From contig JAAVCK010000010.1 of the NCBI GenBank assembly GCA_014802325.1, forward strand, positions 62,001 to 126,000: a DNA stretch of 64,000 nucleotides, given 5' to 3'. The translations under genes and the position numbers were made by a program. Below the pieces are notes generated by a model. The model did no database searches and was not told the DNA's origin. It worked only from the letters and a program-made list of their open reading frames with translations. This stretch comes from Bacteroides sp. Lineage in GTDB: Bacteria; Bacteroidota; Bacteroidia; Bacteroidales; Muribaculaceae. Of this stretch, positions 1-64,000 are shown one piece after another; position 1 is the stretch's first letter, and every line of letters begins with the position of its first letter.

Positions 1-1
1 G

Positions 2-1438
2 GTATTCCTCGAAAGCGCATGCTTCCATCCTACGTGGGTGCGCAAGACAGCCCGCCGTCAGGGACTCAATACCGACGCATCGTTCCGCTTCGAGCGCGGA
101 GTTGACCCCAACGGTTGCATGTATGTGCTCAAACTCGCCGCTCTGATGGTGAAAGAGCTTGCCGGAGGCACTGTCACCGGCCCTGTGACCGACTACTACC
201 CCACTGTGGTCGAACCCGTGAAGGTAGAACTGACCTACGATTACATCAACGGCCTTATCGGCAAAGCCATCGAGCCTGACACCGTGGTGAAAATACTCGA
301 AAGTCTTGAAATGGCGGTAATAGACCGCACCGACACCGGACTGACCGTGGCCGTGCCCACGTATCGCGTGGATGTCACCCGACCCTGTGACGTAGTGGAA
401 GACCTGCTCCGCATCTATGGCTACAACAATGTGGAGATTTCCACCACACTCCACTCCTCGCTCTCGTTCAAGAGCCGTGAGGACGAAGACAATACGCTCC
501 GCAACCTCGTGTCGGAACAGATGACCGCACGCGGATTCAACGAAATACTCAACAACTCGCTTACCGCCGAAGCCTACTATACCGAACTCAAGCAATATCC
601 CGCCGATCACTGCGTGAAACTGCTCAACCCGCTGAGCAACGATCTCAACGTGATGCGTCAGACCCTCCTTTTCGGTGGTCTTGAATCCATAGCTCACAAC
701 GTCAACCGCAAGGCCCCTGACCTGATGATGTATGAGTTTGGCAACGTGTATTTCTTCAATCCCGCCGCCGAATCCACCGCCGAGCGTCCGCTGACACCCT
801 ACAGCGAGTCAGCTCGTCTGGCAGTGTGGATGACGGGGTCGATGAGTGCCGCCAACTGGGCACGCCCGGCATTGGAAGCAACATTCTTTGACCTCAAAGC
901 CGTGGTGGCCAATATTTTCTCACGTCTCGGCATATCCGCTCAGAGCCTCAAATTCACCCGAGGCGAAAGCGACATTTACTCGGCTTCGCTCGACATAGCC
1001 ACCCGTTCGGGCAAACATCTCGGCTCGATGGGCATCGTATCGCCCTCGCTGCTGCGACGCATGGACATCAAGGTGCCCGTGGTCTACGCCGAACTCAACT
1101 GGCACGAACTCGTAACGCTGGCTCTCAAACACACCGTCAGCTTCACCGCACTCCCCAAGACCATGCCCGTGAAGCGCGACCTGGCTCTGCTGGTCGACAA
1201 TGCCGTGACATTTGAGCAGATTCAGACCATCGTGGCCGAAAGCGAGCGCAAACTGCTGCGCGACGTGGTGCTTTTCGACGTATACGAGGGTAAAAATCTC
1301 CCTGTCGGCAAGAAGTCTTACGCCATATCCATGACGCTTCAGGACTACGAAAAGACTCTCAACGACAAGGCCATCGACGCCGTGATGAACAAGATAATCA
1401 AGAATCTCACCACCCGTCTGGGTGTCGAACTACGATAA
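2..1438 (+). CDS. pheT: Phenylalanine--tRNA ligase beta subunit, 3' part
   Basis: This is the C-terminal 478 residues of the beta chain of cytoplasmic phenylalanyl-tRNA synthetase, which with PheS charges tRNA-Phe. The frame is open from base 2, so the true start lies left of the window; the GTG at 38 is internal. Visible parts are the end of the B3/B4 editing region (SFRFERGVD), the B5 domain, the catalytically inactive synthetase-like core, and the FDX-ACB anticodon-binding domain over about the last 95 residues (from LPKTMPVKRDLALL). The protein ends cleanly with TAA. yebC follows after 39 nt on the same strand and is probably cotranscribed. The family call is secure; only the N-terminus is missing. 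Confidence 0.96.
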   Translation, partial: VFLESACFHPTWVRKTARRQGLNTDASFRFERGVDPNGCMYVLKLAALMVKELAGGTVTGPVTDYYPTVVEPVKVELTYDYINGLIGKAIEPDTVVKILESLEMAVIDRTDTGLTVAVPTYRVDVTRPCDVVEDLLRIYGYNNVEISTTLHSSLSFKSREDEDNTLRNLVSEQMTARGFNEILNNSLTAEAYYTELKQYPADHCVKLLNPLSNDLNVMRQTLLFGGLESIAHNVNRKAPDLMMYEFGNVYFFNPAAESTAERPLTPYSESARLAVWMTGSMSAANWARPALEATFFDLKAVVANIFSRLGISAQSLKFTRGESDIYSASLDIATRSGKHLGSMGIVSPSLLRRMDIKVPVVYAELNWHELVTLALKHTVSFTALPKTMPVKRDLALLVDNAVTFEQIQTIVAESERKLLRDVVLFDVYEGKNLPVGKKSYAISMTLQDYEKTLNDKAIDAVMNKIIKNLTTRLGVELR

Positions 1439-1477
1439 CCGCCTACAAGAAAAATATCATACAATTAATACTTCACT

Positions 1478-2221
1478 ATGGGAAGAGCATTTGAATACCG
1501 TAAAGCCCGCAAGCTCAAACGCTGGGGCAACATGTCACGAACATTCACCCGCATCGGTAAGGAAATCACCATCGCCGCCAAGGCCGGCGGTCCGGATCCT
1601 TCTACCAACCCCCGTCTGCGCGCTCTCATGCAGAACGCCAAGGCTGCCAACATGCCCAAGGACACCGTGGAACGCGCCATCAAAAAGGCTACCGACAAGG
1701 ACGCCGGCGACTACAAGGAAATCGTATATGAAGGATACGGCCCCTTCGGCATCGCGATATTCGTAGAGGCTGCCACCGACAATAACACCCGCACCGTGGC
1801 CAACGTCCGCTCGTATTTCAACAAACACGGCGGCTCGCTCGGCACTCAGGGCTCACTCACTTTCCTCTTTGACCACAAGTCCGTATTCAAGATCAAACCC
1901 AAAGACGGCGTGAGCCTCGATGATCTCGAACTCGAACTCATTGACTACGGCGTAGACGAACTCGGCCACGATGAAGACGAGGAAGGCAACGAGCAGATCG
2001 TGCTCTACGGCGCGTTTGAGGAGTATTCCAACATTCAGAAGTATCTTGAAGACAATGGATTCGAGATCATCAGCTCTGAATTTGAGCGTATCCCCAACGA
2101 CCTGAAAGACGTCACTCCTGAACAGCGCGAGGCCGTCAACAAACTCCTCGAAAAAATCGAGGAAGACGAGGACGTGCAAAACGTATTCCACAACATGAAG
2201 GAAGCCGACGACGAGGAATAA
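1478..2221 (+). CDS. yebC: YebC/PmpR family protein (TACO1-like)
   Basis: A 247-residue member of the YebC/TACO1 family, members of which have been described as DNA-binding regulators and as translation factors that relieve ribosome stalling at proline stretches. The N-terminus GRAFEYRKARKLKRW corresponds to the family's hallmark start; the middle carries the conserved KKAT and YEGYGPFG stretches. Length matches the usual 240-250 residues. The C-terminus is very acidic (DEDV and EADDEE). It lies 39 nt after pheT and is closed by a hairpin with a T run at 2247-2290. Family identity is clear; which of the two proposed roles applies here cannot be read from sequence. Confidence 0.95.
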   Translation: MGRAFEYRKARKLKRWGNMSRTFTRIGKEITIAAKAGGPDPSTNPRLRALMQNAKAANMPKDTVERAIKKATDKDAGDYKEIVYEGYGPFGIAIFVEAATDNNTRTVANVRSYFNKHGGSLGTQGSLTFLFDHKSVFKIKPKDGVSLDDLELELIDYGVDELGHDEDEEGNEQIVLYGAFEEYSNIQKYLEDNGFEIISSEFERIPNDLKDVTPEQREAVNKLLEKIEEDEDVQNVFHNMKEADDEE

Positions 2222-2246
2222 ATCATCGTCGATGCCATAACTCATC

Positions 2247-2290
2247 ATCAGGCGGCGCACCGACACCACGGAGCGCCGCTGATTTTTTTT
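2247..2290 (+). terminator. Rho-independent terminator after yebC
   Basis: ATCAgGCGGCGC at 2247-2258 pairs with GCGCCGCTGAT at 2273-2283, with one bulged base, and is followed by eight T residues. It ends the pheT-yebC transcript just before the adenosyltransferase gene. Confidence 0.85.
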
Positions 2291-2310
2291 CACTAAAGCT
2301 TAATAATGAT

Positions 2311-2877
2311 ATGAAAAAAAGTAATCTGTACACACGCGGAGGCGACCGCGGAACCACCTCGCTCGTGGGCGGAGAACGCGTCAGAAAAAACGATGTGAGA
2401 GTGGAAGCCTACGGCACTGTCGACGAGCTCAACGCCGTCATAGGCCTGCTTATGGCCGAATGTAAGCCTATCGACCCCGAAGCCGCTTCGCAACTCGAAA
2501 ACATCTCGGCCCGACTGTTTGACCTGGGTAGCTACCTCGCTTCGATCGGCACCGACGGCGCCCGACTCCCGGCTCCTTCGGCTGCAAGCATAGCCGCACT
2601 TGAAGCGCAGATTGACTCCGTTGACGCCTCCACCCCTCCATTCCGGTGCTTTCTGCTCCCGGGCGGTCATCACGCCGCAGCGCAGGCCCACGTGGCCCGC
2701 ACCATATGCCGCCGGGCAGAGCGTCGTTTGCTCGACGTGGCCGATGCCGGATACCCTCTCGAATCCACTGCTCTTGAGTGGATCAACCGCCTGAGCGATT
2801 ACCTTTTCGCACTGTCCCGATACCTCAATCACGCCACTTCTACCCCCGAAATTGAGTGGAAAAGGAGCGATCTATAA
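2311..2877 (+). CDS. Cob(I)alamin adenosyltransferase, PduO/MMAB type
   Basis: A 188-residue ATP:cob(I)alamin adenosyltransferase that makes the 5'-deoxyadenosylcobalamin used by methylmalonyl-CoA mutase. Seen in the sequence: the N-terminal TRGGDRGTTSL nucleotide-binding stretch, VDELNAVIGLL, the RTICRRAERR helix containing the family's ATP-contacting arginines, and the C-terminal NRLSDYLFALSRYLN. Length is normal for the family. It stands alone between a terminator and a long gene-free region. Its functional partner meaB is about 60 kb away at the other end of the window. PduO-type is assigned because these motifs differ from CobA and EutT types. Confidence 0.93.
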   Translation: MKKSNLYTRGGDRGTTSLVGGERVRKNDVRVEAYGTVDELNAVIGLLMAECKPIDPEAASQLENISARLFDLGSYLASIGTDGARLPAPSAASIAALEAQIDSVDASTPPFRCFLLPGGHHAAAQAHVARTICRRAERRLLDVADAGYPLESTALEWINRLSDYLFALSRYLNHATSTPEIEWKRSDL

Positions 2878-2905
2878 AAATATTTCAACTTTTTTCGTGA
2901 ATTTA

Positions 2906-2936
2906 TTTGGAATTATTAGATTTTTAGTTAAATTTG
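2906..2936 (+). promoter_or_regulatory. Consensus Bacteroidetes promoter with no ORF downstream
   Basis: TTTG at 2906-2909, a 19-nt spacer and TAAATTTG at 2929-2936 match the Bacteroidetes sigma-ABfr consensus exactly. Transcription would begin near 2943. No open frame of useful length follows on this strand for about 900 nt, so the product is probably a non-coding RNA. Confidence 0.6.
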
Positions 2937-2942
2937 CGAATA

Positions 2943-3300
2943 GTTCACAGGGCGAAATTTCGACCTGCACGACTCTCGGACTAAAAATATAATAGCAATT
3001 ACAATAATACGCACGAAAAGTATGAACTTCAAAAATTCTTCTGCACCAATTCAGTTGCCGCAGGTTTGCCGAAAATCCGCGGCGCTGATGCAGTAGTTAA
3101 ACTCGATCTATCCTTTATCTGATTTCGGCTCACGCACAAAGTTTGAGAAAATCTAAGAGAGCCGCAAAGGCCACCCCAGGCGATAGTCATTCACAGCACT
3201 CATTCTCTTATCTCCTGATTATCGCTCGGGGGCAGCCTATGGATAGGGTATCGATCAGAATAAAATCGGGTCAGTAGATATTTATGGTGGATGCTGATGG
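2943..3300 (+). ncRNA. Candidate non-coding RNA, class unknown
   Basis: Sequence downstream of the perfect promoter at 2906-2936. It contains several self-complementary segments, for example CGAAATTTCG near 2953, GCCGC/GCGGC around 3058-3085, CGGCTC/GAGCCG around 3126-3163 and GCGATA/TATCGC around 3180-3227. I compared it with features expected of tmRNA (tag frame, T arm, 3' CCA), RNase P RNA and SRP RNA and recognised none. The 3' end is not defined; the boundary given is a guess. A decayed gene is the main alternative. Confidence 0.35.
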
Positions 3301-3364
3301 AAAAATATGGGTCATCGGATTTTTCGGGTTGGTCGCTAAATGAGGACAGATACATTAATTAGTA

Positions 3365-3561
3365 AAGCCACGGAGTGGCTGTGATTTGGTTAACCCCGGG
3401 TGCTTGTCACCCGGGGTATCCGTCTGCAAGACTCACAACCGCGGAGCGGTTGCACAATCGGCGCACTTTTGTTCAACCACTCCGTGGTTGGTATTTCATG
3501 TTACTATATGCCCCGGGTGACAAGCACCCGGGGTTAACATTGTCAAGCCACTCCGTGGCTT
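3365..3561. repeat. Nested palindromic hairpin array (copy A)
   Basis: Three pairs of arms sit symmetrically around one centre. The outer pair is GCCACGGAGTGGC at 3367-3379 and its reverse complement at 3547-3559. The middle pair is 31 nt long at 3389-3419 and 3508-3538 with one mismatch, and each arm is itself a hairpin (CCCCGGGTG...CACCCGGGG). The inner pair is CAACCGCGGAGCGGTTG at 3436-3452 and CAACCACTCCGTGGTTG at 3474-3490. Each module is a small stem closed by a GGA or TCC loop. It does not encode a protein. A similar design is seen at 12831-13130. Confidence 0.85.
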
Positions 3562-3705
3562 ATGTCATCTCCCACTGTAACCTGTAGGTGTGCTTCGCAG
3601 GAGCACCCGGCCGAGCAAAATGGTAATTTTATCGCCGCAGTCGCGCACCATCATCCCCCGGACGCTCCCCCGTGAGCGTCCTTACAGATCCATCAAAAAA
3701 ACATG

Positions 3706-3726
3706 AATCATGAATCATAAATCATG
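3706..3726. repeat. Heptamer tandem repeat AATCATR, three units
   Basis: Units AATCATG, AATCATA and AATCATG occur in direct succession. The same unit repeats ten times at 27611-27680, about 24 kb away. Confidence 0.8.
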
Positions 3727-3874
3727 AATTAAAAAGGAATCGTCCCCGCACGTACGGACTCAATAGATACGGCAGAGCCGCTCCGGAATAGAGCGGCTCT
3801 GCCGTGATAATGTGATGTCCTCGCGGATTTTGGAGAGATTAGGGATTGATTGGTGTTTATATATCTAAGCGGGA

Positions 3875-4693
3875 TTATTTGCGGCGTTTTGAAGTGGAGC
3901 GTTTCTTCTTCGAAGAAGCGTAAGTGCGTTTTGAAGCCTTTGCCTTGGGAGCCTTGGTGGTCACACCGTGCACAGCTTTATTGAAAGTAAACACATCGCG
4001 AAGCACGGTCTTGTTTTCAAAGTCGATGATTTCAGAAGGATTGATGGCGCGGCCGAGGTAGCGGGTCTCGAAGTGGAGGTGAGGACCGGTGCTACGGCCG
4101 GTATTGCCGCCAAGAGCTATAGGCTCACCGGCTTTCACATACTGATTAGGCTTCACGAGAGTGCGGCTGAGGTGACCGTAGACGGTCTCAAGACCGTTTT
4201 CGTGGCGAATCACTACGTAGTGACCGTAACCCTTGCGTTCGTAACGTGTGAGGCGGACTTTACCTGAGAAGGCGGCGCGCACGGTATCGCCTACATGGAG
4301 TGCGAGATCAATACCCTTGTGATTGCGGCCGAAGCGGGGACGGTAGCCATAGTTGGAGGTGACAATACCCTGGATAGGAGCTACATATTCCGAAACATCG
4401 ATATCCTTACGTTCGGGGATTTCCACTGAATTTCCGTAGGGGTCTACGGCCTGCGAGTCCCAGCAGGTGGTGAATATCTCATTGTCGAGCATATTCTCGC
4501 GCTCCTTGATGTCGCGCATCAGTCGCGAATTGTTTTCGATTTTAAAGGGGCTTGATGAGGCGTCCTGCGAGGCAAGCAGCTTGGAGTGCTGCGAATTATG
4601 TCCGGCGGGGAGCTGACGCTGAGCCATTGCGGGCGTAGCCGACATTACGGATAGGGCGACAGCTATAAGAGAGGTAATTTTAATAAGTTTCAT
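3875..4693 (-). CDS. Secreted M23 (LytM) family metallopeptidase
   Basis: A 272-residue envelope peptidase expected to cut peptidoglycan cross-links or to activate other amidases. Residues 1-24 form a signal peptide ending AMA. The M23 domain spans about residues 105-220, with zinc ligands His125 and Asp129 in NHKGID, the HxH pair His205/His207 in GPHLHFE, and the GNTGRSTG stretch before it. All expected metal ligands are present, so it should be active. The last 26 residues are extremely rich in Lys, Arg and Ser, an unusual basic tail that could bind anionic polymers or nucleic acid. It lies downstream of ndk on the same strand, separated by 51 nt. Confidence 0.92.
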   Translation of the reverse strand: MKLIKITSLIAVALSVMSATPAMAQRQLPAGHNSQHSKLLASQDASSSPFKIENNSRLMRDIKERENMLDNEIFTTCWDSQAVDPYGNSVEIPERKDIDVSEYVAPIQGIVTSNYGYRPRFGRNHKGIDLALHVGDTVRAAFSGKVRLTRYERKGYGHYVVIRHENGLETVYGHLSRTLVKPNQYVKAGEPIALGGNTGRSTGPHLHFETRYLGRAINPSEIIDFENKTVLRDVFTFNKAVHGVTTKAPKAKASKRTYASSKKKRSTSKRRK

Positions 4694-4744
4694 CAGTTAC
4701 TTAGGTTTTTTGAAGTCGAGGAGATGATTATAATGGGCTGCGGA

Positions 4745-5203
4745 TCATTCCGACGGGCCGTTGATGTATTTCATGGTAACGGGAAGATAATCGAAAATCT
4801 CACCGGGGGTGAAGAATCGCTTGATTTCGGCAGCGGCGTCTTCGGGCGAAGACGATGCGTGGATAATATTTTCCTGATTGCTCATGGCGAAGTCGCCGCG
4901 AATAGTTCCCGGTGCGGCCTGACGGCCATTGGTGGCACCTGTCATGAGTCTTACCACGCTGATAGCTTCTTTGCCTGACAGCACGGCTACAATAACCGGC
5001 GATGCAGTCATCGACGAAAGTATTTCATGGAAGAAAGGCTTGTCGGTGAGGTGGGCGTAATGCTCACGCAGAAGCTCCTCGCTGAGGTTCATCATCTTCA
5101 TCGCTGATATCACCAGACCTTTACGCTCGAAGCGGGCTATTATTTCGCCCACAAGGCCACGCTCTATGGCCGATGGTTTGAAGATGATTAAGGTTTGCTC
5201 CAT
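4745..5203 (-). CDS. ndk: Nucleoside diphosphate kinase
   Basis: A 152-residue nucleoside diphosphate kinase that transfers the gamma phosphate from ATP to other NDPs through a phosphohistidine. The N-terminus MEQTLIIFKPSAIERG fits the family KPD/KPxA start, GATNGRQAAPGTIRGDF holds nucleotide-contacting residues, and His115 in NIIHASSS is the catalytic histidine (the common form is NxxHGSDS, so the Gly and Asp are replaced). Length is normal for the longer bacterial form. A minus-strand -7 element (TACATTTG, at 5251-5258 on the plus strand as CAAATGTA) lies 48 nt upstream. The M23 gene downstream may share the transcript. Confidence 0.95.
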   Translation of the reverse strand: MEQTLIIFKPSAIERGLVGEIIARFERKGLVISAMKMMNLSEELLREHYAHLTDKPFFHEILSSMTASPVIVAVLSGKEAISVVRLMTGATNGRQAAPGTIRGDFAMSNQENIIHASSSPEDAAAEIKRFFTPGEIFDYLPVTMKYINGPSE

Positions 5204-5250
5204 CTGAGGGATATTTAAGATTATTTTACAGTTACCGTTTGTTATTGCTC

Positions 5251-5258
5251 AAATGTAG
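5251..5258 (-). promoter_or_regulatory. -7 element of the ndk promoter
   Basis: Read on the minus strand, TACATTTG matches TAnnTTTG, 48 nt upstream of the ndk start. No clear -33 TTTG is visible. Confidence 0.45.
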
Positions 5259-5515
5259 TAATTTTGAGCGGCTTGACGAAATTTTTTAAGGATAAAATTT
5301 GTAAACGCCGTGCTAAAATATGCAAAGCACCGACTTAATCCACTGATTATCAAGATGCGAAAATTATCTATTTTTTTCATATTTTTTCGCCGGATTGCGC
5401 TGTGACAGGATCGTAACAGTTAAATTATCGTTAATTATTGTAATTATTTTTCTGAATATTTTAACACTCTCAGCTTATCAGCGCGTACCTTATACTATAA
5501 ATCAGCAAAATACGT

Positions 5516-5523
5516 TATCTTTG
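5516..5523 (+). promoter_or_regulatory. -7 element of the ribE promoter
   Basis: TATCTTTG matches TAnnTTTG and lies 52 nt before the ribE start in an AT-rich region. A -33 element is not evident. Confidence 0.4.
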
Positions 5524-5575
5524 TATAGGAATTACATCATCCGATTCAAAGACTATAAAAAAATAAGATATACAT

Positions 5576-6184
5576 ATGTTTTCAGGAATAGTAGAAGAAG
5601 CCGCGCGCGTAGCGGCCGTAAGAGAGAACAACGGTAATATCGACATCGACGTGAAGTGCTCGTTTGTCGACGAACTCACCATCGACCAGAGCGTGGCTCA
5701 CAATGGCGTGTGCCTCACCGTGGTGTCGCTCAATACCGACGGCACATACACCGTGACCGCTATCCGCGAGACACTCGACCGCTCCAACCTCGGCGCACTC
5801 ATCCCCGGCTCGCTCGTCAACCTTGAGCGCAGCATGAAACTCGACGGTCGTCTCGACGGCCACATCGTGCAGGGCCATGTCGACACCACCGCCGTATGCG
5901 AAAGCATCACCGAAGTCGACGGCAGCTCATATTTCCGCTTCCGCTATGATATAGACCCCGCTATGGCGGCCAAGGGCTATGTGACGGTAGAGAAAGGCTC
6001 GGTGACCGTCAACGGTGTAAGCCTCACCGTGTGCGACAGCGACCGCGACGCCTTCTCGGTAGCCATCATCCCTTACACCATGGAGCACACCAATTTCCAT
6101 GCCATCCGCCCCGGCGACCGCGTCAACATCGAATTTGACATCATAGGCAAATACCTTGCCCGCCTCAACGAATTCAAAGCCTGA
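5576..6184 (+). CDS. ribE: Riboflavin synthase, alpha subunit
   Basis: A 202-residue riboflavin synthase that dismutates two molecules of 6,7-dimethyl-8-ribityllumazine to riboflavin and a pyrimidine product. It shows the internal duplication expected of the family: an N-terminal lumazine-binding barrel starting MFSGIVEEAA with NGVCLTVV, and a second barrel with NGVSLTVC, plus the LDGHIVQGHVD linker. The C-terminus KYLARLNEF supplies the trimerisation helix. It is a single gene here with no other rib genes nearby. Confidence 0.96.
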   Translation: MFSGIVEEAARVAAVRENNGNIDIDVKCSFVDELTIDQSVAHNGVCLTVVSLNTDGTYTVTAIRETLDRSNLGALIPGSLVNLERSMKLDGRLDGHIVQGHVDTTAVCESITEVDGSSYFRFRYDIDPAMAAKGYVTVEKGSVTVNGVSLTVCDSDRDAFSVAIIPYTMEHTNFHAIRPGDRVNIEFDIIGKYLARLNEFKA

Positions 6185-6283
6185 ACCATTCAATATTCTG
6201 AAACGTTAGACTTTATATGACAGGCTCCGCCACGGTGCCGCAAGTCGGTGCGCACATTCTTTTAATAATTTTTATTAAAAATA

Positions 6284-6316
6284 TTGCTCAGCCCGGCGAA
6301 AATCTCGCTAACTTTG
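6284..6316 (+). promoter_or_regulatory. Promoter of the FKBP gene pair
   Basis: TTG at 6284-6286, 22 nt spacer, TAACTTTG at 6309-6316, about 60 nt before the first FKBP start. A good Bacteroidetes -7 with a partial -33. Confidence 0.5.
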
Positions 6317-6376
6317 CACCGTGATAAGCCCGCCTGAAAAGCACAGGTTTAACACAATCAAATTAAGAATAAAGAC

Positions 6377-6997
6377 ATGGAACAGAAACTTGACCGTATC
6401 AGCTATGCTCTCGGACTGAGCATGGGCAACAATTTCAAGGCATCGGGCATAACCGAACTCAACGTGAAAGACTTTGCCGACGGTGTAGCCGCCGTATTCT
6501 ACGGCTCACAGCCCAAAATGACATATGATGAAGCCAAGGCCGAAATTCAGGCTTACTTCACCGAAATGCAGAAAAAGCAGGAAGCCGCAGCAGCCGAAAT
6601 GTCGGCCGTCAACGAGAAAGCCGGCAAGGAATTCCTCGAAGAAAACGGCAAGCGCGCCGAAGTACACATCACACCCTCGGGACTTCAGTATGAAGTACTT
6701 ACCGAAGGCAACGGTCCCAAGCCTACCGCTCAGGACCGCGTGGAAGTACACTACACCGGCAAGCTCATCGACGGCACCGTATTTGACTCGTCGGTAGAGC
6801 GCGGCGCTCCCGCCACATTCGGCGTGACCCAGGTCATACCCGGATGGGTCGAAGCACTCCAGATGATGCCCGAAGGCTCAAAGTGGCGTCTATTCATCCC
6901 TTCACAGCTCGCCTATGGTCCTCAGGGCGCAGGCGGCGTAATCGGCCCCAACTCCACACTCATATTTGACGTAGAACTGCTCAAGGTAGTGAAATAA
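6377..6997 (+). CDS. FKBP-type peptidyl-prolyl isomerase
   Basis: A 206-residue prolyl isomerase that speeds cis-trans isomerisation in folding proteins. Residues 1-95 form the helical FKBP N-terminal dimerisation domain (MEQKLDRISYALGLSMG), residues 60-80 look like a charged coiled coil, and residues about 115-206 form the FKBP fold (VEVHYTGKLIDGTVFDSS, IPGWVEALQMM, LAYG, LIFDVELL). There is no signal peptide, so it should be cytoplasmic, unlike the next gene, a lipoprotein FKBP 53 nt downstream. The two probably form an operon that arose by duplication. Confidence 0.94.
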   Translation: MEQKLDRISYALGLSMGNNFKASGITELNVKDFADGVAAVFYGSQPKMTYDEAKAEIQAYFTEMQKKQEAAAAEMSAVNEKAGKEFLEENGKRAEVHITPSGLQYEVLTEGNGPKPTAQDRVEVHYTGKLIDGTVFDSSVERGAPATFGVTQVIPGWVEALQMMPEGSKWRLFIPSQLAYGPQGAGGVIGPNSTLIFDVELLKVVK

Positions 6998-7050
6998 TCC
7001 ATCCCGTACTCAACATTATCAAAAAATACAAGTAACACACTTAACAAATC

Positions 7051-7938
7051 ATGAAGAAAATCCTCTTAGCGTGCGGAGCAGCCGCTCTGGCGCTCTCGAT
7101 CGCATCATGCGACTCCTCTAAGAAATCAGCCGGAAACGACGAACTCGCCGCCCTCGGCGACTCACTCTCTACCGTAGCCGGTGAGGCCAACGGCTCCACA
7201 TGGCTCATGCAATATAAGCAAGTGCCCGCCGACGAGCGCTCGAAATTCAGCAAATCAGGTATCATCAAAGGCGTTGAGACAATGGTGCTCGCCGACACTA
7301 CCGACCAGGGATTCCTCGTAGGTATCAATATCGGCCAGCAGCTCATGCAGAATCTCTACCGTCTCGAAGCAGCCGGTGTGCCCGTTGACCGCAAGGCATT
7401 CATGGCCGAATTCAAGAAAGCATTCAACGGCGACTCCGTATCAGAGCAGCAGATGATGCTCCTTCAGGGCAAATTCTCTGAAATGAGCCGTCGCGCCATG
7501 CAGCTTGCCGAAGAAAAGAAAGAAGCAGCTGCTGCCGAAACCCCCGAAGCCAAGGCCAATATCGAGGCCGGTGAAAAATACATCACCGCAGCTAAGGCTG
7601 AAGACCCCGCTATCGTGACCACTCCCTCGGGACTCAACTACAAGGTTGTCAAGGAAGGTGAAGGCGCACAGGTCGGTGCCAAAGGTCGCGCTGTAGTCAA
7701 CTATAAGGGCAAACTCGTTGACGGCACTGAATTTGACGCAGGCGAAGGCGCCCGCTTCTCTACCGCCAACGTGATCCCCGGCTTCGCCGAAGGTCTCGCC
7801 ATGATGCAGAAGGGTGGCGTATACACCCTCATCATCCCCGCCGATCTCGGCTACGGCAGCAAGTCGATGGGTACCATTCCTCCCATGTCCACTCTCATCT
7901 TTGAAGTGGAAGTGGTCGACGTAGAGCCCGCCGAATAA
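7051..7938 (+). CDS. FKBP-type peptidyl-prolyl isomerase, lipoprotein
   Basis: A 295-residue envelope prolyl isomerase of the FkpA/Mip architecture. The signal peptide ends in the lipobox SIASC with Cys20 as the lipidation site. Residues about 45-180 form a long helical dimerisation domain rich in Ala, Glu and Lys. The FKBP domain occupies about residues 200-292 (VNYKGKLVDGTEFD, IPGFAEGLAMM, LGYG, LIFEVEVVD). A perfect 14-bp terminator stem follows at 7981-8032. It pairs with the cytoplasmic FKBP gene upstream, so the two products would serve the two sides of the inner membrane. Confidence 0.94.
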   Translation: MKKILLACGAAALALSIASCDSSKKSAGNDELAALGDSLSTVAGEANGSTWLMQYKQVPADERSKFSKSGIIKGVETMVLADTTDQGFLVGINIGQQLMQNLYRLEAAGVPVDRKAFMAEFKKAFNGDSVSEQQMMLLQGKFSEMSRRAMQLAEEKKEAAAAETPEAKANIEAGEKYITAAKAEDPAIVTTPSGLNYKVVKEGEGAQVGAKGRAVVNYKGKLVDGTEFDAGEGARFSTANVIPGFAEGLAMMQKGGVYTLIIPADLGYGSKSMGTIPPMSTLIFEVEVVDVEPAE

Positions 7939-7980
7939 TATCCGGAGACTCTGACCGGATTCAGAATCCTTACGCTACAA

Positions 7981-8032
7981 GCGACGCATATACCCTCCGC
8001 CCACGCCGGGTGAGTCACGGTATATGCGTCGC
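7981..8032 (+). terminator. Terminator hairpin after the FKBP pair
   Basis: GCGACGCATATACC at 7981-7994 is perfectly complementary to 8019-8032, giving a 14-bp stem with a 24-nt loop. There is no T run, so it may act as a transcript-end or stabilising hairpin. Confidence 0.6.
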
Positions 8033-8090
8033 CAATAGTATACACCGGGCACAAGTTATTAACATTTCAGCCATTTTGCGACCCGATTAG

Positions 8091-8121
8091 TTGTATCGGC
8101 CGCAAAATATGTTTACCTTTG
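8091..8121 (+). promoter_or_regulatory. Promoter of greA
   Basis: TTG at 8091-8093, 20 nt spacer, TACCTTTG at 8114-8121; the greA start is 107 nt further on, leaving a leader of about 100 nt. Confidence 0.6.
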
Positions 8122-8227
8122 CACTCAGGTTATACATTCATTCTTTTCATTAGAGTCTCGTAGCACCATGCAGCGAGATTCTATCTTTTATAGTTTACTC
8201 ACTCTCTAAAACCAATATTTTTATACC

Positions 8228-8698
8228 ATGGCTATTACATATATGACCAAGGAAGGTTACAAGAAAAAAATGGAAGAAATCGCATACCTCGAATCAGTGG
8301 AGCGTCCCCGCATCTCCGCAGCCATAGCCGAGGCCCGCGACAAAGGTGACCTTTCCGAGAACTCCGAATACGATGCCGCCAAGGAAGCGCAGGGTATGCT
8401 CGAAATGAAGATTTCGCAGCTCAAAGACCTCGTGGCCAACTCACGCATCATCGACGAAAGCAACCTCAACAACAACGAGGTACAGATACTCAACCGTGTA
8501 AAGATCAAAAACGTGGCCAATGGCATGACTATGGAATACACCATAGTAGCCGACTCCGAAGCCGACCTTAAGGAAAAGAAGATCGGCTCGTCCACCCCTA
8601 TTGCACAGGGTCTTCTCGGCCACAAGCTCGGCGAGGTAGTAGAAATAAAGGTGCCTGCCGGACTTATGAAATTTGAAATCGTGGAAATCAACTTCTGA
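8228..8698 (+). CDS. greA: Transcription elongation factor GreA
   Basis: A 156-residue Gre factor that enters the secondary channel of RNA polymerase and stimulates cleavage of backtracked RNA. The N-terminal coiled coil (about residues 1-75) carries the conserved acidic tip in DLSENSEYDAAKE. The C-terminal FKBP-like domain (about 80-156) includes NRVKIKNVANGMTMEYTIV and the family ending around LGHKLGEVVEIKVPAG. Full length, with the start supported by the upstream promoter and by the family N-terminus. The HIT gene follows after 5 nt and is surely cotranscribed. Confidence 0.96.
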   Translation: MAITYMTKEGYKKKMEEIAYLESVERPRISAAIAEARDKGDLSENSEYDAAKEAQGMLEMKISQLKDLVANSRIIDESNLNNNEVQILNRVKIKNVANGMTMEYTIVADSEADLKEKKIGSSTPIAQGLLGHKLGEVVEIKVPAGLMKFEIVEINF

Positions 8699-8703
8699 TA
8701 CGT

Positions 8704-9102
8704 ATGTCGACCATCTTCTCCAAGATAGCAGCAGGCGAAATCCCTTCATATAAGGTAGCCGAAGATGAAAAGCACTATGCATTTCTCGACATCAACCCCG
8801 TGGCTCCCGGCCACGTGCTGGTGATACCTCGCCGCGAAGTGAGCTACATATTCGACATGGAGGCCGATGAGTACGCCGATCTCACAGCATTTGCCCGCCG
8901 CGTGGCCAAGGCTCTCGAACGCGCCATGCCCTGCAAGCGCATAGGCGTGGCTGTGATAGGCCTCGAAGTACCTCATACCCACATCCACCTCATCCCGCTC
9001 AACAGCGAGAAGGATATGGATTTCAGCCACAAGACCACTCTGCCCGCCGACGAGATGCAGGCCATAGCCGACCGCATAGCAGCAGAAATGGACAAAGACT
9101 GA
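8704..9102 (+). CDS. HIT family nucleotide hydrolase/transferase
   Basis: A 132-residue histidine-triad protein (Hint-like) expected to hydrolyse nucleoside phosphoramidates or adenylates. It starts STIFSKIAAGEIPS, has the F-D-I-P-like FLDINPVAPGHVLVIPRR stretch, and ends the domain with the HxHxH triad in PHTHIHLIPL, whose middle histidine is the nucleophile. Length is typical. It lies 5 nt after greA, an arrangement common in this phylum, but the biological substrate is unknown. Confidence 0.93.
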   Translation: MSTIFSKIAAGEIPSYKVAEDEKHYAFLDINPVAPGHVLVIPRREVSYIFDMEADEYADLTAFARRVAKALERAMPCKRIGVAVIGLEVPHTHIHLIPLNSEKDMDFSHKTTLPADEMQAIADRIAAEMDKD

Positions 9103-9167
9103 CATCAATACGACTTTTACTATAATCCGGCCGCAAGATTCTCCTTTTTGGTGATTTTGTGGCCGGT

Positions 9168-9202
9168 TTTGCATACGATATTGGAAGTTTTTACTATATT
9201 TG
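9168..9202 (+). promoter_or_regulatory. Promoter of the AraC-family gene
   Basis: TTTG at 9168-9171, 23 nt spacer, TATATTTG at 9195-9202. The ATG at 9212 is only 10 nt beyond the -7 element, so the transcript would have almost no leader. Confidence 0.45.
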
Positions 9203-9211
9203 CCTACGATT

Positions 9212-10129
9212 ATGAACAATATAGTAAATCTTTCACAGCTTGTCGACATATCGCGGTACTCCACCGAATTCTCCCGTCTGGCCGATGACTATATATTCTC
9301 ACACTTCAATTCGGCCTCGGGCTTCCCGACATTCTCGTCGAGCCCGATCAAGATCAACGGATTCAGCTGGATGCTTTGTTACGAAGGTAACATCAACATA
9401 AATGTCAACCTCGAAAACATTTCGGTGCATAAAAACATGCTGCTCCTCACCAGTCCCGAGTCGATTATCGAAGTTAAGGATATCACGAGCGGACCGGTCG
9501 ACTTCTACACACTGTTCATTTCCCGGGAATTCATGCGCGACATAAATCTCGACGTCAACATACTCTCCACCATCCCTCGCCCGCGCGACGGCCGGCGCAT
9601 TCCTTGCATAGAAATCTCCGAGGGCGACGCAGCACTGTTTCGCCACTACTTCGAGCTGCTCCACCACAATACTACGCGAAACCGCGACGACATCTACGTG
9701 CGCTCTATCACCCGCTGCATCATAGCCGCCCTATGCTACCAGCTCATCCAGTCGGCACGCGACAGAGCCGACGCCGATATATCCGGAGAAGAGAGCGCAC
9801 CCACACGTTCGAGGCGCAATACATATGTCGACGACTTCATATCGCTGCTCCATCTCCACCACCGCTCGCAACGCGCCGTGTCGTTTTACGCATCCAAGCT
9901 CTTCATATCGCCCAAATACCTATCCCTCCTCATCAAGAAAGCCACAGGCAAGTCAGCCGCTCAGATGATCGACGAGTTTGTGATACTCGAAGCAAAAAAT
10001 CTGCTGCGGTTCTCGGGCAAAAATATCCAGCAGATAGCCTACGAGCTCAATTTTCCCAACCAATCATCGTTTGGCAAATATTTCAAGCACCTCACCGGCA
10101 TGTCGCCGTCAGAATACCAGCGCACATGA
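9212..10129 (+). CDS. AraC family transcriptional regulator
   Basis: A 305-residue regulator with a ligand- or interaction-type N-terminal half and a C-terminal AraC DNA-binding domain. The two helix-turn-helix units lie in about the last 95 residues: FISPKYLSLLIKKATGKSA and IQQIAYELNFPNQSSFGKYF, the latter followed by the family ending LTGMSPSEYQRT. The N-terminal part (GFSWMLCYEGNININ) fits a cupin-like fold. I chose ATG at 9212 over the in-frame TTG at 9200 because the -7 promoter element covers 9195-9202. Its stop overlaps the next start (ATGA), so it is coupled to the PAP2 phosphatase gene. What it senses is unknown. Confidence 0.88.
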   Translation: MNNIVNLSQLVDISRYSTEFSRLADDYIFSHFNSASGFPTFSSSPIKINGFSWMLCYEGNININVNLENISVHKNMLLLTSPESIIEVKDITSGPVDFYTLFISREFMRDINLDVNILSTIPRPRDGRRIPCIEISEGDAALFRHYFELLHHNTTRNRDDIYVRSITRCIIAALCYQLIQSARDRADADISGEESAPTRSRRNTYVDDFISLLHLHHRSQRAVSFYASKLFISPKYLSLLIKKATGKSAAQMIDEFVILEAKNLLRFSGKNIQQIAYELNFPNQSSFGKYFKHLTGMSPSEYQRT

Positions 10130-11361
10130 ACAGACTCCTCGCCATCATGATCCTGCTCGCCGCCACAATATGCGGCTTACGGGCCGAGAGCACTGACAGT
10201 ATATCGCCGCGGCGTTTTCCCACCGCAGGTATCGCCGCCCCCGCTGCAGGAGTGGCCGCAGCCTATTCGCTCAGCCGCATATATCCTCACGGCTCATTCG
10301 CGGTATTGAATCCCGGGAGTCACACATCGCGTGGCACCGGCGTGATGCAATACCTCCCCATCGCCACACCGTGGATACTGAAAGCCGCCGGAGTGCCCAC
10401 TACATCGTCGTGGGGACGCATGGCCGTGGCGCATGGTTCGGGCGTGATCATCAACGCCGCCATCACCTGGGGGCTGAAGCATATCGTTGACTCTCCCCGT
10501 CCCGACGCCACCGACTCCCGCTCATTTCCTTCCGGACACACCGCATGGGCCTTTGCCGGAGCCACAATGATTGAGCGCGAACTGGGAGCGACCTCATCGT
10601 GGTACACATGGGGTGCCTACACGTTTGCGTCGGCCATAGCTATGGAGCGTATGATCGACTCCCACCACTATCCCACCGATGTGGTGGCAGGTGCCTCGAT
10701 AGGTATCCTCGCCACACACGCCGGATATTACATAGCCGATCTCATCATGGGTCGCCGCGGCATAGAGCGATATGCCGCTCCATTTGAAGCTGCCGACGGC
10801 CTGTGCCCCGCACTGGTGCTCGACAATACTCTCCGCCTCCCGGTGGGGCCCGCCACCGCCGCTCCGGGCGTCAACGTAGAGCGACGTCCGGCACTCATCA
10901 CATCCATAGGCTACGAATACCCTGTAGGACGCTCCGTATCGCTCTCAGCCGCTGCCGAAGTGGAATCCATGCCCCTGGCTCTCGCTACGCCCGAAAATCG
11001 CATTATTTCCGGTCCTCTGACGTCGGCCGGTGTAGCTGCGTCTGCCAATGTCTGGTTTCCTCTTTCCGAGCGATTTCTTATGACTGCCACAGTATCGGCC
11101 GGCTGGCATCAGCGCTTCTCGCTCCACGCCACCGACGGCATGCTCACGGCAGGACGGTCCACGCCGCTCGCACGCATAAAAGCCGTGGCCACATACCGGC
11201 TCGCCCGACATCTATCGGTAGCCGCAGCTGCCGGATTGCAGGCTTCGGGCTACAAGTTCCGGATTGCCGAATCCGAGGAATACGGCATCTCTGCTCCCGC
11301 CACAACCAAAGGCACTGACATATCTCTATTGCTATCCATATCCACCCGCTATGAGTTCTGA
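10126..11361 (+). CDS. PAP2 phosphatase with C-terminal barrel-like domain
   Basis: A 411-residue secreted or membrane protein. Residues 1-20 form a signal peptide. The type 2 phosphatidic acid phosphatase motifs are all present: KHIVDSPRP at 118-126, PSGH at 135-138 and RMIDSHHYPTD at about 175-185, so lipid phosphate or undecaprenyl pyrophosphate hydrolysis is expected. From about residue 225 the sequence becomes alternating polar and hydrophobic and ends in RYEF, with a terminal Phe as in outer-membrane beta-barrels. Start chosen at the ATG overlapping the regulator's stop; the longer in-frame reading upstream is antisense-like noise within the AraC gene. The helicase gene begins inside its last codons. 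Confidence 0.87.
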   Translation: MNRLLAIMILLAATICGLRAESTDSISPRRFPTAGIAAPAAGVAAAYSLSRIYPHGSFAVLNPGSHTSRGTGVMQYLPIATPWILKAAGVPTTSSWGRMAVAHGSGVIINAAITWGLKHIVDSPRPDATDSRSFPSGHTAWAFAGATMIERELGATSSWYTWGAYTFASAIAMERMIDSHHYPTDVVAGASIGILATHAGYYIADLIMGRRGIERYAAPFEAADGLCPALVLDNTLRLPVGPATAAPGVNVERRPALITSIGYEYPVGRSVSLSAAAEVESMPLALATPENRIISGPLTSAGVAASANVWFPLSERFLMTATVSAGWHQRFSLHATDGMLTAGRSTPLARIKAVATYRLARHLSVAAAAGLQASGYKFRIAESEEYGISAPATTKGTDISLLLSISTRYEF

Positions 11362-12808
11362 CACGGCATCCGCACCCATATCCACCACCGAGTTCACCGA
11401 CATGATTCTCGGCCAACTGCCGTTCACCCCCAACACCCAGCAGCGTCTGGTGGCCGGAGCGCTGGCACGATTCTGCTCGTCGTCCACACCAAGCGACTCT
11501 GTATTTATTCTGGCCGGATATGCCGGCACGGGCAAGACGTCGCTCATAGGCGCTCTGGTGAAGGCTCTCACGGCCATACGCATACCGGTAGTACTCCTCG
11601 CGCCCACGGGCCGCGCCGCCAAGGTGTTCAGCACTTCGGCTTCATATCCGGCATCGACCATACACCGCCGCATATACTACGGCGCCACACGCCTGCTTGA
11701 ACACTCACATGCCGTGCGCGACAACAAGACACCCGGCGCGGTATTCATAGTTGACGAAGCCTCGATGATAGGCGACTCCACCGCCGATGCCGAAGGTAAT
11801 CCCGGCTCTGGACTGCTCGAAGACCTGCTGCAACACGTATTCACGGGCGAGGGATGCCGACTGATACTCTCGGGCGATACCGCTCAGCTCCCGCCGGTGG
11901 GGACGGACCTCTCTCCTGCCATGAGTCCCGCACGGCTCAAGGAGATGGGGCTGCACGTGTCGCGCGCCACACTCACCGATACGGCCCGCCAGCAGCGCGA
12001 CTCGGGAATACTGCGCAACGCCACTCTGCTGCGGCGCTCCATGCTTGCCGACCCTCTGCCTCGCCCGCGCCTTTTACAGGCCGGTCTTGACGACGTGAAT
12101 GTGGCTACCGGCGAGGATATTATCGACGTCATCGCCCAATGTTACAGCCGTGACACCCCCGACGAGACCATCCTTATCACACGCTCCAACAAGCGCGCCG
12201 TGGCCTTTAATCTCGCCGTGAGGTCGCAGATACTCTACAGCGAGGAAGAGCTGTGCAGAGGCGAGCGGCTGATGATAGCGCGCAACAACTACACATATTC
12301 CACAAAAATAAAGGATCTCGACTTCATAGCCAACGGCGACATGGCCGTGGTGACCCACGTCAATGCCACCGAACAGCGCTACGGATTCCGCTTTGCCGAC
12401 GTGACGCTGCGGCTCACCCACCACGACAAGGAAATTGACTGCAAGATAATCCTCGACACTCTCACGAGCGAATATCCCTCGCTTTCGCGCGAACAGATGG
12501 AGAAACTGGCCATGGCGCGCATGGATGACCCGGAGGTCAATCCGCCAGGCACACCCGACAGCACCCGGCTGTCGCGTCTGCGCAGCGATGTGTATTTCAA
12601 TGCTCTTCAGGTCAAGTATGCCTATGCCATTACCTGCCACAAGGCGCAGGGCTCGCAGTGGCGCAACGTGATTGTGGACCTCGGAGGGATAGCCGAAGAC
12701 GCTATGGGCCTCGACTTTTATCGCTGGCTTTACACGGCAGTGTCGCGCGCCACCCGGAGGCTGTATTTCCTCAACCCCTCGATTCAGATCGACGGCCATA
12801 AAGATTGA
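11351..12808 (+). CDS. RecD-like AAA/superfamily 1 DNA helicase
   Basis: A 485-residue ATP-dependent helicase related to RecD2/Dda. Walker A is GYAGTGKT at 56-63, Walker B VFIVDEASM at about 131-139, then SGDTAQLPPVG (motif III), and the C-terminal UvrD-type motif TCHKAQGSQW with YTAVSRA (motif VI) near the end. There is no RecBCD partner gene nearby, so it likely acts alone in DNA repair or replication. The ATG at 11351 overlaps the PAP2 gene by 11 nt; the further in-frame ATG upstream lies deep inside that gene and was rejected. Length is in the normal range for this Bacteroidetes family. Confidence 0.88.
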   Translation: MSSDTASAPISTTEFTDMILGQLPFTPNTQQRLVAGALARFCSSSTPSDSVFILAGYAGTGKTSLIGALVKALTAIRIPVVLLAPTGRAAKVFSTSASYPASTIHRRIYYGATRLLEHSHAVRDNKTPGAVFIVDEASMIGDSTADAEGNPGSGLLEDLLQHVFTGEGCRLILSGDTAQLPPVGTDLSPAMSPARLKEMGLHVSRATLTDTARQQRDSGILRNATLLRRSMLADPLPRPRLLQAGLDDVNVATGEDIIDVIAQCYSRDTPDETILITRSNKRAVAFNLAVRSQILYSEEELCRGERLMIARNNYTYSTKIKDLDFIANGDMAVVTHVNATEQRYGFRFADVTLRLTHHDKEIDCKIILDTLTSEYPSLSREQMEKLAMARMDDPEVNPPGTPDSTRLSRLRSDVYFNALQVKYAYAITCHKAQGSQWRNVIVDLGGIAEDAMGLDFYRWLYTAVSRATRRLYFLNPSIQIDGHKD

Positions 12809-13156
12809 TACAAAGCTTGATATAAAGAGGGAGTCTGTGTCAAAATTAGACTTTTTCAAAACGGGTACAAGCGTCCACAGGACGCTGAATTAATAGTAGC
12901 CCGGGGCGCCGTAGCTCTGCGGAGGCGCCCCGGGTAAAAGGTAGAGATCCAATAGGCGCCCGAAAGGCCGCCGAATAAAAAGCATATCAACAGGTTAAAC
13001 AATCGGCGGCCTTGCGGACGCCTTAGTTAACGTGCCAATAACCGGCGCCGCCTCCGCAAAGCTACGGCGGCGCCGGTTACGAAAAAGTCAATGCCCTGCG
13101 GGCATTCTTTAATAATTTTGACACAGCCTCGGCGATATATTTAGCAATTTCCTTTC
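12809..13156. other. Convergent intergenic region
   Basis: 348 nt between the helicase stop and the ftsZ stop, almost wholly occupied by the palindromic element at 12831-13130. No gene or promoter was seen. Confidence 0.7.
12831..13130. repeat. 300-bp palindromic element with terminal inverted repeats
   Basis: The ends are GAGTCTGTGTCAAAATTA at 12831-12848 and its reverse complement (one mismatch) at 13113-13130. Inside are mirrored modules: GACTTTTTC at 12849-12857 and GAAAAAGTC at 13081-13089; large hairpins at 12900-12934 and 13039-13079 sharing the core GTAGCTYTGCGGAGGC in opposite orientation; and arms at 12954-12974 and 13003-13023 that match in 19 of 21 positions. Small extra hairpins lie at 12871-12885 and 13091-13105. 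No protein is encoded. It fills the space between the helicase and ftsZ stops and could also terminate both. Confidence 0.85.
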
Positions 13157-14554
13157 TCAGAACGAGAACATGCGTCCCTTCTCACCTGCAGGTTCTGACG
13201 CAGGGGGAGTCGTAGCGGTCTGACCGTTTTTGACCTGCTCCACCAGCTTGCGGTCGCGGCGATATGTGGGAGTCTTCTCAAGCAGGTCGCATATCTCGTC
13301 ATCGTCGAGCTGATTGTCACCGAGTATGATATACGATGCACGCTCCTTACCACCGAAGAGATTGTCGATCTTGCCCTTGCCATACTCCTCGGTGATACGA
13401 TGATCGTCGATAGCGGCGGCAGCGGGTTTAGGCTTGACCTCGGCAGGCTGTTCGGGGGTGAACACTATGGTTTCGACCTGACCCTGACCCTGACGCTCAG
13501 GCTCAGCCTTCGGCTGAACGGGCGCGGGAGTACGTTCCTCACCATCCTTAATGGTCACATCAAATCCGGTAGCGAGAATGGTCATCTTCACTTTTTCACC
13601 GAGCGACTCGTCGAAAGCCACACCCCAAATCACCTTCACGTCGGGATTGATCGACGAGATGAAGTCGGTGATCTCGTTGACCTCCGACATGCGGAATGTG
13701 TTTTGAGCCTCGCGCGAGAAGAACAGGTTAAATAGCAGACGCTTCGAGCCCATAATGTCGCGGTCCTTGAGCAGAGGCGAGTTGAGGGCATCCTCGATAG
13801 CCTGAGTCACACGATGCTCACCTTCGCCGTAGCCCGACGAGATGATTGCGGCGCCACCATTGCGCAGCGTGGCATTTATATCCTTGAAATCGAGGTTGAT
13901 ATGGCCGGTCGACGTGATGATTTCCGAAAGAGAGCGGGCAGCTACGGCGAGGGTATCGTCAGCCTTGCCGAAGGCATTGATAAAGTCGAGGTCGCCGTAA
14001 ATGTCGCTCAGGCGCTCATTGTTGACCACGAGGAGCGAGTCCACATGCTTGGCCATCTCATCGGCACCCGCTATGGCCTGACGGATTTTCCACTGACCCT
14101 CGAAAAGGAAGGGTATGGTGACAATACCGATGGTGAGCATACCTTTCTCGCGGGCTATACGCGCCACCACGGGAGCGGCACCCGTGCCTGTGCCTCCACC
14201 CATACCGGCGGTGACAAATACCATCTGAGTCTCGTCGTCGAAAAGCGTAGCTATCTTATCGGCACACTCCTCGGCATACTGACGCGCTACCTCGGGATCG
14301 CCTCCGGCGCCCAGGCCGTCGCCAATCTCCATGCGCAGGGGCACTTTGGAGTTCTGAAGAGCCTGCCGGTCAGTGTTGATATTCACAAACGATACTTCCC
14401 TGATACCGGTCTTATACATGTGGTCGACGGCATTATTACCGCCGCCTCCCACGCCGATGGCCTTGATGTACACGCGGTGGGCAGGAGTTTCGGTGTAGAA
14501 ATCCTGAGCATTGTCGAGATTATCGATATGGCTGCTTATATTCTGGTTGTCCAT
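13157..14554 (-). CDS. ftsZ: Cell division protein FtsZ
   Basis: A 465-residue tubulin-like GTPase that forms the Z-ring. The tubulin signature GGGTGTG lies at 119-125, the N-terminal [10 protein letters not shown] loop at 34-42, and the T7 catalytic loop reads INLDFKDI at 219-226 with both acidic residues kept (other phyla usually have DFADV). The GTPase core ends near residue 330; a linker rich in Pro, Glu and Lys follows, with a conserved tail near the C-terminus (YLRRDRK-like [11 protein letters not shown]). It is longer than E. coli FtsZ because of the linker. It is the last gene of the dcw cluster, 81 nt after ftsA. Confidence 0.97.
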
Positions 14555-14635
14555 AACTGGATGCTGAGTATTAATCTGTAGTTAAGTGTGGTTTATGTAG
14601 TGTAATTATTATTTATCGGGAGAGAGAGAAATGTG

Positions 14636-16171
14636 TCAATCATCTGCATCCTCATCGTCTTCGTCGCTCGGTTCGGAGAGCAGGTCGGCTACCCTGGAAG
14701 TAAACTTACCCCACAGACTTCCGAGACCCGTCCTCGGCTTACCCTGAGTCGGGGCAGCCGGAGCGGAAACTTCCGGGTTGGACTGCGCCGTAACAGTAGG
14801 AGCTGCGGGAGCAGGGGCAGGCGCAGGGGCAGGGGCTGGGGCCGGGGCAGGGGCTGGGGCCGGGGCAGGGGCATGAGCCGGTGCAGGTGCGGGGGCAGGT
14901 GCAGGTGCCGCGGGGCGGGGAGAGTAATAGTTGCCCGGGGTATTAATCGGGGCAGAGGTGGGAGCGGGGGCAGGTCGCTCGGGCTCGGACATGATGACGG
15001 GTGTGCTCTCAGGCACAAATACCGGCTCGGTGACGTTGAGCGGCATGCACTGCTCGGGTGCCACTGAGGCGGCTGCCAGCACGGATATCACGTCTACGGC
15101 ATCGCTCGGTGTGATTCTGCTGTCATTGATACGCACTTTAGCACCCGGCACACCGGCACGCACCTTCATACCGGTCTCGGCCTGAAGACGCTGATTGAAA
15201 TTGGTCAGGCGTGCACCGCGACCCACTATCACTATGCCGGCGGGAAGGAGATCGGCGCTGAATCCCGCAGCCTTGATGCGGGCCACTATGTTGACTATGA
15301 TTTCGCCGGCACGGGCCGACACATAGTTGTTGATATCGGCATATTCGCGTGAAGCGCTTCCGGCGCCGGAGTTGTCGGCAAGGGGCTGTGCATTTCCGCC
15401 GTCGATCTTAAGCTCCTCGGCGCGCTCTTCCAGATGGTTGAGCGAGGTGATGTCGCGGGTGATGTTGCGTGAGCCCATGGGAATGGTGGCCAGATACTGG
15501 AGCACACCGTGCTTGTATATCGACACCGTGGTGGTCTCCGCTCCGAAGTCGACCAACGCACATCCGAGACGCTTCTCATCGGTCAGCAACACCAGATCGG
15601 CTTCGGCTATCTGACGCACGAAAAAGTCATTGATACGAAGTCCCAGACGCTCTTTTACCACATGATTGAGATTGCGCCATATCTGGTTGCGCAGCGATAT
15701 TACATTCAGCTTGGCCTGTATATGATGTCCGTATGTGCCCACGGGGCGCGACACGGGAGCATTGTCGACGCGGAACTCGCGGGGCGTCACATCCACCACC
15801 TTGCGGTCTTCGAGCGGCTGCTGGAGCGCTTCGCGGGTTATATCCTCGATCAGGGCGGCGGTGATTTCCATCTCGTCGGGCAGTCGGCGGTCAACTTCCA
15901 CCACGTTCGAGGCAAGCGAGCGTCCGCCTACCGAGAGATACACACCGGTGATGGTGCGGTCAGGCTCGCGGGCTTCGAGGCGCTTTATCACTGTGGTGAT
16001 GGCCTCGGCCACTTCGGCCACATTGCGGATGAGGCCGTAGCGCACGCTATCGGTGAGCTTTTCCTCTTCGATTGCTTTAACTGTGAGCGCGCCGGTGGGT
16101 TCTACCTCGCCTATGGCTCCTTTTATTTTCGAGCTGCCTATCTCAAGGGCGACAATTAGTTTTTCTTCCAT
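14636..16171 (-). CDS. ftsA: Cell division protein FtsA
   Basis: A 511-residue actin-like ATPase that anchors FtsZ to the membrane and recruits later division proteins. The N-terminus LIVALEIGSSKIKGAIGE is phosphate loop 1, and GCALVDFGAETTTVSIY is the second phosphate-binding region. From about residue 418 to 456 there is an almost pure Ala-Pro repeat (plus strand 14804-14920), followed by the amphipathic stretch LGSLWGKFTSRVADLL, which fits the membrane-targeting helix, and a short Asp/Glu tail. The usual family length is 410-450, so the extra length is mainly this linker. It lies between ftsQ and ftsZ. Confidence 0.96.
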   Translation of the reverse strand: MEEKLIVALEIGSSKIKGAIGEVEPTGALTVKAIEEEKLTDSVRYGLIRNVAEVAEAITTVIKRLEAREPDRTITGVYLSVGGRSLASNVVEVDRRLPDEMEITAALIEDITREALQQPLEDRKVVDVTPREFRVDNAPVSRPVGTYGHHIQAKLNVISLRNQIWRNLNHVVKERLGLRINDFFVRQIAEADLVLLTDEKRLGCALVDFGAETTTVSIYKHGVLQYLATIPMGSRNITRDITSLNHLEERAEELKIDGGNAQPLADNSGAGSASREYADINNYVSARAGEIIVNIVARIKAAGFSADLLPAGIVIVGRGARLTNFNQRLQAETGMKVRAGVPGAKVRINDSRITPSDAVDVISVLAAASVAPEQCMPLNVTEPVFVPESTPVIMSEPERPAPAPTSAPINTPGNYYSPRPAAPAPAPAPAPAHAPAPAPAPAPAPAPAPAPAPAPAAPTVTAQSNPEVSAPAAPTQGKPRTGLGSLWGKFTSRVADLLSEPSDEDDEDADD

Positions 16172-16218
16172 AGCTGATGTGTGTCAGGGATATGTGGTAT
16201 AACGGAGGGATGTTTCAA

Positions 16219-17130
16219 TCAAGGGTTAGCTGGTTTGGCCTTCTTGGCCGGAATAGGTCTCTCGCTGTGGGCTTTCTGGCCGGGCAGGGTGCGTCCGGGA
16301 GCCACATTCTCGGCTGTGAGCATCACGGTGGTGTCCACCGCCTCGTCATCGTCCAGGCCGAAAGCTCTCGCCGGATTAAGGTGCTTCTTGCGGCGCGTAG
16401 CCACGATCTGTCCGCGCCATTTGAGCGAGATGGTATCGTAGGCATCGTAGCCGCGGCGGCTGAGCACTTCGGTGTAGAAGCGGTTCAGGCGGTGAAACTT
16501 ATCGGAGAGATTGTCGGGTGTGCCAAGTAGCACCACATGGTCGCGTATTGCTGGCACGAGCACTACCTCGGCGGGCGAGTTGGCTTCTATCATGGTGACA
16601 TAGCGGCTCCAAAGCGAGTCGGAGGCTATGAAGTCGATCAGCGGCAACAGACTCTCGGGCGTAAACACCGTATCGGTCTGCGGGAAATGTCCGGCTATCA
16701 CGGGCACATCCTTGTGGTAACGCGCTGTAGCGGTGACGCGCTTGCCCGAACGGTTGATGTAGTACGAGCTGTCGCCGTCAAACACTCGGGCCACCGGTAT
16801 GATGGGAGTGACTTTAATCTCGATCTTTCCGTCGGTGAATGTCTCCACACTCACATCCTCGATCTTGTCGATAGCAAGGAGGGTGCGCTTGATGGCCTGC
16901 GGATTGATCTCGCGCAGATACATGCCCGAAGTCAACGCGGGAAGCGAATCAAGCTCACGCATCAGCTCGCCGGCGGTCACAAACGGGTTGGGGGAGTTGT
17001 CGTCGACAGTCACGGTCATACCCGTGCAGCGCACATCGTCGGCGGCATGTGCGGTCACGAAGATCATCACCACCAGATAGGCGGCGAGAATCACCGAGAG
17101 AACTATGGGCACATACCGTTTCAGATTCAT
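16219..17130 (-). CDS. ftsQ: Cell division protein FtsQ
   Basis: A 303-residue single-pass divisome protein. Residues 7-29 form the membrane segment (VPIVLSVILAAYLVVMIFV), followed by a POTRA-like part (about 35-110) and a beta domain (about 115-240). Sequence conservation in this family is low; the call rests on topology, size and position between murC and ftsA. The C-terminal 60 residues are rich in Lys, Pro and Ala and look disordered. It begins 5 nt after murC ends. Confidence 0.85.
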   Translation of the reverse strand: MNLKRYVPIVLSVILAAYLVVMIFVTAHAADDVRCTGMTVTVDDNSPNPFVTAGELMRELDSLPALTSGMYLREINPQAIKRTLLAIDKIEDVSVETFTDGKIEIKVTPIIPVARVFDGDSSYYINRSGKRVTATARYHKDVPVIAGHFPQTDTVFTPESLLPLIDFIASDSLWSRYVTMIEANSPAEVVLVPAIRDHVVLLGTPDNLSDKFHRLNRFYTEVLSRRGYDAYDTISLKWRGQIVATRRKKHLNPARAFGLDDDEAVDTTVMLTAENVAPGRTLPGQKAHSERPIPAKKAKPANP

Positions 17131-17135
17131 AATAT

Positions 17136-18527
17136 TCAGCGGGCGCTCACAGCTTCCACCACAGCGGGAAGCTCGTTGACCATATCACCGGCGCCCATGG
17201 TCAACAATATGTCAAAGTTACGGTTTTCAAGCGACTTGGCCAAATTTTCTTTAGGAATCATGGTCACCGGAGTGTTTTTTATGTGTCGGGCTATGGTTTC
17301 GGTGGAAATTCCTTCGATCGGCAGTTCGCGAGCGGGGTAGAGGTCAACCAGTATCACGTCGTCGGCCTCCGACAGTGCGGCACCGAATTCGGCGGCGAAA
17401 TCGCGGGTTCGTGTATAGAGGTGAGGCTGAAATGCCACCGTAAGCCGGCGCCCGGGATAGAGCGACCTTACGCTGGCTATCGAGGCGGCTATTTCTTGCG
17501 GATGGTGGGCATAGTCGTCGATGATCACACGACCATTTTCGCCCGGTTCGCGCAGCCATGTCTCGAAGCGGCGCTTTATGCCGCCATAGGTATTGAGTGC
17601 CTGACGGATAGACTCTACGTCGAAACATCCGGCGGCCGTGACTGCGGCTACGGCTGCCACTGCATTCTCGATATTGACCTCGACAGGTACGCCGAGATTG
17701 ATATTGCGGATGGTGCCGAGAGGGGTCACTATGTCGAAAGTGATGTTGCCGGGTGTGCGGCGGATATACGAGGCATGGAAGTCGCCCTCGTCGCGCGAAT
17801 ATGTATACACTTTCACGTCGGCACCGGGACGGGGCTTAAGCTTGAGACCGGTGTGAATCACCAGTGTACCGCCGGGTTGGATAAGCTCGGTGAAGTGAGC
17901 AAACGATTCGAGGTATGCTTCTTCAGTGCCGTATATGTCGAGGTGGTCAGGATCGGTGGCGGTGATTACAGCCACGGTGGGTGAGAGGTGATGAAACGAG
18001 CGGTCAAATTCGTCGGCTTCGATCACCGAATAGACCGACGAGGGGGTAAGCAGGAAGTTGCTGTCGTAGTTTTTCAGTATACCGCCCAGAAATGCGTTGC
18101 AACCCGAGGCACCGCTCTGCAATATGTGGGCGGCCATCGACGATGTTGTGGTCTTGCCGTGAGTACCTGCAAAGCAGAGGCTGCGGCTGCCGCGAGTCAC
18201 CAATCCGAGCAACTGTGCACGCTTGACCACTTCGAATCCGCCGTCGCGGAAGTAGCGGAGTATAGGCAGGTCGGTCGGCACGGCAGGTGTATATACCACA
18301 AGCGTGGTAGCAGGGTCACGGAACTGCTCGGGAATAGTCTCGGCCGAAGAATCGTAGGTCATGGCCACGCCCTCTTTTTCGAGAGCAGCGGTGAGTTCGC
18401 TGGGAGTGAGGTCATAGCCGGCCACGTTCTTACCCTGAGCCAGAAAATATCGTTCGAGCGCGGCCATACCTATGCCGCCGGCTCCTACGAAGTAGATGTT
18501 GCGGATGTCGTCTTTGTTTATTTTCAT
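17136..18527 (-). CDS. murC: UDP-N-acetylmuramate--L-alanine ligase
   Basis: A 463-residue Mur ligase that adds L-Ala to UDP-MurNAc in the cytoplasm. The N-terminal Rossmann part shows YFVGAGGIGMAALERYF, the ATP loop is GTHGKTTTSS, and the C-terminal domain carries DDYAHHPQEI and FQPHLYTRT, both typical of MurC and Mpl. Its start overlaps the murG stop by 4 nt (ATGA), showing translational coupling. Mpl is excluded mainly by context. Confidence 0.95.
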   Translation of the reverse strand: MKINKDDIRNIYFVGAGGIGMAALERYFLAQGKNVAGYDLTPSELTAALEKEGVAMTYDSSAETIPEQFRDPATTLVVYTPAVPTDLPILRYFRDGGFEVVKRAQLLGLVTRGSRSLCFAGTHGKTTTSSMAAHILQSGASGCNAFLGGILKNYDSNFLLTPSSVYSVIEADEFDRSFHHLSPTVAVITATDPDHLDIYGTEEAYLESFAHFTELIQPGGTLVIHTGLKLKPRPGADVKVYTYSRDEGDFHASYIRRTPGNITFDIVTPLGTIRNINLGVPVEVNIENAVAAVAAVTAAGCFDVESIRQALNTYGGIKRRFETWLREPGENGRVIIDDYAHHPQEIAASIASVRSLYPGRRLTVAFQPHLYTRTRDFAAEFGAALSEADDVILVDLYPARELPIEGISTETIARHIKNTPVTMIPKENLAKSLENRNFDILLTMGAGDMVNELPAVVEAVSAR

Positions 18528-19624
18528 GATTTATTCAGTATTTCGGTTATTATCTGAGCTATTCGGTCGTCAGCGCCGCGGTGAGCCATATCTGCCGCAC
18601 TGCGTCCCATCGCCTCGCGGCGGTCATGGTCGTCCATAAGCGCCGTCACGGTATCGCCGAGCTTCTCCACGGCGTGAGCGTCGAGTATCATCACCGCCGC
18701 ATCTCTACAGGCGAGAGCTTCGGCATTGTGGCGCTGATGATCTTCGGCTACGTTGGGCGACGGAATGAGCACTGCGGGAATACCGAGATTCTGGACCTCG
18801 GAAATGGTACATGCTCCTGCACGCGCCACCACGAGATCGGCCGCGCGATAGGCCATAGCCATATCGTCGACAAAGGTAGTGGCCTTGACTTCGGGAGCGT
18901 ATCCGGCGGCTATACTCTGAAAGTGATCGGCACCATAGCGGCCCGTCTGCCACAGGAGCTGTATGTCACGGGCGCGCAGCGAGGGCAGAGCTGCAGCTAC
19001 GGCCTCGTTGACAGTGCGCGCTCCCAGACTGCCTCCGGTGACGAAGAGCAACGGGCGCGACGGATCGAAACCAAGGGCCGCCTTAGCTTCGCCACGCTCC
19101 AATGTATTCTCTTCGAGCACCTTGCGCACGGGATTGCCGGTGATTTCTATTCTGTCGGCGGGAAAAAATCTGTCCATGCCTTCATAAGCTACACATATAC
19201 GTGTGGCGCGAGGCGCAAGAAGTTTGTTTGTGACTCCGGCGTAGGAGTTCTGCTCCTGAATGAGCGTGGGCACACCTCGGCGCTGGGCTTCCTTGAGGAT
19301 GGGACCTGAAGCATAGCCGCCCACACCTATGGCTATGTCGGGCTTGAATTCTTTGACTATGCGGCGCGCTTTGAGCAGGCTCTTGGCCAGCTTCCACAGC
19401 ACCGGGATGTTGCGCCAGAGTTTCTTGCGGTCAAAACCGGCCACGGGCAGGCCCACGATAGGGTAGCCGGCCGCCGGTACGCGCTCCATCTCCATGCGGT
19501 TTTCGGCGCCTACAAACAGGATATTTGCGTCGGGTATGGCGCGTTTAAGCGCATTGGCTATCGAGACGGCGGGAAATATGTGTCCGCCCGTGCCTCCACC
19601 GCTTATCAGAATATTGTAGCTCAT
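18524..19624 (-). CDS. murG: Undecaprenyldiphospho-muramoylpentapeptide GlcNAc transferase
   Basis: A 366-residue GT28 glycosyltransferase that turns lipid I into lipid II at the inner face of the membrane. The N-terminal ISGGGTGGHIFPAVSIA and the C-terminal VARAGACTISEVQNLGIPAVLIPSP region match the donor-binding signature, and QEQNSYAGVTNKLL matches the acceptor side. Length is normal. It overlaps murC by 4 nt and follows ftsW by 12 nt. Confidence 0.96.
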   Translation of the reverse strand: MSYNILISGGGTGGHIFPAVSIANALKRAIPDANILFVGAENRMEMERVPAAGYPIVGLPVAGFDRKKLWRNIPVLWKLAKSLLKARRIVKEFKPDIAIGVGGYASGPILKEAQRRGVPTLIQEQNSYAGVTNKLLAPRATRICVAYEGMDRFFPADRIEITGNPVRKVLEENTLERGEAKAALGFDPSRPLLFVTGGSLGARTVNEAVAAALPSLRARDIQLLWQTGRYGADHFQSIAAGYAPEVKATTFVDDMAMAYRAADLVVARAGACTISEVQNLGIPAVLIPSPNVAEDHQRHNAEALACRDAAVMILDAHAVEKLGDTVTALMDDHDRREAMGRSAADMAHRGADDRIAQIITEILNKS

Positions 19625-19636
19625 AACGGATATGGA

Positions 19637-20905
19637 TTAAAGTTGCATGGGATTCTTTCCATCGAAATTTTCGGGCAGAGCTTCGCCCTCCTCCTTGATT
19701 TCGCGTGTCTTGTTGCCCTGACGGGTAGCAGTGCGGCTTACGCTGAGCATGATGCCGAAGGCTATGGCTGTGACAAGTATCGATGTACCGCCCTTGGATA
19801 TGAGCGGCAACGGCTGACCCGACACGGGAAATACACCGGTGACGATGCCCATGTGAAACAGCGCCTGGAAGGCTATCATCACGGCCATGCCGGTGACGAG
19901 CAGGGCAGGGTAGGTGCGGTTGCACCGCGAGGCAATACCGGCCGCCCTCCCCAACAGCCACAGATAGAGCACGAGCACCACCACACCGCCTATCAGACCG
20001 ATCTCTTCGATCACGATGGCGTAGATATAGTCGGAAAATGCCAGTGGCAGACGCGATGCCTCGCGCGAGTTGCCGGGGCCTTTGCCATAGATGCCGCCGT
20101 TGGCCTGAGCCATGTACGAAAACATTTCCTGGCGGTTTTTGGCATCTATAGGCTGGTCATATTTTGGCACTTCGCCCTCGCTGTGTCGCTCCAGACGTGC
20201 TATCCACGTATCGTAGCGGTTCTCACCGTTGCTATCCTTGATACATAGCAGAAATACGATGCCGCATACGGCGTAGCCCATAGTCACCACCACAAGATGC
20301 GTAAACTTCACACCGCTCACTATCATCATAGAATAGCTGATGGCGAGGAGCAGGAGGGTATTGGTAAGACCCTGCTTCACAAGCAGCAAACTCAATACGA
20401 GTATCACCACGGCAGCTTTCTTCACACCGTCGGACGTGATGCCTACCTGCTTATTGTTAAGATTGCGTGACATTACGAGCGCCACCAGAAGCACGGCCGA
20501 AATCTTTACCATCTCGGCCGGATACACGCCTATGCCGAGTATGGTGAGCGAGCGGCGCGCACCGTTGACGTAGTCGCCGAAAAACATCACCCATGCCATC
20601 ATAGCCACTGATATGGCGGCGAATATAATGGTGAAGGGTATCATAGAGCTGTAGTGGCGGCGCGATATGAACCATACTATGCCGAAGCCACCGGCCAGCA
20701 TGACTATATGACGCACTATCGGGCCAAGCACACCGAAGGCCGAGCTGCCGACCTCGCGCGACGAGGCACTGTAAAGCTCGATTACCGATATAAGGCAGAG
20801 CGCTATGAATATACCCCAGATATGCTTGTCGGCCGAAGCCACGGGGCGCGGTTTTGACGCTGCCGCGGTATCATCGATGGGGTTGGAGGAGATTACAGGT
20901 TCCAT
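19637..20905 (-). CDS. ftsW: Lipid II polymerase FtsW (SEDS family)
   Basis: A 422-residue SEDS glycosyltransferase that polymerises lipid II at the septum together with FtsI. About ten membrane helices are visible, with the SEDS signatures YINGARRSL-like YVNGARRSLTI and the late PLISKGGTSIL. A roughly 30-residue cytoplasmic extension precedes the first helix, and a charged tail of about 40 residues follows the last. Lies between murD and murG, which supports FtsW rather than RodA. Confidence 0.94.
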   Translation of the reverse strand: MEPVISSNPIDDTAAASKPRPVASADKHIWGIFIALCLISVIELYSASSREVGSSAFGVLGPIVRHIVMLAGGFGIVWFISRRHYSSMIPFTIIFAAISVAMMAWVMFFGDYVNGARRSLTILGIGVYPAEMVKISAVLLVALVMSRNLNNKQVGITSDGVKKAAVVILVLSLLLVKQGLTNTLLLLAISYSMMIVSGVKFTHLVVVTMGYAVCGIVFLLCIKDSNGENRYDTWIARLERHSEGEVPKYDQPIDAKNRQEMFSYMAQANGGIYGKGPGNSREASRLPLAFSDYIYAIVIEEIGLIGGVVVLVLYLWLLGRAAGIASRCNRTYPALLVTGMAVMIAFQALFHMGIVTGVFPVSGQPLPLISKGGTSILVTAIAFGIMLSVSRTATRQGNKTREIKEEGEALPENFDGKNPMQL

Positions 20906-20922
20906 TTTTGTATGAAAATTTG

Positions 20923-22290
20923 TCAGAGAGATTCGTTGAGAAGTGATTTCACGGCGTTCTTAAAGCGTCGGCCGCGATCCTCATAGGAGGTGAACAGGTC
21001 AAAACTTGCGCAGCAGGGCGAGAGGAGCACCGTGTCGCCCTGTCGGGCTATCTCGTGACAGGCAGCCACGGCCTCGTCGAGCGAATGGGTGTCGCGTATC
21101 ACGGGGACTTTTCCGGTGAAGAAGTCGAGGAGCTTGGTATTGTCCTTGCCCATGCACACTATGGCCTTGACTTTCTCCCTCACGAGAGGTTCGATTTCGG
21201 TATAGTCGTTGCCTTTGTCCTTACCGCCGAGTATAAGCACTGTGCCGACGGGCACACTTTCGAGCGCATACCAGCAGGAATTGACGTTGGTGGCCTTGGA
21301 GTCATTGATATATCGGGCGCCATTTACGGTAGCCACATACTCCAGACGGTGCTCCACGCCTTCGAAATCGGCAAGCGAGCGGCGTATATCTTCCTTGTCT
21401 ATATCGAGCAGACAGGCCGAGAGTCCGGCCGCCATGGAATTGTAAAGGTTGTGCAGTCCGCTCAGCGACAGATCGGCGCGGGGCATACGCATCGATTCTA
21501 CGGGAGTGTCAAACACCACGTCCTCATTCTCATCTACCCAGGCACACGAACCCTCCTCACGGTGTTCGGCAAAAGGCATGCGACGTGCCTCGACGGTGAT
21601 TCGCTCAAGCTGAGCGTTGATCACGGGATCGTCCTGCCAGTAGATGAACGCATCGGTGGCGGTCATATTATTGAGTATACGGAACTTGGCGTTGACGTAG
21701 TTCTGCATCTCAAAATCGTAGCGGTCGAGATGGTCGGGAGTGATATTGAGTATCACGGCTATGTTGGCCTTGAAGTCATACATATTTTCGAGCTGAAAAC
21801 TCGACAGTTCGATTACATATACATCGTGGTTCTCGCGTGCCACCTGCAGAGCCAGACTGCGACCCACGTTGCCTGCCAGACCGACGTTGATACCGGCGTT
21901 GCGCAATATATGATATGTCAGCAGGGTAGTGGTGGTCTTGCCGTTGGAGCCGGTGATACATACCATCTTGGCATCGGTGTATCGTCCGGCCAGTTCTATT
22001 TCCGAGATTACCGGAATGCCGGCCTCGGCTATAGCTTTCATGACAGGAGTGGAGGGAGCTATGCCGGGGCTCTTCACCACCTCGTCGGCAGCAAGTATGC
22101 GGTCCATGGAGTGTCCGCCCTGCTCCCACTCGATACCCTCGGCATCGAGCATGGCCGCATAGTGCGGAGCCACGCTGCCGAAGTCGCTCAGAAACACGTC
22201 CATGCCCCGGACTTTACCGAGAATAGCCGCACCGACGCCACTTTCGCCGCCGCCGAGCACCACGAGTTTTTTCTTATTTTCGTTGTTCAT
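20923..22290 (-). CDS. murD: UDP-N-acetylmuramoylalanine--D-glutamate ligase
   Basis: A 455-residue Mur ligase that adds D-Glu to UDP-MurNAc-L-Ala. It has VVLGGGESGVGAAILG at the start, the ATP loop GSNGKTTTTLL, NITPDHLDRY, and NDSKATNVNS with GGKDKGNDY in the C-terminal domain, all diagnostic of MurD. It begins 4 nt after mraY ends and is followed by ftsW after 17 nt. Confidence 0.96.
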   Translation of the reverse strand: MNNENKKKLVVLGGGESGVGAAILGKVRGMDVFLSDFGSVAPHYAAMLDAEGIEWEQGGHSMDRILAADEVVKSPGIAPSTPVMKAIAEAGIPVISEIELAGRYTDAKMVCITGSNGKTTTTLLTYHILRNAGINVGLAGNVGRSLALQVARENHDVYVIELSSFQLENMYDFKANIAVILNITPDHLDRYDFEMQNYVNAKFRILNNMTATDAFIYWQDDPVINAQLERITVEARRMPFAEHREEGSCAWVDENEDVVFDTPVESMRMPRADLSLSGLHNLYNSMAAGLSACLLDIDKEDIRRSLADFEGVEHRLEYVATVNGARYINDSKATNVNSCWYALESVPVGTVLILGGKDKGNDYTEIEPLVREKVKAIVCMGKDNTKLLDFFTGKVPVIRDTHSLDEAVAACHEIARQGDTVLLSPCCASFDLFTSYEDRGRRFKNAVKSLLNESL

Positions 22291-22294
22291 AGAT

Positions 22295-23548
22295 TTATCG
22301 GATTTTCAGTGTCACAAATGTAATGGCCGCCAGCAGGATACCTATGATCCAGAAGCGGGTCACGATTTTAGGTTCGGCTATGGCGCGGAAGGGACGCTGC
22401 ACCAGCGCCGCAATGCCTTCTTTCTGGAAATGATGATGGAGAGGTGTCATCTTGAATATTCGCCGACCCTCGCCGAAGCGCTTTTTAGTGAACTTGAAAT
22501 AGCTCACCTGAAGTATCACCGAGAGGTCTTCCACGAAGAATATGGCGCAGAGCAGAGGTATGAGCAACTCCTTGTGTATGAGTATGGCAAACACCGCTAT
22601 GATACCGCCGAGGGTGAGCGAACCGGTGTCGCCCATGAATACCTGCGCCGGATATGCGTTATACCACAGGAAGCCTATCAGCGCACCTATCATGGCAGCC
22701 ATATACACCACGAGCTCTCCAGAGCCGGGGATATACATGATGTTGAGATACTGCGAGTATATAATATTACCGCCCAGATAGGCCATCACGGCAAGCGCCA
22801 CGCAGATTATGGCCGAAGTGCCGGCGCAGAGGCCGTCGAGGCCGTCGGTGAGATTCGCACCGTTGCTGGTGGCTGCTACGGCGAGAATCACCACGAGTAT
22901 AAAGAGTGCCCAGCCTCCGGCCTGGCGGTACTCACCCATCCATCCGGTGAGCCACGCATAGTCGAAATTGTGGTTTTTCACGAAGGGGATTGTGGTCTGA
23001 GTAGACTTGATATCCTCGGGCACGTAGGTCACAGTAACCTGTCCGTCGATGTCCGACACCTCCTCCACATTCTCACGCATAGTGATCTGCGGGCTCAGAT
23101 ACATGGTAGCCCCCACTATTAGGCCGAGTCCGACCTGCCCGATAATCTTAAACTTGCCCTTCATGCCTTCCTTGTCGTGTTTGGCCACCTTGATATAGTC
23201 ATCGAGGAAGCCTATCATACCGAGCCATACGGTGGATACGATCATGAGTATCATGTAGATATTGGCCAGATTACCCACGAGCAGACATGGCACGAGGATG
23301 GAAAGGATGATGATGATACCGCCCATGGTGGGTGTACCGGTCTTTTTCATCTGTCCTTCGAGTCCGAGGTCGCGTATTATCTCACCCACCTGCATGAGCT
23401 GAAGGCGGGTTATGATCTTACGGCCTATAAACAGAGCTATGAGGAGAGCAAGCATAAATGCGCAGCCCGAACGAAATGTCAGGTACGTCATCAGTCGGCC
23501 TCCGGGGAGGTCGTAATCGCGCAGCAGGTCAAAGAGATAGTATATCAT
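22295..23548 (-). CDS. mraY: Phospho-N-acetylmuramoyl-pentapeptide transferase
   Basis: A 417-residue polytopic enzyme that makes lipid I from UDP-MurNAc-pentapeptide and undecaprenyl phosphate. Ten or so membrane helices, with [18 protein letters not shown], the NLTDGLDGL motif with catalytic aspartates, and the MTPLHHHFQ histidine cluster. It exceeds the common 360 residues because of an insert of about 60 residues after the fourth helix (around residues 155-215), characteristic of this phylum as far as I know. It overlaps the murE end by 4 nt. Confidence 0.96.
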
Positions 23549-25029
23549 TTACTGAGAGTGTCGGTTTCGCGTGATATTATGTTACGTATTTCCTCGCGGT
23601 CATCGAAGTGGTGTTTCACACCGGCGATTTCCTGATAGTCCTCATGGCCTTTTCCGGCTATGAGCACCACACTGCCGGGAGTGGCGAGCATGGTGGCGGT
23701 GAGGATGGCCTGACGGCGGTCAGGTATCTGAAGCGTGCGTGCGGCCTGCTCCGCATCAAGTCCTTCGGCCATCTGGTCAATGATATCCTGAGGATTTTCG
23801 TCGCGGGGATTATCACTGGTAAGTATGAGCTGCTCTGAACGCGAAGCGGCCTCGCGTGCCATGATGGGGCGCTTGCCGTGGTCGCGGTTGCCGCCGGCTC
23901 CCACCACGGTGATGATGCGACCCGACTGACCCACCACTTCGCGTATGGCCTGAATCACATTCACCACGGCATCGGGCGTATGGGCATAGTCGACTATGGC
24001 GGTGTATCCCTTAGGTGAGTGGAACGCCTGGAAGCGTCCGGCTACCGGCACAAGGCGGCTCATGCAGCGGAGCACGTCGTCGCGATCCCAGCCGAGCAGT
24101 ATCGACGCGCCGTAGACGGCCGTGAGGTTATAGATATTGAAGCGGCCGGTGAAAAGAAGTTCTACCTCAGTGCCGTTAAACGATGCGAGTGTGCCGTCGA
24201 GGCGGCTCTCGATGATGCGTCCGCGGAAGTCGGCGTCGGCGCTCTGGAGGGAGTAGGTGTAGCGCGATGCGCGAGTGTTTTGAAGCATTACCGCGCCGTT
24301 TTTATCGTCGGCGTTGGTCAGGGCGAAAGCCGATGAGGGCAGGTGGTCGAAAAATGATTTCTTGGCCTTGAGATATGCGTCGACAGTCTTGTGGTAGTCG
24401 AGATGATCGCGGGTGAGATTGGTGAATACTCCGCCGGCAAAGGTAAGTCCGGATATGCGGTGCTGATGGGCGGCATGGGAGCTTACTTCCATAGCGGCAT
24501 ATGTGCATCCGGCCTCCACCATTCGGTGAAGCAACTCATTGAGCGTGAGCGGATCGGGGGTGGTATGGGTAGCAGGGATGCACTCGGTGTCGACGTAATT
24601 GGCCACGGTCGACAGCAGTCCGGCCTTATGACCGAGCAGGCGTGCCATCTCGTATATAAGGGTGGCGGTGGTGGTCTTGCCGTTAGTACCGGTGACGCCT
24701 ACAAGCCGCAACTTCGACGAAGGATTGTCCCACCAGGCCGATGCTATCTGGCCGAGAGCCACAGCCGACGAGGGTACTTCGACATATATAACCTGTGTCT
24801 CGATCACGGGCGGCAGCTCCTCACACACTATCACCGCCGCTCCGAGCTCGGCAGCGCGGGGTATGAACTGATGACCGTCGACACTGGTGCCGCGCACGGC
24901 CACGAAGAGCGAGCCGGGCGTCACGCGTCGTGAGTCGGCGGTCACGCCGGTGATTTCCACCGCGGCGGTGGAGTCGCCTATCACGCGCTGTATCTCTATT
25001 ACCGAAAGAAGGTCGCTGAGTTTTTTCAT
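23545..25029 (-). CDS. murE: UDP-MurNAc-tripeptide ligase (meso-DAP type)
   Basis: A 494-residue Mur ligase that adds the third amino acid of the stem peptide. The ATP loop is [22 protein letters not shown] contacts the substrate, and the C-terminal DNPRDENP motif contains DNPR, the sequence that marks ligases for meso-diaminopimelate rather than lysine. GKGHEDYQ lies near the C-terminus. It follows ftsI after 36 nt and overlaps mraY by 4 nt. Confidence 0.96.
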
Positions 25030-25065
25030 CTATATAGTAATATGTATTTCTGATTATTTTACGTG

Positions 25066-27150
25066 TCAGTGGCTGAGCGAAAGATTGACCCGCGTGCCGC
25101 GCGGGGAGTCGTGTCCGGGCGAGGGCGACTGCGAAGCCACATAGCCGGTGCCCTTGAACGACACCTCATATCCGGCCTTCTCAAGCGCCACGATAGCGTC
25201 GCGGATACCGTAGCCACGCACATCGGGCACTCCGCCGTGGCGCTGCACGGGAGCCTTGAGTTCGCGGCGGCCGGAGGGCATGGCCAGAGCGGTCTTCATG
25301 GTGGGATTGATACCTTTAACGGCCGAGGCGAAGAATGTGGCTCCTACCGGACTGGTGATTCCGGCCGTGAAGTCAGGACTTCCGCCGAGCATGCCGCGCG
25401 AATAGAGCTTCATGGCGATATTTTTCACCACTTGACCCGAGGTTGTGGCCGCACCGAGGAATTTGCGTTTGGGATAACACGTGAGCACGATGCAGGAATA
25501 TTTCGGGTTTTCGGCAGGGAAGAATCCGCAGAATGCCAGTCGCTTTTTCGAGGTATTGTATGCGCCGTTCTCTATCATGTAGCACGTACCTGTCTTGCCG
25601 GCTATACGCACCAGATCATTGCGGAGAAATTTGCCCGTACCGTGCTCGCCCCATACCACATTGGTGAGCATCTGCCGCAGTATGGCTGCGGTGGAAGGGG
25701 AGCATGCCCGTCCCGAGCCCATGCTGTCAACGGGAAGCACACGCCCTTTGCCACTGCCGCGTATCTCCTTGACAAGTCGGGGACGCACGAAGCCTCCGTC
25801 GTTGGCTATGGCATTGTACAGGGCAAGTGTGTAGAGCGGTGGTATCTCGGTGGCATAGCCGTAGCTCATGCGCGACAGAGCTATGCGGCCTCCTCGGTCG
25901 CTGTGGATACTGTCGAAACGCGGACGGGTCTCGCCGGCTATACCGGTGTTCATGGGGTCGAGAAATCCGGTTGCCTTCACGCGGGAGTAGAACGCGCCCG
26001 GTATGCTGTCGTAGCGGCGCGTGATGATGCGGGCCATACCGATGTTTGACGACTGCTCAAGCACTTCACCCACTCGAATGGACGAGGTATAGTGCGAATC
26101 GGTGATGGCGCGTCCGCCGGCATATGACCATCCGTTGCCGGTGGGAAGTTCTTCGTTGAGATTACGCACTATGCCGTCTTCCACGGCTATCATCATCGAC
26201 AGCGTCTTCACCACCGAACCGGGTTCGTAGCCCATCACGGCGCGGTTGAGAGCCTCGACATAGCCGGGTCCGTAAGGGTTGCGCTCAAGATTGGAGATAG
26301 CTTTGATGTCGCCGGTGGCCACTTCCATCAGCACGGCCACACCCCAGTCGGCCTGAACGGTGTCGAGCACATTGTTAAGCTCGTTTTCCACTATATCCTG
26401 CATAGCGATGTCGATGGTGGTTACGATGTCGCATCCGGGTATGGGATCGGTGTCAGTGCGCGAGGTTATCTTGCGTGTGAGGTTGACCATCTTTCCGTAG
26501 CCTTCCTTGCCGTAAAGAAGTGTATCGAGAGCTTTTTCAAGTCCTGATATACCATGGATCTGGCGCGACTCCTTGCTTTCGCCCACACCGCCTATGCTTC
26601 GGCGTGCCATGTCGCCGTAAGGGTTATAGCGTTTGAGATAGCTTTCGGTGATAAAGCCGTTGCGGTTACGGTTGCGTATCTTGAAGAAGGGTAGGGAGCG
26701 GAGTCGCTGCACGTCGGTATTCGTGATGCGCGATATCAGACGGTAGGCGCGGGGGCGCAGACTGTCGGGGCGTGCAAGAGGGGCGGTGAGATGACGATAC
26801 CACTCGTCGCGCGTCTTTCGCGGGAAGTAATAAGCCATGGAGTCGGCTATGGTGTCGACGGCGGCGCGGTAGCGGGCCTCGTTGAATTTCTCGGCGCGGA
26901 AATCTATTCTCACCGTATAGAATCGCAGATTGGTGGCGAGAATACTGCCGTCGCTGGCCAGAATGTTGCCGCGGGGAGGGAGTATGGTATCAATACGCTG
27001 GAGCTCGGCGTTGGCTTTGTCGTTCCACTTGTCCGCGTTGACCACAGTGGTATCCACGAGCTTCAGCACTATCATGACCGAAAGCACCAGAATGGCAGCC
27101 ACGATGACTCCATAGCGGAAGAGTATGTTAGTGCGGTTGTCTTTCTTCAT
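25066..27150 (-). CDS. ftsI: Septal penicillin-binding protein FtsI with PASTA domain
   Basis: A 694-residue class B PBP that cross-links septal peptidoglycan with FtsW. A single membrane anchor spans about 12-32, a dimerisation or pedestal domain follows, and the transpeptidase carries the active-site SVVK (Ser312, Lys315), SSN at 367-369 and KTG at 519-521. Residues from about 636 form one PASTA domain (VPDVRGYGIRDAIVALE), which can bind muropeptides or beta-lactams in other proteins. Its start overlaps ftsL by 4 nt. The presence of PASTA distinguishes it from E. coli FtsI. Confidence 0.95.
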   Translation of the reverse strand: MKKDNRTNILFRYGVIVAAILVLSVMIVLKLVDTTVVNADKWNDKANAELQRIDTILPPRGNILASDGSILATNLRFYTVRIDFRAEKFNEARYRAAVDTIADSMAYYFPRKTRDEWYRHLTAPLARPDSLRPRAYRLISRITNTDVQRLRSLPFFKIRNRNRNGFITESYLKRYNPYGDMARRSIGGVGESKESRQIHGISGLEKALDTLLYGKEGYGKMVNLTRKITSRTDTDPIPGCDIVTTIDIAMQDIVENELNNVLDTVQADWGVAVLMEVATGDIKAISNLERNPYGPGYVEALNRAVMGYEPGSVVKTLSMMIAVEDGIVRNLNEELPTGNGWSYAGGRAITDSHYTSSIRVGEVLEQSSNIGMARIITRRYDSIPGAFYSRVKATGFLDPMNTGIAGETRPRFDSIHSDRGGRIALSRMSYGYATEIPPLYTLALYNAIANDGGFVRPRLVKEIRGSGKGRVLPVDSMGSGRACSPSTAAILRQMLTNVVWGEHGTGKFLRNDLVRIAGKTGTCYMIENGAYNTSKKRLAFCGFFPAENPKYSCIVLTCYPKRKFLGAATTSGQVVKNIAMKLYSRGMLGGSPDFTAGITSPVGATFFASAVKGINPTMKTALAMPSGRRELKAPVQRHGGVPDVRGYGIRDAIVALEKAGYEVSFKGTGYVASQSPSPGHDSPRGTRVNLSLSH

Positions 27151-27509
27151 TTTTGGGCGGGTATTCGGTAGGGTGGCTGTGTCTGAACTTTAAGATTGAG
27201 ATGGAGTGAGTCGACTACTTGCTGCATCGAAGTCTCGCGTATGCGCCCCATGAATCGGCTGCGCTCGTGGGCCTTCTCGTTGCGGATTATTTCGAGGCGG
27301 CTCTGGAGAGCGTCGATTTTTTCGAGGTTGGTAAGCGAGGTGTATTTGTTGGTGATATATAGCAGGAGCACCACTATGGTAATGAGTACGGCAAGCCAGT
27401 TGCGGGCGAAGAAGTCGCTCGACAGGATCTGTCCGCGAAACAGGCGTACTATGAATGAGCCGCGTGTCTTGCGTTCGGATGTCGTGGTGCTGTTGGCGGT
27501 CTTTGTCAT
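27147..27509 (-). CDS. ftsL: FtsL-like divisome protein
   Basis: A 120-residue bitopic protein: a basic, Ser/Thr-rich cytoplasmic part of about 38 residues, one membrane helix at about 39-57 (NWLAVLITIVVLLLYITNK), and a periplasmic helix predicted as coiled coil (LEKIDALQSRLEIIRNEK). FtsL proteins have little sequence identity, so the call depends on size, topology and position between rsmH and ftsI. Overlaps ftsI by 4 nt. FtsB would have a similar shape but is not normally in this place. Confidence 0.8.
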   Translation of the reverse strand: MTKTANSTTTSERKTRGSFIVRLFRGQILSSDFFARNWLAVLITIVVLLLYITNKYTSLTNLEKIDALQSRLEIIRNEKAHERSRFMGRIRETSMQQVVDSLHLNLKVQTQPPYRIPAQK

Positions 27510-27610
27510 TTTTTTGAGGAGCGGTAGGGTAGGGGAGAGGGGGGTTGATTTTTGGAATTTTGAATGAGGAAATTTGAATTATCGGTTTTTCTGATTGCGA
27601 ATCATCATTA

Positions 27611-27680
27611 ATCATGAATCATAAATCATGAATCATAAATCGTGAATCATAAATCATGAATCATAAATCGTGAATCATCT
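27611..27680. repeat. Heptamer tandem repeat AATCATR, ten units
   Basis: Ten successive 7-nt units of AATCATA/AATCATG/AATCGTG, with the last ending C, fill the gap between rsmH and ftsL and touch the rsmH stop codon. The same unit occurs three times at 3706-3726. On the transcribed strand it lies in the rsmH-ftsL intercistronic part of the dcw transcript. Confidence 0.9.
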
Positions 27681-28594
27681 TAATTTTTAATCGCGATACG
27701 CAGTTTGGCCGAACGGGAGCGGGGATTGCGGGTTATCTCTTCGTCGGTAGGGACTATGGGGCGAGAGTTGAGCATCTTCATCGGGGCTTCGACTCTGCCG
27801 TAGAAATCCTTGACCTGACGACCCTCGAAGTTTCCGGTCTTCATGAAATTTTTCACTATGCGGTCTTCGAGCGAGTGGTATGTAATCACTGCGAGTCGTC
27901 CTCCGGGTCTGAGCGATGCACACGCGCCTTCGAGCATTTCGCGAAGCGCCGCCATCTCGTCGTTGACTTCTATGCGGAGCGCCTGAAATACCTGAGCGAG
28001 TTCCTTCTTCTCCTTACGGGGATCGATGGTAGGAGCGATAATCTCAAGCAGACGGCCCACGGTGTCGACCGGAGCCTGGCGACGTGCGCTGACGATGGCC
28101 CGCGCTATGGCGCGCGACTGACGAAGCTCGCCGTAGAGATACATCACATCGGCTATGCGCTCCTCGTCGGCGTCGGCAAGAAGTCGGGCAGCACTCAAGC
28201 CGGCACTGCGGTTCATGCGCATGTCGAGCGGTCCGTCGGCGCGAAACGAGAATCCTCGCTCGGGGGTGTCGAAGTGATGAAACGACACGCCCAGATCGGC
28301 CAGCACACCGTCGGTGCTGTCCACACCGTAGTAGCGGAGAAAGTTAGAGATATATCGGAAATTGGAGTATACGATGGTGAAACGCTCGTCGGTCATGGCA
28401 CGCTCCACGGCATCGCGGTCTTGATCGAAGCTGTAGAGGTGACCTCCGAGCGAGGCGTCGAGACGCTCCACGATGGCACGCGAATGACCACCGCCGCCGT
28501 AGGTTACGTCGACGTAGGTGCCTCCGGGCTTAATATCAAGGGCTTCGATTGACTCGCGGAGCAGTGCGGGAATGTGATATGGTTGGTCGGTCAC
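27680..28594 (-). CDS. rsmH: 16S rRNA (cytosine(1402)-N(4))-methyltransferase
   Basis: A 304-residue SAM-dependent methyltransferase acting on 16S rRNA C1402. It begins YHIPALLRESIEAL, shows the SAM-binding DVTYGGGGHSRAI, DGVLADLGVSFHHFD, the GFSFRADGPLDMRM loop, and the family C-terminus GRLAVITYHSLEDRIVK with NPRSRSAKLR. It is the first gene of the dcw run here. The usual upstream neighbour mraZ is absent. A minus-strand promoter-like TAACTTTA lies at 28621-28628. Confidence 0.96.
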   Translation of the reverse strand: MTDQPYHIPALLRESIEALDIKPGGTYVDVTYGGGGHSRAIVERLDASLGGHLYSFDQDRDAVERAMTDERFTIVYSNFRYISNFLRYYGVDSTDGVLADLGVSFHHFDTPERGFSFRADGPLDMRMNRSAGLSAARLLADADEERIADVMYLYGELRQSRAIARAIVSARRQAPVDTVGRLLEIIAPTIDPRKEKKELAQVFQALRIEVNDEMAALREMLEGACASLRPGGRLAVITYHSLEDRIVKNFMKTGNFEGRQVKDFYGRVEAPMKMLNSRPIVPTDEEITRNPRSRSAKLRIAIKN

Positions 28595-28620
28595 AGACTG
28601 GTTTGTTGATTTTTAGAGCG

Positions 28621-28650
28621 TAAAGTTACGAAATAATTTGCAATTTAAAA
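28621..28650 (-). promoter_or_regulatory. Possible promoter of the dcw cluster
   Basis: On the minus strand TTGCAAATTATTTCG precedes TAACTTTA (plus strand 28621-28628), one base off TAnnTTTG. It lies 27 nt upstream of rsmH. The spacing is shorter than consensus, so this is a weak call. Confidence 0.35.
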
Positions 28651-28829
28651 CTCATCGCGCTTCACTTTTACTCTTTTTTTATTTACACCCGCCTCCTGCC
28701 ATAGGCTGCCTCACAGCCACGCATCTATATCAAGATTGATTTTCAGCCTCTTACCTTCTTCATGAAAAGCTGCACTGTCAATTTGCGAATGTAAATTTCC
28801 CCCCGCTTCGCAACCCCCCTCAAATAATC

Positions 28830-28857
28830 AGCGCCACCACCCGGGGGTGGCAGCGCT
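28830..28857 (-). terminator. Hairpin after the TPR protein gene
   Basis: AGCGCCACCACCC pairs with GGGTGGCAGCGCT across a 2-nt loop (one internal mismatch region). On the minus strand it is followed by TTATTT. It lies 32 nt past the TPR gene stop. Confidence 0.5.
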
Positions 28858-28888
28858 ATTATGGAAGAAGTTATTGGATTTTTCTGTT

Positions 28889-29572
28889 TTATTCAACCAC
28901 GCTGGTCTCGGCGCGCTTGAGATATTTCTTGAGATCGATGCCGTTTTCCTGACCATACTGAGGATATTTCTTGAGAATCTCTGCGTAGATCTCAGCCTCG
29001 GCATGGAAGTCCTTGAGATGACGGTAAACAGTGGCTTCCTTAATCATGAAAGCGGGGGTGTAGTGGGGATTGTCGTCAGAGAGCTTTACGGCTTTCTTGA
29101 AGCAGTCGAGAGCTTTTTCATACTGCTGGAGGTTGACATAGCAGTCACCCATGAGAGAGCGCGATGAAGCGCCGATGATGCTTTCGGTAGGTTTGTAGTC
29201 ACCGAGATATTTGATAGCCTGCTCATAGTCGCCCTTCTTGTAGAGGAGTATTGCGGCATTGAGGTTGGCAAGGTTGCCGCTCTCGAAAGAGTGGTTGGCG
29301 GCTACTTCCTGATATTTTGCAAGAGCGATGGAGTCGTTGCCGGTGAGGAGCTCGATGTCGGCCTGACCGAGAGCCTTTGATGCAGCTTCCTTGGCGGGCT
29401 GACGGAAGGCATAGACATAGATCAGAATCACGGCCACCAGAGCAGCTACGCCCACGCATGACCAGAGGATGATCTTGGGATTGTTCTGTACTTTTTCACC
29501 GATACCGGTGAGGGTGTCGTTGACCTCGTCGATTGATGTGCGGGTCTCTTCTTGGGGCTTGTGATTTGCCAT
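28889..29572 (-). CDS. Tetratricopeptide repeat membrane protein (YfgM-like)
   Basis: A 227-residue protein with a cytoplasmic N-terminus of about 33 residues, one membrane helix at about 34-56, and a periplasmic helical region of TPR-like repeats (LTGNDSIALAKYQEVAANH, NAAILLYKKGDYEQAIKYL, GDCYVNLQQYEKALDCFKKAV, EATVYRHLKDFHAEAEIYAEIL). The shape resembles YfgM, a periplasmic chaperone partner, but the partner here is unknown. It is monocistronic, with a hairpin downstream at 28830-28857 and a -7 element TAATTTTG on the minus strand at 29642-29649. Confidence 0.85.
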   Translation of the reverse strand: MANHKPQEETRTSIDEVNDTLTGIGEKVQNNPKIILWSCVGVAALVAVILIYVYAFRQPAKEAASKALGQADIELLTGNDSIALAKYQEVAANHSFESGNLANLNAAILLYKKGDYEQAIKYLGDYKPTESIIGASSRSLMGDCYVNLQQYEKALDCFKKAVKLSDDNPHYTPAFMIKEATVYRHLKDFHAEAEIYAEILKKYPQYGQENGIDLKKYLKRAETSVVE

Positions 29573-29641
29573 TGCTATATGTTACGTTTTTATTGGTTAC
29601 TGATACGATACTGCGCGGATAGTCAGTATTTTTCCGAATTG

Positions 29642-29649
29642 CAAAATTA
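29642..29649 (-). promoter_or_regulatory. -7 element of the TPR gene promoter
   Basis: TAATTTTG on the minus strand matches TAnnTTTG, 69 nt upstream of the TPR protein start. No well-spaced -33 TTTG was found. Confidence 0.4.
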
Positions 29650-29793
29650 ATAGGTTTTTCTCAACTAAAAAAATTTCAAGCTGATTTTTAAGTGAATTTT
29701 GCGTTTTGGGTTATATCCGTAAGTTTCTGCTATCGGGTCAAGGCATATGCTCCGCGTCAATAATAGCAAGCCAAATCACTAATAACCAGATAA

Positions 29794-30123
29794 TTACGCT
29801 TTACTGTCAGATAAGTACCGCAGCCAAGCATAGTGTTTTCGGCGCTTAAGATACTGAAAGTCATGCCCGTAGCGATATGCTTCGCGCTCAAATGATATAT
29901 TATAGTAAGCCTCGGTCCAGCTTGGGTAGAAGCAGCGCTTTACGCACCATTCCACCAGATACAGCAGATAGAAAGGCAGAAAGAGCAGTTCGCGCTGCTG
30001 GGCGGTATGGATTTTCTCGTGGTTTATCACCTTGTCGGTGATCCAGCTTTTGTCGCGCGTCCAGTATGTACCAAACAGATTCAAGCAGATACCGTCGGGG
30101 ATAAGTCGGGATTTGATTATCAT
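29794..30123 (-). CDS. Small HExxH-motif protein of unknown function
   Basis: A 109-residue protein that I do not recognise as a named family. Residues 35-39 read HEKIH, the zinc-binding HExxH form, followed by a hydrophobic helix at about 45-60 (ELLFLPFYLLYLVEW) and, about 40 residues after HExxH, the acidic SFEREAY stretch (Glu79, Glu81), which could give the third ligand of a gluzincin-type site. Its ATG overlaps the uvrC stop by 4 nt, so it is translationally coupled to uvrC. It may be a minimal membrane-associated peptidase; this is inference only. Confidence 0.7.
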   Translation of the reverse strand: MIIKSRLIPDGICLNLFGTYWTRDKSWITDKVINHEKIHTAQQRELLFLPFYLLYLVEWCVKRCFYPSWTEAYYNISFEREAYRYGHDFQYLKRRKHYAWLRYLSDSKA

Positions 30124-31958
30124 TCTTCGGAATTATTATTGTCAGTATTTTCGCGGGCGTGTATCGCAGAGTATATCACCGACGCTTTGGCCGGACCTAC
30201 CACATCGCCTATCTCGTCGAGGGGTGCTTCGCGCAGACGCTTCATGCTTTTGAAATGACTGAGCAGGGCTATGCGGGTCTTTTCGCCGACACCCTTTATG
30301 GAGTCGAGTTCGGATACGGCCTGAGTCTTCGACCTGCGGTTGCGGTGATGCGTGATGCCGAAGCGGTGAGCTTCGTCGCGAAGATGCTGTATGACGCGAA
30401 GGGTCTCACTGTTCTTGTCGATATATAGAGGGATGGAGTCGCCGGGAAAATATATTTCTTCAAGACGCTTGGCTATGCCCACGAGTGCTATCTTGCCTCG
30501 CAGGCCGATGGCGTCGAGCGCTTCGACCGCCGCCGACAGCTGGCCCTTTCCTCCATCCACCACTACAAGTTGAGGGAGCGGTTCGCCCTCCTCCATAAGG
30601 CGGGTGTAGCGACGTGTGAGGACCTCCCGCATCGAAGCAAAATCATCAGGTCCTTCCACGGTCTTAATATTGAAATGGCGGTAGTCTTTTTTGGAGGGCA
30701 CAGCATCCTTAAACACCACACACGAGGCCACCGGATTCGTACCCTGAATATTTGAGTTATCGAAGCACTCAATGTGACGAGGGAGTTCCGACAGATGAAA
30801 ATCCTGCTGTATACGCTGGAGTATTCGGTCAGTGCGGAGCGAGGGGTCGCGCTTCTCGGCGGTCTTGATTTTGTCGATTCGCTGCTGTCGGGCATTCTTT
30901 GCCGAAATCTCAAGGAGCTTGAGCTTGTCGCCCTTTTTGGGCACGGTGAATGTTACGCCGGAAAATTCCACATCGGGGATTTCAGCCACGATGACTTCCT
31001 CGAAATCCACTCCGAGCGACTGATGTATTTCGGCCATAGCATAGGCGAGCATATCGGCCGTACTCTCGTCGAGCCGCTGCTTGTATTCGAGAGTCACACT
31101 TCTCACCACAGCACCACCTCGCACGTGCATATAGTTTACAAACACATCGGCCGAGCCCTCCTCGCGATCCACTCCGAATACATCCACGTCGGTAAGCGCA
31201 GGCGATACGATCACACTCTTGGAGCGATAGCGGGTCACAAGATCATACTGCTCCTTTATCAACTGCGCTTCCTCGAAGCGGAGCTCTTCCGACAGTTTCT
31301 CCATCTCGTCGCGCAGATAGCGCAGCAACTCGCCGGTCTCGCCGCGGAGTATCAGGCGCACCTTATCGATATAGCGGGCGTATTGCTCTTCGGAAACCAG
31401 TCCGACGCACGGGCCGCAGCACTTCTTCAGGTGATAGTCGAGACACAGTCGGCCCTTACCGCGGGCTATATATTCGGGGGTGATAGCGTGGCGGCACGAA
31501 CGCAGCGGATAGAGCTTGCGGATGAGATCAAGCACGGTGCGCGCCACAGCGGTATTCGTATAAGGCCCGTAGAATTTCGACCCGTCTTTGATGAGCTGGC
31601 GCGTGAGGAAGACACGTGGATAGTGCTCGTTGGTCACCACTATCCACGGATAAGTTTTATCGTCTTTAAGCAGCACATTGTAGCGGGGCTGATAAGCCTT
31701 GATCATCGACGCCTCAAGATTGAGAGCATCCTGCTCGGTAGGCACAACGATATACTTCATATCGGCGATGGCTCTCACCAGAAGATTGGTACGAAGGCGA
31801 TCGTGGGTGCGGTTGAAATAGCTTGATACACGTCGCTTCAGATTCTTCGCCTTACCCACGTAGATCACCGTACCCTCCTTATCGAAATACATGTATACTC
31901 CGGGGGTATCGGGGAGAATGGAAATTTTCTCGGCCAGCTCGGGCGACTTTTTCACCAT
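30120..31958 (-). CDS. uvrC: Excinuclease ABC subunit C
   Basis: A 612-residue nuclease that makes both incisions in nucleotide excision repair. The N-terminal GIY-YIG nuclease is seen as GVYMYFDKEGTVIYVGKAKNLKRRV, a UVR domain lies around residues 205-240 (LRDEMEKLSEELRFEEAQLI), the RNase H-like C-terminal nuclease around 370-540 (ECFDNSNIQG, VVDGGKGQ, HRFGITHHR), and the terminal helix-hairpin-helix is SIKGVGEKTRIALLSHF. Length is normal. A small HExxH protein gene overlaps its end. Confidence 0.96.
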   Translation of the reverse strand: MVKKSPELAEKISILPDTPGVYMYFDKEGTVIYVGKAKNLKRRVSSYFNRTHDRLRTNLLVRAIADMKYIVVPTEQDALNLEASMIKAYQPRYNVLLKDDKTYPWIVVTNEHYPRVFLTRQLIKDGSKFYGPYTNTAVARTVLDLIRKLYPLRSCRHAITPEYIARGKGRLCLDYHLKKCCGPCVGLVSEEQYARYIDKVRLILRGETGELLRYLRDEMEKLSEELRFEEAQLIKEQYDLVTRYRSKSVIVSPALTDVDVFGVDREEGSADVFVNYMHVRGGAVVRSVTLEYKQRLDESTADMLAYAMAEIHQSLGVDFEEVIVAEIPDVEFSGVTFTVPKKGDKLKLLEISAKNARQQRIDKIKTAEKRDPSLRTDRILQRIQQDFHLSELPRHIECFDNSNIQGTNPVASCVVFKDAVPSKKDYRHFNIKTVEGPDDFASMREVLTRRYTRLMEEGEPLPQLVVVDGGKGQLSAAVEALDAIGLRGKIALVGIAKRLEEIYFPGDSIPLYIDKNSETLRVIQHLRDEAHRFGITHHRNRRSKTQAVSELDSIKGVGEKTRIALLSHFKSMKRLREAPLDEIGDVVGPAKASVIYSAIHARENTDNNNSEE

Positions 31959-31988
31959 AATAAAAAAGCTATTGATTCTTTTTTTGAC

Positions 31989-32027
31989 GACGGACGCACC
32001 TGAATATGTATATCAAGCGCGTCCGTC
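31989..32027. terminator. Hairpin between apt and uvrC
   Basis: GACGGACGC at 31989-31997 pairs with GCGTCCGTC at 32019-32027, a 9-bp stem with a 21-nt loop. A T run precedes it on the plus strand rather than following it on the minus strand, so termination is uncertain. Confidence 0.4.
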
Positions 32028-32069
32028 AGTAATAATGCGTCAGGTTGCGCGATTGTTCGCGCAGGGTTA

Positions 32070-32615
32070 TCAGTAAGTGATGAGCGAAGTCACCTCAGCG
32101 TCGGCAGGGAGAGCGGCACGGCCATTGAGGTCAGAAAGCTCAGCGATGAAGTTGATGTAGATTTTCTTGGGGTTCATCGACTTCACAAGATTATATGCAG
32201 CGGCCATAGTGCCACCGGTAGCGAGGATATCGTCGTGGAGCACCACCACATCATCTTCTGTGATAGCGTCGCGATGTATCTCTATCACATCCTTGCCGTA
32301 CTCCTTATCATACGATGCCTGAATGGTATCGGCAGGAAGCTTGCCGGGCTTGCGCACGGGCACGAAACCGGCGCCAAGTTCAAAAGCGAGAATGCTGCCG
32401 CCTATGAAGCCGCGCGACTCTATACCCACCACCTTGGTGATACCTTTGTCGCGGTAAAGCTGCGAGAGATCCCAGCCGATGATATGCAGACCACGGGGAT
32501 CTTTGAAGAGAGTTGTGAGATCGCGGAAGATGATTCCCTTCTGAGGAAAGTCAACAACGTCGCGGATTTTAGACTTTAAATATTCCATATTTTCTGATAT
32601 TAAATTTTCATTCAT
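32070..32615 (-). CDS. apt: Adenine phosphoribosyltransferase
   Basis: A 181-residue purine salvage enzyme converting adenine and PRPP to AMP. The core shows DFPQKGIIFRDLTTLF at the start and the PRPP loop VVVLHDDILATGGTMAAA. The frame stays open to a TTG at 32642, which would add FHVKHFTA; this is the parS site read in frame and is not a likely protein start. ATG at 32615 (MNEN) is chosen; a second ATG at 32588 (MEYLKSKI) matches the usual family N-terminus even better. It lies downstream of parS and of the MITE-like repeat. Confidence 0.93.
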   Translation of the reverse strand: MNENLISENMEYLKSKIRDVVDFPQKGIIFRDLTTLFKDPRGLHIIGWDLSQLYRDKGITKVVGIESRGFIGGSILAFELGAGFVPVRKPGKLPADTIQASYDKEYGKDVIEIHRDAITEDDVVVLHDDILATGGTMAAAYNLVKSMNPKKIYINFIAELSDLNGRAALPADAEVTSLITY

Positions 32616-32625
32616 AGCGGTAAAA

Positions 32626-32641
32626 TGTTTCACGTGGAACA
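32626..32641. promoter_or_regulatory. parS centromere site (ParB binding)
   Basis: TGTTTCACGTGGAACA; its reverse complement TGTTCCACGTGAAACA matches the bacterial consensus TGTTNCACGTGAAACA at every position. It lies 11 nt upstream of the chosen apt start and about 180 bp from mnmG, a gene often found near chromosome origins. ParB (Spo0J) bound here would nucleate the chromosome segregation complex. parA and parB themselves are not in the window, and no second copy was noticed. Confidence 0.88.
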
Positions 32642-32653
32642 ATCAATTTTTCT

Positions 32654-32820
32654 TAAGTAAGTTTCAGAAATTAGTTTATATATAAGATTCGTGATTGATA
32701 ATGATAAGATTTCAATTTAGGAGCATGGTGTTATGGGGTTCCATAATGACGTGTGAGTAAGTTGAAAGATTGCATTATCAAGCCGAAGATTGATATAAAC
32801 TAATTCTTGAAACTTACTTA
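32654..32820. mobile_element. 167-bp MITE-like element, copy 1
   Basis: It begins TAAGTAAGTTTCA and ends with the reverse complement; the terminal inverted repeats extend about 28 nt with two mismatches. Further inward TTGATAATG and CATTATCAA form a second pair. It has no coding frame. A second copy of exactly the same length lies inverted at 59019-59185, differing at only a few positions. It sits between mnmG (stop 2 bp away) and parS/apt. It looks like a non-autonomous transposable element; no matching transposase is in the window. Confidence 0.88.
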
Positions 32821-32822
32821 TA

Positions 32823-34703
32823 TTATCTACCCATAAGCAGGAGCAGTATATTGACATCAGCCGGGGAAATACCGGGTATTCGCGAGGCTTGTCCCACTGT
32901 CTCGGGATCGATTTTCTTGAGCTTCTGACGCGCTTCAGTCGATAGAGCCTTTATGGTGGAATAGTCAAGTTTACCTCGGATTTTCACTCCTTCGAGTCGA
33001 CGGAGCTTATCAGCTATCAGCTGCTCTCGCTTGATGTATCCCTCATATTTCATCAGCACTTCAGCAGCCTCGATTATCTCATCCCGACGTTCCGTCTCGA
33101 TATGGCTATCGATAAACTCACGGAACTCGGGGAGACCGGCCGAAAGCAATTCGAGATTGAGCGACGGCTGCAGCACGAGACTGATCAGCTTGACCCCTTG
33201 CTTTACCGGCCGGAGTCCGAGCTGCTCAAGGTAGGGATTGATCACCGAGGCCTTGACGGAATAATTGTGACAGAAGTTGATTATCGCATCGCGCTGCTCG
33301 CGCTTTGAGATCATGAGATCATAGCGGTGCTGATCTACCAACCCTACTTCATATCCGCGCGGTGTGAGTCGCATATCGGCATCATCCTGGCGAAGAAGTA
33401 TGCGGTATTCTGCACGCGACGTAAACATGCGATAAGGCTCGTCGACACCTTTGGTGACAAGATCATCTATCAGTACTCCGATATACGATTCATCTCGGCC
33501 GAGCACGAAGCGCTCATCTCCGCGGGTGGATAGTGCTGCATTGATTCCGGCAACAAGACCTTGCCCTGCGGCTTCCTCATATCCGGTGGTGCCGTTGACC
33601 TGACCGGCAAAAAACAGACCGGGTATCAACTTTGTTTCGAGCGAGTGATAAAGCTGGGTCGGATCAAAAAAGTCATATTCGATAGCATAGCCTGGACGAA
33701 ACAGCTGCACGTCGGCAAGGGCCGGAATAGTGGCAAGCGCGCGGAACTGCACATCTACTGGCAGCGAACTTGAGAAGCCGTTGAGATAGTATTCAGTCGT
33801 GGTCTCACCTTCCGGCTCAAGAAAGAGCTGATGTTCGTTTTTATCGGCAAAGGTCACTATCTTGGTTTCGATACTCGGACAGTAGCGCGGACCTATACTC
33901 TGTATCTGACCGTTGTAAAGCGGCGAGTCAGGAAGAGCCTTACGCAGTATCTCGTGAGCCTCGGGATTGGTATAAACCGTATGGCATGGACGCTGACGGA
34001 GCACGCGCTTCGATTCGGGAAGATATGAAAATTTGTGGAAGTCATTATCGCCCTCCTGAATAGTGGTCAACTCCCACTTTACCGAGCGGCCGTCGATGCG
34101 CACCGGTGTACCGGTCTTCATTCGGTCAGCGCGAAATCCGAGTTCTTTTAGCTGTTCGGTGATTCCTGTAGATGCTGGTTCGGCAACTCGACCGCCGGGA
34201 AGCTGCACACGGCCGGTGTGCATCAATCCATTGAGGAATGTTCCGGCAGTCATCACCACCGCATTTGCACGGAATTCAAGTCCGAGTGCGGTCTTCACTC
34301 CAGCCACACGGCCATCTTCAACAATAAGTCCGGTCACTGAGTCCTGCCACATCCACAGATGTGGGGTGTTTTCAAGAATACTGCGCCAGCGCAACGAAAA
34401 CGCCATACGGTCGCTCTGCGCACGCGGACTCCACATGGCAGGACCTTTGGAGCGGTTGAGCATTCTGAACTGAATAGCGGTAGCATCCGTCACAAGACCC
34501 ATCATACCGCCCAGTGCATCTATTTCTCTGACTATCTGCCCCTTGGCAATACCGCCAACGGCAGGATTGCAGCTCATCTGCGCAATCTTGTTCATATCGA
34601 TAGTGACGAGCAGCGTTTCGCAGCCCATCCGCGCTGATGCCGAGGCAGCTTCACATCCGGCATGTCCGGCGCCCACAACTATAACGTCGTAGCTGAATTT
34701 CAC
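32823..34703 (-). CDS. mnmG: tRNA uridine-5-carboxymethylaminomethyl modification enzyme MnmG
   Basis: A 626-residue FAD-dependent enzyme that, with MnmE, modifies U34 of several tRNAs. The N-terminal FAD motif is VVGAGHAGCEAA, followed by NPAVGGIAKGQIVREIDALGG, GPRYCPSIETKI and GQVNGTTGYEEAAGQG, all hallmarks of the family. The C-terminal helical domain ends SRIPGISPADVNILLLLMG. Full length. ybeY lies 45 nt upstream on the same strand. Its position next to parS fits an origin-near location. Confidence 0.97.
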   Translation of the reverse strand: MKFSYDVIVVGAGHAGCEAASASARMGCETLLVTIDMNKIAQMSCNPAVGGIAKGQIVREIDALGGMMGLVTDATAIQFRMLNRSKGPAMWSPRAQSDRMAFSLRWRSILENTPHLWMWQDSVTGLIVEDGRVAGVKTALGLEFRANAVVMTAGTFLNGLMHTGRVQLPGGRVAEPASTGITEQLKELGFRADRMKTGTPVRIDGRSVKWELTTIQEGDNDFHKFSYLPESKRVLRQRPCHTVYTNPEAHEILRKALPDSPLYNGQIQSIGPRYCPSIETKIVTFADKNEHQLFLEPEGETTTEYYLNGFSSSLPVDVQFRALATIPALADVQLFRPGYAIEYDFFDPTQLYHSLETKLIPGLFFAGQVNGTTGYEEAAGQGLVAGINAALSTRGDERFVLGRDESYIGVLIDDLVTKGVDEPYRMFTSRAEYRILLRQDDADMRLTPRGYEVGLVDQHRYDLMISKREQRDAIINFCHNYSVKASVINPYLEQLGLRPVKQGVKLISLVLQPSLNLELLSAGLPEFREFIDSHIETERRDEIIEAAEVLMKYEGYIKREQLIADKLRRLEGVKIRGKLDYSTIKALSTEARQKLKKIDPETVGQASRIPGISPADVNILLLLMGR

Positions 34704-34748
34704 TTATTCAATATATTCGTTATGTGATTGATTTACTTTTATTTACAC

Positions 34749-35183
34749 TTACTTCAGCGAGGTGAGCATTTCGAGCGCATCGTCTTCGTTACGCTCCATT
34801 ATCTCGCGTTCGCCCGGGCCTTTGTCGTCTATGCCGCAAAGATGGAGAACGCCGTGGATTATAACACGCAGAAGCTCGCGATAATAAGACTGTCCTACAG
34901 CCACTGCATTAGTAGCCACAGTGTCGAGCGAGATATACATCTCCCCCGCAATGAGCGGCAGACGGCTATAGTCAAATGTGATAATATCTGTGAAATAGTC
35001 GTGATTAAGAAAAGTCCGGTTGACTTCGAGAATTTTCTCGTCGTCGCAAAAAATATAGTTGAGCCGACCTACCTTGCACTCATGACTATCGGCCACCCGA
35101 CAGATCCAGTCGGTCAGCAAGTGATAATCAAGTTCGGGCATAGTGGCAGTGCCGGCAGTAGTCCAATCAATCTTAGGTATCAT
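34749..35183 (-). CDS. ybeY: Endoribonuclease YbeY
   Basis: A 144-residue zinc RNase involved in 16S rRNA 3' end processing and ribosome quality control. The metal motif usually reads HGxLHLxGYDH; here it is HGVLHLCGIDD with His110 and His114 kept and Asp120 where the third His is expected. I believe this change is common in the phylum, so it is not taken as inactivation. The conserved LNHDYFTDIITF precedes it. It is upstream of mnmG on the same strand and has an AT-rich promoter region upstream. Confidence 0.93.
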   Translation of the reverse strand: MIPKIDWTTAGTATMPELDYHLLTDWICRVADSHECKVGRLNYIFCDDEKILEVNRTFLNHDYFTDIITFDYSRLPLIAGEMYISLDTVATNAVAVGQSYYRELLRVIIHGVLHLCGIDDKGPGEREIMERNEDDALEMLTSLK

Positions 35184-35496
35184 TCTTAAAGATATTACTC
35201 ACAAAAATACAAAAAAATATCCAAATTGCAAACACACGATTTTCCGCGCAAAAATCCCTGCATAAAAATCAACACTTATCTCACTAATTTAGTGATACTT
35301 ACAAGAATTAAAACCCTCTGAGAATCGAATGATTTCAATCACTCGGACGGGAAGAGGGAAATATTTCAACCTCGGCGCATTAATCAGACCGAAAATTTCA
35401 GGTCAGAAAAACGATTTACAGAAATTTTGCGTTTTTGCCCGATTGTTGCTATTTTTGTAAAATGAAGAAATAGTATTTTCTTAAAATCGAAAACCC
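35184..35496. other. Divergent region between ybeY and rel
   Basis: 313 AT-rich nt. It contains the clear plus-strand promoter for rel at 35426-35457 and presumably the minus-strand ybeY promoter, which I could not place. No other feature is seen. Confidence 0.5.
35426..35457 (+). promoter_or_regulatory. Promoter of rel
   Basis: TTTG at 35426-35429, a 20-nt spacer and TATTTTTG at 35450-35457 match the Bacteroidetes consensus fully; rel starts 39 nt downstream. Confidence 0.7.
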
Positions 35497-37749
35497 ATGG
35501 AGCAATATAACCTCACCTCACAACAGGAAGAACAACTCGTCGACCGCGAGTTTCGCGATCTTCTCGACGGCTACCTTAGAAGCAACCACCGCAAGAAAGT
35601 GGAAATAATAGAGCGCGCCTTCCAATTCGCAAAAGAAGCTCACAAAGGTATCCGCCGCCGATCAGGCGAACCTTACATACTACACCCTATCGCCGTGGCC
35701 AAGATAGCCAGCCGCGAGATAGGACTCGGGTCAACCTCGATCTGCGCCGCCCTGCTCCACGACGTAGTAGAAGATACAGAGTACACCGTAGAAGACATCG
35801 AGCAGCATTTCGGCAAAAAAATCGCCATGATAGTGGCCGGCCTGACAAAAATATCGGGAGGCATATTCGGCGACAAGGCATCAGCACAGGCCGAAAATTT
35901 CCGCAAACTGCTCCTGACCATGAGCGAGGATATCAGAGTGGTGCTCATCAAGATGGCCGACCGTCTTCACAACATGCGCACCCTCGGCTCGATGGCCCCC
36001 AACAAGCAGTACAAGATAGCCGGAGAAACATTATATATATATGCACCCCTGGCTCACCGACTGGGACTCTTTGAAATCAAGACCGAACTCGAAGACCTCA
36101 GCTTCAAATACGAGCACCCCAAAGAATATGCGCGCATAGAGAAGCTCATCAAAAATACTTCGGAAGACCGCGACGCACTCTACTCAGAATTTGCCGCCCC
36201 TATACACAAACGCCTCAACGAGATGGGCATAGAATATGAAGCCCGCAACCGACTCAAATCCATCTACTCTATCTGGCGCAAGATGGAGACAAAGCACATA
36301 CCGTTTGAAGAAGTGTATGACCTCTTCGCCATGCGCATCATATTCGAGTGCCCCGACCTGACGAAAGAAAAGGAGACCTGCTATAAAATCTACTCCGCCA
36401 TCACCGACCTTTACCGCCCGCACCCCGAACGCACTCGCGACTGGGTGACCATACCGAAAGCCAACGGCTACCAGGCACTCCACGTTACTCTCATGGGTCC
36501 CGACGGCAACTGGATAGAAGTGCAGATACGCTCGCGCCGCATGGACGAGATAGCCGAAAAAGGATTTGCCGCTCACTGGAAATACAAGCAGGGCGAAAGC
36601 GATGAAGAAAGCGAACTCAACGAATGGCTCTCGACCATCAAGGATATTCTCGAAGACCCTACCCCCAACGCAATAGACTTCCTCGACACTCTGAAGCTAA
36701 ACCTGTTTTCGTCAGAGATAGCCGTGTTCACTCCCAAGGGTGAGATAATCACACTTCCCGCCGGAGCTTCGGTGCTCGACGTGGCTTTCTCGCTCCACTC
36801 CGAAATAGGCATACACTGCATAGCGGGTAAAGTAAACCACAAACTCGTGCCGCTGAGCCATCGTCTGCAAAGCGGTGACCAGGTGGAAATCCTCACCTCG
36901 CAATCACAGTCGCCAAAACCCGAATGGAAAAATTTCCTTGCATCAGCCAAGGCCAAGACCCGTCTGCGCAAAGAGCTGCGCCGCGTGCAGATGCCTCTGA
37001 TAGAAAAAGGCAAGGAGATATTCGAGCAATTTCTCAAGGAGAAAAATATCACACTTAATAATAATGTGCTGACCAAAATCCTCGGCACATTTAAAGTAGC
37101 CAACCGCGAGGAACTGTTTTACAAACTCGGCGCGGGCGAAATATCACTCGACCGCTATCTCAACGAGACCACTTCGTCGCGCGCACGCTCGCTGCTGTCA
37201 AAGATATTCACCCTCGGACTGGGCGGCGACAAGAAAAAATCAGACGACAAAGCCGGAGAAGTTCAGGATACCCCGACTGCGAAGCGACCGAAGATCAACA
37301 CTAAAGAAAAATATGTGCTGAAATACAACGACCGCGAGAGCAACTTCGTATTTGCCGACTGCTGCCGTCCGATACCCGGCGACGAGGTAATGGGCTTTAT
37401 CAACGACAACGGCGAAGTGGAAGTGCATGAGCTCACCTGCCCGCGCGCGCAGGTGCTCAAGGCAAGCTACGGACCGCGCATCGTAGCCACAAGCTGGGAT
37501 CACGTAGCCGGAACATTCCACGCCGACATCAACATAGAGGGCATAGACCGCCACGGCATACTTCAGGAACTCACCGGCGTGATCTCCTCCCAACTCAATA
37601 TCAACATACGCAGCCTCAATATCGAGGCTCACGACGAGGTATTCACCTGCCGCATGGGAGTGCTGGTGAGCAACATCGACACCGTGAGCCGCCTGTGTAA
37701 AACAATACTTAAAATCAACGGCGTCAAGAGCGCTGTACGCGCCCACTGA
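35497..37749 (+). CDS. rel: Bifunctional (p)ppGpp synthetase/hydrolase Rel
   Basis: A 750-residue long RSH enzyme controlling the stringent response. The N-terminal HD hydrolase has HPIAVAKIA and the active HDVVEDT motif. The synthetase region shows RTRDWVTIPKANGYQALHVTL and AEKGFAAHWKYK. Then come TGS (EIAVFTPKGEIITLPAGA), a zinc-finger-like segment (FADCCRPIPGDEVMGF) and a C-terminal ACT domain (INIEGIDRHGILQEL). Both catalytic halves look intact. A perfect promoter lies upstream, and the HD phosphohydrolase gene follows after 20 nt. Confidence 0.95.
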   Translation: MEQYNLTSQQEEQLVDREFRDLLDGYLRSNHRKKVEIIERAFQFAKEAHKGIRRRSGEPYILHPIAVAKIASREIGLGSTSICAALLHDVVEDTEYTVEDIEQHFGKKIAMIVAGLTKISGGIFGDKASAQAENFRKLLLTMSEDIRVVLIKMADRLHNMRTLGSMAPNKQYKIAGETLYIYAPLAHRLGLFEIKTELEDLSFKYEHPKEYARIEKLIKNTSEDRDALYSEFAAPIHKRLNEMGIEYEARNRLKSIYSIWRKMETKHIPFEEVYDLFAMRIIFECPDLTKEKETCYKIYSAITDLYRPHPERTRDWVTIPKANGYQALHVTLMGPDGNWIEVQIRSRRMDEIAEKGFAAHWKYKQGESDEESELNEWLSTIKDILEDPTPNAIDFLDTLKLNLFSSEIAVFTPKGEIITLPAGASVLDVAFSLHSEIGIHCIAGKVNHKLVPLSHRLQSGDQVEILTSQSQSPKPEWKNFLASAKAKTRLRKELRRVQMPLIEKGKEIFEQFLKEKNITLNNNVLTKILGTFKVANREELFYKLGAGEISLDRYLNETTSSRARSLLSKIFTLGLGGDKKKSDDKAGEVQDTPTAKRPKINTKEKYVLKYNDRESNFVFADCCRPIPGDEVMGFINDNGEVEVHELTCPRAQVLKASYGPRIVATSWDHVAGTFHADINIEGIDRHGILQELTGVISSQLNINIRSLNIEAHDEVFTCRMGVLVSNIDTVSRLCKTILKINGVKSAVRAH

Positions 37750-37769
37750 CAAGCCACCGACACCCTGAT

Positions 37770-39875
37770 ATGAAGCTACCAAAAAAATCATACTGGCTCC
37801 GCGCAATATACTTTATAGTGGCCGTGGCAGCAATAGTGTATTTCCTGCCCCGCTCGCGGCAGCATGAGTATATCTATGAAGAAAACCGTCCGTGGAGCTA
37901 CGGCCTGCTGACCGCTCCTTTCGACATACCCGTACATCTCGACTCGGTGTCGGCCAGACATGTGATGGACAGTATCGATGCCAGATTCGAACCCGTATTC
38001 ACACGCGACACCAATGCCGAAAAAATCATAGTGGGTGAAATATCGTCACGACTCAATTCCACCGACACACTCCACCTCTCACCCACGGAAAAAAACGAGA
38101 TAATATCGCGGGTGCGCAAGATATACAACGACGGTATAGTGCCGCGCGAGGTATATACCGAAATCCGTGCCGGAAAGCTGCCGGCCGTGCGCTTCATCCA
38201 CGATAACATCTCAATGTCGATGCCCACCGCACCATTCCTGTCGGCTATCAGGGCATACGAGAGACTCGACTCATCGTTTCGCTCACCTCACGTCCACTCC
38301 GCCATAGCAGCGATACATCTGGCCGAACTGCTCGAACCCAACGTGCGCCCTGACTCAGCCCTCACCCGCAGGCTGCTCTCTGACGCATATCTCAAAGCCA
38401 CCGCCCCCATCGGTGTGATACAGACCGGCGAGCGTATCATAGACAAAGGCGAAGTGGTGACTCCACGTCTGGCCACGGTGCTCCACACTTATGAAGAGAT
38501 GATAGCCGATCGCTCCACCGAAGTCGACGCAAGCAGCTACTATCCGATAGTCGGACAGACGCTCTACGTGGTGATACTGTTCATAATCCTCTACAGCTAT
38601 TTTTACTACTTCCGTCCGCAGTATTTCAGCAACGACTCGATGATGCTCTTCGTGATGAGCGGCATCACCGCGCTGTCGCTCTTCTCGTTTGCGGTCGACG
38701 CCACATTCCGCCACGGCATATATCTGGTGCCGTTCACCGTGCTCCCCATCATCGCCGAGATATTCATGGACTCGCGCACGGCACTCTACACATTTCTCGT
38801 GCAGATATTCATATGCGCCATCCTGCCCTCGTTTGCCCTCGAATTTATCTTCGTGCAGTTTGTAGCAGGAGTGGTGGCCATAGACTCACTCAACGATCTT
38901 GCCCGCAGGTCGCAACTCATACGCACGGCGCTGCTGATATTCCTCTCATACTGCGTGTCATACGTGGCCATCGAGCTTATGACAAGCGGCTCGATACAGA
39001 ATCTGCAACCCCGCATGTTAGGCCTCTTTGCCATCAACGGCGTGATGGTATCGTTCTGCTACGTGCTGATATTCATATTCGAGCGCATATTCGGCTTCAC
39101 GTCGCGCGTCACACTCGTCGAACTGAGCGACATCAACAATCCGCTGCTGCGTGAGCTCTCCGAAGAGTGTCCCGGCACGTTTCAGCACTCCATGCAGGTG
39201 TCAAACCTCTCTGCCGAAGCCGCCCGCCGCATAGGAGCCAACGTGCAGCTCGTGAGGGCCGGTGCGCTGTATCACGACATAGGCAAGATAAAAAATCCCG
39301 CCTTCTATACCGAAAATCAGCACGGCGTAAATCCCCACGATGCCCTCGACCCCATGCAGAGCGCACGCGTGATCACCGGCCACGTGACCGAAGGACTCAA
39401 ACTCGCCGAGAAAAACAAACTGCCGCAGATCATCCGCTCATTTATCAGCGAACATCACGGCCGTGGCACAGCCCGATATTTCTATACCACCTACTGCAAC
39501 TCACATCCCGACGAGACGGTCGACAAAGCTCCATTCAGCTATCCGGGTCCTAATCCCATGTCGAAAGAGACATCAATACTCATGATGGCCGACGCCGTGG
39601 AAGCATCGTCGCGATCGCTGAAAGACTACTCGCCCGAAGCCATACAGAATCTCGTGAACCGTATCATCGACACCCAGATAGCCGAAGGCCTCCACAACGA
39701 CTCGCCCATATCGTTTCGCGACGTGCAGGAAATCAAGGATGTATTCGTGCAGCGTCTGCGCACCATGTACCACACCCGCATATCGTATCCGGATCTGAAA
39801 AAGAATCCCGACGAGACAAAGAGTACCGAACCTCAACCCTCGGACGCGCCGGTTGTTAATAAAGATAATCAATAA
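37770..39875 (+). CDS. 7TM-HD phosphohydrolase, PgpH-like
   Basis: A 701-residue membrane protein of the 7TMR-HD family, members of which degrade cyclic di-AMP. Residues 10-27 are the first membrane helix, about 30-270 an extracytoplasmic domain, about 275-460 several further helices, and about 475-660 a cytoplasmic HD domain with HSMQVSNLSAEAARRIG, the HD pair in ALYHDIGKI, and EHHGRGTARYFY. The metal residues are present, so it should be active. It directly follows rel, joining two nucleotide-signalling genes in one transcript. Substrate assignment is by family, not demonstrated. Confidence 0.9.
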   Translation: MKLPKKSYWLRAIYFIVAVAAIVYFLPRSRQHEYIYEENRPWSYGLLTAPFDIPVHLDSVSARHVMDSIDARFEPVFTRDTNAEKIIVGEISSRLNSTDTLHLSPTEKNEIISRVRKIYNDGIVPREVYTEIRAGKLPAVRFIHDNISMSMPTAPFLSAIRAYERLDSSFRSPHVHSAIAAIHLAELLEPNVRPDSALTRRLLSDAYLKATAPIGVIQTGERIIDKGEVVTPRLATVLHTYEEMIADRSTEVDASSYYPIVGQTLYVVILFIILYSYFYYFRPQYFSNDSMMLFVMSGITALSLFSFAVDATFRHGIYLVPFTVLPIIAEIFMDSRTALYTFLVQIFICAILPSFALEFIFVQFVAGVVAIDSLNDLARRSQLIRTALLIFLSYCVSYVAIELMTSGSIQNLQPRMLGLFAINGVMVSFCYVLIFIFERIFGFTSRVTLVELSDINNPLLRELSEECPGTFQHSMQVSNLSAEAARRIGANVQLVRAGALYHDIGKIKNPAFYTENQHGVNPHDALDPMQSARVITGHVTEGLKLAEKNKLPQIIRSFISEHHGRGTARYFYTTYCNSHPDETVDKAPFSYPGPNPMSKETSILMMADAVEASSRSLKDYSPEAIQNLVNRIIDTQIAEGLHNDSPISFRDVQEIKDVFVQRLRTMYHTRISYPDLKKNPDETKSTEPQPSDAPVVNKDNQ

Positions 39876-39891
39876 TCAAGATACAAAATCT

Positions 39892-40377
39892 ATGTCAACA
39901 GCTATCATCATAATCTCAGCTCTGGCAGCACTCGCCGCCGTGGGGGGCACATTCATGTCGCGCCCCTGGACACCGGCAGCGGCATTCATAGCCATGCTCA
40001 TAGCCGCAAGCTCCGACGCTACCGACTTCTCAGCAGCCACCATTATATTCTGGCTGGCCGCGGCCACAATAGTCACCATCATAGTCATGACGCTGCCCCG
40101 CAGCGTAGCCTCATCGACCACCGGCGTGCCCTACATAGCCGGAGCGGCCCTGTGCGGACTTTTCATAGGTCTGTGCATAAGCCACGCCGCCATAATAATC
40201 GGCACGGTCACAGGCGCTCTGCTGGGTGCTATAGCCTACTGCTTGTCGCCTGCGGGACGTTCGCTGGGTTTCCCCGGCCGCAAAGCCGTGAATTACCTAT
40301 GCGCCAAAGCATTTCCCATCATAATAACTCTCTGCATCACGGGCGAACTTATCGCCGCACTTGTCGCCACGATATGA
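39892..40377 (+). CDS. Small polytopic membrane protein, unknown
   Basis: A 161-residue protein made almost entirely of five hydrophobic segments rich in Ala, Ile and Thr, with no charged active-site motif. I do not recognise the family. ATG at 39892 is chosen; the frame is open to 39853 but that ATG overlaps the upstream gene's end. It is followed by the DUF4919 gene with an ATGA overlap, so it is part of the run from rel to comM. A role in the envelope is all that can be suggested. Confidence 0.7.
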   Translation: MSTAIIIISALAALAAVGGTFMSRPWTPAAAFIAMLIAASSDATDFSAATIIFWLAAATIVTIIVMTLPRSVASSTTGVPYIAGAALCGLFIGLCISHAAIIIGTVTGALLGAIAYCLSPAGRSLGFPGRKAVNYLCAKAFPIIITLCITGELIAALVATI

Positions 40378-41090
40378 AACGTCTGTTCTTCATTCTCATC
40401 ATAGCCATATCAGCCACCTTCATGGCCGGCGCCGTGGTGCTACCCCAGCTCAACCGCGAGAAGCCCGACATGGAGAAGATAAAGCGCGACATCAACGACC
40501 GCACTTCGCCATATTACTACCCGAGGCTCATGGAGGAATTCATGCGCAACGACACGCTGATGAAAATCGACAAGTACCGTCACCTCTATCTGGGCTACAT
40601 GTTTCAGGAAGACTATACTCCCTATCGCTCGCGCGAAAGCAAGATGCGCTTTGCCCTGCGCGAGAAAGACCAGCACCAGCTCACCCGTCAAGAGTGTGAC
40701 TCGGTGATAGCCGACGCCGAAGCCGGACTGGCCGACAATCCGTTTGACCTGCGGCGCATGACTCTCCTTATAGCCGCCCTCAACGAAAAGGGAAAGACAA
40801 ATCTCGCCAAAATATGGCAGTATAAGCTCGACTATCTGCTGATGGCCATAATATCCACAGGCACAGGCCTCGACGAAGAAAACGCATGGTATGTGATAGA
40901 GCCGCAGCATGAATATGTGTTGCTCAACGCCATGGGCTATATAGTCGACGATCATCTGTTTTATGACCCCTGCTACGAATACATCACCGTGACTGACACG
41001 GGAGGCCGTCCGGCCGGCGGATATTACTTCAACATAGCCAATCTGCTCGAAGAGTATTTCCGCAAGCATCCCGACGAACTCGACGAGTGA
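40374..41090 (+). CDS. DUF4919 domain-containing secreted protein
   Basis: A 238-residue protein with a signal peptide (residues 1-20, FILIIAISATFMAGAVV) and a helical body resembling DUF4919, a Bacteroidetes family of unknown function: DRTSPYYYPRLMEEFM, YRHLYLGYMFQEDY, LRRMTLLIAALNEKG, and a C-terminal YYFNIANLLEEYFRKH. The ATG overlaps the previous stop by 4 nt; the long upstream in-frame extension lies over another gene and is rejected. Repeated aromatic residues suggest a binding surface, but no enzyme motif is seen. Confidence 0.82.
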   Translation: MKRLFFILIIAISATFMAGAVVLPQLNREKPDMEKIKRDINDRTSPYYYPRLMEEFMRNDTLMKIDKYRHLYLGYMFQEDYTPYRSRESKMRFALREKDQHQLTRQECDSVIADAEAGLADNPFDLRRMTLLIAALNEKGKTNLAKIWQYKLDYLLMAIISTGTGLDEENAWYVIEPQHEYVLLNAMGYIVDDHLFYDPCYEYITVTDTGGRPAGGYYFNIANLLEEYFRKHPDELDE

Positions 41091-41123
41091 CCACTGCTAT
41101 CTTATACCTTTACCAGCGCAACC

Positions 41124-42134
41124 ATGATTCGCCACACCATCCACACACTGCTACTCATCACACTGCTCGCAATAACAAGCTGCAATTCTAAGGACAAATT
41201 CGTAATCGACTGCGAGATACGCGGCCTTGATACCGGCCGCGTAGACATGATATATTTCAACGGTCACCTAAATACGGTCACCGCCCACGCCGCCGACTCA
41301 CGCGTCACCATGACCGGCCACACCGAAGTGCCTGCCCTGGTAGACGTATGGGACAGCGATGGTCAACTGCTATTCTCGCTCATAGCCGTCGACGGCGACA
41401 AACTGAAAGTGTCGATGGATCTCGACAATCCGCTCGCAGCCACCATAGAAGGCAACGAGGCCTCCGAATTGCTCAACCGCTTTCGCAACGACAATGCCGA
41501 GACAATAGCTTCGGGTGAATCCGACCGCATCAACGCTGCCGTAGAGCAGTTTATCATAGCCAATCCGTCGTCGGCCGCTTCGGCCGCAGCGCTCATGACA
41601 CTCTATGACCTCAACGCCGACCCTGTGAAAGCCGACTCGCTGCTCAACCGCCTCGATGCTACAGCCCGCAATCTGACATCCATACGCGACTTCTCACGCA
41701 CGCTTGCCGTGGCGTCGGCATCGACAGCCTATGACGTGGTGCGCCCCATCACTTTCAACATCACCACCGACACTACGGTAGAATTTATTCCCTACCGCCA
41801 CAAATGCTCACTCCTGGCAGTGACGGCCTCACGCAACGACGCCCGAACAGCAAAGCTGCTCAAAGCCCTGCGGCGCGACTACACGTCGAAAAAACTCAAT
41901 ATGATAGAGACGTCGGCCATAGCCGACTCCGCGCGCTGGAGAGCCGCTATAGCCGGCGATTCGGCCACATGGTCACAAGCGTGGCTACCCGGCGGACTCG
42001 GCAATCCCACGCTGTCGCATCTCGCCATACCCACCACACCCTACTACATAGCTGTAGACTCGGCCGGCACGCAACTCTACCGCGGCATCTCGATAGAAGA
42101 AGCCGACTCCATCATCCGCTCCCATCTTGACTAA
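41124..42134 (+). CDS. DUF4369/thioredoxin-like lipoprotein lacking CxxC
   Basis: A 336-residue lipoprotein. The lipobox is AITSC with Cys20. Residues about 28-115 resemble the DUF4369 domain found in front of TlpA-like thioredoxins in Bacteroidetes (FVIDCEIRGLDTGRVDMIYF). About residues 215-336 fit a thioredoxin fold, with the cis-Pro region LAIPTTPYYIAVDSAG, but the CxxC active site is missing; only one Cys (in HKCSLL) is near the expected place. It would therefore not act as a disulfide enzyme and may be a binding or scaffolding version. It sits between the DUF4919 gene and comM. Confidence 0.8.
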   Translation: MIRHTIHTLLLITLLAITSCNSKDKFVIDCEIRGLDTGRVDMIYFNGHLNTVTAHAADSRVTMTGHTEVPALVDVWDSDGQLLFSLIAVDGDKLKVSMDLDNPLAATIEGNEASELLNRFRNDNAETIASGESDRINAAVEQFIIANPSSAASAAALMTLYDLNADPVKADSLLNRLDATARNLTSIRDFSRTLAVASASTAYDVVRPITFNITTDTTVEFIPYRHKCSLLAVTASRNDARTAKLLKALRRDYTSKKLNMIETSAIADSARWRAAIAGDSATWSQAWLPGGLGNPTLSHLAIPTTPYYIAVDSAGTQLYRGISIEEADSIIRSHLD

Positions 42135-42152
42135 TACAGTAAACCGAACGCA

Positions 42153-43700
42153 ATGCTTCAGAAAACCAATGGCGCAGCCGTGCAGGGCATCGACGCGATA
42201 CCGGTCACCATAGAGGTATCGGTAGAGATCGGCGCCCAGTTCTGCATAGTGGGTCTGCCCGACGCAGCCGTAAAAGAAAGCTACCAGCGCGTGCTCTCGG
42301 CCATCACACAGTCAGGCCAGAATTTTCCACGCGCTCATATCCTGATCAATATGGCGCCGGCCGACGTGCGCAAGGAAGGCGCAGCCTACGACCTGCCGAT
42401 AGCCATAGGCATACTGGCGGCGGCTCAGCGCATACAGCCCGTGGTGGATCTGAAGCGCTATCTCATAATGGGCGAACTGTCGCTCGACGGCACTCTGCTG
42501 CCAATACGCGGCGTGCTGCCGATAGCCATACTGGCCCGCAAACTCGGATATGAAGGCATGATAGTGCCTAAGGCCAACGCCACCGAAGCTGCAGTGGTGA
42601 ACAACCTGAATGTATACGGATGCACGTCGCTTGCCGAGGTAATAGACTTCATCAGCGGCCACACACAGCCCGAGCCAACGGTGGTCAACACTCGCGAGGA
42701 ATTTTTCAACGCCGCCATGATATTTGACTCTGACTTTGCAGATGTGCGCGGCCAGGAAAATGTGAAGCGCGCCCTCGAAGTGGCATGCGCCGGCGGTCAC
42801 AACATACTGCTCGTGGGACCTCCGGGAGCGGGTAAATCCATGATGTCGAAGCGCATACCCTCCATACTCCCGCCTCTGACCCTCACCGAATCGCTCGAAA
42901 CCACCAAGATACACTCCGTGGCCGGAAAACTCAAAAACGGCTCGCGGCTCATCACACACCGTCCGTACCGCTCGCCACATCACACCATATCGCCCGTGGC
43001 GCTCGTGGGCGGCGGGAGCAATCCCATGCCCGGCGAAATCTCGCTGGCCCACAACGGAGTATTGTTTCTCGACGAATTTCCTGAATTTTCACGTGCCGTG
43101 CTCGAAGTGATGCGTCAACCGCTCGAAGACCGCCACATCACCATATCGCGCGCAAAGTATACCATAGATTATCCGGCCGGATTCATGCTCGTGGCTTCAA
43201 TGAATCCCTGTCCGTGCGGCTACTACAATCATCCCACGCGGCGGTGCACGTGTCAGCCCGGCGCAGTGGCCAAATATCTCAGCCGCATATCCGGCCCTCT
43301 GCTCGACCGCATTGACCTTCAGGTGGAAATACTCCCCGTACCGTTCGAGCAGCTGTCAGGACCCACCGACGGCGAATCGTCGGCCCAAATACGCGAGAGA
43401 GTGATACGAGCGCGCGAGATACAGTCGCAACGTTTCGCCTCTCACGCCGGCATACACTGCAACGCACAGATGCCTACACGGCTGCTGAACACCTACGCGC
43501 GCCTGTCGGCGGAGTGCAACGCCATACTGAAGACGGCCATGCAGCGGTTTGATATGAGTGCCCGAGCCTACGACCGTATACTCAAAGTATCGCGCACGAT
43601 AGCCGACCTCGACAATTCGCCCGAGATTCTGCCGTCGCACCTTCACGAAGCCATCTCATACCGAAATCTCGACCGCTCCTCGTGGGGAAGCACCATATGA
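42153..43700 (+). CDS. comM: YifB/ComM family Mg-chelatase-like ATPase
   Basis: A 515-residue AAA+ protein. ComM in Vibrio is a hexameric helicase that extends branch migration during natural transformation. Visible parts: N-terminal Lon-like ChlI domain (VEVSVEIGAQFCIVGLPDAAVKES), Walker A GPPGAGKSMM, Walker B VLFLDEFPEFSRAVLEVMRQPLEDR, NPCPCGYYNHPTRRCTC zinc-like cysteines, and the C-terminal Mg_chelatase domain (RAYDRILKVSRTIADL). Full length. It ends the plus-strand run that starts at rel and is followed by a strong hairpin at 43728-43765. Confidence 0.94.
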   Translation: MLQKTNGAAVQGIDAIPVTIEVSVEIGAQFCIVGLPDAAVKESYQRVLSAITQSGQNFPRAHILINMAPADVRKEGAAYDLPIAIGILAAAQRIQPVVDLKRYLIMGELSLDGTLLPIRGVLPIAILARKLGYEGMIVPKANATEAAVVNNLNVYGCTSLAEVIDFISGHTQPEPTVVNTREEFFNAAMIFDSDFADVRGQENVKRALEVACAGGHNILLVGPPGAGKSMMSKRIPSILPPLTLTESLETTKIHSVAGKLKNGSRLITHRPYRSPHHTISPVALVGGGSNPMPGEISLAHNGVLFLDEFPEFSRAVLEVMRQPLEDRHITISRAKYTIDYPAGFMLVASMNPCPCGYYNHPTRRCTCQPGAVAKYLSRISGPLLDRIDLQVEILPVPFEQLSGPTDGESSAQIRERVIRAREIQSQRFASHAGIHCNAQMPTRLLNTYARLSAECNAILKTAMQRFDMSARAYDRILKVSRTIADLDNSPEILPSHLHEAISYRNLDRSSWGSTI

Positions 43701-43727
43701 CCGTGGAGTGACCGTCAATTTTTACAG

Positions 43728-43765
43728 CAATCGCCCGCTACCGGTTTTCAGGCAGCGGGCGATTG
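43728..43765 (+). terminator. Terminator after comM
   Basis: CAATCGCCCGCT at 43728-43739 is perfectly complementary to 43754-43765, giving a 12-bp stem with a 14-nt loop. Confidence 0.65.
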
Positions 43766-43798
43766 TAGTATAGGAAATATGGTCTGTTTATACCTGTA

Positions 43799-43869
43799 GT
43801 TCGAAATTCGTCCGATAATCGAATATTTTACGAAAATCCACAAAATAGATCGCATGAAGAATTTCGAAC
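43799..43869. repeat. 11-bp inverted repeat spanning 71 bp
   Basis: GTTCGAAATTC and GAATTTCGAAC bracket 49 AT-rich nt. Could be a weak hairpin or the footprint of an old insertion. Confidence 0.5.
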
Positions 43870-44022
43870 CATAAGAGTATAGAAAAAGAGACTGCGCCCT
43901 AAACATTCATTACGACACAGCCTCTCAAAGTCTATTTTTGGAGATTTACTATATAGACAAAGTGCTTCTTGCACTTAGAAAGTACGTTAAAAGCTCAGTA
44001 TATGTCACAGAAAGGAATTTAA

Positions 44023-44367
44023 TTAAATATTTTTGCCAAGTTTATTGATTACATAAAATCCATCATTAGCATTAAAATGCCATCCTGTAGCACCAGAAGT
44101 ATCCCAATAACATGAGAGAGGTCCATGTCCAGGTACATATGCGATAACATCACTACCTTTTTTATAAACGGCAATTCCACTTAAGGGTTTACCTGAAGCA
44201 CCATCGAAGCCTCTGGCGGACATATTTGTTGCTACACAAATATATCCGGGGGGACAGTAGTCTTGAGACACTTGTGTAGAACTGTTAATTTGAGTAGCAT
44301 TTGCTACAAACTCTCCACATCCTAAGATAACGAGCAACGCTGAGATAGATAGGAATAGTTTTTTCAT
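44023..44367 (-). CDS. Small secreted protein of unknown function
   Basis: A 114-residue protein starting MKKLFLSISALLVILGC; the signal sequence could end at the lipobox-like ILGC (Cys17) or at a signal peptidase I site ANA before TQ (about residue 25). The mature part has cysteines in DYCPPGYICVA and LSCYW, several aromatics and many Gly. The frame is open for 12 more codons upstream, but the Lys-Lys start is preferred. Base composition and codon choice are clearly more AT-rich than neighbouring genes, which suggests transfer. A candidate structured RNA ends 53 nt upstream. I recognise no family. Confidence 0.65.
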   Translation of the reverse strand: MKKLFLSISALLVILGCGEFVANATQINSSTQVSQDYCPPGYICVATNMSARGFDGASGKPLSGIAVYKKGSDVIAYVPGHGPLSCYWDTSGATGWHFNANDGFYVINKLGKNI

Positions 44368-44417
44368 ACGTGAAAGGTTTATTTGTGCGATCCTACAGCC
44401 CATAGATCGTTATATAT

Positions 44418-44633
44418 ACAAAAAGAAGCGTGGGCTGCTATGCCACGCCTTAAGTAGAAGGTGGTCGGATTACCTTTGTATGCAGATGTGGAATGAACAG
44501 CTCCACGCTATATGCGTGGAGACAGTTAAGCCAACTTCTTGCATACGTGAGTAAGTTTCCGACGCTTCTCTACTACAAGATGATGGGCATAACGCCTCTT
44601 GTTTTCAGTATGTTGAAATGGAGATACTCCATT
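44418..44633 (-). ncRNA. Candidate structured RNA or leader, about 215 nt
   Basis: On the minus strand a near-consensus promoter (44640-44670) is followed by a 5' hairpin GAAATGGAG/CTCCATTTC (44615-44635), a long imperfect rod in which GTAGAGAAG/CTTCTAC-type and GTCGGA/TCCGAC segments and CGTATGCA/TGCATAC segments pair, a terminal hairpin CTCCACGC/GCGTGGAG at 44501-44521, and a terminator stem GCGTGG/CCACGC at 44428-44448 with a U-rich tail. A long rod with internal loops resembles 6S RNA in outline, but I cannot assign it. It could instead be an attenuator leader for the secreted-protein gene that starts 53 nt further on. Confidence 0.5.
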
Positions 44634-44639
44634 TCGTCG

Positions 44640-44670
44640 TAAAATTATAAATTATATCTTTACCAACAAA
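44640..44670 (-). promoter_or_regulatory. Promoter of the candidate structured RNA
   Basis: On the minus strand TTTG (plus 44667-44670), 19 nt spacer, TAATTTTA (plus 44640-44647), one base from TAnnTTTG. Confidence 0.5.
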
Positions 44671-44691
44671 ATTTTTTGATATGTTTTGCAA

Positions 44692-44751
44692 AAAATAGCC
44701 CTCACTTAGTTCGCGACTCCATTGTGACCCGAACTAAGTGAGGGCTATTTT
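44692..44751 (-). terminator. Terminator after tkt, likely bidirectional
   Basis: A perfect 22-bp stem between 44692-44713 and 44730-44751 (arms AAAATAGCCCTCACTTAG...), with A and T runs at its two ends so that it can work on both strands. It lies 21 nt past the tkt stop. Confidence 0.9.
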
Positions 44752-44772
44752 ATGAAATTAATTAATAGCTGA

Positions 44773-46803
44773 TTACGCGAGGTATTCCTCAACGAGGGCT
44801 GTGACGGCATCGGTGGTGAAACCGAACTTTTCGTCGAGCACCTTGTAGGGGGCAGAAGCACCGAAGTGGTCGAGACCGAACACCTTACCGTTGCGTCCTA
44901 CCACACCGCGGAGCGTGGAGGGAAGACCGGCGGTGAGACCGAACACCTTAACATCGGCGGGAATCACGCTCTGACGGTATTCTTCGGGCTGAATGTCAAA
45001 CAGACCGATAGAGGGCACTGATACCACACGGGCTTTCTTACCTTCGGCGGCAAGACGCTCAGCCACCTCGACGAGGAGCGACACTTCCGAACCGTTGGCC
45101 ACGAGCACCACGTCGGGGTTCTCAGCCTCGACCACCACGTATCCGCCGCGCTTCATACCGGCTTCAGCCTCGGCATAGCGGTCGGCATTCACGGCAGGAA
45201 GGTCGGGAAGATTCTGGCGGGAGAGTACGAGAGCAGTAGGGGTGTCGAAGTTTTCCATAGCCATCTTCCAGGCCACGGAAGTCTCTACGGCGTCGGCCGG
45301 ACGGAGCACAAGCATAGAGGGGCGGCCGGCAAAGTTCTTGAGCTCTTCCATGAGGCGGAGCTGGGCTTCCTGCTCAACGGGTTCGTGAGTGGGGCCATCC
45401 TCACCTACACGGAATGCGTCGTGAGTCCAGATGTATTTCACGGGGAGCTCCATGAGAGCTGCCATGCGCACGGCGGGCTTCATATAGTCGCTGAACACGA
45501 AGAATGTGCCGCAAGCGCCTATCACGCCACCGTGGAGCACGATACCGTTCATGATAGCGGCCATGGTGAGTTCCGACACACCTGCGTGGAGGAATGCGCC
45601 GGAGAAGTCGCCGTTGGTAAACGGATGAGTTTTCTTAAGGAAAGCGTCGGTCTTGTCGGAGTTGGCGAGGTCGGCCGACGATACGATCATATTGTTGACC
45701 TTCTCGGCGAGCACTGCAAGCACGTCGGCCGAAGCCTGACGGCTGGCGATGTTGGCCTTGTGAGGTATAGCCTTGAAGTCGATTTCGGGGAGCTTGTTGG
45801 CGAGGAAGTCCTTGAGTTCGCGGGCCAGTTCGGGATTAGAAAGTTCCCAGTCGGCCTGAGCCTTACGGCGCTGAGCCACGATGGCACGGAGTTCGGCGTG
45901 GCGAGCCTCGTAGAGTTTCTTCACATCGTCGAATATCACGAAGGGATTTTCGGGATCTGCACCGAGATTGCGCATGGTGGCGGCATAGTCGGCACCGGCT
46001 GCGCTGAGGGGCTGTCCGTGGGTAGAGCACTGTCCTTCAAAGTTAGAGCCGTCGGCCTTCACCACACCGCGACCCATCACGGTGTGACCGATGATGATAG
46101 TGGGGCGCTTGGTCTCGTGCTGAGCGGCAGTGAGCGCCTGTGCGATTTCCTCGGGGTTAGTACCGTCGATTTCGAGCACGTTCCAGTGCCATGCGCGATA
46201 TTTGGCAGCCACATCTTCGGTGTCAACTGCGTTGACGTAGGTAGAGAGCTGCACTTTATTGCTGTCATAGAACATGATGAGGTTGCTCAGACCCAGATAA
46301 CCGGCTATACGTCCTGCACCCTGCGAGATTTCCTCCTGGATACCACCGTCGGAAATGAAAGCGTAGGTCTTGTGGCTCATCCACTCGCCGAAGCGGGCGG
46401 CGAGGAAGCGCTCTGCTATAGCACATCCCACGGCCATGGTGTGACCCTGACCGAGAGGACCGGAAGTGTTTTCTACGCCGCGCTCGGGATGGAGCTCAGG
46501 GTGACCGGGAGTGGGTGAACCCCACTGACGGAACTGAGCGAGCTCTTCAGTGGTGTAGTGGCCGAAGAGAGCCAGCACACTGTAGAGCATGGGCGACATG
46601 TGGCCGGGATCGAGGAAGAAGCGGTCGCGTCCGAGCCAGGTGGGATCATCGGGGTCGGTGACGAGAAACTGTGAGTAAAGCACATTGACGAAATCAGCGC
46701 CACCCATGGCACCGCCGGGGTGACCCGATTTGGCTTTCTCGACCATCGAGGCAGCCAGTGCGCGGATATTATCGGCCGCGCGGTTTAATGTCTTGATATC
46801 CAT
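44773..46803 (-). CDS. tkt: Transketolase
   Basis: A 676-residue thiamine diphosphate enzyme of the pentose phosphate pathway. N-terminal KSGHPGGAMGGADF, the TPP/Mg region AFISDGGIQEEISQGAG with the downstream Asn in FYDSNKVQL, and the pyrimidine-domain stretch THDAFRVGEDGPTHEPVEQ are all present. The C-terminal domain is complete. It is a single gene, closed by a 22-bp terminator; a -7 element on the minus strand is at 46885-46892. Confidence 0.97.
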   Translation of the reverse strand: MDIKTLNRAADNIRALAASMVEKAKSGHPGGAMGGADFVNVLYSQFLVTDPDDPTWLGRDRFFLDPGHMSPMLYSVLALFGHYTTEELAQFRQWGSPTPGHPELHPERGVENTSGPLGQGHTMAVGCAIAERFLAARFGEWMSHKTYAFISDGGIQEEISQGAGRIAGYLGLSNLIMFYDSNKVQLSTYVNAVDTEDVAAKYRAWHWNVLEIDGTNPEEIAQALTAAQHETKRPTIIIGHTVMGRGVVKADGSNFEGQCSTHGQPLSAAGADYAATMRNLGADPENPFVIFDDVKKLYEARHAELRAIVAQRRKAQADWELSNPELARELKDFLANKLPEIDFKAIPHKANIASRQASADVLAVLAEKVNNMIVSSADLANSDKTDAFLKKTHPFTNGDFSGAFLHAGVSELTMAAIMNGIVLHGGVIGACGTFFVFSDYMKPAVRMAALMELPVKYIWTHDAFRVGEDGPTHEPVEQEAQLRLMEELKNFAGRPSMLVLRPADAVETSVAWKMAMENFDTPTALVLSRQNLPDLPAVNADRYAEAEAGMKRGGYVVVEAENPDVVLVANGSEVSLLVEVAERLAAEGKKARVVSVPSIGLFDIQPEEYRQSVIPADVKVFGLTAGLPSTLRGVVGRNGKVFGLDHFGASAPYKVLDEKFGFTTDAVTALVEEYLA

Positions 46804-46884
46804 TATATAGAAATGTAATTAATGATGTATTTTCCGGTAATAATCAGTCGACGGCGCCAACGCAGCGGCAACTCATCGCGACTA

Positions 46885-46892
46885 CAAATATA
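46885..46892 (-). promoter_or_regulatory. -7 element of the tkt promoter
   Basis: TATATTTG on the minus strand, 82 nt before the tkt start. No clear -33. Confidence 0.4.
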
Positions 46893-46933
46893 AGTATTTT
46901 TGCTCACATTCGCGCTATACGCGGCAAAAAACA

Positions 46934-46973
46934 CGCGACGGGTGAGCCGAATAATTATTCAGACCCACCCGCG
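46934..46973 (-). terminator. Terminator after hpf
   Basis: CGCGACGGGTG pairs imperfectly with CACCCGCG around the inner palindrome GAATAATTATTC; on the minus strand it is followed by TGTTTTTTG. It lies 25 nt past hpf. Confidence 0.75.
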
Positions 46974-46997
46974 ATGATATTTCGGGGAATAGATGAT

Positions 46998-47288
46998 TTA
47001 CTTGTTCTTGATTTTTTCGAGCTGGCGCTCAACGGCTTCGAGGCAGAGATCAACTGCTTCCTCAAACGAGTCGGCGGTCTTGTCGGCAACTATTTCGTCC
47101 TGCTGAGGCACGAGCACCTTTACGATGGCCTGCTTGTTCATGGCAGTCTCGGGCTTAACGACTTTGAGAGAGACTTCGGCGGTGGTGACCGACGGATTAT
47201 GACGTGCGAGGCGTTCGAGCTTCTTATTGATGAACGCGGTGAGTTTCTCGGCGATGTCGAAGTGGATGGCTTTGATGTTAATGTCCAT
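46998..47288 (-). CDS. hpf: Ribosome hibernation-promoting factor, short form
   Basis: A 96-residue HPF/RaiA protein that binds the 30S decoding region of idle ribosomes. The beta-alpha-beta pattern is visible: MDINIKAIHFDIAEKLTAFINKK, a central strand pair, and the C-terminal helix SFEEAVDLCLEAVERQLEK. It lacks the dimerisation domain of long HPFs. Its start lies 11 nt inside the end of the upstream Xer recombinase gene, so they are coupled. Confidence 0.9.
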   Translation of the reverse strand: MDINIKAIHFDIAEKLTAFINKKLERLARHNPSVTTAEVSLKVVKPETAMNKQAIVKVLVPQQDEIVADKTADSFEEAVDLCLEAVERQLEKIKNK

Positions 47289-48207
47289 TTTGTCCTCCTT
47301 TTTTTAGCGCACGGGGGTGTGCTTGTTGATAATTTTGTTGAAGTTCTCTTATACTCAGGTGAGTATATACCTGGGTGGAAGCGAGTGAGGCGTGACCCAG
47401 TATCTGCTTTACGGTGTTGAGTCCGGCACCGGCGTTGAGCATGTCGGTGGCCATTGAGTGGCGCATCACGTGCGGACTTCGTCGGGCGGCATGAACGTCG
47501 GCGGCTTCCATGCAGCGGCGCATTATTCGGTATACGTCGTGGCGGGAGAGGGGATAACCGTTGACACTCACGAGCAGCGTATCGACCGGTCGGTCGGCAC
47601 CCTCCGGTGCCGGACGCATAGGCCGGTAGCTCTCTATCATCTCCGCCAGCCGCGGACTGATGGGGATGATCCTGTCTTTATTACGCTTTCCATGCACTTT
47701 TAGTTCACGGCGGCGGGTGTCTGTGTTGACATCGAGAAGTCCGGTGAGCTCGCTGCATCGCATACCCGTATCGTAGAGGAGCTCGCCGATAAGGCGGTCA
47801 CGCACGTTTTTAAATTCGTTGAGCGAGCTGTAGACATCGCTTCCGGCATCGAGCATCGCGGCTGTCTCCTCGGGCCTCACGTTGAGAGGCAATCGCTTGG
47901 GCAGACGCGGAGTGGAGAGCGCGGCGGCGGGATTGGATTTCAGTCCGTGATTGCGCATCAGGAACTTATAGAATGACTTGAGCGCCTGCACCTTTCGCTT
48001 CATAGTGGCTACGGATACACCGTTGCGTCCTAGCCACGACATATACAGGCGCAGATCTGACACGGTGACATCCATAGGCTTCAGCTCGTCGGGGCGACCG
48101 TCAGTGGCCCACTCGGCCCACTGCAAAAGGTCAGTGCGGTAGGCTGTAGCCGTGTTGGGCGAGTAGTTGAGCTCAAGGCTTAGATAGTCGATGAAGCGGT
48201 GGATCAT
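47278..48207 (-). CDS. XerC/XerD-type tyrosine recombinase
   Basis: A 309-residue site-specific recombinase. The N-terminal SAM-like core-binding domain spans about 1-85; the catalytic domain carries Arg in YDTGMRCSELTGL, Lys in HGKRNKDRIIPI, His and Arg in SPHVMRHSMATDML, His in LGHASLASTQ, and the nucleophile Tyr in QVYTHLS. All six catalytic positions are present. Length and the chromosomal setting beside hpf fit a chromosome-dimer-resolving Xer rather than an integrase, but XerC versus XerD cannot be decided here. Confidence 0.9.
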   Translation of the reverse strand: MIHRFIDYLSLELNYSPNTATAYRTDLLQWAEWATDGRPDELKPMDVTVSDLRLYMSWLGRNGVSVATMKRKVQALKSFYKFLMRNHGLKSNPAAALSTPRLPKRLPLNVRPEETAAMLDAGSDVYSSLNEFKNVRDRLIGELLYDTGMRCSELTGLLDVNTDTRRRELKVHGKRNKDRIIPISPRLAEMIESYRPMRPAPEGADRPVDTLLVSVNGYPLSRHDVYRIMRRCMEAADVHAARRSPHVMRHSMATDMLNAGAGLNTVKQILGHASLASTQVYTHLSIRELQQNYQQAHPRALKKGGQNGH

Positions 48208-48286
48208 AGCGGAGGCGGAAGTGAGACCGTGATACTAATATTGCAAATATAGTCTATGAATATAAGAAAACCAAGAAAAAATTCGT

Positions 48287-48294
48287 TATTTTTG
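48287..48294 (+). promoter_or_regulatory. -7 element upstream of the flippase-like gene
   Basis: TATTTTTG matches TAnnTTTG, 31 nt before the start at 48326. The -33 region is A-rich without TTTG. Confidence 0.45.
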
Positions 48295-48325
48295 TAAATC
48301 GAAATTTCACATCCTCATTTAACCG

Positions 48326-49402
48326 ATGCAAGAATCATCTGTCACACCATCACGGTCAAAAGGAAGCCGAGTGCTCGGCTATCTGCTCAAATATGGTGTA
48401 CCACTGATAATTACCGTGGGACTGTGCTATCTGCTGTTTCACGACATAGATTTCTACGCGATGCTCGACACCATACGTCGCGACTGCGACTTCAGGTGGA
48501 TAGGCGCCGCGCTTGCTGTAAGCATACTCAGCCACGTACTCCGGGCCGCGCGCTGGCGCATACAGCTTAGAGCGCTGGGTATCGAAGCGTCGCTGTGGGA
48601 ACTCACACTCAGTATCTTCGGCACTTATGCCGTAAATCTGGTATTTCCCCGACTGGGCGAAGTGTGGCGCACAGGTTACGTGGCCGAGCGTAGGCATGCT
48701 CCGTTTGCCACCGTGTTCGGCTCGATGGTTGCCGACCGTCTGGCCGACACTATCACCGTACTGCTCATCACCGGCTTCACGTTTCTGCTGGCCGGCGCAC
48801 AGCTGCTCAGCTATCTTGGTCAGAATCCCGAGGCCTACGATACGGCTCTTACGCTGGTAAGCTCGCCGTGGCTCTGGCTTACAATAATCATAGTGCTGGT
48901 GATGCCGGCCTTCATACTCGTGCGCTATCCCGAGGCCAAAGCCGTGGTCAAGATCCGCGCCGTATGGCAGCGTCTGTGGGACGGATTTGCCGTGATAGTC
49001 AAGATGCCGGGCAAAGGCCGCTGGCTGCTGCTTACAGCCGGAGTGTGGGGATGCTATTTCTTCCAGCTCTATCTGGCGTTTTTCTCATTTCCTGTCACCG
49101 CTCAGGTGGTGACCGAGCATGGCGTTACGGCCGTGCTGGTGTGCTTCGTGCTGTCGAGCATCTCCATGGCCGTGCCGAGCAACGGCGGTATAGGTCCTTG
49201 GCAGTGGGCGGTGATATTCGGTCTCAGCCTCTACCCGGTGGCCGGACTTACCCAGGAATACGCCACTACATTTGCCAATCTTGTAATGGGCACTCAGACT
49301 CTCCTGCTCATACTTCTGGGTATATTCACGTTCACAGCCATAGCACTGCAACGTAATCACTCCACATCACACTCACCATCGACATCGGCTTATGAATCTT
49401 GA
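48326..49402 (+). CDS. Lysylphosphatidylglycerol synthase TM-domain family protein
   Basis: A 358-residue integral membrane protein of the UPF0104/LPG synthase transmembrane family, related to lipid flippases such as the N-terminal half of MprF. About eight helices are visible. The signature region SHVLRAARWRIQL, VNLVFPRLGEVWRTGYVAERR and VADRLADTITVL matches the family. There is no synthase domain, so it may move lipids rather than modify them. It overlaps the next gene by 11 nt. Confidence 0.88.
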   Translation: MQESSVTPSRSKGSRVLGYLLKYGVPLIITVGLCYLLFHDIDFYAMLDTIRRDCDFRWIGAALAVSILSHVLRAARWRIQLRALGIEASLWELTLSIFGTYAVNLVFPRLGEVWRTGYVAERRHAPFATVFGSMVADRLADTITVLLITGFTFLLAGAQLLSYLGQNPEAYDTALTLVSSPWLWLTIIIVLVMPAFILVRYPEAKAVVKIRAVWQRLWDGFAVIVKMPGKGRWLLLTAGVWGCYFFQLYLAFFSFPVTAQVVTEHGVTAVLVCFVLSSISMAVPSNGGIGPWQWAVIFGLSLYPVAGLTQEYATTFANLVMGTQTLLLILLGIFTFTAIALQRNHSTSHSPSTSAYES

Positions 49403-49895
49403 CAATAACGAGGATTACTTCCTCCACGACTTCAGCAATACCCCCGAACCCGCTACCCCCACTTCGGGGCAGACCGTGGATTTCACCCCTGCGTCCGACG
49501 ATCAGAAGCGCAAGCGCCGAGGTTGCGGCAAATTCTGGATATGGTTTTTCCTGATAGTGGCGCTGGTACTCGGGGCTACGGTAGCCATACGGTATTTCCT
49601 CCCCTATACCACTGACTCGCAGATGCGCGGATATGTGGTGTCGGTAGAGCGGCGCGGCATAATCTTCAAGACGTTTGAGGGCGAGATGGTGTCGCACTCG
49701 GCCCTTGAGGACTCCACACGCGTCTATGCGCGCGAAATCAATTTTTCTATCCCGTCAGACTCACTTGCCCGCGTGCTTCAAAGCTATCAGGGCACAGGGC
49801 GCCCCGTCACCGTCACACTCGAACGCTACTACGGCACACTGCCCTGGCGAGGGGCATCGCCCACAGTAGCAGTGGCTGTTGAGCCGGGAATGTAA
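49392..49895 (+). CDS. Single-pass membrane protein, unknown
   Basis: A 167-residue protein with an acidic, disordered cytoplasmic N-terminus (about 1-40), a basic patch KRKRRGCGK, a membrane helix at about 47-69 (FWIWFFLIVALVLGATVAI) and a small periplasmic beta-rich domain (MRGYVVSVERRGIIFKTFEGEMV). I do not recognise a named domain. It begins 11 nt inside the flippase-like gene, so the two are probably made together and may work together in the membrane. Confidence 0.72.
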   Translation: MNLDNNEDYFLHDFSNTPEPATPTSGQTVDFTPASDDQKRKRRGCGKFWIWFFLIVALVLGATVAIRYFLPYTTDSQMRGYVVSVERRGIIFKTFEGEMVSHSALEDSTRVYAREINFSIPSDSLARVLQSYQGTGRPVTVTLERYYGTLPWRGASPTVAVAVEPGM

Positions 49896-49940
49896 GAAGT
49901 TTTTACCAAATTTGCGTTAAAATTCTCTTAAAACTATCAT

Positions 49941-49976
49941 TTTGTTAGGATATATCAGGTAAATTTACTACTTTTG
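49941..49976 (+). promoter_or_regulatory. Promoter of the C10 protease gene
   Basis: TTTG at 49941-49944, 24 nt spacer, TACTTTTG at 49969-49976. The leader before the start at 50113 is about 130 nt long and holds no recognised riboswitch. Confidence 0.5.
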
Positions 49977-50112
49977 TATTCCTTTGCTGAGGAAAAGGAG
50001 GAATAACGTCGGCGCGGGCAGCGTAGACGGCAGCAAAGGCCTGACTCCTCCACCGGATATCAAAATCAGATAATCAAGAAATTAACCAACAATCACCCTA
50101 TTAAAATTCGAC

Positions 50113-51738
50113 ATGAAGCAACTCTTTTTAGCAATCTTGCTGGCTGTGGGTGCAGTAGGCGCCTGGGCCAATCCAGTGTCACAAAGCCGTGCAGAAGAGG
50201 CTGCCAAGATGTGGGTCAATGCCCGCACCGGCCAGCAGCGCTCCGTTAAGCAGGTATTCACCGCTAAAGATAAGTACCACATAATAAATCTCGCGCCTGA
50301 AGGTTGGGTGATAGTTTCGACCGACGACGCTGTGGACCCCATCATAGGCTATAACCTCGAAGGCAGCCTTGACGTGACCGATCTTCCCGACAACATGCGT
50401 GCCATGATCGACGAGATCGGCGAAGTAAACCGCTATGAAGCCCGTCGGCGCACCACAGCCTCACCTCTGTGGACGAATATGGCATCGGAATTTTCGCGTG
50501 CCGAAAACGGTAAGATCGATCCTCTTATCAAAGTCAACTGGACTCAGGACGGCAACTATAGCAAATATTGCCCCTCGAATGCTTCCGGCCGTGCCCTCGT
50601 GGGCTGTGTAGCCGTGGCTATGGGTCAGGCAATGACCGTGCAGCGCTGGCCCAACAAGGGTCAAGGCGTATTCCGCTACGTGCCCGCCGGTTACTCCGCT
50701 CAGGAAGTCAACTGGGACAATGAAAAAGCATATGACTGGGACGCTATCATCAACGGCACCAACTCCAACGACGAAGCAGCTCGTCTGCTCTACCACGCAG
50801 GTGTGTCGGTATCCATGGGCTACGGCGCCAACGGATCGGGTATCCCATCCAACGAGGTAAACCGTATCTCCAACGCTCTTGTCAAGTATTTCTGCTATCC
50901 TTCAGACGTGCAGTATATATGGCGCGACAACTATTACGGCGACTGGGACCGCCTCATCTACAATGAACTCGCAGCCGGCCGTGCAGTAGTCTACAACGCA
51001 ATCTCTCATACCAATACCGGTTCGAAAGACGCCGGCCACTCGTTTAACGTAGACGGTTTTGACGGCACCGGCAGATACCACCTCAACTGGGGATGGGCCG
51101 GCAGCGGTAACGGTTACTACCAGCTCCTGAAGCTCAACGTGAGCGGCTATGAATATAACTATAATCAGGTAGCCGTGATAGGTATCGGCTCTCCCGAGCG
51201 CGAACTCCGCTCCATCGACCTGACCGAGACTGTCATCGACGAAAATCTCCCCGCCGGTACTGTAGTAGGTGAAATCCTCATCAACGGTGCGGCACCCAAG
51301 GCCGAGTACACCGTCAAGGTACAGGGCTCTTATGACGCATCGCTCAAGGGCTTCCCCGAAGTACCCTTCGCAGTCAAAGACGGTTACCTCGTGACCACCG
51401 CACCTATCGCAGCATCTACCATCGGTATCGAAATCTCGGCTCAGACAGCCAAAGGCGACCGACTCACCGCCGAATTCACCATCAAGGTGGAAGCATATCG
51501 TAAGATAGAGAAAGCCACCTCGCTGTCATACGACCGCACCACGGGCGAATTCACGCTCCAGACCAAACACGGCGTGACCTACACCCTGACCGATCCCAAC
51601 GGCGCACAGATCAGCACCGGCCTACTTGAGCCCCTGCCCAAGCTGTCGTTCAACAAATCTCAGCTCGGCCAAGGCGAGAACACTCTCAAGCTCACCACCA
51701 CCGACGGCGACACCAAAGTGCTTAAGATAAAGAAATAA
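50113..51738 (+). CDS. Secreted C10 family cysteine protease (streptopain-like)
   Basis: A 541-residue exported protease. Residues 1-19 are a signal peptide. About 20-110 correspond to the Spi-type inhibitory propeptide. The catalytic domain (about 115-365) has Cys165 in ALVGCVAVAMGQAM and His309 in DAGHSFNVDGFDG, then LNWGWAGSGNGYY, the pattern of streptopain, PrtT and interpain. A cadherin-like region follows (about 370-465). The final 75 residues end TLKLTTTDGDTKVLKIKK, which resembles a type IX secretion sorting domain. It is followed by a fimbrillin lipoprotein gene after 31 nt. Confidence 0.92.
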   Translation: MKQLFLAILLAVGAVGAWANPVSQSRAEEAAKMWVNARTGQQRSVKQVFTAKDKYHIINLAPEGWVIVSTDDAVDPIIGYNLEGSLDVTDLPDNMRAMIDEIGEVNRYEARRRTTASPLWTNMASEFSRAENGKIDPLIKVNWTQDGNYSKYCPSNASGRALVGCVAVAMGQAMTVQRWPNKGQGVFRYVPAGYSAQEVNWDNEKAYDWDAIINGTNSNDEAARLLYHAGVSVSMGYGANGSGIPSNEVNRISNALVKYFCYPSDVQYIWRDNYYGDWDRLIYNELAAGRAVVYNAISHTNTGSKDAGHSFNVDGFDGTGRYHLNWGWAGSGNGYYQLLKLNVSGYEYNYNQVAVIGIGSPERELRSIDLTETVIDENLPAGTVVGEILINGAAPKAEYTVKVQGSYDASLKGFPEVPFAVKDGYLVTTAPIAASTIGIEISAQTAKGDRLTAEFTIKVEAYRKIEKATSLSYDRTTGEFTLQTKHGVTYTLTDPNGAQISTGLLEPLPKLSFNKSQLGQGENTLKLTTTDGDTKVLKIKK

Positions 51739-51769
51739 TTCACCTTAACCCATCGACGACATTACTCCT

Positions 51770-52927
51770 ATGAAATTCTCGAAATATCTCTATATAGCAG
51801 GTCTCGTTGCTTTAGGCTCTACGGTAGTCACCTCCTGCAGTGACAGCAAGGAGAACGACCCCGGCTCCAACTCGGGCAATAACACTCCTTCGGAAAAGGC
51901 TCTCCGCCTGAGCACCAACGTGCTCACCGAAGCTCAGGTAACCACCGAGCTCGGCGAAGCCGCCACCATGAACGTGTTTGTAAAGACCGGTAGTTCGCTC
52001 TCTTCGGTCGACTACAAGCAGGGCGTGAAAGCTACTTATCAGAATGGCGACTGGTCACTCTCACCCTCTGTGGAATTTACCGATCAGAACAACGCTCTCT
52101 TCGTGTTTGCCGTATCGCCATTCAAGGCATCAGGCTCGTTTGACCCTCTGCGCTATCCCGTTGACGTGACCGAGCAGGTCGACGTGCTCTACTCGGGCTC
52201 GGCAGCAGCAGCCAACTACACTCAGGGCATCACTACCGCACGCCTGACCATGAAGCACGCTCTGGCTATGGCAACATTCAATATTTCCAAGTCGAGCTAT
52301 GTAGGCGAAGGTAAGCTCACCGCTCTCTCTGTCAACGGCGAGTCAGTATTCACCGAAGGTGACCTCGATATCTCCACCGGTAACATCACCGGCACCAACC
52401 GCAAGGCATTCTCGGTAGCATTCGACAAGACTATCGACGCCGCAGGCTGGAAATCAGATATCCCCTCGATGTGGCTCATCCCCACTTCCACCAAGGCGGC
52501 CGAAGCCACTCTCTCGGCCACCATCGACGGCAAGACCTATGAAGTGACATTCCCCCAGGTAGATATTCGTGGCGGATTCCAGACCATATTCCATCTGATT
52601 CTCTCGCCCAACGGACTCGTGTTCCGTCCTGACCAGACTGAGACCGTGTCGCTCAATCAGGGCACTGATGATCCTCAGCTCGCACAGCTCTACGGCCAGC
52701 TCGTATTCAAGGTCAATGCAGCTGAATTCAAGTTCCCCTCATTCACCGGCGACAACGTATTCGGCAACATCGTGGCCGGATCTACCATGCTCAACTATGC
52801 TATCGGCGGCAAGGTACTCCTCTCGGCCGGTACAACCACCGACGTGGTAGTAGAGACCTGGAACTCCACCGGATTCTCGCTTGATTCGCTCGAAGGCATC
52901 GAATCGATCGACATATCTCAGTATTGA
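51770..52927 (+). CDS. Fimbrillin family (Mfa-like) lipoprotein
   Basis: A 385-residue lipoprotein with lipobox TVVTSC and Cys23. The pattern YPVDVTEQVDVLYSG, LTMKHALAMATFNI and LSVNGESVFTEGDLDISTG is typical of fimbrillin-like proteins of Bacteroidales, which form pili by strand exchange after protease trimming or act as adhesins. The C-terminal part (from about 290) has no clear match. There are no usher or other fim genes in the window. It follows the C10 protease and ends at a strong terminator, so the two form a two-gene secreted unit. Confidence 0.85.
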   Translation: MKFSKYLYIAGLVALGSTVVTSCSDSKENDPGSNSGNNTPSEKALRLSTNVLTEAQVTTELGEAATMNVFVKTGSSLSSVDYKQGVKATYQNGDWSLSPSVEFTDQNNALFVFAVSPFKASGSFDPLRYPVDVTEQVDVLYSGSAAAANYTQGITTARLTMKHALAMATFNISKSSYVGEGKLTALSVNGESVFTEGDLDISTGNITGTNRKAFSVAFDKTIDAAGWKSDIPSMWLIPTSTKAAEATLSATIDGKTYEVTFPQVDIRGGFQTIFHLILSPNGLVFRPDQTETVSLNQGTDDPQLAQLYGQLVFKVNAAEFKFPSFTGDNVFGNIVAGSTMLNYAIGGKVLLSAGTTTDVVVETWNSTGFSLDSLEGIESIDISQY

Positions 52928-52959
52928 TCCGTAAGCCAATCCTCTTACCATCTATACCC

Positions 52960-52989
52960 GCCCGGGAGCCGCACACGCCGCTCCCGGGC
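52960..52989 (+). terminator. Rho-independent terminator after the fimbrillin gene
   Basis: GCCCGGGAGC at 52960-52969 pairs perfectly with 52980-52989 and is followed by TTTATTATTTTT. Confidence 0.9.
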
Positions 52990-53032
52990 TTTATTATTTT
53001 TATAGCAGCGCAGGGTCAAAAACATTCACGGC

Positions 53033-53050
53033 ATAAGAAACGTTTCTTAT
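53033..53050. promoter_or_regulatory. 18-bp perfect palindrome, probable operator
   Basis: ATAAGAAACGTTTCTTAT is a perfect palindrome placed where the -33 element of the DUF3737 promoter should be, 19 nt before the -7 element at 53070. A bound dimeric repressor would block transcription. No regulator gene is adjacent on the upstream side. Confidence 0.65.
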
Positions 53051-53069
53051 TCGACTGAAAAATTTTTCT

Positions 53070-53077
53070 TAAATTTG
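53070..53077 (+). promoter_or_regulatory. -7 element of the DUF3737-malY-MATE operon
   Basis: TAAATTTG, 23 nt before the DUF3737 start, giving a very short leader. Confidence 0.6.
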
Positions 53078-53100
53078 CATCAATAATCATCATTCCAACT

Positions 53101-53952
53101 ATGAAGCTCATCAAAGATACAGAATTCGGCGGCGAACGCCCGCTGTTTGCATCAAGCGATCTCGCTCTTGAAAATGTCACGATCCACACTGGCGAGTCAG
53201 CCCTCAAGCAATGCCGCAACATAGTGGCACGCGACTGCCGCTTTGAAGGTAAATATCCATTCTGGCACGTAGACAACTTCGCTATCGAAAACTGCCTGTT
53301 TACGCCCGGCGCACGTGCCGCACTCTGGTATTCGCGCGATCTGATCATGAAAGATACCGTGGTGGAAGCGCCCAAAATGTTCCGCGACATGGATCACCTC
53401 ACTCTTCAGGGCGTGAAGATTCCTGACGCGCAGGAGACTCTGTGGCACTGCCGTGACATACAGCTCCGCGACGTGGAGGTGGCCAACGCCGACTATTTGT
53501 TCATGCACTGCGATGACATCGACATAGACCGCTATACGCAACACGGCAACTACTCATTCCAATACTGCAACCGCGTCACCATCCGCAACGCCGAGATTCA
53601 CTCTAAAGATGCCTTCTGGAACACCAACGACGTCACCATAATAGACTCGACAATATCGGGCGAATATCTGGGCTGGCACTCGCGTAGACTCAAGCTCATC
53701 AACTGCCACATCTCGGGCACTCAGCCGCTGTGTTACTGCCGCGACCTGGTGGTGGAAAACTGCACGTTTGACGCCGACTGTGACCTCGCATTCGAGGACT
53801 CGTCGCTCGACGCCGTGGTGACATCTCACATCACAAGTGTAAAAAATCCCCGCACAGGCTCGATCAAGGCCAAATCCATAGGTGAGATCATAATTGATGC
53901 CAACGTGCTCGCACCCGCCGACTGCAAGATTTCGACCGATGAGCAACTTTGA
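53101..53952 (+). CDS. DUF3737 family right-handed beta-helix protein
   Basis: A 283-residue protein of the DUF3737 family. It is built from short repeated coils, for example ENVTIHTGESALKQCRNIVARDC-type units with NCLF, DTVVEAPKMFRDMDHL and DCRFEGKYPFWHVD, consistent with a right-handed beta-helix. There is no signal peptide, so it is cytoplasmic. The function is unknown; in this and, as far as I know, other genomes it is found beside a MalY-type aminotransferase, which starts 14 nt inside its end here. The operon has a palindromic operator. Confidence 0.88.
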   Translation: MKLIKDTEFGGERPLFASSDLALENVTIHTGESALKQCRNIVARDCRFEGKYPFWHVDNFAIENCLFTPGARAALWYSRDLIMKDTVVEAPKMFRDMDHLTLQGVKIPDAQETLWHCRDIQLRDVEVANADYLFMHCDDIDIDRYTQHGNYSFQYCNRVTIRNAEIHSKDAFWNTNDVTIIDSTISGEYLGWHSRRLKLINCHISGTQPLCYCRDLVVENCTFDADCDLAFEDSSLDAVVTSHITSVKNPRTGSIKAKSIGEIIIDANVLAPADCKISTDEQL

Positions 53953-55102
53953 CAACACGGTGGTGCGCCGGCACACCGGATCGTATAAGTGGGACACACC
54001 CGCTTCCGACGACGTGATACCCATGTGGGTGGCCGACATGGATTTCCGTGCTCCCGAGTGTGTGATTTCGGCACTTCGCCGCAGGGTGGATCACGGTGTA
54101 TTCGGATATACAAAAGTACGTCCGGAGTTTTATGAGGCTCTCACAGGCTGGTTTTCGTCGCGCCACGGCTGGAATATCAATACCGACCGTGTGATATATA
54201 CCTCGGGCGTAGTACCGGCCGTATCGGCCATAATAAAGGCCATCACGCGCCCCGGCGACGGTGTGGCGCTCCTCACTCCGGCATACAACTGCTTCTACTC
54301 TTCGATACGCAACAACGGCTGCATGCTTCGCAGCGTGCCGATGATCATGACCGACCACGGCTACGAGATAGACTTTGACGCGCTCGACGCCACGCTGAGC
54401 GACCGCCGCACGCCGCTTCTCATCCTCTGCAACCCGCAGAATCCCGGAGGACGCGTGTGGACGCCCGACGAATTGCAGCGTGTGGCCGAGACGGCTCGCC
54501 GTCACTCCACATTTGTGATATCCGACGAAATCCACTGCGAGCTGACCTTCCCCGGCACGGCCTACACCCCCTACGCCACAGTAGCCGCCGACAAGAGCGA
54601 CCGCTGGGCCGTGTGTGTATCGCCGAGCAAGGCTTTCAATACCGCCGGACTTCAGATAGCCTGCATAGCCGCATCCGACGACGATGCCGCACGTAGGATT
54701 GACCGTGCCATCAACGACAACGAGGTGTGTGACGTGAATCCGTTCGGTGTGGAAGGCCTGATAGCCGCTTACACGCCCGAGGGCGCGCAATGGCTCGACG
54801 AGCTGCGCGTGTATCTCCACGACAATTTCATCCGCCTCTCGCGCTTCATAGAGTCGCATCCGTCTCTCGGATGGAAACTCACACCCATGGAGGGAACATA
54901 CCTTGCATGGATAGACGTGAGAGGAAGCGGAGCCGACGGCGATACGGTGGCTCACCGGCTGCTCCACAGCGCCCGTGTGATGGTGAGCGAGGGCTCGGAT
55001 TACGGTCCCGGCGGTGAAAACTTTATCAGAATAAATCTCGCATGCCCTCGCCACACTCTGGAGCAGGCTCTTAACCGTATAGAAACCTCATTAGTACAGT
55101 GA
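53939..55102 (+). CDS. MalY/PatB family PLP enzyme (cystathionine beta-lyase type)
   Basis: A 387-residue fold-type I PLP enzyme. MalY/PatB proteins cleave cystathionine or cysteine conjugates by beta-elimination. Seen: IPMWVADMDFRAPE at the N-terminus, NPQNPGGRVWT, DEIHCEL with the PLP-ring Asp, and the Schiff-base Lys in SPSKAFNTAGLQ. The ATG at 53939 is chosen since earlier in-frame codons lie inside DUF3737. It overlaps both neighbours, so DUF3737, this enzyme and the MATE exporter are one operon. Substrate not known. Confidence 0.9.
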   Translation: MSNFDNTVVRRHTGSYKWDTPASDDVIPMWVADMDFRAPECVISALRRRVDHGVFGYTKVRPEFYEALTGWFSSRHGWNINTDRVIYTSGVVPAVSAIIKAITRPGDGVALLTPAYNCFYSSIRNNGCMLRSVPMIMTDHGYEIDFDALDATLSDRRTPLLILCNPQNPGGRVWTPDELQRVAETARRHSTFVISDEIHCELTFPGTAYTPYATVAADKSDRWAVCVSPSKAFNTAGLQIACIAASDDDAARRIDRAINDNEVCDVNPFGVEGLIAAYTPEGAQWLDELRVYLHDNFIRLSRFIESHPSLGWKLTPMEGTYLAWIDVRGSGADGDTVAHRLLHSARVMVSEGSDYGPGGENFIRINLACPRHTLEQALNRIETSLVQ

Positions 55103-56532
55103 AACGCTCAGAGCGACTTCTTGCCCGCATACGCGACGGCCAATCCATGACTTTCGGGGAACGCCTTCACCTGATAGTACTGCTGAGTATACCCGCCATA
55201 CTGGCGCAGGTGTCACTTACAGCCATGTTCTATATCGACGCGTCGATGGTAGGATCGCTCGGCGCCGAGGCCGCCGCATCGGTAGGACTGGTGGAGACCA
55301 CCACATGGCTGTTCGGCGGCCTGTGTACGGCTGCTTCCACCGCATTTTCCGTTCAGGTGGCCCACCGTCTGGGCGCTTCTGACAAGGCCGGAGCGCAGGC
55401 TGTGGTGCGTCAGGGCACAGTGGCTGTGGCTATATACGGAGCCGTGATAGCCCTGATAGGACTGACGGTGAGCCCCTATCTGCCGGGATGGCTCGGAGGC
55501 AATGAGGATATAAACCACAACGCATCGGTCTACTTCGCCATATTCTCTGCCTTTCTGCCGATATATACGCTGAGTACACTGGCAGGAGCAGTGCTCCGCT
55601 GCTCGGGCAATATGAACACCCCGAGCGCACTTAATATACTGATGTGCGTGCTCGACGTGCTATTCAACTTCTTCCTGATATTTCCCTCCCACGATTTCAC
55701 CGTGGGAGGCACAGCCATCCATCTGCCGGGTGCCGATATGGGTGTGGCCGGTGCGGCCATAGGCACCGGTATGGCTGAACTCATCACCGCCATACTGATG
55801 AACTACGTACTGTGGCGACGCTCGCCTCAGATCGATATGCGCCAGCCGGGAAGCTTTGCAGTGACCCGTCCTGTGGTGCGACGCGCCTTCAAGATTGGCG
55901 CACCTATCGGACTACAGCAGTGCATTATGTGTGGTGCGCAGATCATGTCGACCGTAATTGTAGCGCCGCTCGGCACTATAGCCATCGCAGCCAACTCGTT
56001 TGCCATCACGGCCGAGAGTCTGTGTTACATGCCCGGATTCGGTGTGAGCGACGCCGCCACCACCATCGTAGGGCAGTGTGTGGGTGCGCGTCGACGCAAG
56101 CTCACCCGCGAACTCGCTTACCTCTGCGTAGGCCTCGGCATGGCTGTAATGGCCGTGATGGGAGCCGTGATGTGGATAGGCGCCGACGCCATGATAGGAC
56201 TCATGACACCGTCGGAAGAAATACGGCATCTGGGCGCTTCGATACTCCGCATTGAAGCCTTTGCCGAGCCTATGTTTGCCGCTGCCATAGTAAGCTACGG
56301 CGTATTTGTAGGAGCCGGCGACACACTGATACCATCATGCATGAACTTCGGCAGCATATGGCTTGTGCGACTCACTCTCGCCGCCCTGCTCGTGGGCACA
56401 ATGGGACTCACGGGCGTGTGGATAGCTATGGCCGTCGAACTGTCGTTCCGCGGACTCATCTTCCTGCTCCGCCTCCGCTCGTCACGCTGGCTGCCCAAAC
56501 CCGATACAACAGATACTCAGACTGTTAAGTAA
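55099..56532 (+). CDS. MATE family efflux transporter
   Basis: A 477-residue multidrug and toxin extrusion transporter, using an H+ or Na+ gradient. Twelve hydrophobic segments are visible in two related halves, with LIVLLSIPAILAQVSLT at the start of the first and AFKIGAPIGLQQCIM in the second. The start is GTG at 55099, overlapping the stop of the malY-type gene. It is the last gene of the DUF3737 operon, so export of a sulfur-containing or amino-acid-derived compound is possible; this is inference. Confidence 0.92.
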   Translation: MKRSERLLARIRDGQSMTFGERLHLIVLLSIPAILAQVSLTAMFYIDASMVGSLGAEAAASVGLVETTTWLFGGLCTAASTAFSVQVAHRLGASDKAGAQAVVRQGTVAVAIYGAVIALIGLTVSPYLPGWLGGNEDINHNASVYFAIFSAFLPIYTLSTLAGAVLRCSGNMNTPSALNILMCVLDVLFNFFLIFPSHDFTVGGTAIHLPGADMGVAGAAIGTGMAELITAILMNYVLWRRSPQIDMRQPGSFAVTRPVVRRAFKIGAPIGLQQCIMCGAQIMSTVIVAPLGTIAIAANSFAITAESLCYMPGFGVSDAATTIVGQCVGARRRKLTRELAYLCVGLGMAVMAVMGAVMWIGADAMIGLMTPSEEIRHLGASILRIEAFAEPMFAAAIVSYGVFVGAGDTLIPSCMNFGSIWLVRLTLAALLVGTMGLTGVWIAMAVELSFRGLIFLLRLRSSRWLPKPDTTDTQTVK

Positions 56533-56561
56533 TCATTTTTTGAAGTAAAGAGAATTGTAAT

Positions 56562-56593
56562 GGAGAAATGGTTGAGGGCTCAACCATTTCTCC
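56562..56593. terminator. 32-bp hairpin between MATE and MarR genes
   Basis: GGAGAAATGGTTGAG at 56562-56576 is perfectly complementary to 56579-56593, with only GG between. It could end the MATE transcript; since it lies 19 nt before the MarR start it could also be an operator for that regulator. No T run. Confidence 0.55.
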
Positions 56594-56612
56594 ACTCCTT
56601 TGTTATAATGAT

Positions 56613-57047
56613 ATGAAAACGAATAATTCATCAGCTTACACGATGCCCAATGTGGGTTGCAAGATAGGCAAAGTTTATCAGAAGCTATCTTCGCAGCTTG
56701 AGTCTTCGCTTGCTGAATCCGGGCTAAATATAACTGCTTCAGAATATCTCGTGATGCGGGTACTTTATGGTAATGACGGACTTCAGCAATGTGAGATAGT
56801 CGACACGTTGGGTAAGGATAAAGCTTCGGTATGTCGCACTGTCGCATCGCTGGCCCGCAAGGGATATGTCACAACCGAGCCTGTAAGCCACAAGTGCCTC
56901 AGAGTGTGGGTGTCGGATCAAGGTAGAAAGATACAGCACCTGATAGACAATGTGGCTCTGAAGCGACACAAAGCCCTCGAAGCAGTAGTGAATGCCGGAG
57001 AGATGGATATATTCGTTAAGGTACTTGATCAAATCTTAGACAACTGA
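56613..57047 (+). CDS. MarR family transcriptional regulator
   Basis: A 144-residue winged-helix regulator. The DNA-binding part reads LNITASEYLVMRVLYGNDGLQQCEIVDTLGKDKASVCRTVASLARKGYV in pieces corresponding to helices 2-4 and the wing follows (TTEPVSHKCLRVWVSDQG). Cys residues at the recognition helix region and in SHKC could make it redox-responsive. The ATG at 56613 is preferred to an upstream in-frame start that falls in the hairpin. Followed by a DsbA-like gene after 38 nt, which it probably controls, as thiol-linked regulators often do. Confidence 0.88.
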   Translation: MKTNNSSAYTMPNVGCKIGKVYQKLSSQLESSLAESGLNITASEYLVMRVLYGNDGLQQCEIVDTLGKDKASVCRTVASLARKGYVTTEPVSHKCLRVWVSDQGRKIQHLIDNVALKRHKALEAVVNAGEMDIFVKVLDQILDN

Positions 57048-57085
57048 CATATAACTAATACAACAAAAACGAAAGGAAACAAATT

Positions 57086-57802
57086 ATGATGACAATTACC
57101 GTATGGAGTGATTTCGCTTGTCCTTACTGCTATATAGGAGAAGCTCGTCTTGAAAAGGCTATCGAAGAACTCGGCATGACCGGTGATGTGAAGATAGATT
57201 ATCGCGCTTTTGAGCTTGATCCCGGTGCGCCGCGCGAGGTCACTACCACTACCCCTGAGCGATTCGCCATGAAATATCGCCTGAGCGTTCCCGAAGCCGA
57301 GGCGCAGATAGAGCACATATCGTCACTCGGACGTGAGGAAGGTATCGATTTCCGCTACGCCACCACGCGTTATAGCAATACTTTCGATGCCCATCGCCTC
57401 ATGAAATTCGCCGAGGCTGAATGCGATTACGCTACCGTAAAGAAGTTGAACCACCTGCTCTTCGACGCTTATTTCACCCGTAATCTGGTGCTTGCCGACC
57501 GTGAAGTGCTCCTTTCAGTAGCCGCGGAGGCAGGTATGGATAAGGAACAGGTTACAGCAATGCTTGATACCGACCGCTTTGCCGATGATGTGCGCTTTGA
57601 TGAGCGCGAGGCGCAGATGCGTGGAGTGCGCGGTGTGCCCTACATGGTATTCAACGGTGAGTTCGCAGTTCCCGGAGCCCTCTCCTTGGACGCTATGAAA
57701 GAGGGATTGCGCCGGGCTGATCGACGCATAAAGGAAGCTGAAGCTGCCGCCGGCACCGAGGAGCGTCCTCACGCCTGCGGACCCGAAGGTTGTGTATTAT
57801 GA
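57086..57802 (+). CDS. DsbA family oxidoreductase (FrnE-like)
   Basis: A 238-residue thioredoxin-fold protein without a signal peptide, so cytoplasmic. The active site is CPYC (Cys12, Cys15) in SDFACPYCYIGE, a helical insert lies at about 55-150, and the cis-Pro loop is GVRGVPYMVFNG. The C-terminus has a second pair, CGPEGC (Cys231, Cys236), a CX4C motif like that described for FrnE of Deinococcus radiodurans. It lies between a MarR regulator and an MBL-fold hydrolase and may belong to a thiol-stress unit. Confidence 0.91.
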   Translation: MMTITVWSDFACPYCYIGEARLEKAIEELGMTGDVKIDYRAFELDPGAPREVTTTTPERFAMKYRLSVPEAEAQIEHISSLGREEGIDFRYATTRYSNTFDAHRLMKFAEAECDYATVKKLNHLLFDAYFTRNLVLADREVLLSVAAEAGMDKEQVTAMLDTDRFADDVRFDEREAQMRGVRGVPYMVFNGEFAVPGALSLDAMKEGLRRADRRIKEAEAAAGTEERPHACGPEGCVL

Positions 57803-57823
57803 TAGCTTGAAAGGAGGACATAA

Positions 57824-58453
57824 ATGGTAAGACAGATTCAGGTGCAGGGAGTTTTCGCTGAAAACACCTACTTGTTTATCGACGACCACTCACGCAGCGG
57901 CTTTATCATTGATCCCGGCGCACAAGCAGGAGTGATATACGATGCCGTGGTGCGCGGCGGATTCACCATCGAGAAGATTCTACTCACCCACGGTCATTTC
58001 GACCACTTCGGTGCAGCCGAACTGCTGCGCGAGAAGTTCGTGGCTCCGATATACATATATACTCCCGACGCCCGCTATCTATCCGACACCCGACTTAATC
58101 TCAGCGGCCCTGCAGGAGTGCCCATGACCGTAGCGCACTACGAAGAGGTATACGACGGCGAGGTGATACGTCTGAAGGCAAACAATTCATTTTCGCTTAA
58201 GGTAATAGCTACACCGGGCCATACACCCGGATCAGTGACTTACTGGAGCGAAGGCGAGGGTGTGGCGTTTGTAGGTGATACTCTCTACGAACACGGTCCC
58301 GGGCTGACTCACTTCCCCGGCGGTGACCGAGGGCTGCTTGAGCAGTCGGTCGTGAACCGCATACTGACTCTTCCGGCTGACACGATGCTGTATTCCGGAC
58401 ATTCATCGCCCGTCACCGTAGCCACGGAGCGACGCCTGCTGATGGGCGAATGA
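57824..58453 (+). CDS. MBL-fold metallo-hydrolase (glyoxalase II-like)
   Basis: A 209-residue metallo-beta-lactamase-fold hydrolase. The metal motif is THGHFDH (His56, His58, Asp60, His61), the second His is in TPGHTPGSV, an Asp in FVGDTLYE, and the last His in YSGHSSP. The composition resembles short glyoxalase II or persulfide dioxygenase-like proteins. It begins 21 nt after the DsbA-like gene and is closed by a terminator at 58477-58515. A function in thiol-ester or persulfide metabolism fits its neighbours but is not shown. Confidence 0.9.
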   Translation: MVRQIQVQGVFAENTYLFIDDHSRSGFIIDPGAQAGVIYDAVVRGGFTIEKILLTHGHFDHFGAAELLREKFVAPIYIYTPDARYLSDTRLNLSGPAGVPMTVAHYEEVYDGEVIRLKANNSFSLKVIATPGHTPGSVTYWSEGEGVAFVGDTLYEHGPGLTHFPGGDRGLLEQSVVNRILTLPADTMLYSGHSSPVTVATERRLLMGE

Positions 58454-58476
58454 CCTTGATAATACTTTATTTCCAT

Positions 58477-58515
58477 ACTCACCCCCGTGAATAATCACTC
58501 ACCACGGGGGTGAGT
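58477..58515 (+). terminator. Rho-independent terminator after the MBL gene
   Basis: ACTCACCCCCGTG at 58477-58489 is perfectly complementary to 58503-58515 and is followed by TCTTTTTATT. Confidence 0.88.
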
Positions 58516-58587
58516 TCTTTTTATTACCACCTGCCACCGAAGAGGGGGGGACGGTGGTTATCGCATGCACCGGGCAGGAGGGGGACG

Positions 58588-58595
58588 TAACTTTG
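58588..58595 (+). promoter_or_regulatory. -7 element upstream of the holin-like gene
   Basis: TAACTTTG, 16 nt before the holin-like start. No good -33; the leader would be very short. Confidence 0.4.
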
Positions 58596-58611
58596 CGGGA
58601 AAAACACAGTA

Positions 58612-59025
58612 ATGGATTACGCTTATCATCATCTTATTCCGGCTCTGGTAGTGCTCGCGGTAGACTACTGCGGACTGCTTGTGGCCGTACTTGCCGACCT
58701 GGCGGCAGGTGTCAGCAAAGCTCGCAGGCGCGGAGAGCATCTGACATCAAAAGGGTTTCGCGCGTCGGTAGATAAATTTGCGCGCTATGTGCTGGCACTG
58801 TTTGGCATGACGGCCGCGGATGCCGTGATAATAGCCGTGGCAGCATGCCTTCAGTCGGGAGGCGACTTCGAGTCATTCACTCTGCTCCCCGTAGTGACCT
58901 CATGTGGCGCAGCAGCCATGTCGCTTATCGAAGTGAAGAGTATATTTGAGACCGAAGGTGAGAAAAATCCCGTCGACGAAGCGGCAGATATGCTCCGCAA
59001 ACTTATGGATATAATAAATAAGTAA
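58612..59025 (+). CDS. Phage holin-like membrane protein
   Basis: A 137-residue protein with three hydrophobic helices (about 8-30, 60-82 and 88-105) separated by a basic loop AAGVSKARRRGEHLTSKGFRASVDKF, the layout of phage lysis holins of the toxin-secretion/holin family. The tail is charged (FETEGEKNPVDEAADML). Its final codons, AAG and TAA, come from the terminus of the MITE-like repeat at 59019-59185, so the native end may have been a little different. It is the first of five phage-like genes on this strand. Confidence 0.68.
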   Translation: MDYAYHHLIPALVVLAVDYCGLLVAVLADLAAGVSKARRRGEHLTSKGFRASVDKFARYVLALFGMTAADAVIIAVAACLQSGGDFESFTLLPVVTSCGAAAMSLIEVKSIFETEGEKNPVDEAADMLRKLMDIINK

Positions 59026-59185
59026 GTTTCAAGAATTAGTTTATATCAATCTTCGGCTTGATAATGCAATCTTTCAACTTACTCACACGTCATTATGAAA
59101 CCACATAACTCCATGCTCCTAAATTAAAATCTTATCATTATCAATCACGAATCTTATATATAAACTAATTTCTGAAACTTACTTA
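59019..59185. mobile_element. 167-bp MITE-like element, copy 2 (inverted)
   Basis: Reverse complement of the element at 32654-32820 with the same length and only a handful of differences. The terminal repeats start TAAGTAAGTTTCA. It separates the holin-like gene from the next phage-like gene and supplies the holin stop codon. No clear target duplication is visible at either copy. Confidence 0.88.
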
Positions 59186-59197
59186 AGAATTAAATAC

Positions 59198-59767
59198 ATG
59201 AAACTCAGGCTTACTCAGGCGCAGATGAATGAGCGTTGGCTCGCTCTGCGCCGACTCAACACCATGCCGCTTGAGGCTGTGGTGAAGCGCAACGACGGTG
59301 TAGACATGGACATGATAGTGACCGAGGAGGTGAAGAAATGGTATTTCAACCTCCTTCTGAAGGCCGACGAAAGGATGCTCGTGACCCACGATATAGAAGA
59401 CGCCCTCGACGTGCGCCCCGACGGCAGAGGCGGGGCGGAAGTGGTGGTGCCTCCCGAGGTGGTGCGCATAATATCCGTAAGGATGAGGGGCTGGCACGCT
59501 CCGGCCCGGATAGTCCACGACAATGCCCTCACCGATAGCGCTCTGCACCGCCTGAGGATACGACAGGCGAGTCAGCTCACCATGTCAGGACCCGACAACC
59601 CCGTGGCCATGATGCACTCCAACGTGATACGCATCTATCCCTACATCGACGGCGACGAACTTCACACGCTGCGAGCGGTGGTGATGACCGACGATTTATA
59701 TGAATTTGACTCCTCAGCTCTAACTACCATTATAGAAGATGAACAGAAATATGACTTCACCATTTGA
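59198..59767 (+). CDS. Phage-associated small protein, unknown (possible head-tail adaptor)
   Basis: A 189-residue protein without signal or membrane segments. It has a helical N-terminus (LRLTQAQMNERWLALRRL) and a beta-rich middle and C-terminus (EVVVPPEVVRIISVRMRGWHAPARIV, NVIRIYPYIDGDELHTLRAVVMTDDLYEF). Its 29-nt overlap with the portal gene suggests a structural partner such as a head-tail adaptor, but there is no recognised motif. Base composition is like that of the host chromosome. Confidence 0.6.
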   Translation: MKLRLTQAQMNERWLALRRLNTMPLEAVVKRNDGVDMDMIVTEEVKKWYFNLLLKADERMLVTHDIEDALDVRPDGRGGAEVVVPPEVVRIISVRMRGWHAPARIVHDNALTDSALHRLRIRQASQLTMSGPDNPVAMMHSNVIRIYPYIDGDELHTLRAVVMTDDLYEFDSSALTTIIEDEQKYDFTI

Positions 59768-61052
59768 ACGCGCTCATGCAGCCTGGGAGGCGATGGCATC
59801 GCTGCGACGTGCACGCAATCTGCTTAAAGACTTCACTTACGGCGACCAATGGTCGTGGCCGGTGACCGATGCCTCGGGACGTGTGATGACCGAGGGCGAC
59901 GCCGTGCGTTCGCTCGGTAAGACTCCGCTTACCAACAATCTGCTTCGCTCGCTTGTGAAGAGCGTAGTAGGGCGTTTTCGCTATAATCTGGCACTTGAGC
60001 GTAAAAAAGGTTCGCCCGCGACCACCTATAACCGGCTCGACGAACTCGATGCGCGCACTCTTGAAGAATTTCTCATATCAGGCTGCGCCATACAGCGCGT
60101 AGTGGCCGAAAATCGTCCGGAAGGCTGCGGAGCATGGGCCGATAAAGTATCGCCGGCAATGTTTTTCTGCAATCCGTTTACTGACCCGCGCGGTACCGAC
60201 ATCGAACTTATAGGTATGCTTCACGAGATGGACTGCGAGCAGATGATAATGCGGTTCAGCCACGGCAACGCTCGCCGCGCCCGCTCCATTCGCGACACCT
60301 GGCGACGCAATCATCGCGAAGGCGACGCCGTGACCGACTTCAGCAGCAGACCGGGAGGATTTTTCAATGCCACGCGCGAAGGTAAATGCCGTGTGATAGA
60401 AGTGTGGACTCTCGATTACGAAGGCAACCGCCGGGCCGGCCTAACCTCTACATCATACAAAGTGGCCTGGCATTGCCGCTTTTATGCGCCGTGCGGCACA
60501 CTACTCGACCACACTGTGTCGCCCTACGCCGACGGCTCGCACCCGTTTGTAGTGAAATTCTATCCGCTGACCGACGGCGAGGTACATCCTTTTATCGAGG
60601 ATATCGTGGAACAGCAGCGCCACATCAACCGCCTGATCACCATGATAGACCATGTGCTGGCCGTGTCGGCCAAGGGCGTGCTGCTCTATCCGCTCGAAGC
60701 GCAACCCGACGGATTTTCCATAGCCGATGCTGTGGCTCTGTGGAACCGACCGGGAGGGGTGATACCTATCGACGGCACGGCAGGACGAATACCCACGCAG
60801 CTCAACTCCGAGGCATCGACCGACAATGCAGCCCGCCTGCTCGACATAGAGATGAACATGATGAGGCAGATATCAGGTGTGTCGGCGGCTCTGCAGGGAC
60901 AGACTTCCATGGCCAATCAGTCGGCCACCATGTTTGAAAGTCAGATACAGAATTCGGCCATAGCTCTGCTGGACATATTCGACACGTTCAACACATTCCG
61001 CGCCATACGCGACGAAAAACTGACTCAATGTGACAGCATAATTCCGCGTTAA
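59739..61052 (+). CDS. Phage portal-like protein
   Basis: A 437-residue protein that resembles portals of tailed phages, especially the P22-like type: an N-terminal helical part with FTYGDQWSW, the region TPLTNNLLRSLVKSVVGRFRYN, VSPAMFFCNPFTDPRGTDIELIGMLHEM, the long stem helix EDIVEQQRHINRLITMIDHVL, and a C-terminal MRQISGVSAALQGQ followed by QSATMFESQIQNSAIALLDIFDTFN, the typical clip/crown area. Length is at the short end for portals. No terminase, protease, capsid or tail gene is near, so it is either a remnant or a recruited protein. Identified by pattern only. Confidence 0.68.
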   Translation: MNRNMTSPFERAHAAWEAMASLRRARNLLKDFTYGDQWSWPVTDASGRVMTEGDAVRSLGKTPLTNNLLRSLVKSVVGRFRYNLALERKKGSPATTYNRLDELDARTLEEFLISGCAIQRVVAENRPEGCGAWADKVSPAMFFCNPFTDPRGTDIELIGMLHEMDCEQMIMRFSHGNARRARSIRDTWRRNHREGDAVTDFSSRPGGFFNATREGKCRVIEVWTLDYEGNRRAGLTSTSYKVAWHCRFYAPCGTLLDHTVSPYADGSHPFVVKFYPLTDGEVHPFIEDIVEQQRHINRLITMIDHVLAVSAKGVLLYPLEAQPDGFSIADAVALWNRPGGVIPIDGTAGRIPTQLNSEASTDNAARLLDIEMNMMRQISGVSAALQGQTSMANQSATMFESQIQNSAIALLDIFDTFNTFRAIRDEKLTQCDSIIPR

Positions 61053-61097
61053 CAGCTATTAACATCGCAGTATGGTTATTTAGCCCATGTATCGTGG

Positions 61098-61105
61098 TAT
61101 ATTTG
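61098..61105 (+). promoter_or_regulatory. -7 element before the 61147 gene, bracketed by a short inverted repeat
   Basis: TATATTTG lies between GGTTATTT at 61074-61081 and AAATAACC at 61119-61126, an 8-bp inverted repeat. This indicates a separate promoter for the last two genes of the phage-like group. Confidence 0.45.
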
Positions 61106-61146
61106 CAACGTTAATAGTAAATAACCAAACCTAAATCTTATTCTAT

Positions 61147-61512
61147 ATGCTTGAACAAATTGAACGCCGCAACCGAGACTTTGCACGCCGGTGCAAGGAA
61201 ATCATGGAGCTCAACCATGCGCCTGAGACGCTCACCTCACTTGCCACACGCGCCGCCGAGTCAGAAGCTCCATGCTATTACGTGAGTTATGATATGGCCG
61301 TACGCACGGTGCGTGAATACCGTAGGGGAGAGCTCGCCACCATCAGCCCCCTGCGACGCGCCATGTGGGAAGAAATAAGCCGCAAGGTGGCCGCTTTCGA
61401 GCAACGCGGCTACGGCTATCACAGAGCAGTGGAGACAGTGTTGCGCACGGCCACAGCTTCGAGTTTCTTCATCAGTCCTGTCACTGCCCGACATATAGCA
61501 GCCAAAATATGA
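61147..61512 (+). CDS. Small helical protein of unknown function
   Basis: A 121-residue, mostly helical, positively charged protein (RNRDFARRCKEIMELNH, MAVRTVREYRRGE, LRRAMWEEISRKVAAFEQRG). No signal peptide or membrane segment and no family recognised. It has its own -7 element and lies between the portal-like gene and another small gene, 15 nt before the latter. The same strand and spacing tie it to the phage-like group, though its promoter suggests it can be expressed on its own. Confidence 0.62.
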   Translation: MLEQIERRNRDFARRCKEIMELNHAPETLTSLATRAAESEAPCYYVSYDMAVRTVREYRRGELATISPLRRAMWEEISRKVAAFEQRGYGYHRAVETVLRTATASSFFISPVTARHIAAKI

Positions 61513-61527
61513 TAATCAATTCTTACT

Positions 61528-62007
61528 ATGAACTACACACTTTTCACGGAGAAAATACTCTCCATAGCCCGTTCGCTCGCCGCCATGCAGCTGCTTGCCG
61601 ACCATGACGGCGACGGCGACGGACCGCATCCCCTCACTCCGCTACTCGACGATTTCCGCAAACCGGTCGTAAGGCAGCTCATGCTTCAGGCATATATCGA
61701 CATGACTCTGAACCTGCGCCGCTATATCGACGATGCTTATATACCGGAGCCTGACAGTGAGTTCGATCGATTTACACTCAGCATTATCACCCCGTCGGGT
61801 TTTGGCAGCGTTGAGGCCGATCTGCTGCTCGCGGCCATGGCGCAATTCATAGCTTTGAGCACAGCAGCCGCGGTATTACGCTCGTGGCATCCTGACGATC
61901 TCAGACCTGCCGAAGCATTCTCCACACTCGCCGCCGAGTATCTCGCCAAAGCGCTTTCACTCCTCTCGCCACAGATTCCAAGAGCCATCACCCCGTGCTT
62001 CGGGTAG
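61528..62007 (+). CDS. Small protein of unknown function
   Basis: A 159-residue protein with helices around an acidic DHDGDGDGPH loop at about 25-34, then RRYIDDAYIPEPDSEFDRF and a hydrophobic helix ADLLLAAMAQFIALSTAAAVL. No family recognised. The DGDGDG stretch resembles a calcium-binding loop, but one loop alone is weak evidence. It ends the phage-like group, before the terminator at 62036-62078. Confidence 0.62.
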   Translation: MNYTLFTEKILSIARSLAAMQLLADHDGDGDGPHPLTPLLDDFRKPVVRQLMLQAYIDMTLNLRRYIDDAYIPEPDSEFDRFTLSIITPSGFGSVEADLLLAAMAQFIALSTAAAVLRSWHPDDLRPAEAFSTLAAEYLAKALSLLSPQIPRAITPCFG

Positions 62008-62035
62008 TAAAAATTAACCCGTTGTATATTATATA

Positions 62036-62078
62036 AACCCTGAATGGATAACTCACTCGCGCTAGTCCATTCAGGGTT
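62036..62078. terminator. Terminator between the phage-like group and meaB
   Basis: AACCCTGAATGGA at 62036-62048 is perfectly complementary to 62066-62078, a 13-bp stem between convergent genes, so it may work in both directions. Confidence 0.75.
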
Positions 62079-62125
62079 GATATTCAGTGGTATTTCTATG
62101 TAGCCTTCGTAGGAAAGGTTACACT

Positions 62126-63226
62126 CTACATTTTATTAAAGTAAGCATCGAGCACATCGCGGGCAGCGGTGAAAGAGCTTTGCTTGTTGGCCAGCACACG
62201 CAGTTCCTTCTCACCAAGCATCTGCTCCACCACGGGATTGGAATAGAAGTGATCGCGGAGTCGCTCGTTGATAGTCTCATACATCCAGTAACGGGCTTGC
62301 TCCAGACGGCGGCGCTCGAAATATCCGTTTTCCTTCACGAAAGCGAAGTATCGGTCAATCATATCCCACACCTCGGATATACCGAGCTCAAAATATCCGG
62401 AATATGTCAGCACCTCGGGCTGCCATCCCGAAGCTGTGGGCGGAAACAGATGCAGCGCACTGCGAAACTGAGCCTGAGCCAGCCGCGCACGGTCGATATT
62501 GTCACCGTCGGCCTTGTTGATTACAATACCGTCAGCCATCTCCATGATGCCGCGCTTTATGCCCTGCAATTCATCGCCCGTACCGGCAAGCTGAATGAGC
62601 AGGAAGAAATCGACCATAGAGTGTACGGCAGTCTCGCTCTGACCCACACCCACAGTCTCGACAAAGATATTGTCGAATCCGGCCGCCTCACACAACACGA
62701 TAGTCTCACGCGTCTTACGTGCCACACCGCCGAGCGAACCCGCCGAAGGGCTGGGACGGATGAATGCCGACGGATGCTGCGACAGTTTCTCCATACGGGT
62801 CTTGTCGCCGAGAATACTGCCCTTTGTGCGCTCGCTCGAAGGGTCGATGGCCAGTACAGCCAGTTTACCCCCGTCGCGAAGCACATGGAGCCCGAATACG
62901 TCGATCGAGGTGGATTTACCCGCACCCGGCACACCTGTTATACCTATACGCCGCGAATTGCCCGAGTAAGGCAGACACTTTTCGATCACCTCCTGCGCCA
63001 CTGTCTGATGCTGCGGATTAAGGCTCTCTATGAGTGTCACCGCACGCGACAGCACCGAAATATCGCCTTTCAATATGCCCTCCACAAGTTCTCCGGCCGA
63101 GGGCAGGGGCTTGCGGCGCACACGTTTCATATAAGGATTTACCACCGGTGGCTGCTTGTCAGGACCCTGATTCACATTAAGCGAGCGATAGCAGCTGTCA
63201 TTTTCGGGATGTTGTATATTATCCAT
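62126..63226 (-). CDS. meaB: Methylmalonyl-CoA mutase-associated GTPase MeaB
   Basis: A 366-residue G3E GTPase that gates cofactor loading and protects B12-dependent methylmalonyl-CoA mutase. The P loop is GVPGAGKS at 98-105, followed by IDPSSERTKGSILGDKTRM, FIRPSPSAGSLGGVARKT, and FVETVGVGQSE (switch region), all diagnostic. An N-terminal extension of about 40 residues precedes the domain. The mutase genes are not in this window, but the adenosyltransferase that makes its cofactor is at 2311-2877. Confidence 0.95.
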   Translation of the reverse strand: MDNIQHPENDSCYRSLNVNQGPDKQPPVVNPYMKRVRRKPLPSAGELVEGILKGDISVLSRAVTLIESLNPQHQTVAQEVIEKCLPYSGNSRRIGITGVPGAGKSTSIDVFGLHVLRDGGKLAVLAIDPSSERTKGSILGDKTRMEKLSQHPSAFIRPSPSAGSLGGVARKTRETIVLCEAAGFDNIFVETVGVGQSETAVHSMVDFFLLIQLAGTGDELQGIKRGIMEMADGIVINKADGDNIDRARLAQAQFRSALHLFPPTASGWQPEVLTYSGYFELGISEVWDMIDRYFAFVKENGYFERRRLEQARYWMYETINERLRDHFYSNPVVEQMLGEKELRVLANKQSSFTAARDVLDAYFNKM

Positions 63227-63312
63227 TGGAAGAAAGATATTCTAAATAATTACCTATAGTTTATCTGCGGTTGCCGTTACGCGGCAATATCTGTGGCTTT
63301 GAGAACGGATTC

Positions 63313-64000
63313 TTACTCCCCGGTGAGGCGGATCATTTCGGTAGGGTTGACCGGATCGTTGGCTATGATGGTGATACGGGCATTGAGCGGTGACAGGGGT
63401 TTGAGCGCCGATGGATCTACTGTCAACGTAACGCGGGCCGACTTGCCTTTCTTTATCTTTTTGTCAGACAGTTCTATCTTTACAGCAGGGTCAGGACAGG
63501 TTATGCTGCGGATAAGCAGCGGATCGGTGCCTGAATTAGTGATCTTGAACGTATGCACTATCTTCTTGCCTGTGCGGTCGAGCTTCCCCAGATCTATCCG
63601 CTGCTCACTCAGTGTCATGGCCGGACGCTTATCCATCTGCGCGGGTGTGAGCGTCGAAAAGTCTTCCTTGATTATAGCCACTGTCTCCACTTCCACTGCA
63701 TCAGCATCCGGGTCGGGGGCGAGTGTAAACGAGTCGGTTGTGAGACCCCATGCGTCGCTCAGGTCGGAATGCAATATGCAGCTCACCACGAATTGTTCGC
63801 CCGGCGCCACGGTCTTGGGCTCACATATCACATTGATATAGCGCGGCGCACCGGCTATGACCGGATGAAGTGTATCGGCCGACGCATTATATCCTTCGAG
63901 TGATTTCACTGCGGAATGATCCTTTATCACCGGACCGTAGGCCACGGTAGTGCCCCGCAGACGCATCGGGCCTGCCTCGACAGGGTAGCGCGATTTGAGC
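63313..64000 (-). CDS. DUF1573 domain-containing protein, partial
   Basis: The C-terminal 228 residues of a DUF1573 protein; the frame is open to the window edge, so the start is outside. Seen: KSRYPVEAGPMRLRG, then APRYINVICEPKTV, and a second Ig-like unit with IDLGKLDRTGKKIVHTFKITNSGTDPLLI, KIKKGKSARVTLTVDP and ITIIANDPVNPTEMIRLTG. DUF1573 domains are small beta-sandwiches common in secreted Bacteroidetes proteins; their function is unknown. It precedes meaB on the same strand, with a small TTGCCG/CGGCAA hairpin between them at 63271-63287. Confidence 0.85.
   Translation of the reverse strand, partial: LKSRYPVEAGPMRLRGTTVAYGPVIKDHSAVKSLEGYNASADTLHPVIAGAPRYINVICEPKTVAPGEQFVVSCILHSDLSDAWGLTTDSFTLAPDPDADAVEVETVAIIKEDFSTLTPAQMDKRPAMTLSEQRIDLGKLDRTGKKIVHTFKITNSGTDPLLIRSITCPDPAVKIELSDKKIKKGKSARVTLTVDPSALKPLSPLNARITIIANDPVNPTEMIRLTGE

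Follow-up and report, generated by a model that had tools for sequence, protein, structure and literature searches.

PBSX of Bacillus subtilis, a defective prophage with bacteriocin-like action, is not known to have dispersed genes. Its packaging of random host DNA is GTA-like, according to the accessible part of one study (PMC7667829). In GTAs generally, the genes for the phage particle are domesticated and divided among several operons at dispersed positions, and replication genes are missing (PMC12946183). Few lineages are known, the first from the human gut, FpGTA of Faecalibacterium (Bacillota), having been reported in 2026 (PMC12946183). As far as the accessible sections of that report describe it, FpGTA has one operon for TerS, TerL, portal, scaffold and capsid and a second for holin and endolysin (the two being of 10.5 and 5.5 kb), no visible tail, and particles seen by microscopy and proteomics (PMC12946183). 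We found no earlier GTA of Bacteroidota in the literature searched. The closest phage records found are the temperate Bacteroides phages BS-TP4 (PQ571277), BF1-TP2 (PQ571263) and BKO1-TP3 (PQ571269), with genomes of 64-68 kb; an integrase is annotated in the first two and replication genes in BS-TP4.

The window analysed here is a 64-kb stretch of a Muribaculaceae genome (G000; other G numbers denote the relatives' genomes compared), which holds a group of five genes, g1 to g5 (Table 1). We consider it rather probable that this group and at least four further loci jointly encode a domesticated GTA-like particle, known from its genes, in Muribaculaceae and related Bacteroidales. As in RcGTA, CcGTA and BaGTA of Alphaproteobacteria, the particle genes are domesticated and dispersed. 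Unlike those systems, they belong to another phylum and another phage ancestor (P22-type portal, SU10-type capsid), include no recognised tail genes and have a promoter type common to their units. The set also differs from FpGTA, being in Bacteroidota, spread over at least five loci in G000 and known here from genes alone. The three Bacteroides phages carry homologues of the large terminase (TerL), g4, adaptor and t1 families, and the identity of the G032 proteins to theirs is 39-41% for the MCP and 32-35% for the portal. In BS-TP4 and BF1-TP2, however, the genes for portal, TerL and capsid are all inside a stretch of 8 kb, unlike the dispersed loci of G000, and the portals have 657 and 622 aa, against 437 aa for g3.

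Table 1. Features of the g1-g5 group and its boundaries (window positions).
Feature	Position	Strand	Remarks
Terminator-like inverted repeat, left boundary of unit	58477..58515		3' of upstream MBL-fold gene
Shared promoter type	58557..58596	+	TTATCGCAT-N21-TAACTTTGC, upstream of holin-like g1; -7 element about 58588-58595
g1, holin-like membrane protein, 137 aa	58612..59025	+	Pfam, PHROG matches
MITE-like element, 42-nt inverted repeats	59005..59199		between g1 and adaptor gene g2
g2, adaptor-position protein, 189 aa	59198..59767	+	family profile matches phage BF1-TP2 gp54
g3, portal, 437 aa	59739..61052	+	Pfam, PHROG
Inverted repeat around separate g4-g5 promoter	61070..61130		TATATTTG at 61098-61105
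g4, 121 aa, candidate small terminase	61147..61512	+	homologous to phage genes upstream of large terminase
g5, 159 aa, conserved partner of g4	61528..62007	+	weak profile match to BS-TP4 gp24/gp25
Terminator-like inverted repeat	62031..62083		between g5 and convergent meaB

All five reading frames are open in the window, as the initial annotation had it. The G+C content of the group is host-like except in the A+T-rich spacer, which is the MITE-like repeat; a second copy of this element, 97% identical, lies at 32650-32826. The flanking genes are ordinary, encoding MBL-fold, DsbA, MarR and MeaB proteins (by Pfam) and a MATE transporter (by reading). The product of g3, previously called portal-like, indeed matches Pfam P22_portal (E 1.5e-14), the match to this P22-type family, PF16510, being above the curated cut-off and accompanied by the portal fold. 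It also matches the PHROG portal family phrog_156 (9.9e-31, over profile positions 111-446 of 681); a phmmer search of the PDB gave no match at 0.01. Roughly the C-terminal 180 aa present in related phage portals are missing (the portal length statistic leaves out G007 and G021, and the G025 frames are not in the portal cluster). As annotated, g1 is holin-like: it matches PHROG_20732 at 2e-19, a family without assigned function, and Phage_holin_4_1 of Pfam only below that family's cut-off. In G007 and G014, homologues of g1 also stand at other places, preceded by the shared promoter type of Table 1. The suggested adaptor gains support from the g2 family profile, which matches the adaptor-position protein of BF1-TP2 (2.5e-10) and, weakly, that of BS-TP4 (0.0015). 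Homology and position make g4 a candidate small terminase. Its partner g5 has no match in Pfam, PHROG or NCBIfam, and its profile reaches BS-TP4 gp24/25 at only E 0.0075 and 0.0089.

The initial annotation regarded the group as isolated, lacking terminase, capsid and lysin genes. This is true locally, and the absence is real, since the capsid and terminase genes of G000 lie outside the window; but the group is not isolated, the capsid, terminase and endolysin genes and a further structural gene (t1) being found elsewhere in G000. The G000 loci are on contigs C4, C5 and C14 and at two places on C10, 75 kb apart; host-like genes (by reading) surround them on the different contigs, and t1 is on a contig other than that of TerL. 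The SU10-type capsid protein gene is preceded by a short scaffold-like gene. The capsids of G032 (L047) and G035 (L053) match SU10_MCP (PF17236) at 4.5e-50 and 1e-48, above the curated cut-off, and G000's own copy matches profile A1 at 9.9e-155. The endolysin is of the amidase type. Motor and nuclease motifs are intact in all 29 aligned full-length TerLs, 28 of the domesticated family and one of f22. The set has one mark of a GTA, genes for head and packaging that derive from a phage and whose terminase motifs are intact. Two candidates were set aside: the large gene adjoining TerL in G000 and G005 reads as a glycosidase, and the gene that precedes the adaptor gene in other genera encodes, by reading and Pfam, not a terminase but a capsid protein.

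With capsid and terminase in the same genome, a portal kept alone as a pore is ruled out; the other host device that had been suggested, a packaging-like one, holds up. Nor do the loci fit an intact or recently decayed prophage, the portal, terminase and capsid genes of G000 not being adjacent in one insertion. The loci are unlinked in the single-contig genomes G290 and G509, less dispersed in G262 (47 kb), and in G165 eight of the genes form one 10.5-kb cluster; elsewhere, partial clusters link the same particle genes. From dispersed loci the gene set cannot transmit itself as a unit, with compact G165 and less spread G262 as qualifications.

The promoter upstream of g1 is the only site of its type in the window at ≤2 mismatches. 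Across 35 genomes the pattern occurs 338 times, its reversed control once. In the fetched loci (1.18 Mb), 37 of 45 distinct sites precede capsid, t1 or adaptor genes (reversed control, 0), and endolysin genes and two g1 homologues also have sites in front of them. The promoter type is thus common to structural, holin and endolysin genes, though other targets exist, with 0-35 sites per genome; several particle units in Duncaniella carry it. At the threshold used, no site stands before about half of the particle units, counted where enough upstream sequence was available, and the exact pattern is absent from five of ten other-genus genomes, including that with the compact cluster, G165. Some sites stand before gyrA, an aldolase and a transporter, possibly by chance. 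The separate promoter proposed for g4 and g5 is supported by its element in Table 1 and by TAnnTTTGC near the g4 start in 21 of 22 rows from relatives; it differs in type from the shared one.

The portal occurs in 26 of the 27 genomes of the genus and in all 10 other Muribaculaceae genera examined. For the capsid protein the counts are 27 of 27 and 9 of 10, though G012, G024 and G026 have it in pieces or only in part. Once prophage copies are discounted by reading, 24 of 27 genus genomes have TerL of the domesticated type, plus one fragment, and 24 of 27 have t1, each also present in 8 of 10 other genera; G006 has prophage-type copies only. Endolysin matches occur in 25 of 27 genus genomes. 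A broader survey gave some TerL match in 130 of 137 genomes; we draw no TerL prevalence beyond that figure, since bit scores give no clean division between the domesticated and the prophage type. The particle genes are kept in Muribaculaceae and in six further Bacteroidales families; cultured strains that carry them include Duncaniella muris DSM 103720 and Heminiphilus faecis AM35. This spread of portal and capsid rules out a strain-specific remnant. Of the two options in the initial annotation, it contradicts very recent decay, while retention of the group across genus and family favours use by the host. A rare fragment with pseudogenes in relatives had been named as the contrary outcome; the group is not rare, although broken portals do occur: in G007 and G025 the gene is split over two frames, and the G021 match contains an in-frame stop.

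Purifying selection, suggested as a check, is visible among close relatives. Between G000 and both G018 and G005, dN/dS is 0.03-0.21 for the particle genes: portal 0.07, MCP 0.05-0.06, TerL 0.09, g4 0.03-0.05, adaptor 0.14-0.16, g5 0.19-0.21 and t1 0.14 (G005 only), with 0.03 for the control meaB. Values are higher in comparisons with G002 (g4 0.38-0.61, t1 0.21-0.41), where dS is near saturation. In the TerL tree all 38 domesticated sequences fall into a single clade with support 1.0, and the 10 sequences from phages or prophages stand outside it. Distances of portal, MCP and TerL correlate among themselves, at rho 0.57-0.82, and with those of two chromosomal genes, at rho 0.56-0.80 (0 of 500 permutations in each case). 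Prophage portals L056, L057, L059 and L060, and portal L055, were excluded from the family sets. The particle genes are thus chromosomal, vertically inherited and under purifying selection, with exceptions in G002, G003, G007, G025, G031 and genus g223.

These exceptions could be read as the slow decay of what is left of an ancient prophage, whose genes rearrangement has scattered and which has no function today. The shortened portal and scaffold-like gene and the split portals would fit, as would the TerL of G002 (a C-terminal fragment), G003 and G031, where neither TerL nor t1 was found at a rated completeness of 99%, and g223, where the capsid of domesticated type survives in just 8 of 26 genomes. 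The capsid gene is also in pieces in G491, G497, G520 and G522. We give this reading very little credence: seven genes have low dN/dS among close relatives, all TerLs aligned have their motifs, and the genes persist across one family and six others, with a promoter type shared by unlinked loci. Hardly any credence goes to a capsid-derived compartment or satellite-like element, whose shell would serve something other than packaging host DNA. Here G003 and G031, which keep capsid and portal, and the eight g223 genomes, whose TerL matches cover the motor part only (frames of 314-554 aa), are what one would expect, but most carriers examined keep terminase motor and nuclease. Moreover, the loci are unlinked in Duncaniella and so cannot be packaged together, and no integrase was noticed beside the loci in an unsystematic reading of their surroundings.

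For a GTA-like particle, we envisage that the shared promoter type is switched on and capsids assemble. The terminase would then pass host chromosomal DNA, headful by headful, through the shortened portal, with g4 acting as small terminase, and holin and amidase would lyse the cell and release the particles. The step of which we are least sure is delivery of the DNA to recipients. The adaptor and t1 are possible delivery parts; the loci fetched with phage proteins as queries held no recognisable gene for a tail or for receptor binding, and only deeper families showed a gp70-like gene. The particle could then package DNA and lyse the cell, having TerL, capsid and lysis genes, and deliver nothing, serving in killing or competition like PBSX, which itself packages DNA without delivering it, according to the accessible parts of two sources (PMC7667829, PMC12946183). 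We think this unlikely: tailocin-type tail genes are likewise not recognised, and unrecognised proteins, possibly t1, may form a short tail.

More tentatively, and conceding that it may well prove otherwise, we propose a GTA older than Muribaculaceae and common to the six further families, its scattered genes largely one regulon through a dedicated promoter type, which would move chromosomal DNA among some of the commonest mouse-gut bacteria. The accessible part of a mouse gut study describes 46 contigs with generalised transduction or GTA patterns, and 83 Bacteroidetes contigs with transduction patterns, and makes no link to Muribaculaceae (PMC7667829). A Muribaculaceae GTA, if true, might account for some virus-like-particle signals, and cluster-based prophage detection would probably overlook such a dispersed system. 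The shared promoter type offers a route to the missing genes and the regulator. Muribaculaceae are a major mouse-gut group, and a GTA there, if true, would make particles with host DNA from Bacteroidota available in culture and open to testing.

The initial annotation had taken the portal group (g1 to g5) to be isolated. This view does not extend to the rest of the genome (G000), where capsid, large terminase (TerL), structural protein (t1) and endolysin genes were found elsewhere (see table). The particle genes are recognised by homology, dispersed, conserved, constrained and, at several units, preceded by a shared promoter type. Several other genera encode a SU10-type capsid protein (MCP) of about 425 aa upstream of the adaptor, with a short scaffold-like gene before it; in Duncaniella the capsid gene is separate from the portal group. 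The short ORF upstream of the G000 capsid gene ends in RRSVWDL, as does the phage-like 251-aa scaffold of G057, and its position and ending make it scaffold-like. The t1 protein (about 830 aa) has a profile match to gp26 of phage BS-TP4 (E 3e-16); its gene adjoins TerL in 15 of 20 loci and lies directly upstream of it in 38/64 loci of a different, partly overlapping set. An amidase endolysin was matched in 25/27 genus genomes and lies downstream of g5 in G013 and of TerL in locus L251. In G009, six 217-aa frames with an amidase match score equally and lie at separate places on contigs C1, C2 and C5, perhaps reflecting a multi-copy mobile element. The gene after the G002 capsid matches BS-TP4 gp48 (DUF4494 annotation, 7e-55).

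Locations of the particle-related genes and of neighbouring features
Feature	Location	Remark
Capsid gene	G000 C10:46128-47339	75 kb from portal
Large terminase	G000:C14:93349-94956	distinct from prophage copies
t1	G000 C5:42693-45056	
Amidase endolysin	G000 C4:35591-35977	
MITE-like element, two copies	window 59005-59199 and 32650-32826	first copy between g1 and adaptor gene
Compact cluster	G165, L316:8137-18644	t1-TerL-scaffold-MCP-adaptor-portal-g4-g5 inside 10.5 kb
gp48-like gene	G002, L094:9622-10071	
AAA_25 ATPase	G014, L333:2461-3678	helix-turn-helix end

The compact cluster of G165, together with subset pairings at other loci, argues that the particle genes form one functional set. An adaptor-TerL pair adjoins tatD/rnpA/hemD-like genes in G030, g4-g5-t1-TerL stand together at L239 and L244, and t1-TerL-g4-g5 do so in Heminiphilus faecis (L297). 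Three IMG/VR contigs carry TerL-MCP-adaptor-portal, joined in L101 by g4-g5 and in L102 by t1 plus a portion of g4, while L103 has the four genes by themselves; these contigs, classed as viral, resemble Muribaculaceae particle clusters. Six phage-type contigs (L104-L109) have a g4 homologue on the same strand as TerL and upstream of it, with an overlap in L104; on this ground we propose that g4 may be the small terminase.

The group is not strain-specific: the short portal is present in 26/27 genus genomes and in 10/10 other genera of the family examined, and the order adaptor-portal-g4-g5 recurs. Damaged copies do occur in relatives: the portal is divided between two frames in G007 and G025, and the G021 match contains one stop. 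In 16/25 other genus loci these four genes occupy a single site, between genes reading as bioB/thiF/metE-like and as DUF4271/hemD; in G000, G005 and G018 they adjoin meaB. The MITE-like element of the window (about 177-195 bp) has two copies, 97% identical and in opposite orientation.

The TerL profile was run on 392 Bacteroidales genomes (G000 plus others of at least 90% completeness) and matched 36, in 30 cases strongly; every match falls within the window's family or families f22, f28, f58, f65, f84 and f103. Each of 20 genomes checked in these six families has a high-scoring capsid (E at most 1e-181) and portal (at most 2e-190), the portal frames measuring 622-724 aa. The spacing of portal, TerL and capsid is variable; phages BS-TP4 and BF1-TP2 have all three within 8 kb. 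The three genes lie at 1.15 (portal), 1.40 (capsid) and 1.43 Mb (TerL) on the single contig of G290, within 47 kb on that of G262, and at 0.50, 0.84 and 0.93 Mb (portal, capsid, TerL) on one contig of G344; in G101 a distance of 3 kb separates TerL from the portal, and a different contig carries the capsid. In single-contig Muribaculaceae, TerL and capsid are 957 kb (G509) or 48 kb (G493) apart, and the prophage-type set of G162 (C32) fits within 7 kb. Among 137 family genomes (G000 and others at least 95% complete), the domesticated capsid type was found, by reading, in 102/111 outside genus g223 and 8/26 inside it (G462-G487). Those eight have a TerL match over the motor part only (frames of 314-554 aa), and the remaining 18 gave a prophage-type capsid or none; in this genus the system is apparently in decay or undergoing change. 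Separate loci of f22 and f103 (L182, L303, L306) combine a small gene with a gp70-like one and another of 460-864 aa; their products may be ejection proteins that the deeper families have retained. Muribaculaceae-type terminases also occur in public genome records (L230, L247, L269, L295) that bear the titles Desulfovibrio, Pseudoflavonifractor, Clostridiales or Paenibacillus, probably in error.

The G000 units have a common -7 element with an ATCGC element upstream; in relatives, TTATCGCAC-N22-TAAYTTTGC often precedes scaffold-capsid, t1-TerL and adaptor-portal. The pattern ATCGCA-N22-24-TANNTTTGC gave 338 matches in 35 genomes (reversed control, 1), being present in 24/25 Duncaniella and 5/10 other genomes and not found in G165. 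Allowing up to 2 mismatches, 1.18 Mb of fetched loci contained 45 sites (reversed control, 0). Of these, 37 fall in the upstream windows of capsid (15), t1 (6) and adaptor (16) genes, which cover about 3% of that sequence; two of the remaining eight are upstream of TerL (G000, G005). Such sites occur at 13/25 MCP, 6/13 t1 and 16/29 adaptor units, and the 64-kb window has exactly one, upstream of g1. Among the 20 endolysin loci fetched from the genus, nine have the site, six more a TTTGT variant (by eye) and five neither. Other sites among the matches listed stand upstream of endolysins, of two g1 homologues (38-43% identical) and of a multi-copy family in which one member has a weak match to DUF6291. 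The promoter type is thus real, and its targets extend beyond the particle genes. The separate promoter annotated for g4-g5 was borne out, being of another, conserved type. Look-alike small proteins stand behind the shared type at L319 (the weak DUF6291 match), L322, L324, L325, L331, L332, L334 and L335, five in G014, as does the AAA_25 ATPase, possibly a regulator or replication protein.

Purifying selection, suggested as a check, is consistent with dN/dS of 0.03-0.21 for seven genes among G000, G005 and G018, and up to 0.61 (g4) in pairs with G002; these values, from a simple counting method with dS often near or above 1, are rough. Motifs that we take to be those of the motor and nuclease are kept in all 29 full-length TerLs of the alignment, of which 28 belong to the family and one to f22, and the TerL profile matches T4 gp17 at 2e-12. 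The domesticated TerLs number 38, with 36 coming from genomes in seven families and two from IMG/VR contigs; they group in a single clade (support 1.0) that excludes 10 phage or prophage TerLs. Portal, MCP and TerL distances correlate mutually and with two chromosomal genes.

Several observations count against the reading proposed below: TerL and t1 were not found in G003 and G031, the G002 TerL is a fragment, four genomes have fragmented capsid genes, tail genes were not recognised in the loci fetched, and to these are added the split portals and the decay in g223. The literature searched held no report of a gene transfer agent (GTA) in Bacteroidota, but most subscription papers and preprints lay outside its coverage, so that an earlier description is possible. 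One paper (PMC12946183) reports lateral transduction in Bacteroides as well as GTA-like packaging in Bacillota, and another (PMC7667829) reports transduction patterns in the mouse gut. Leaving aside delivery to recipients, which is unsupported so far, we propose that particles could assemble from the dispersed genes, would package host DNA by a headful mechanism, and may be released by lysis.
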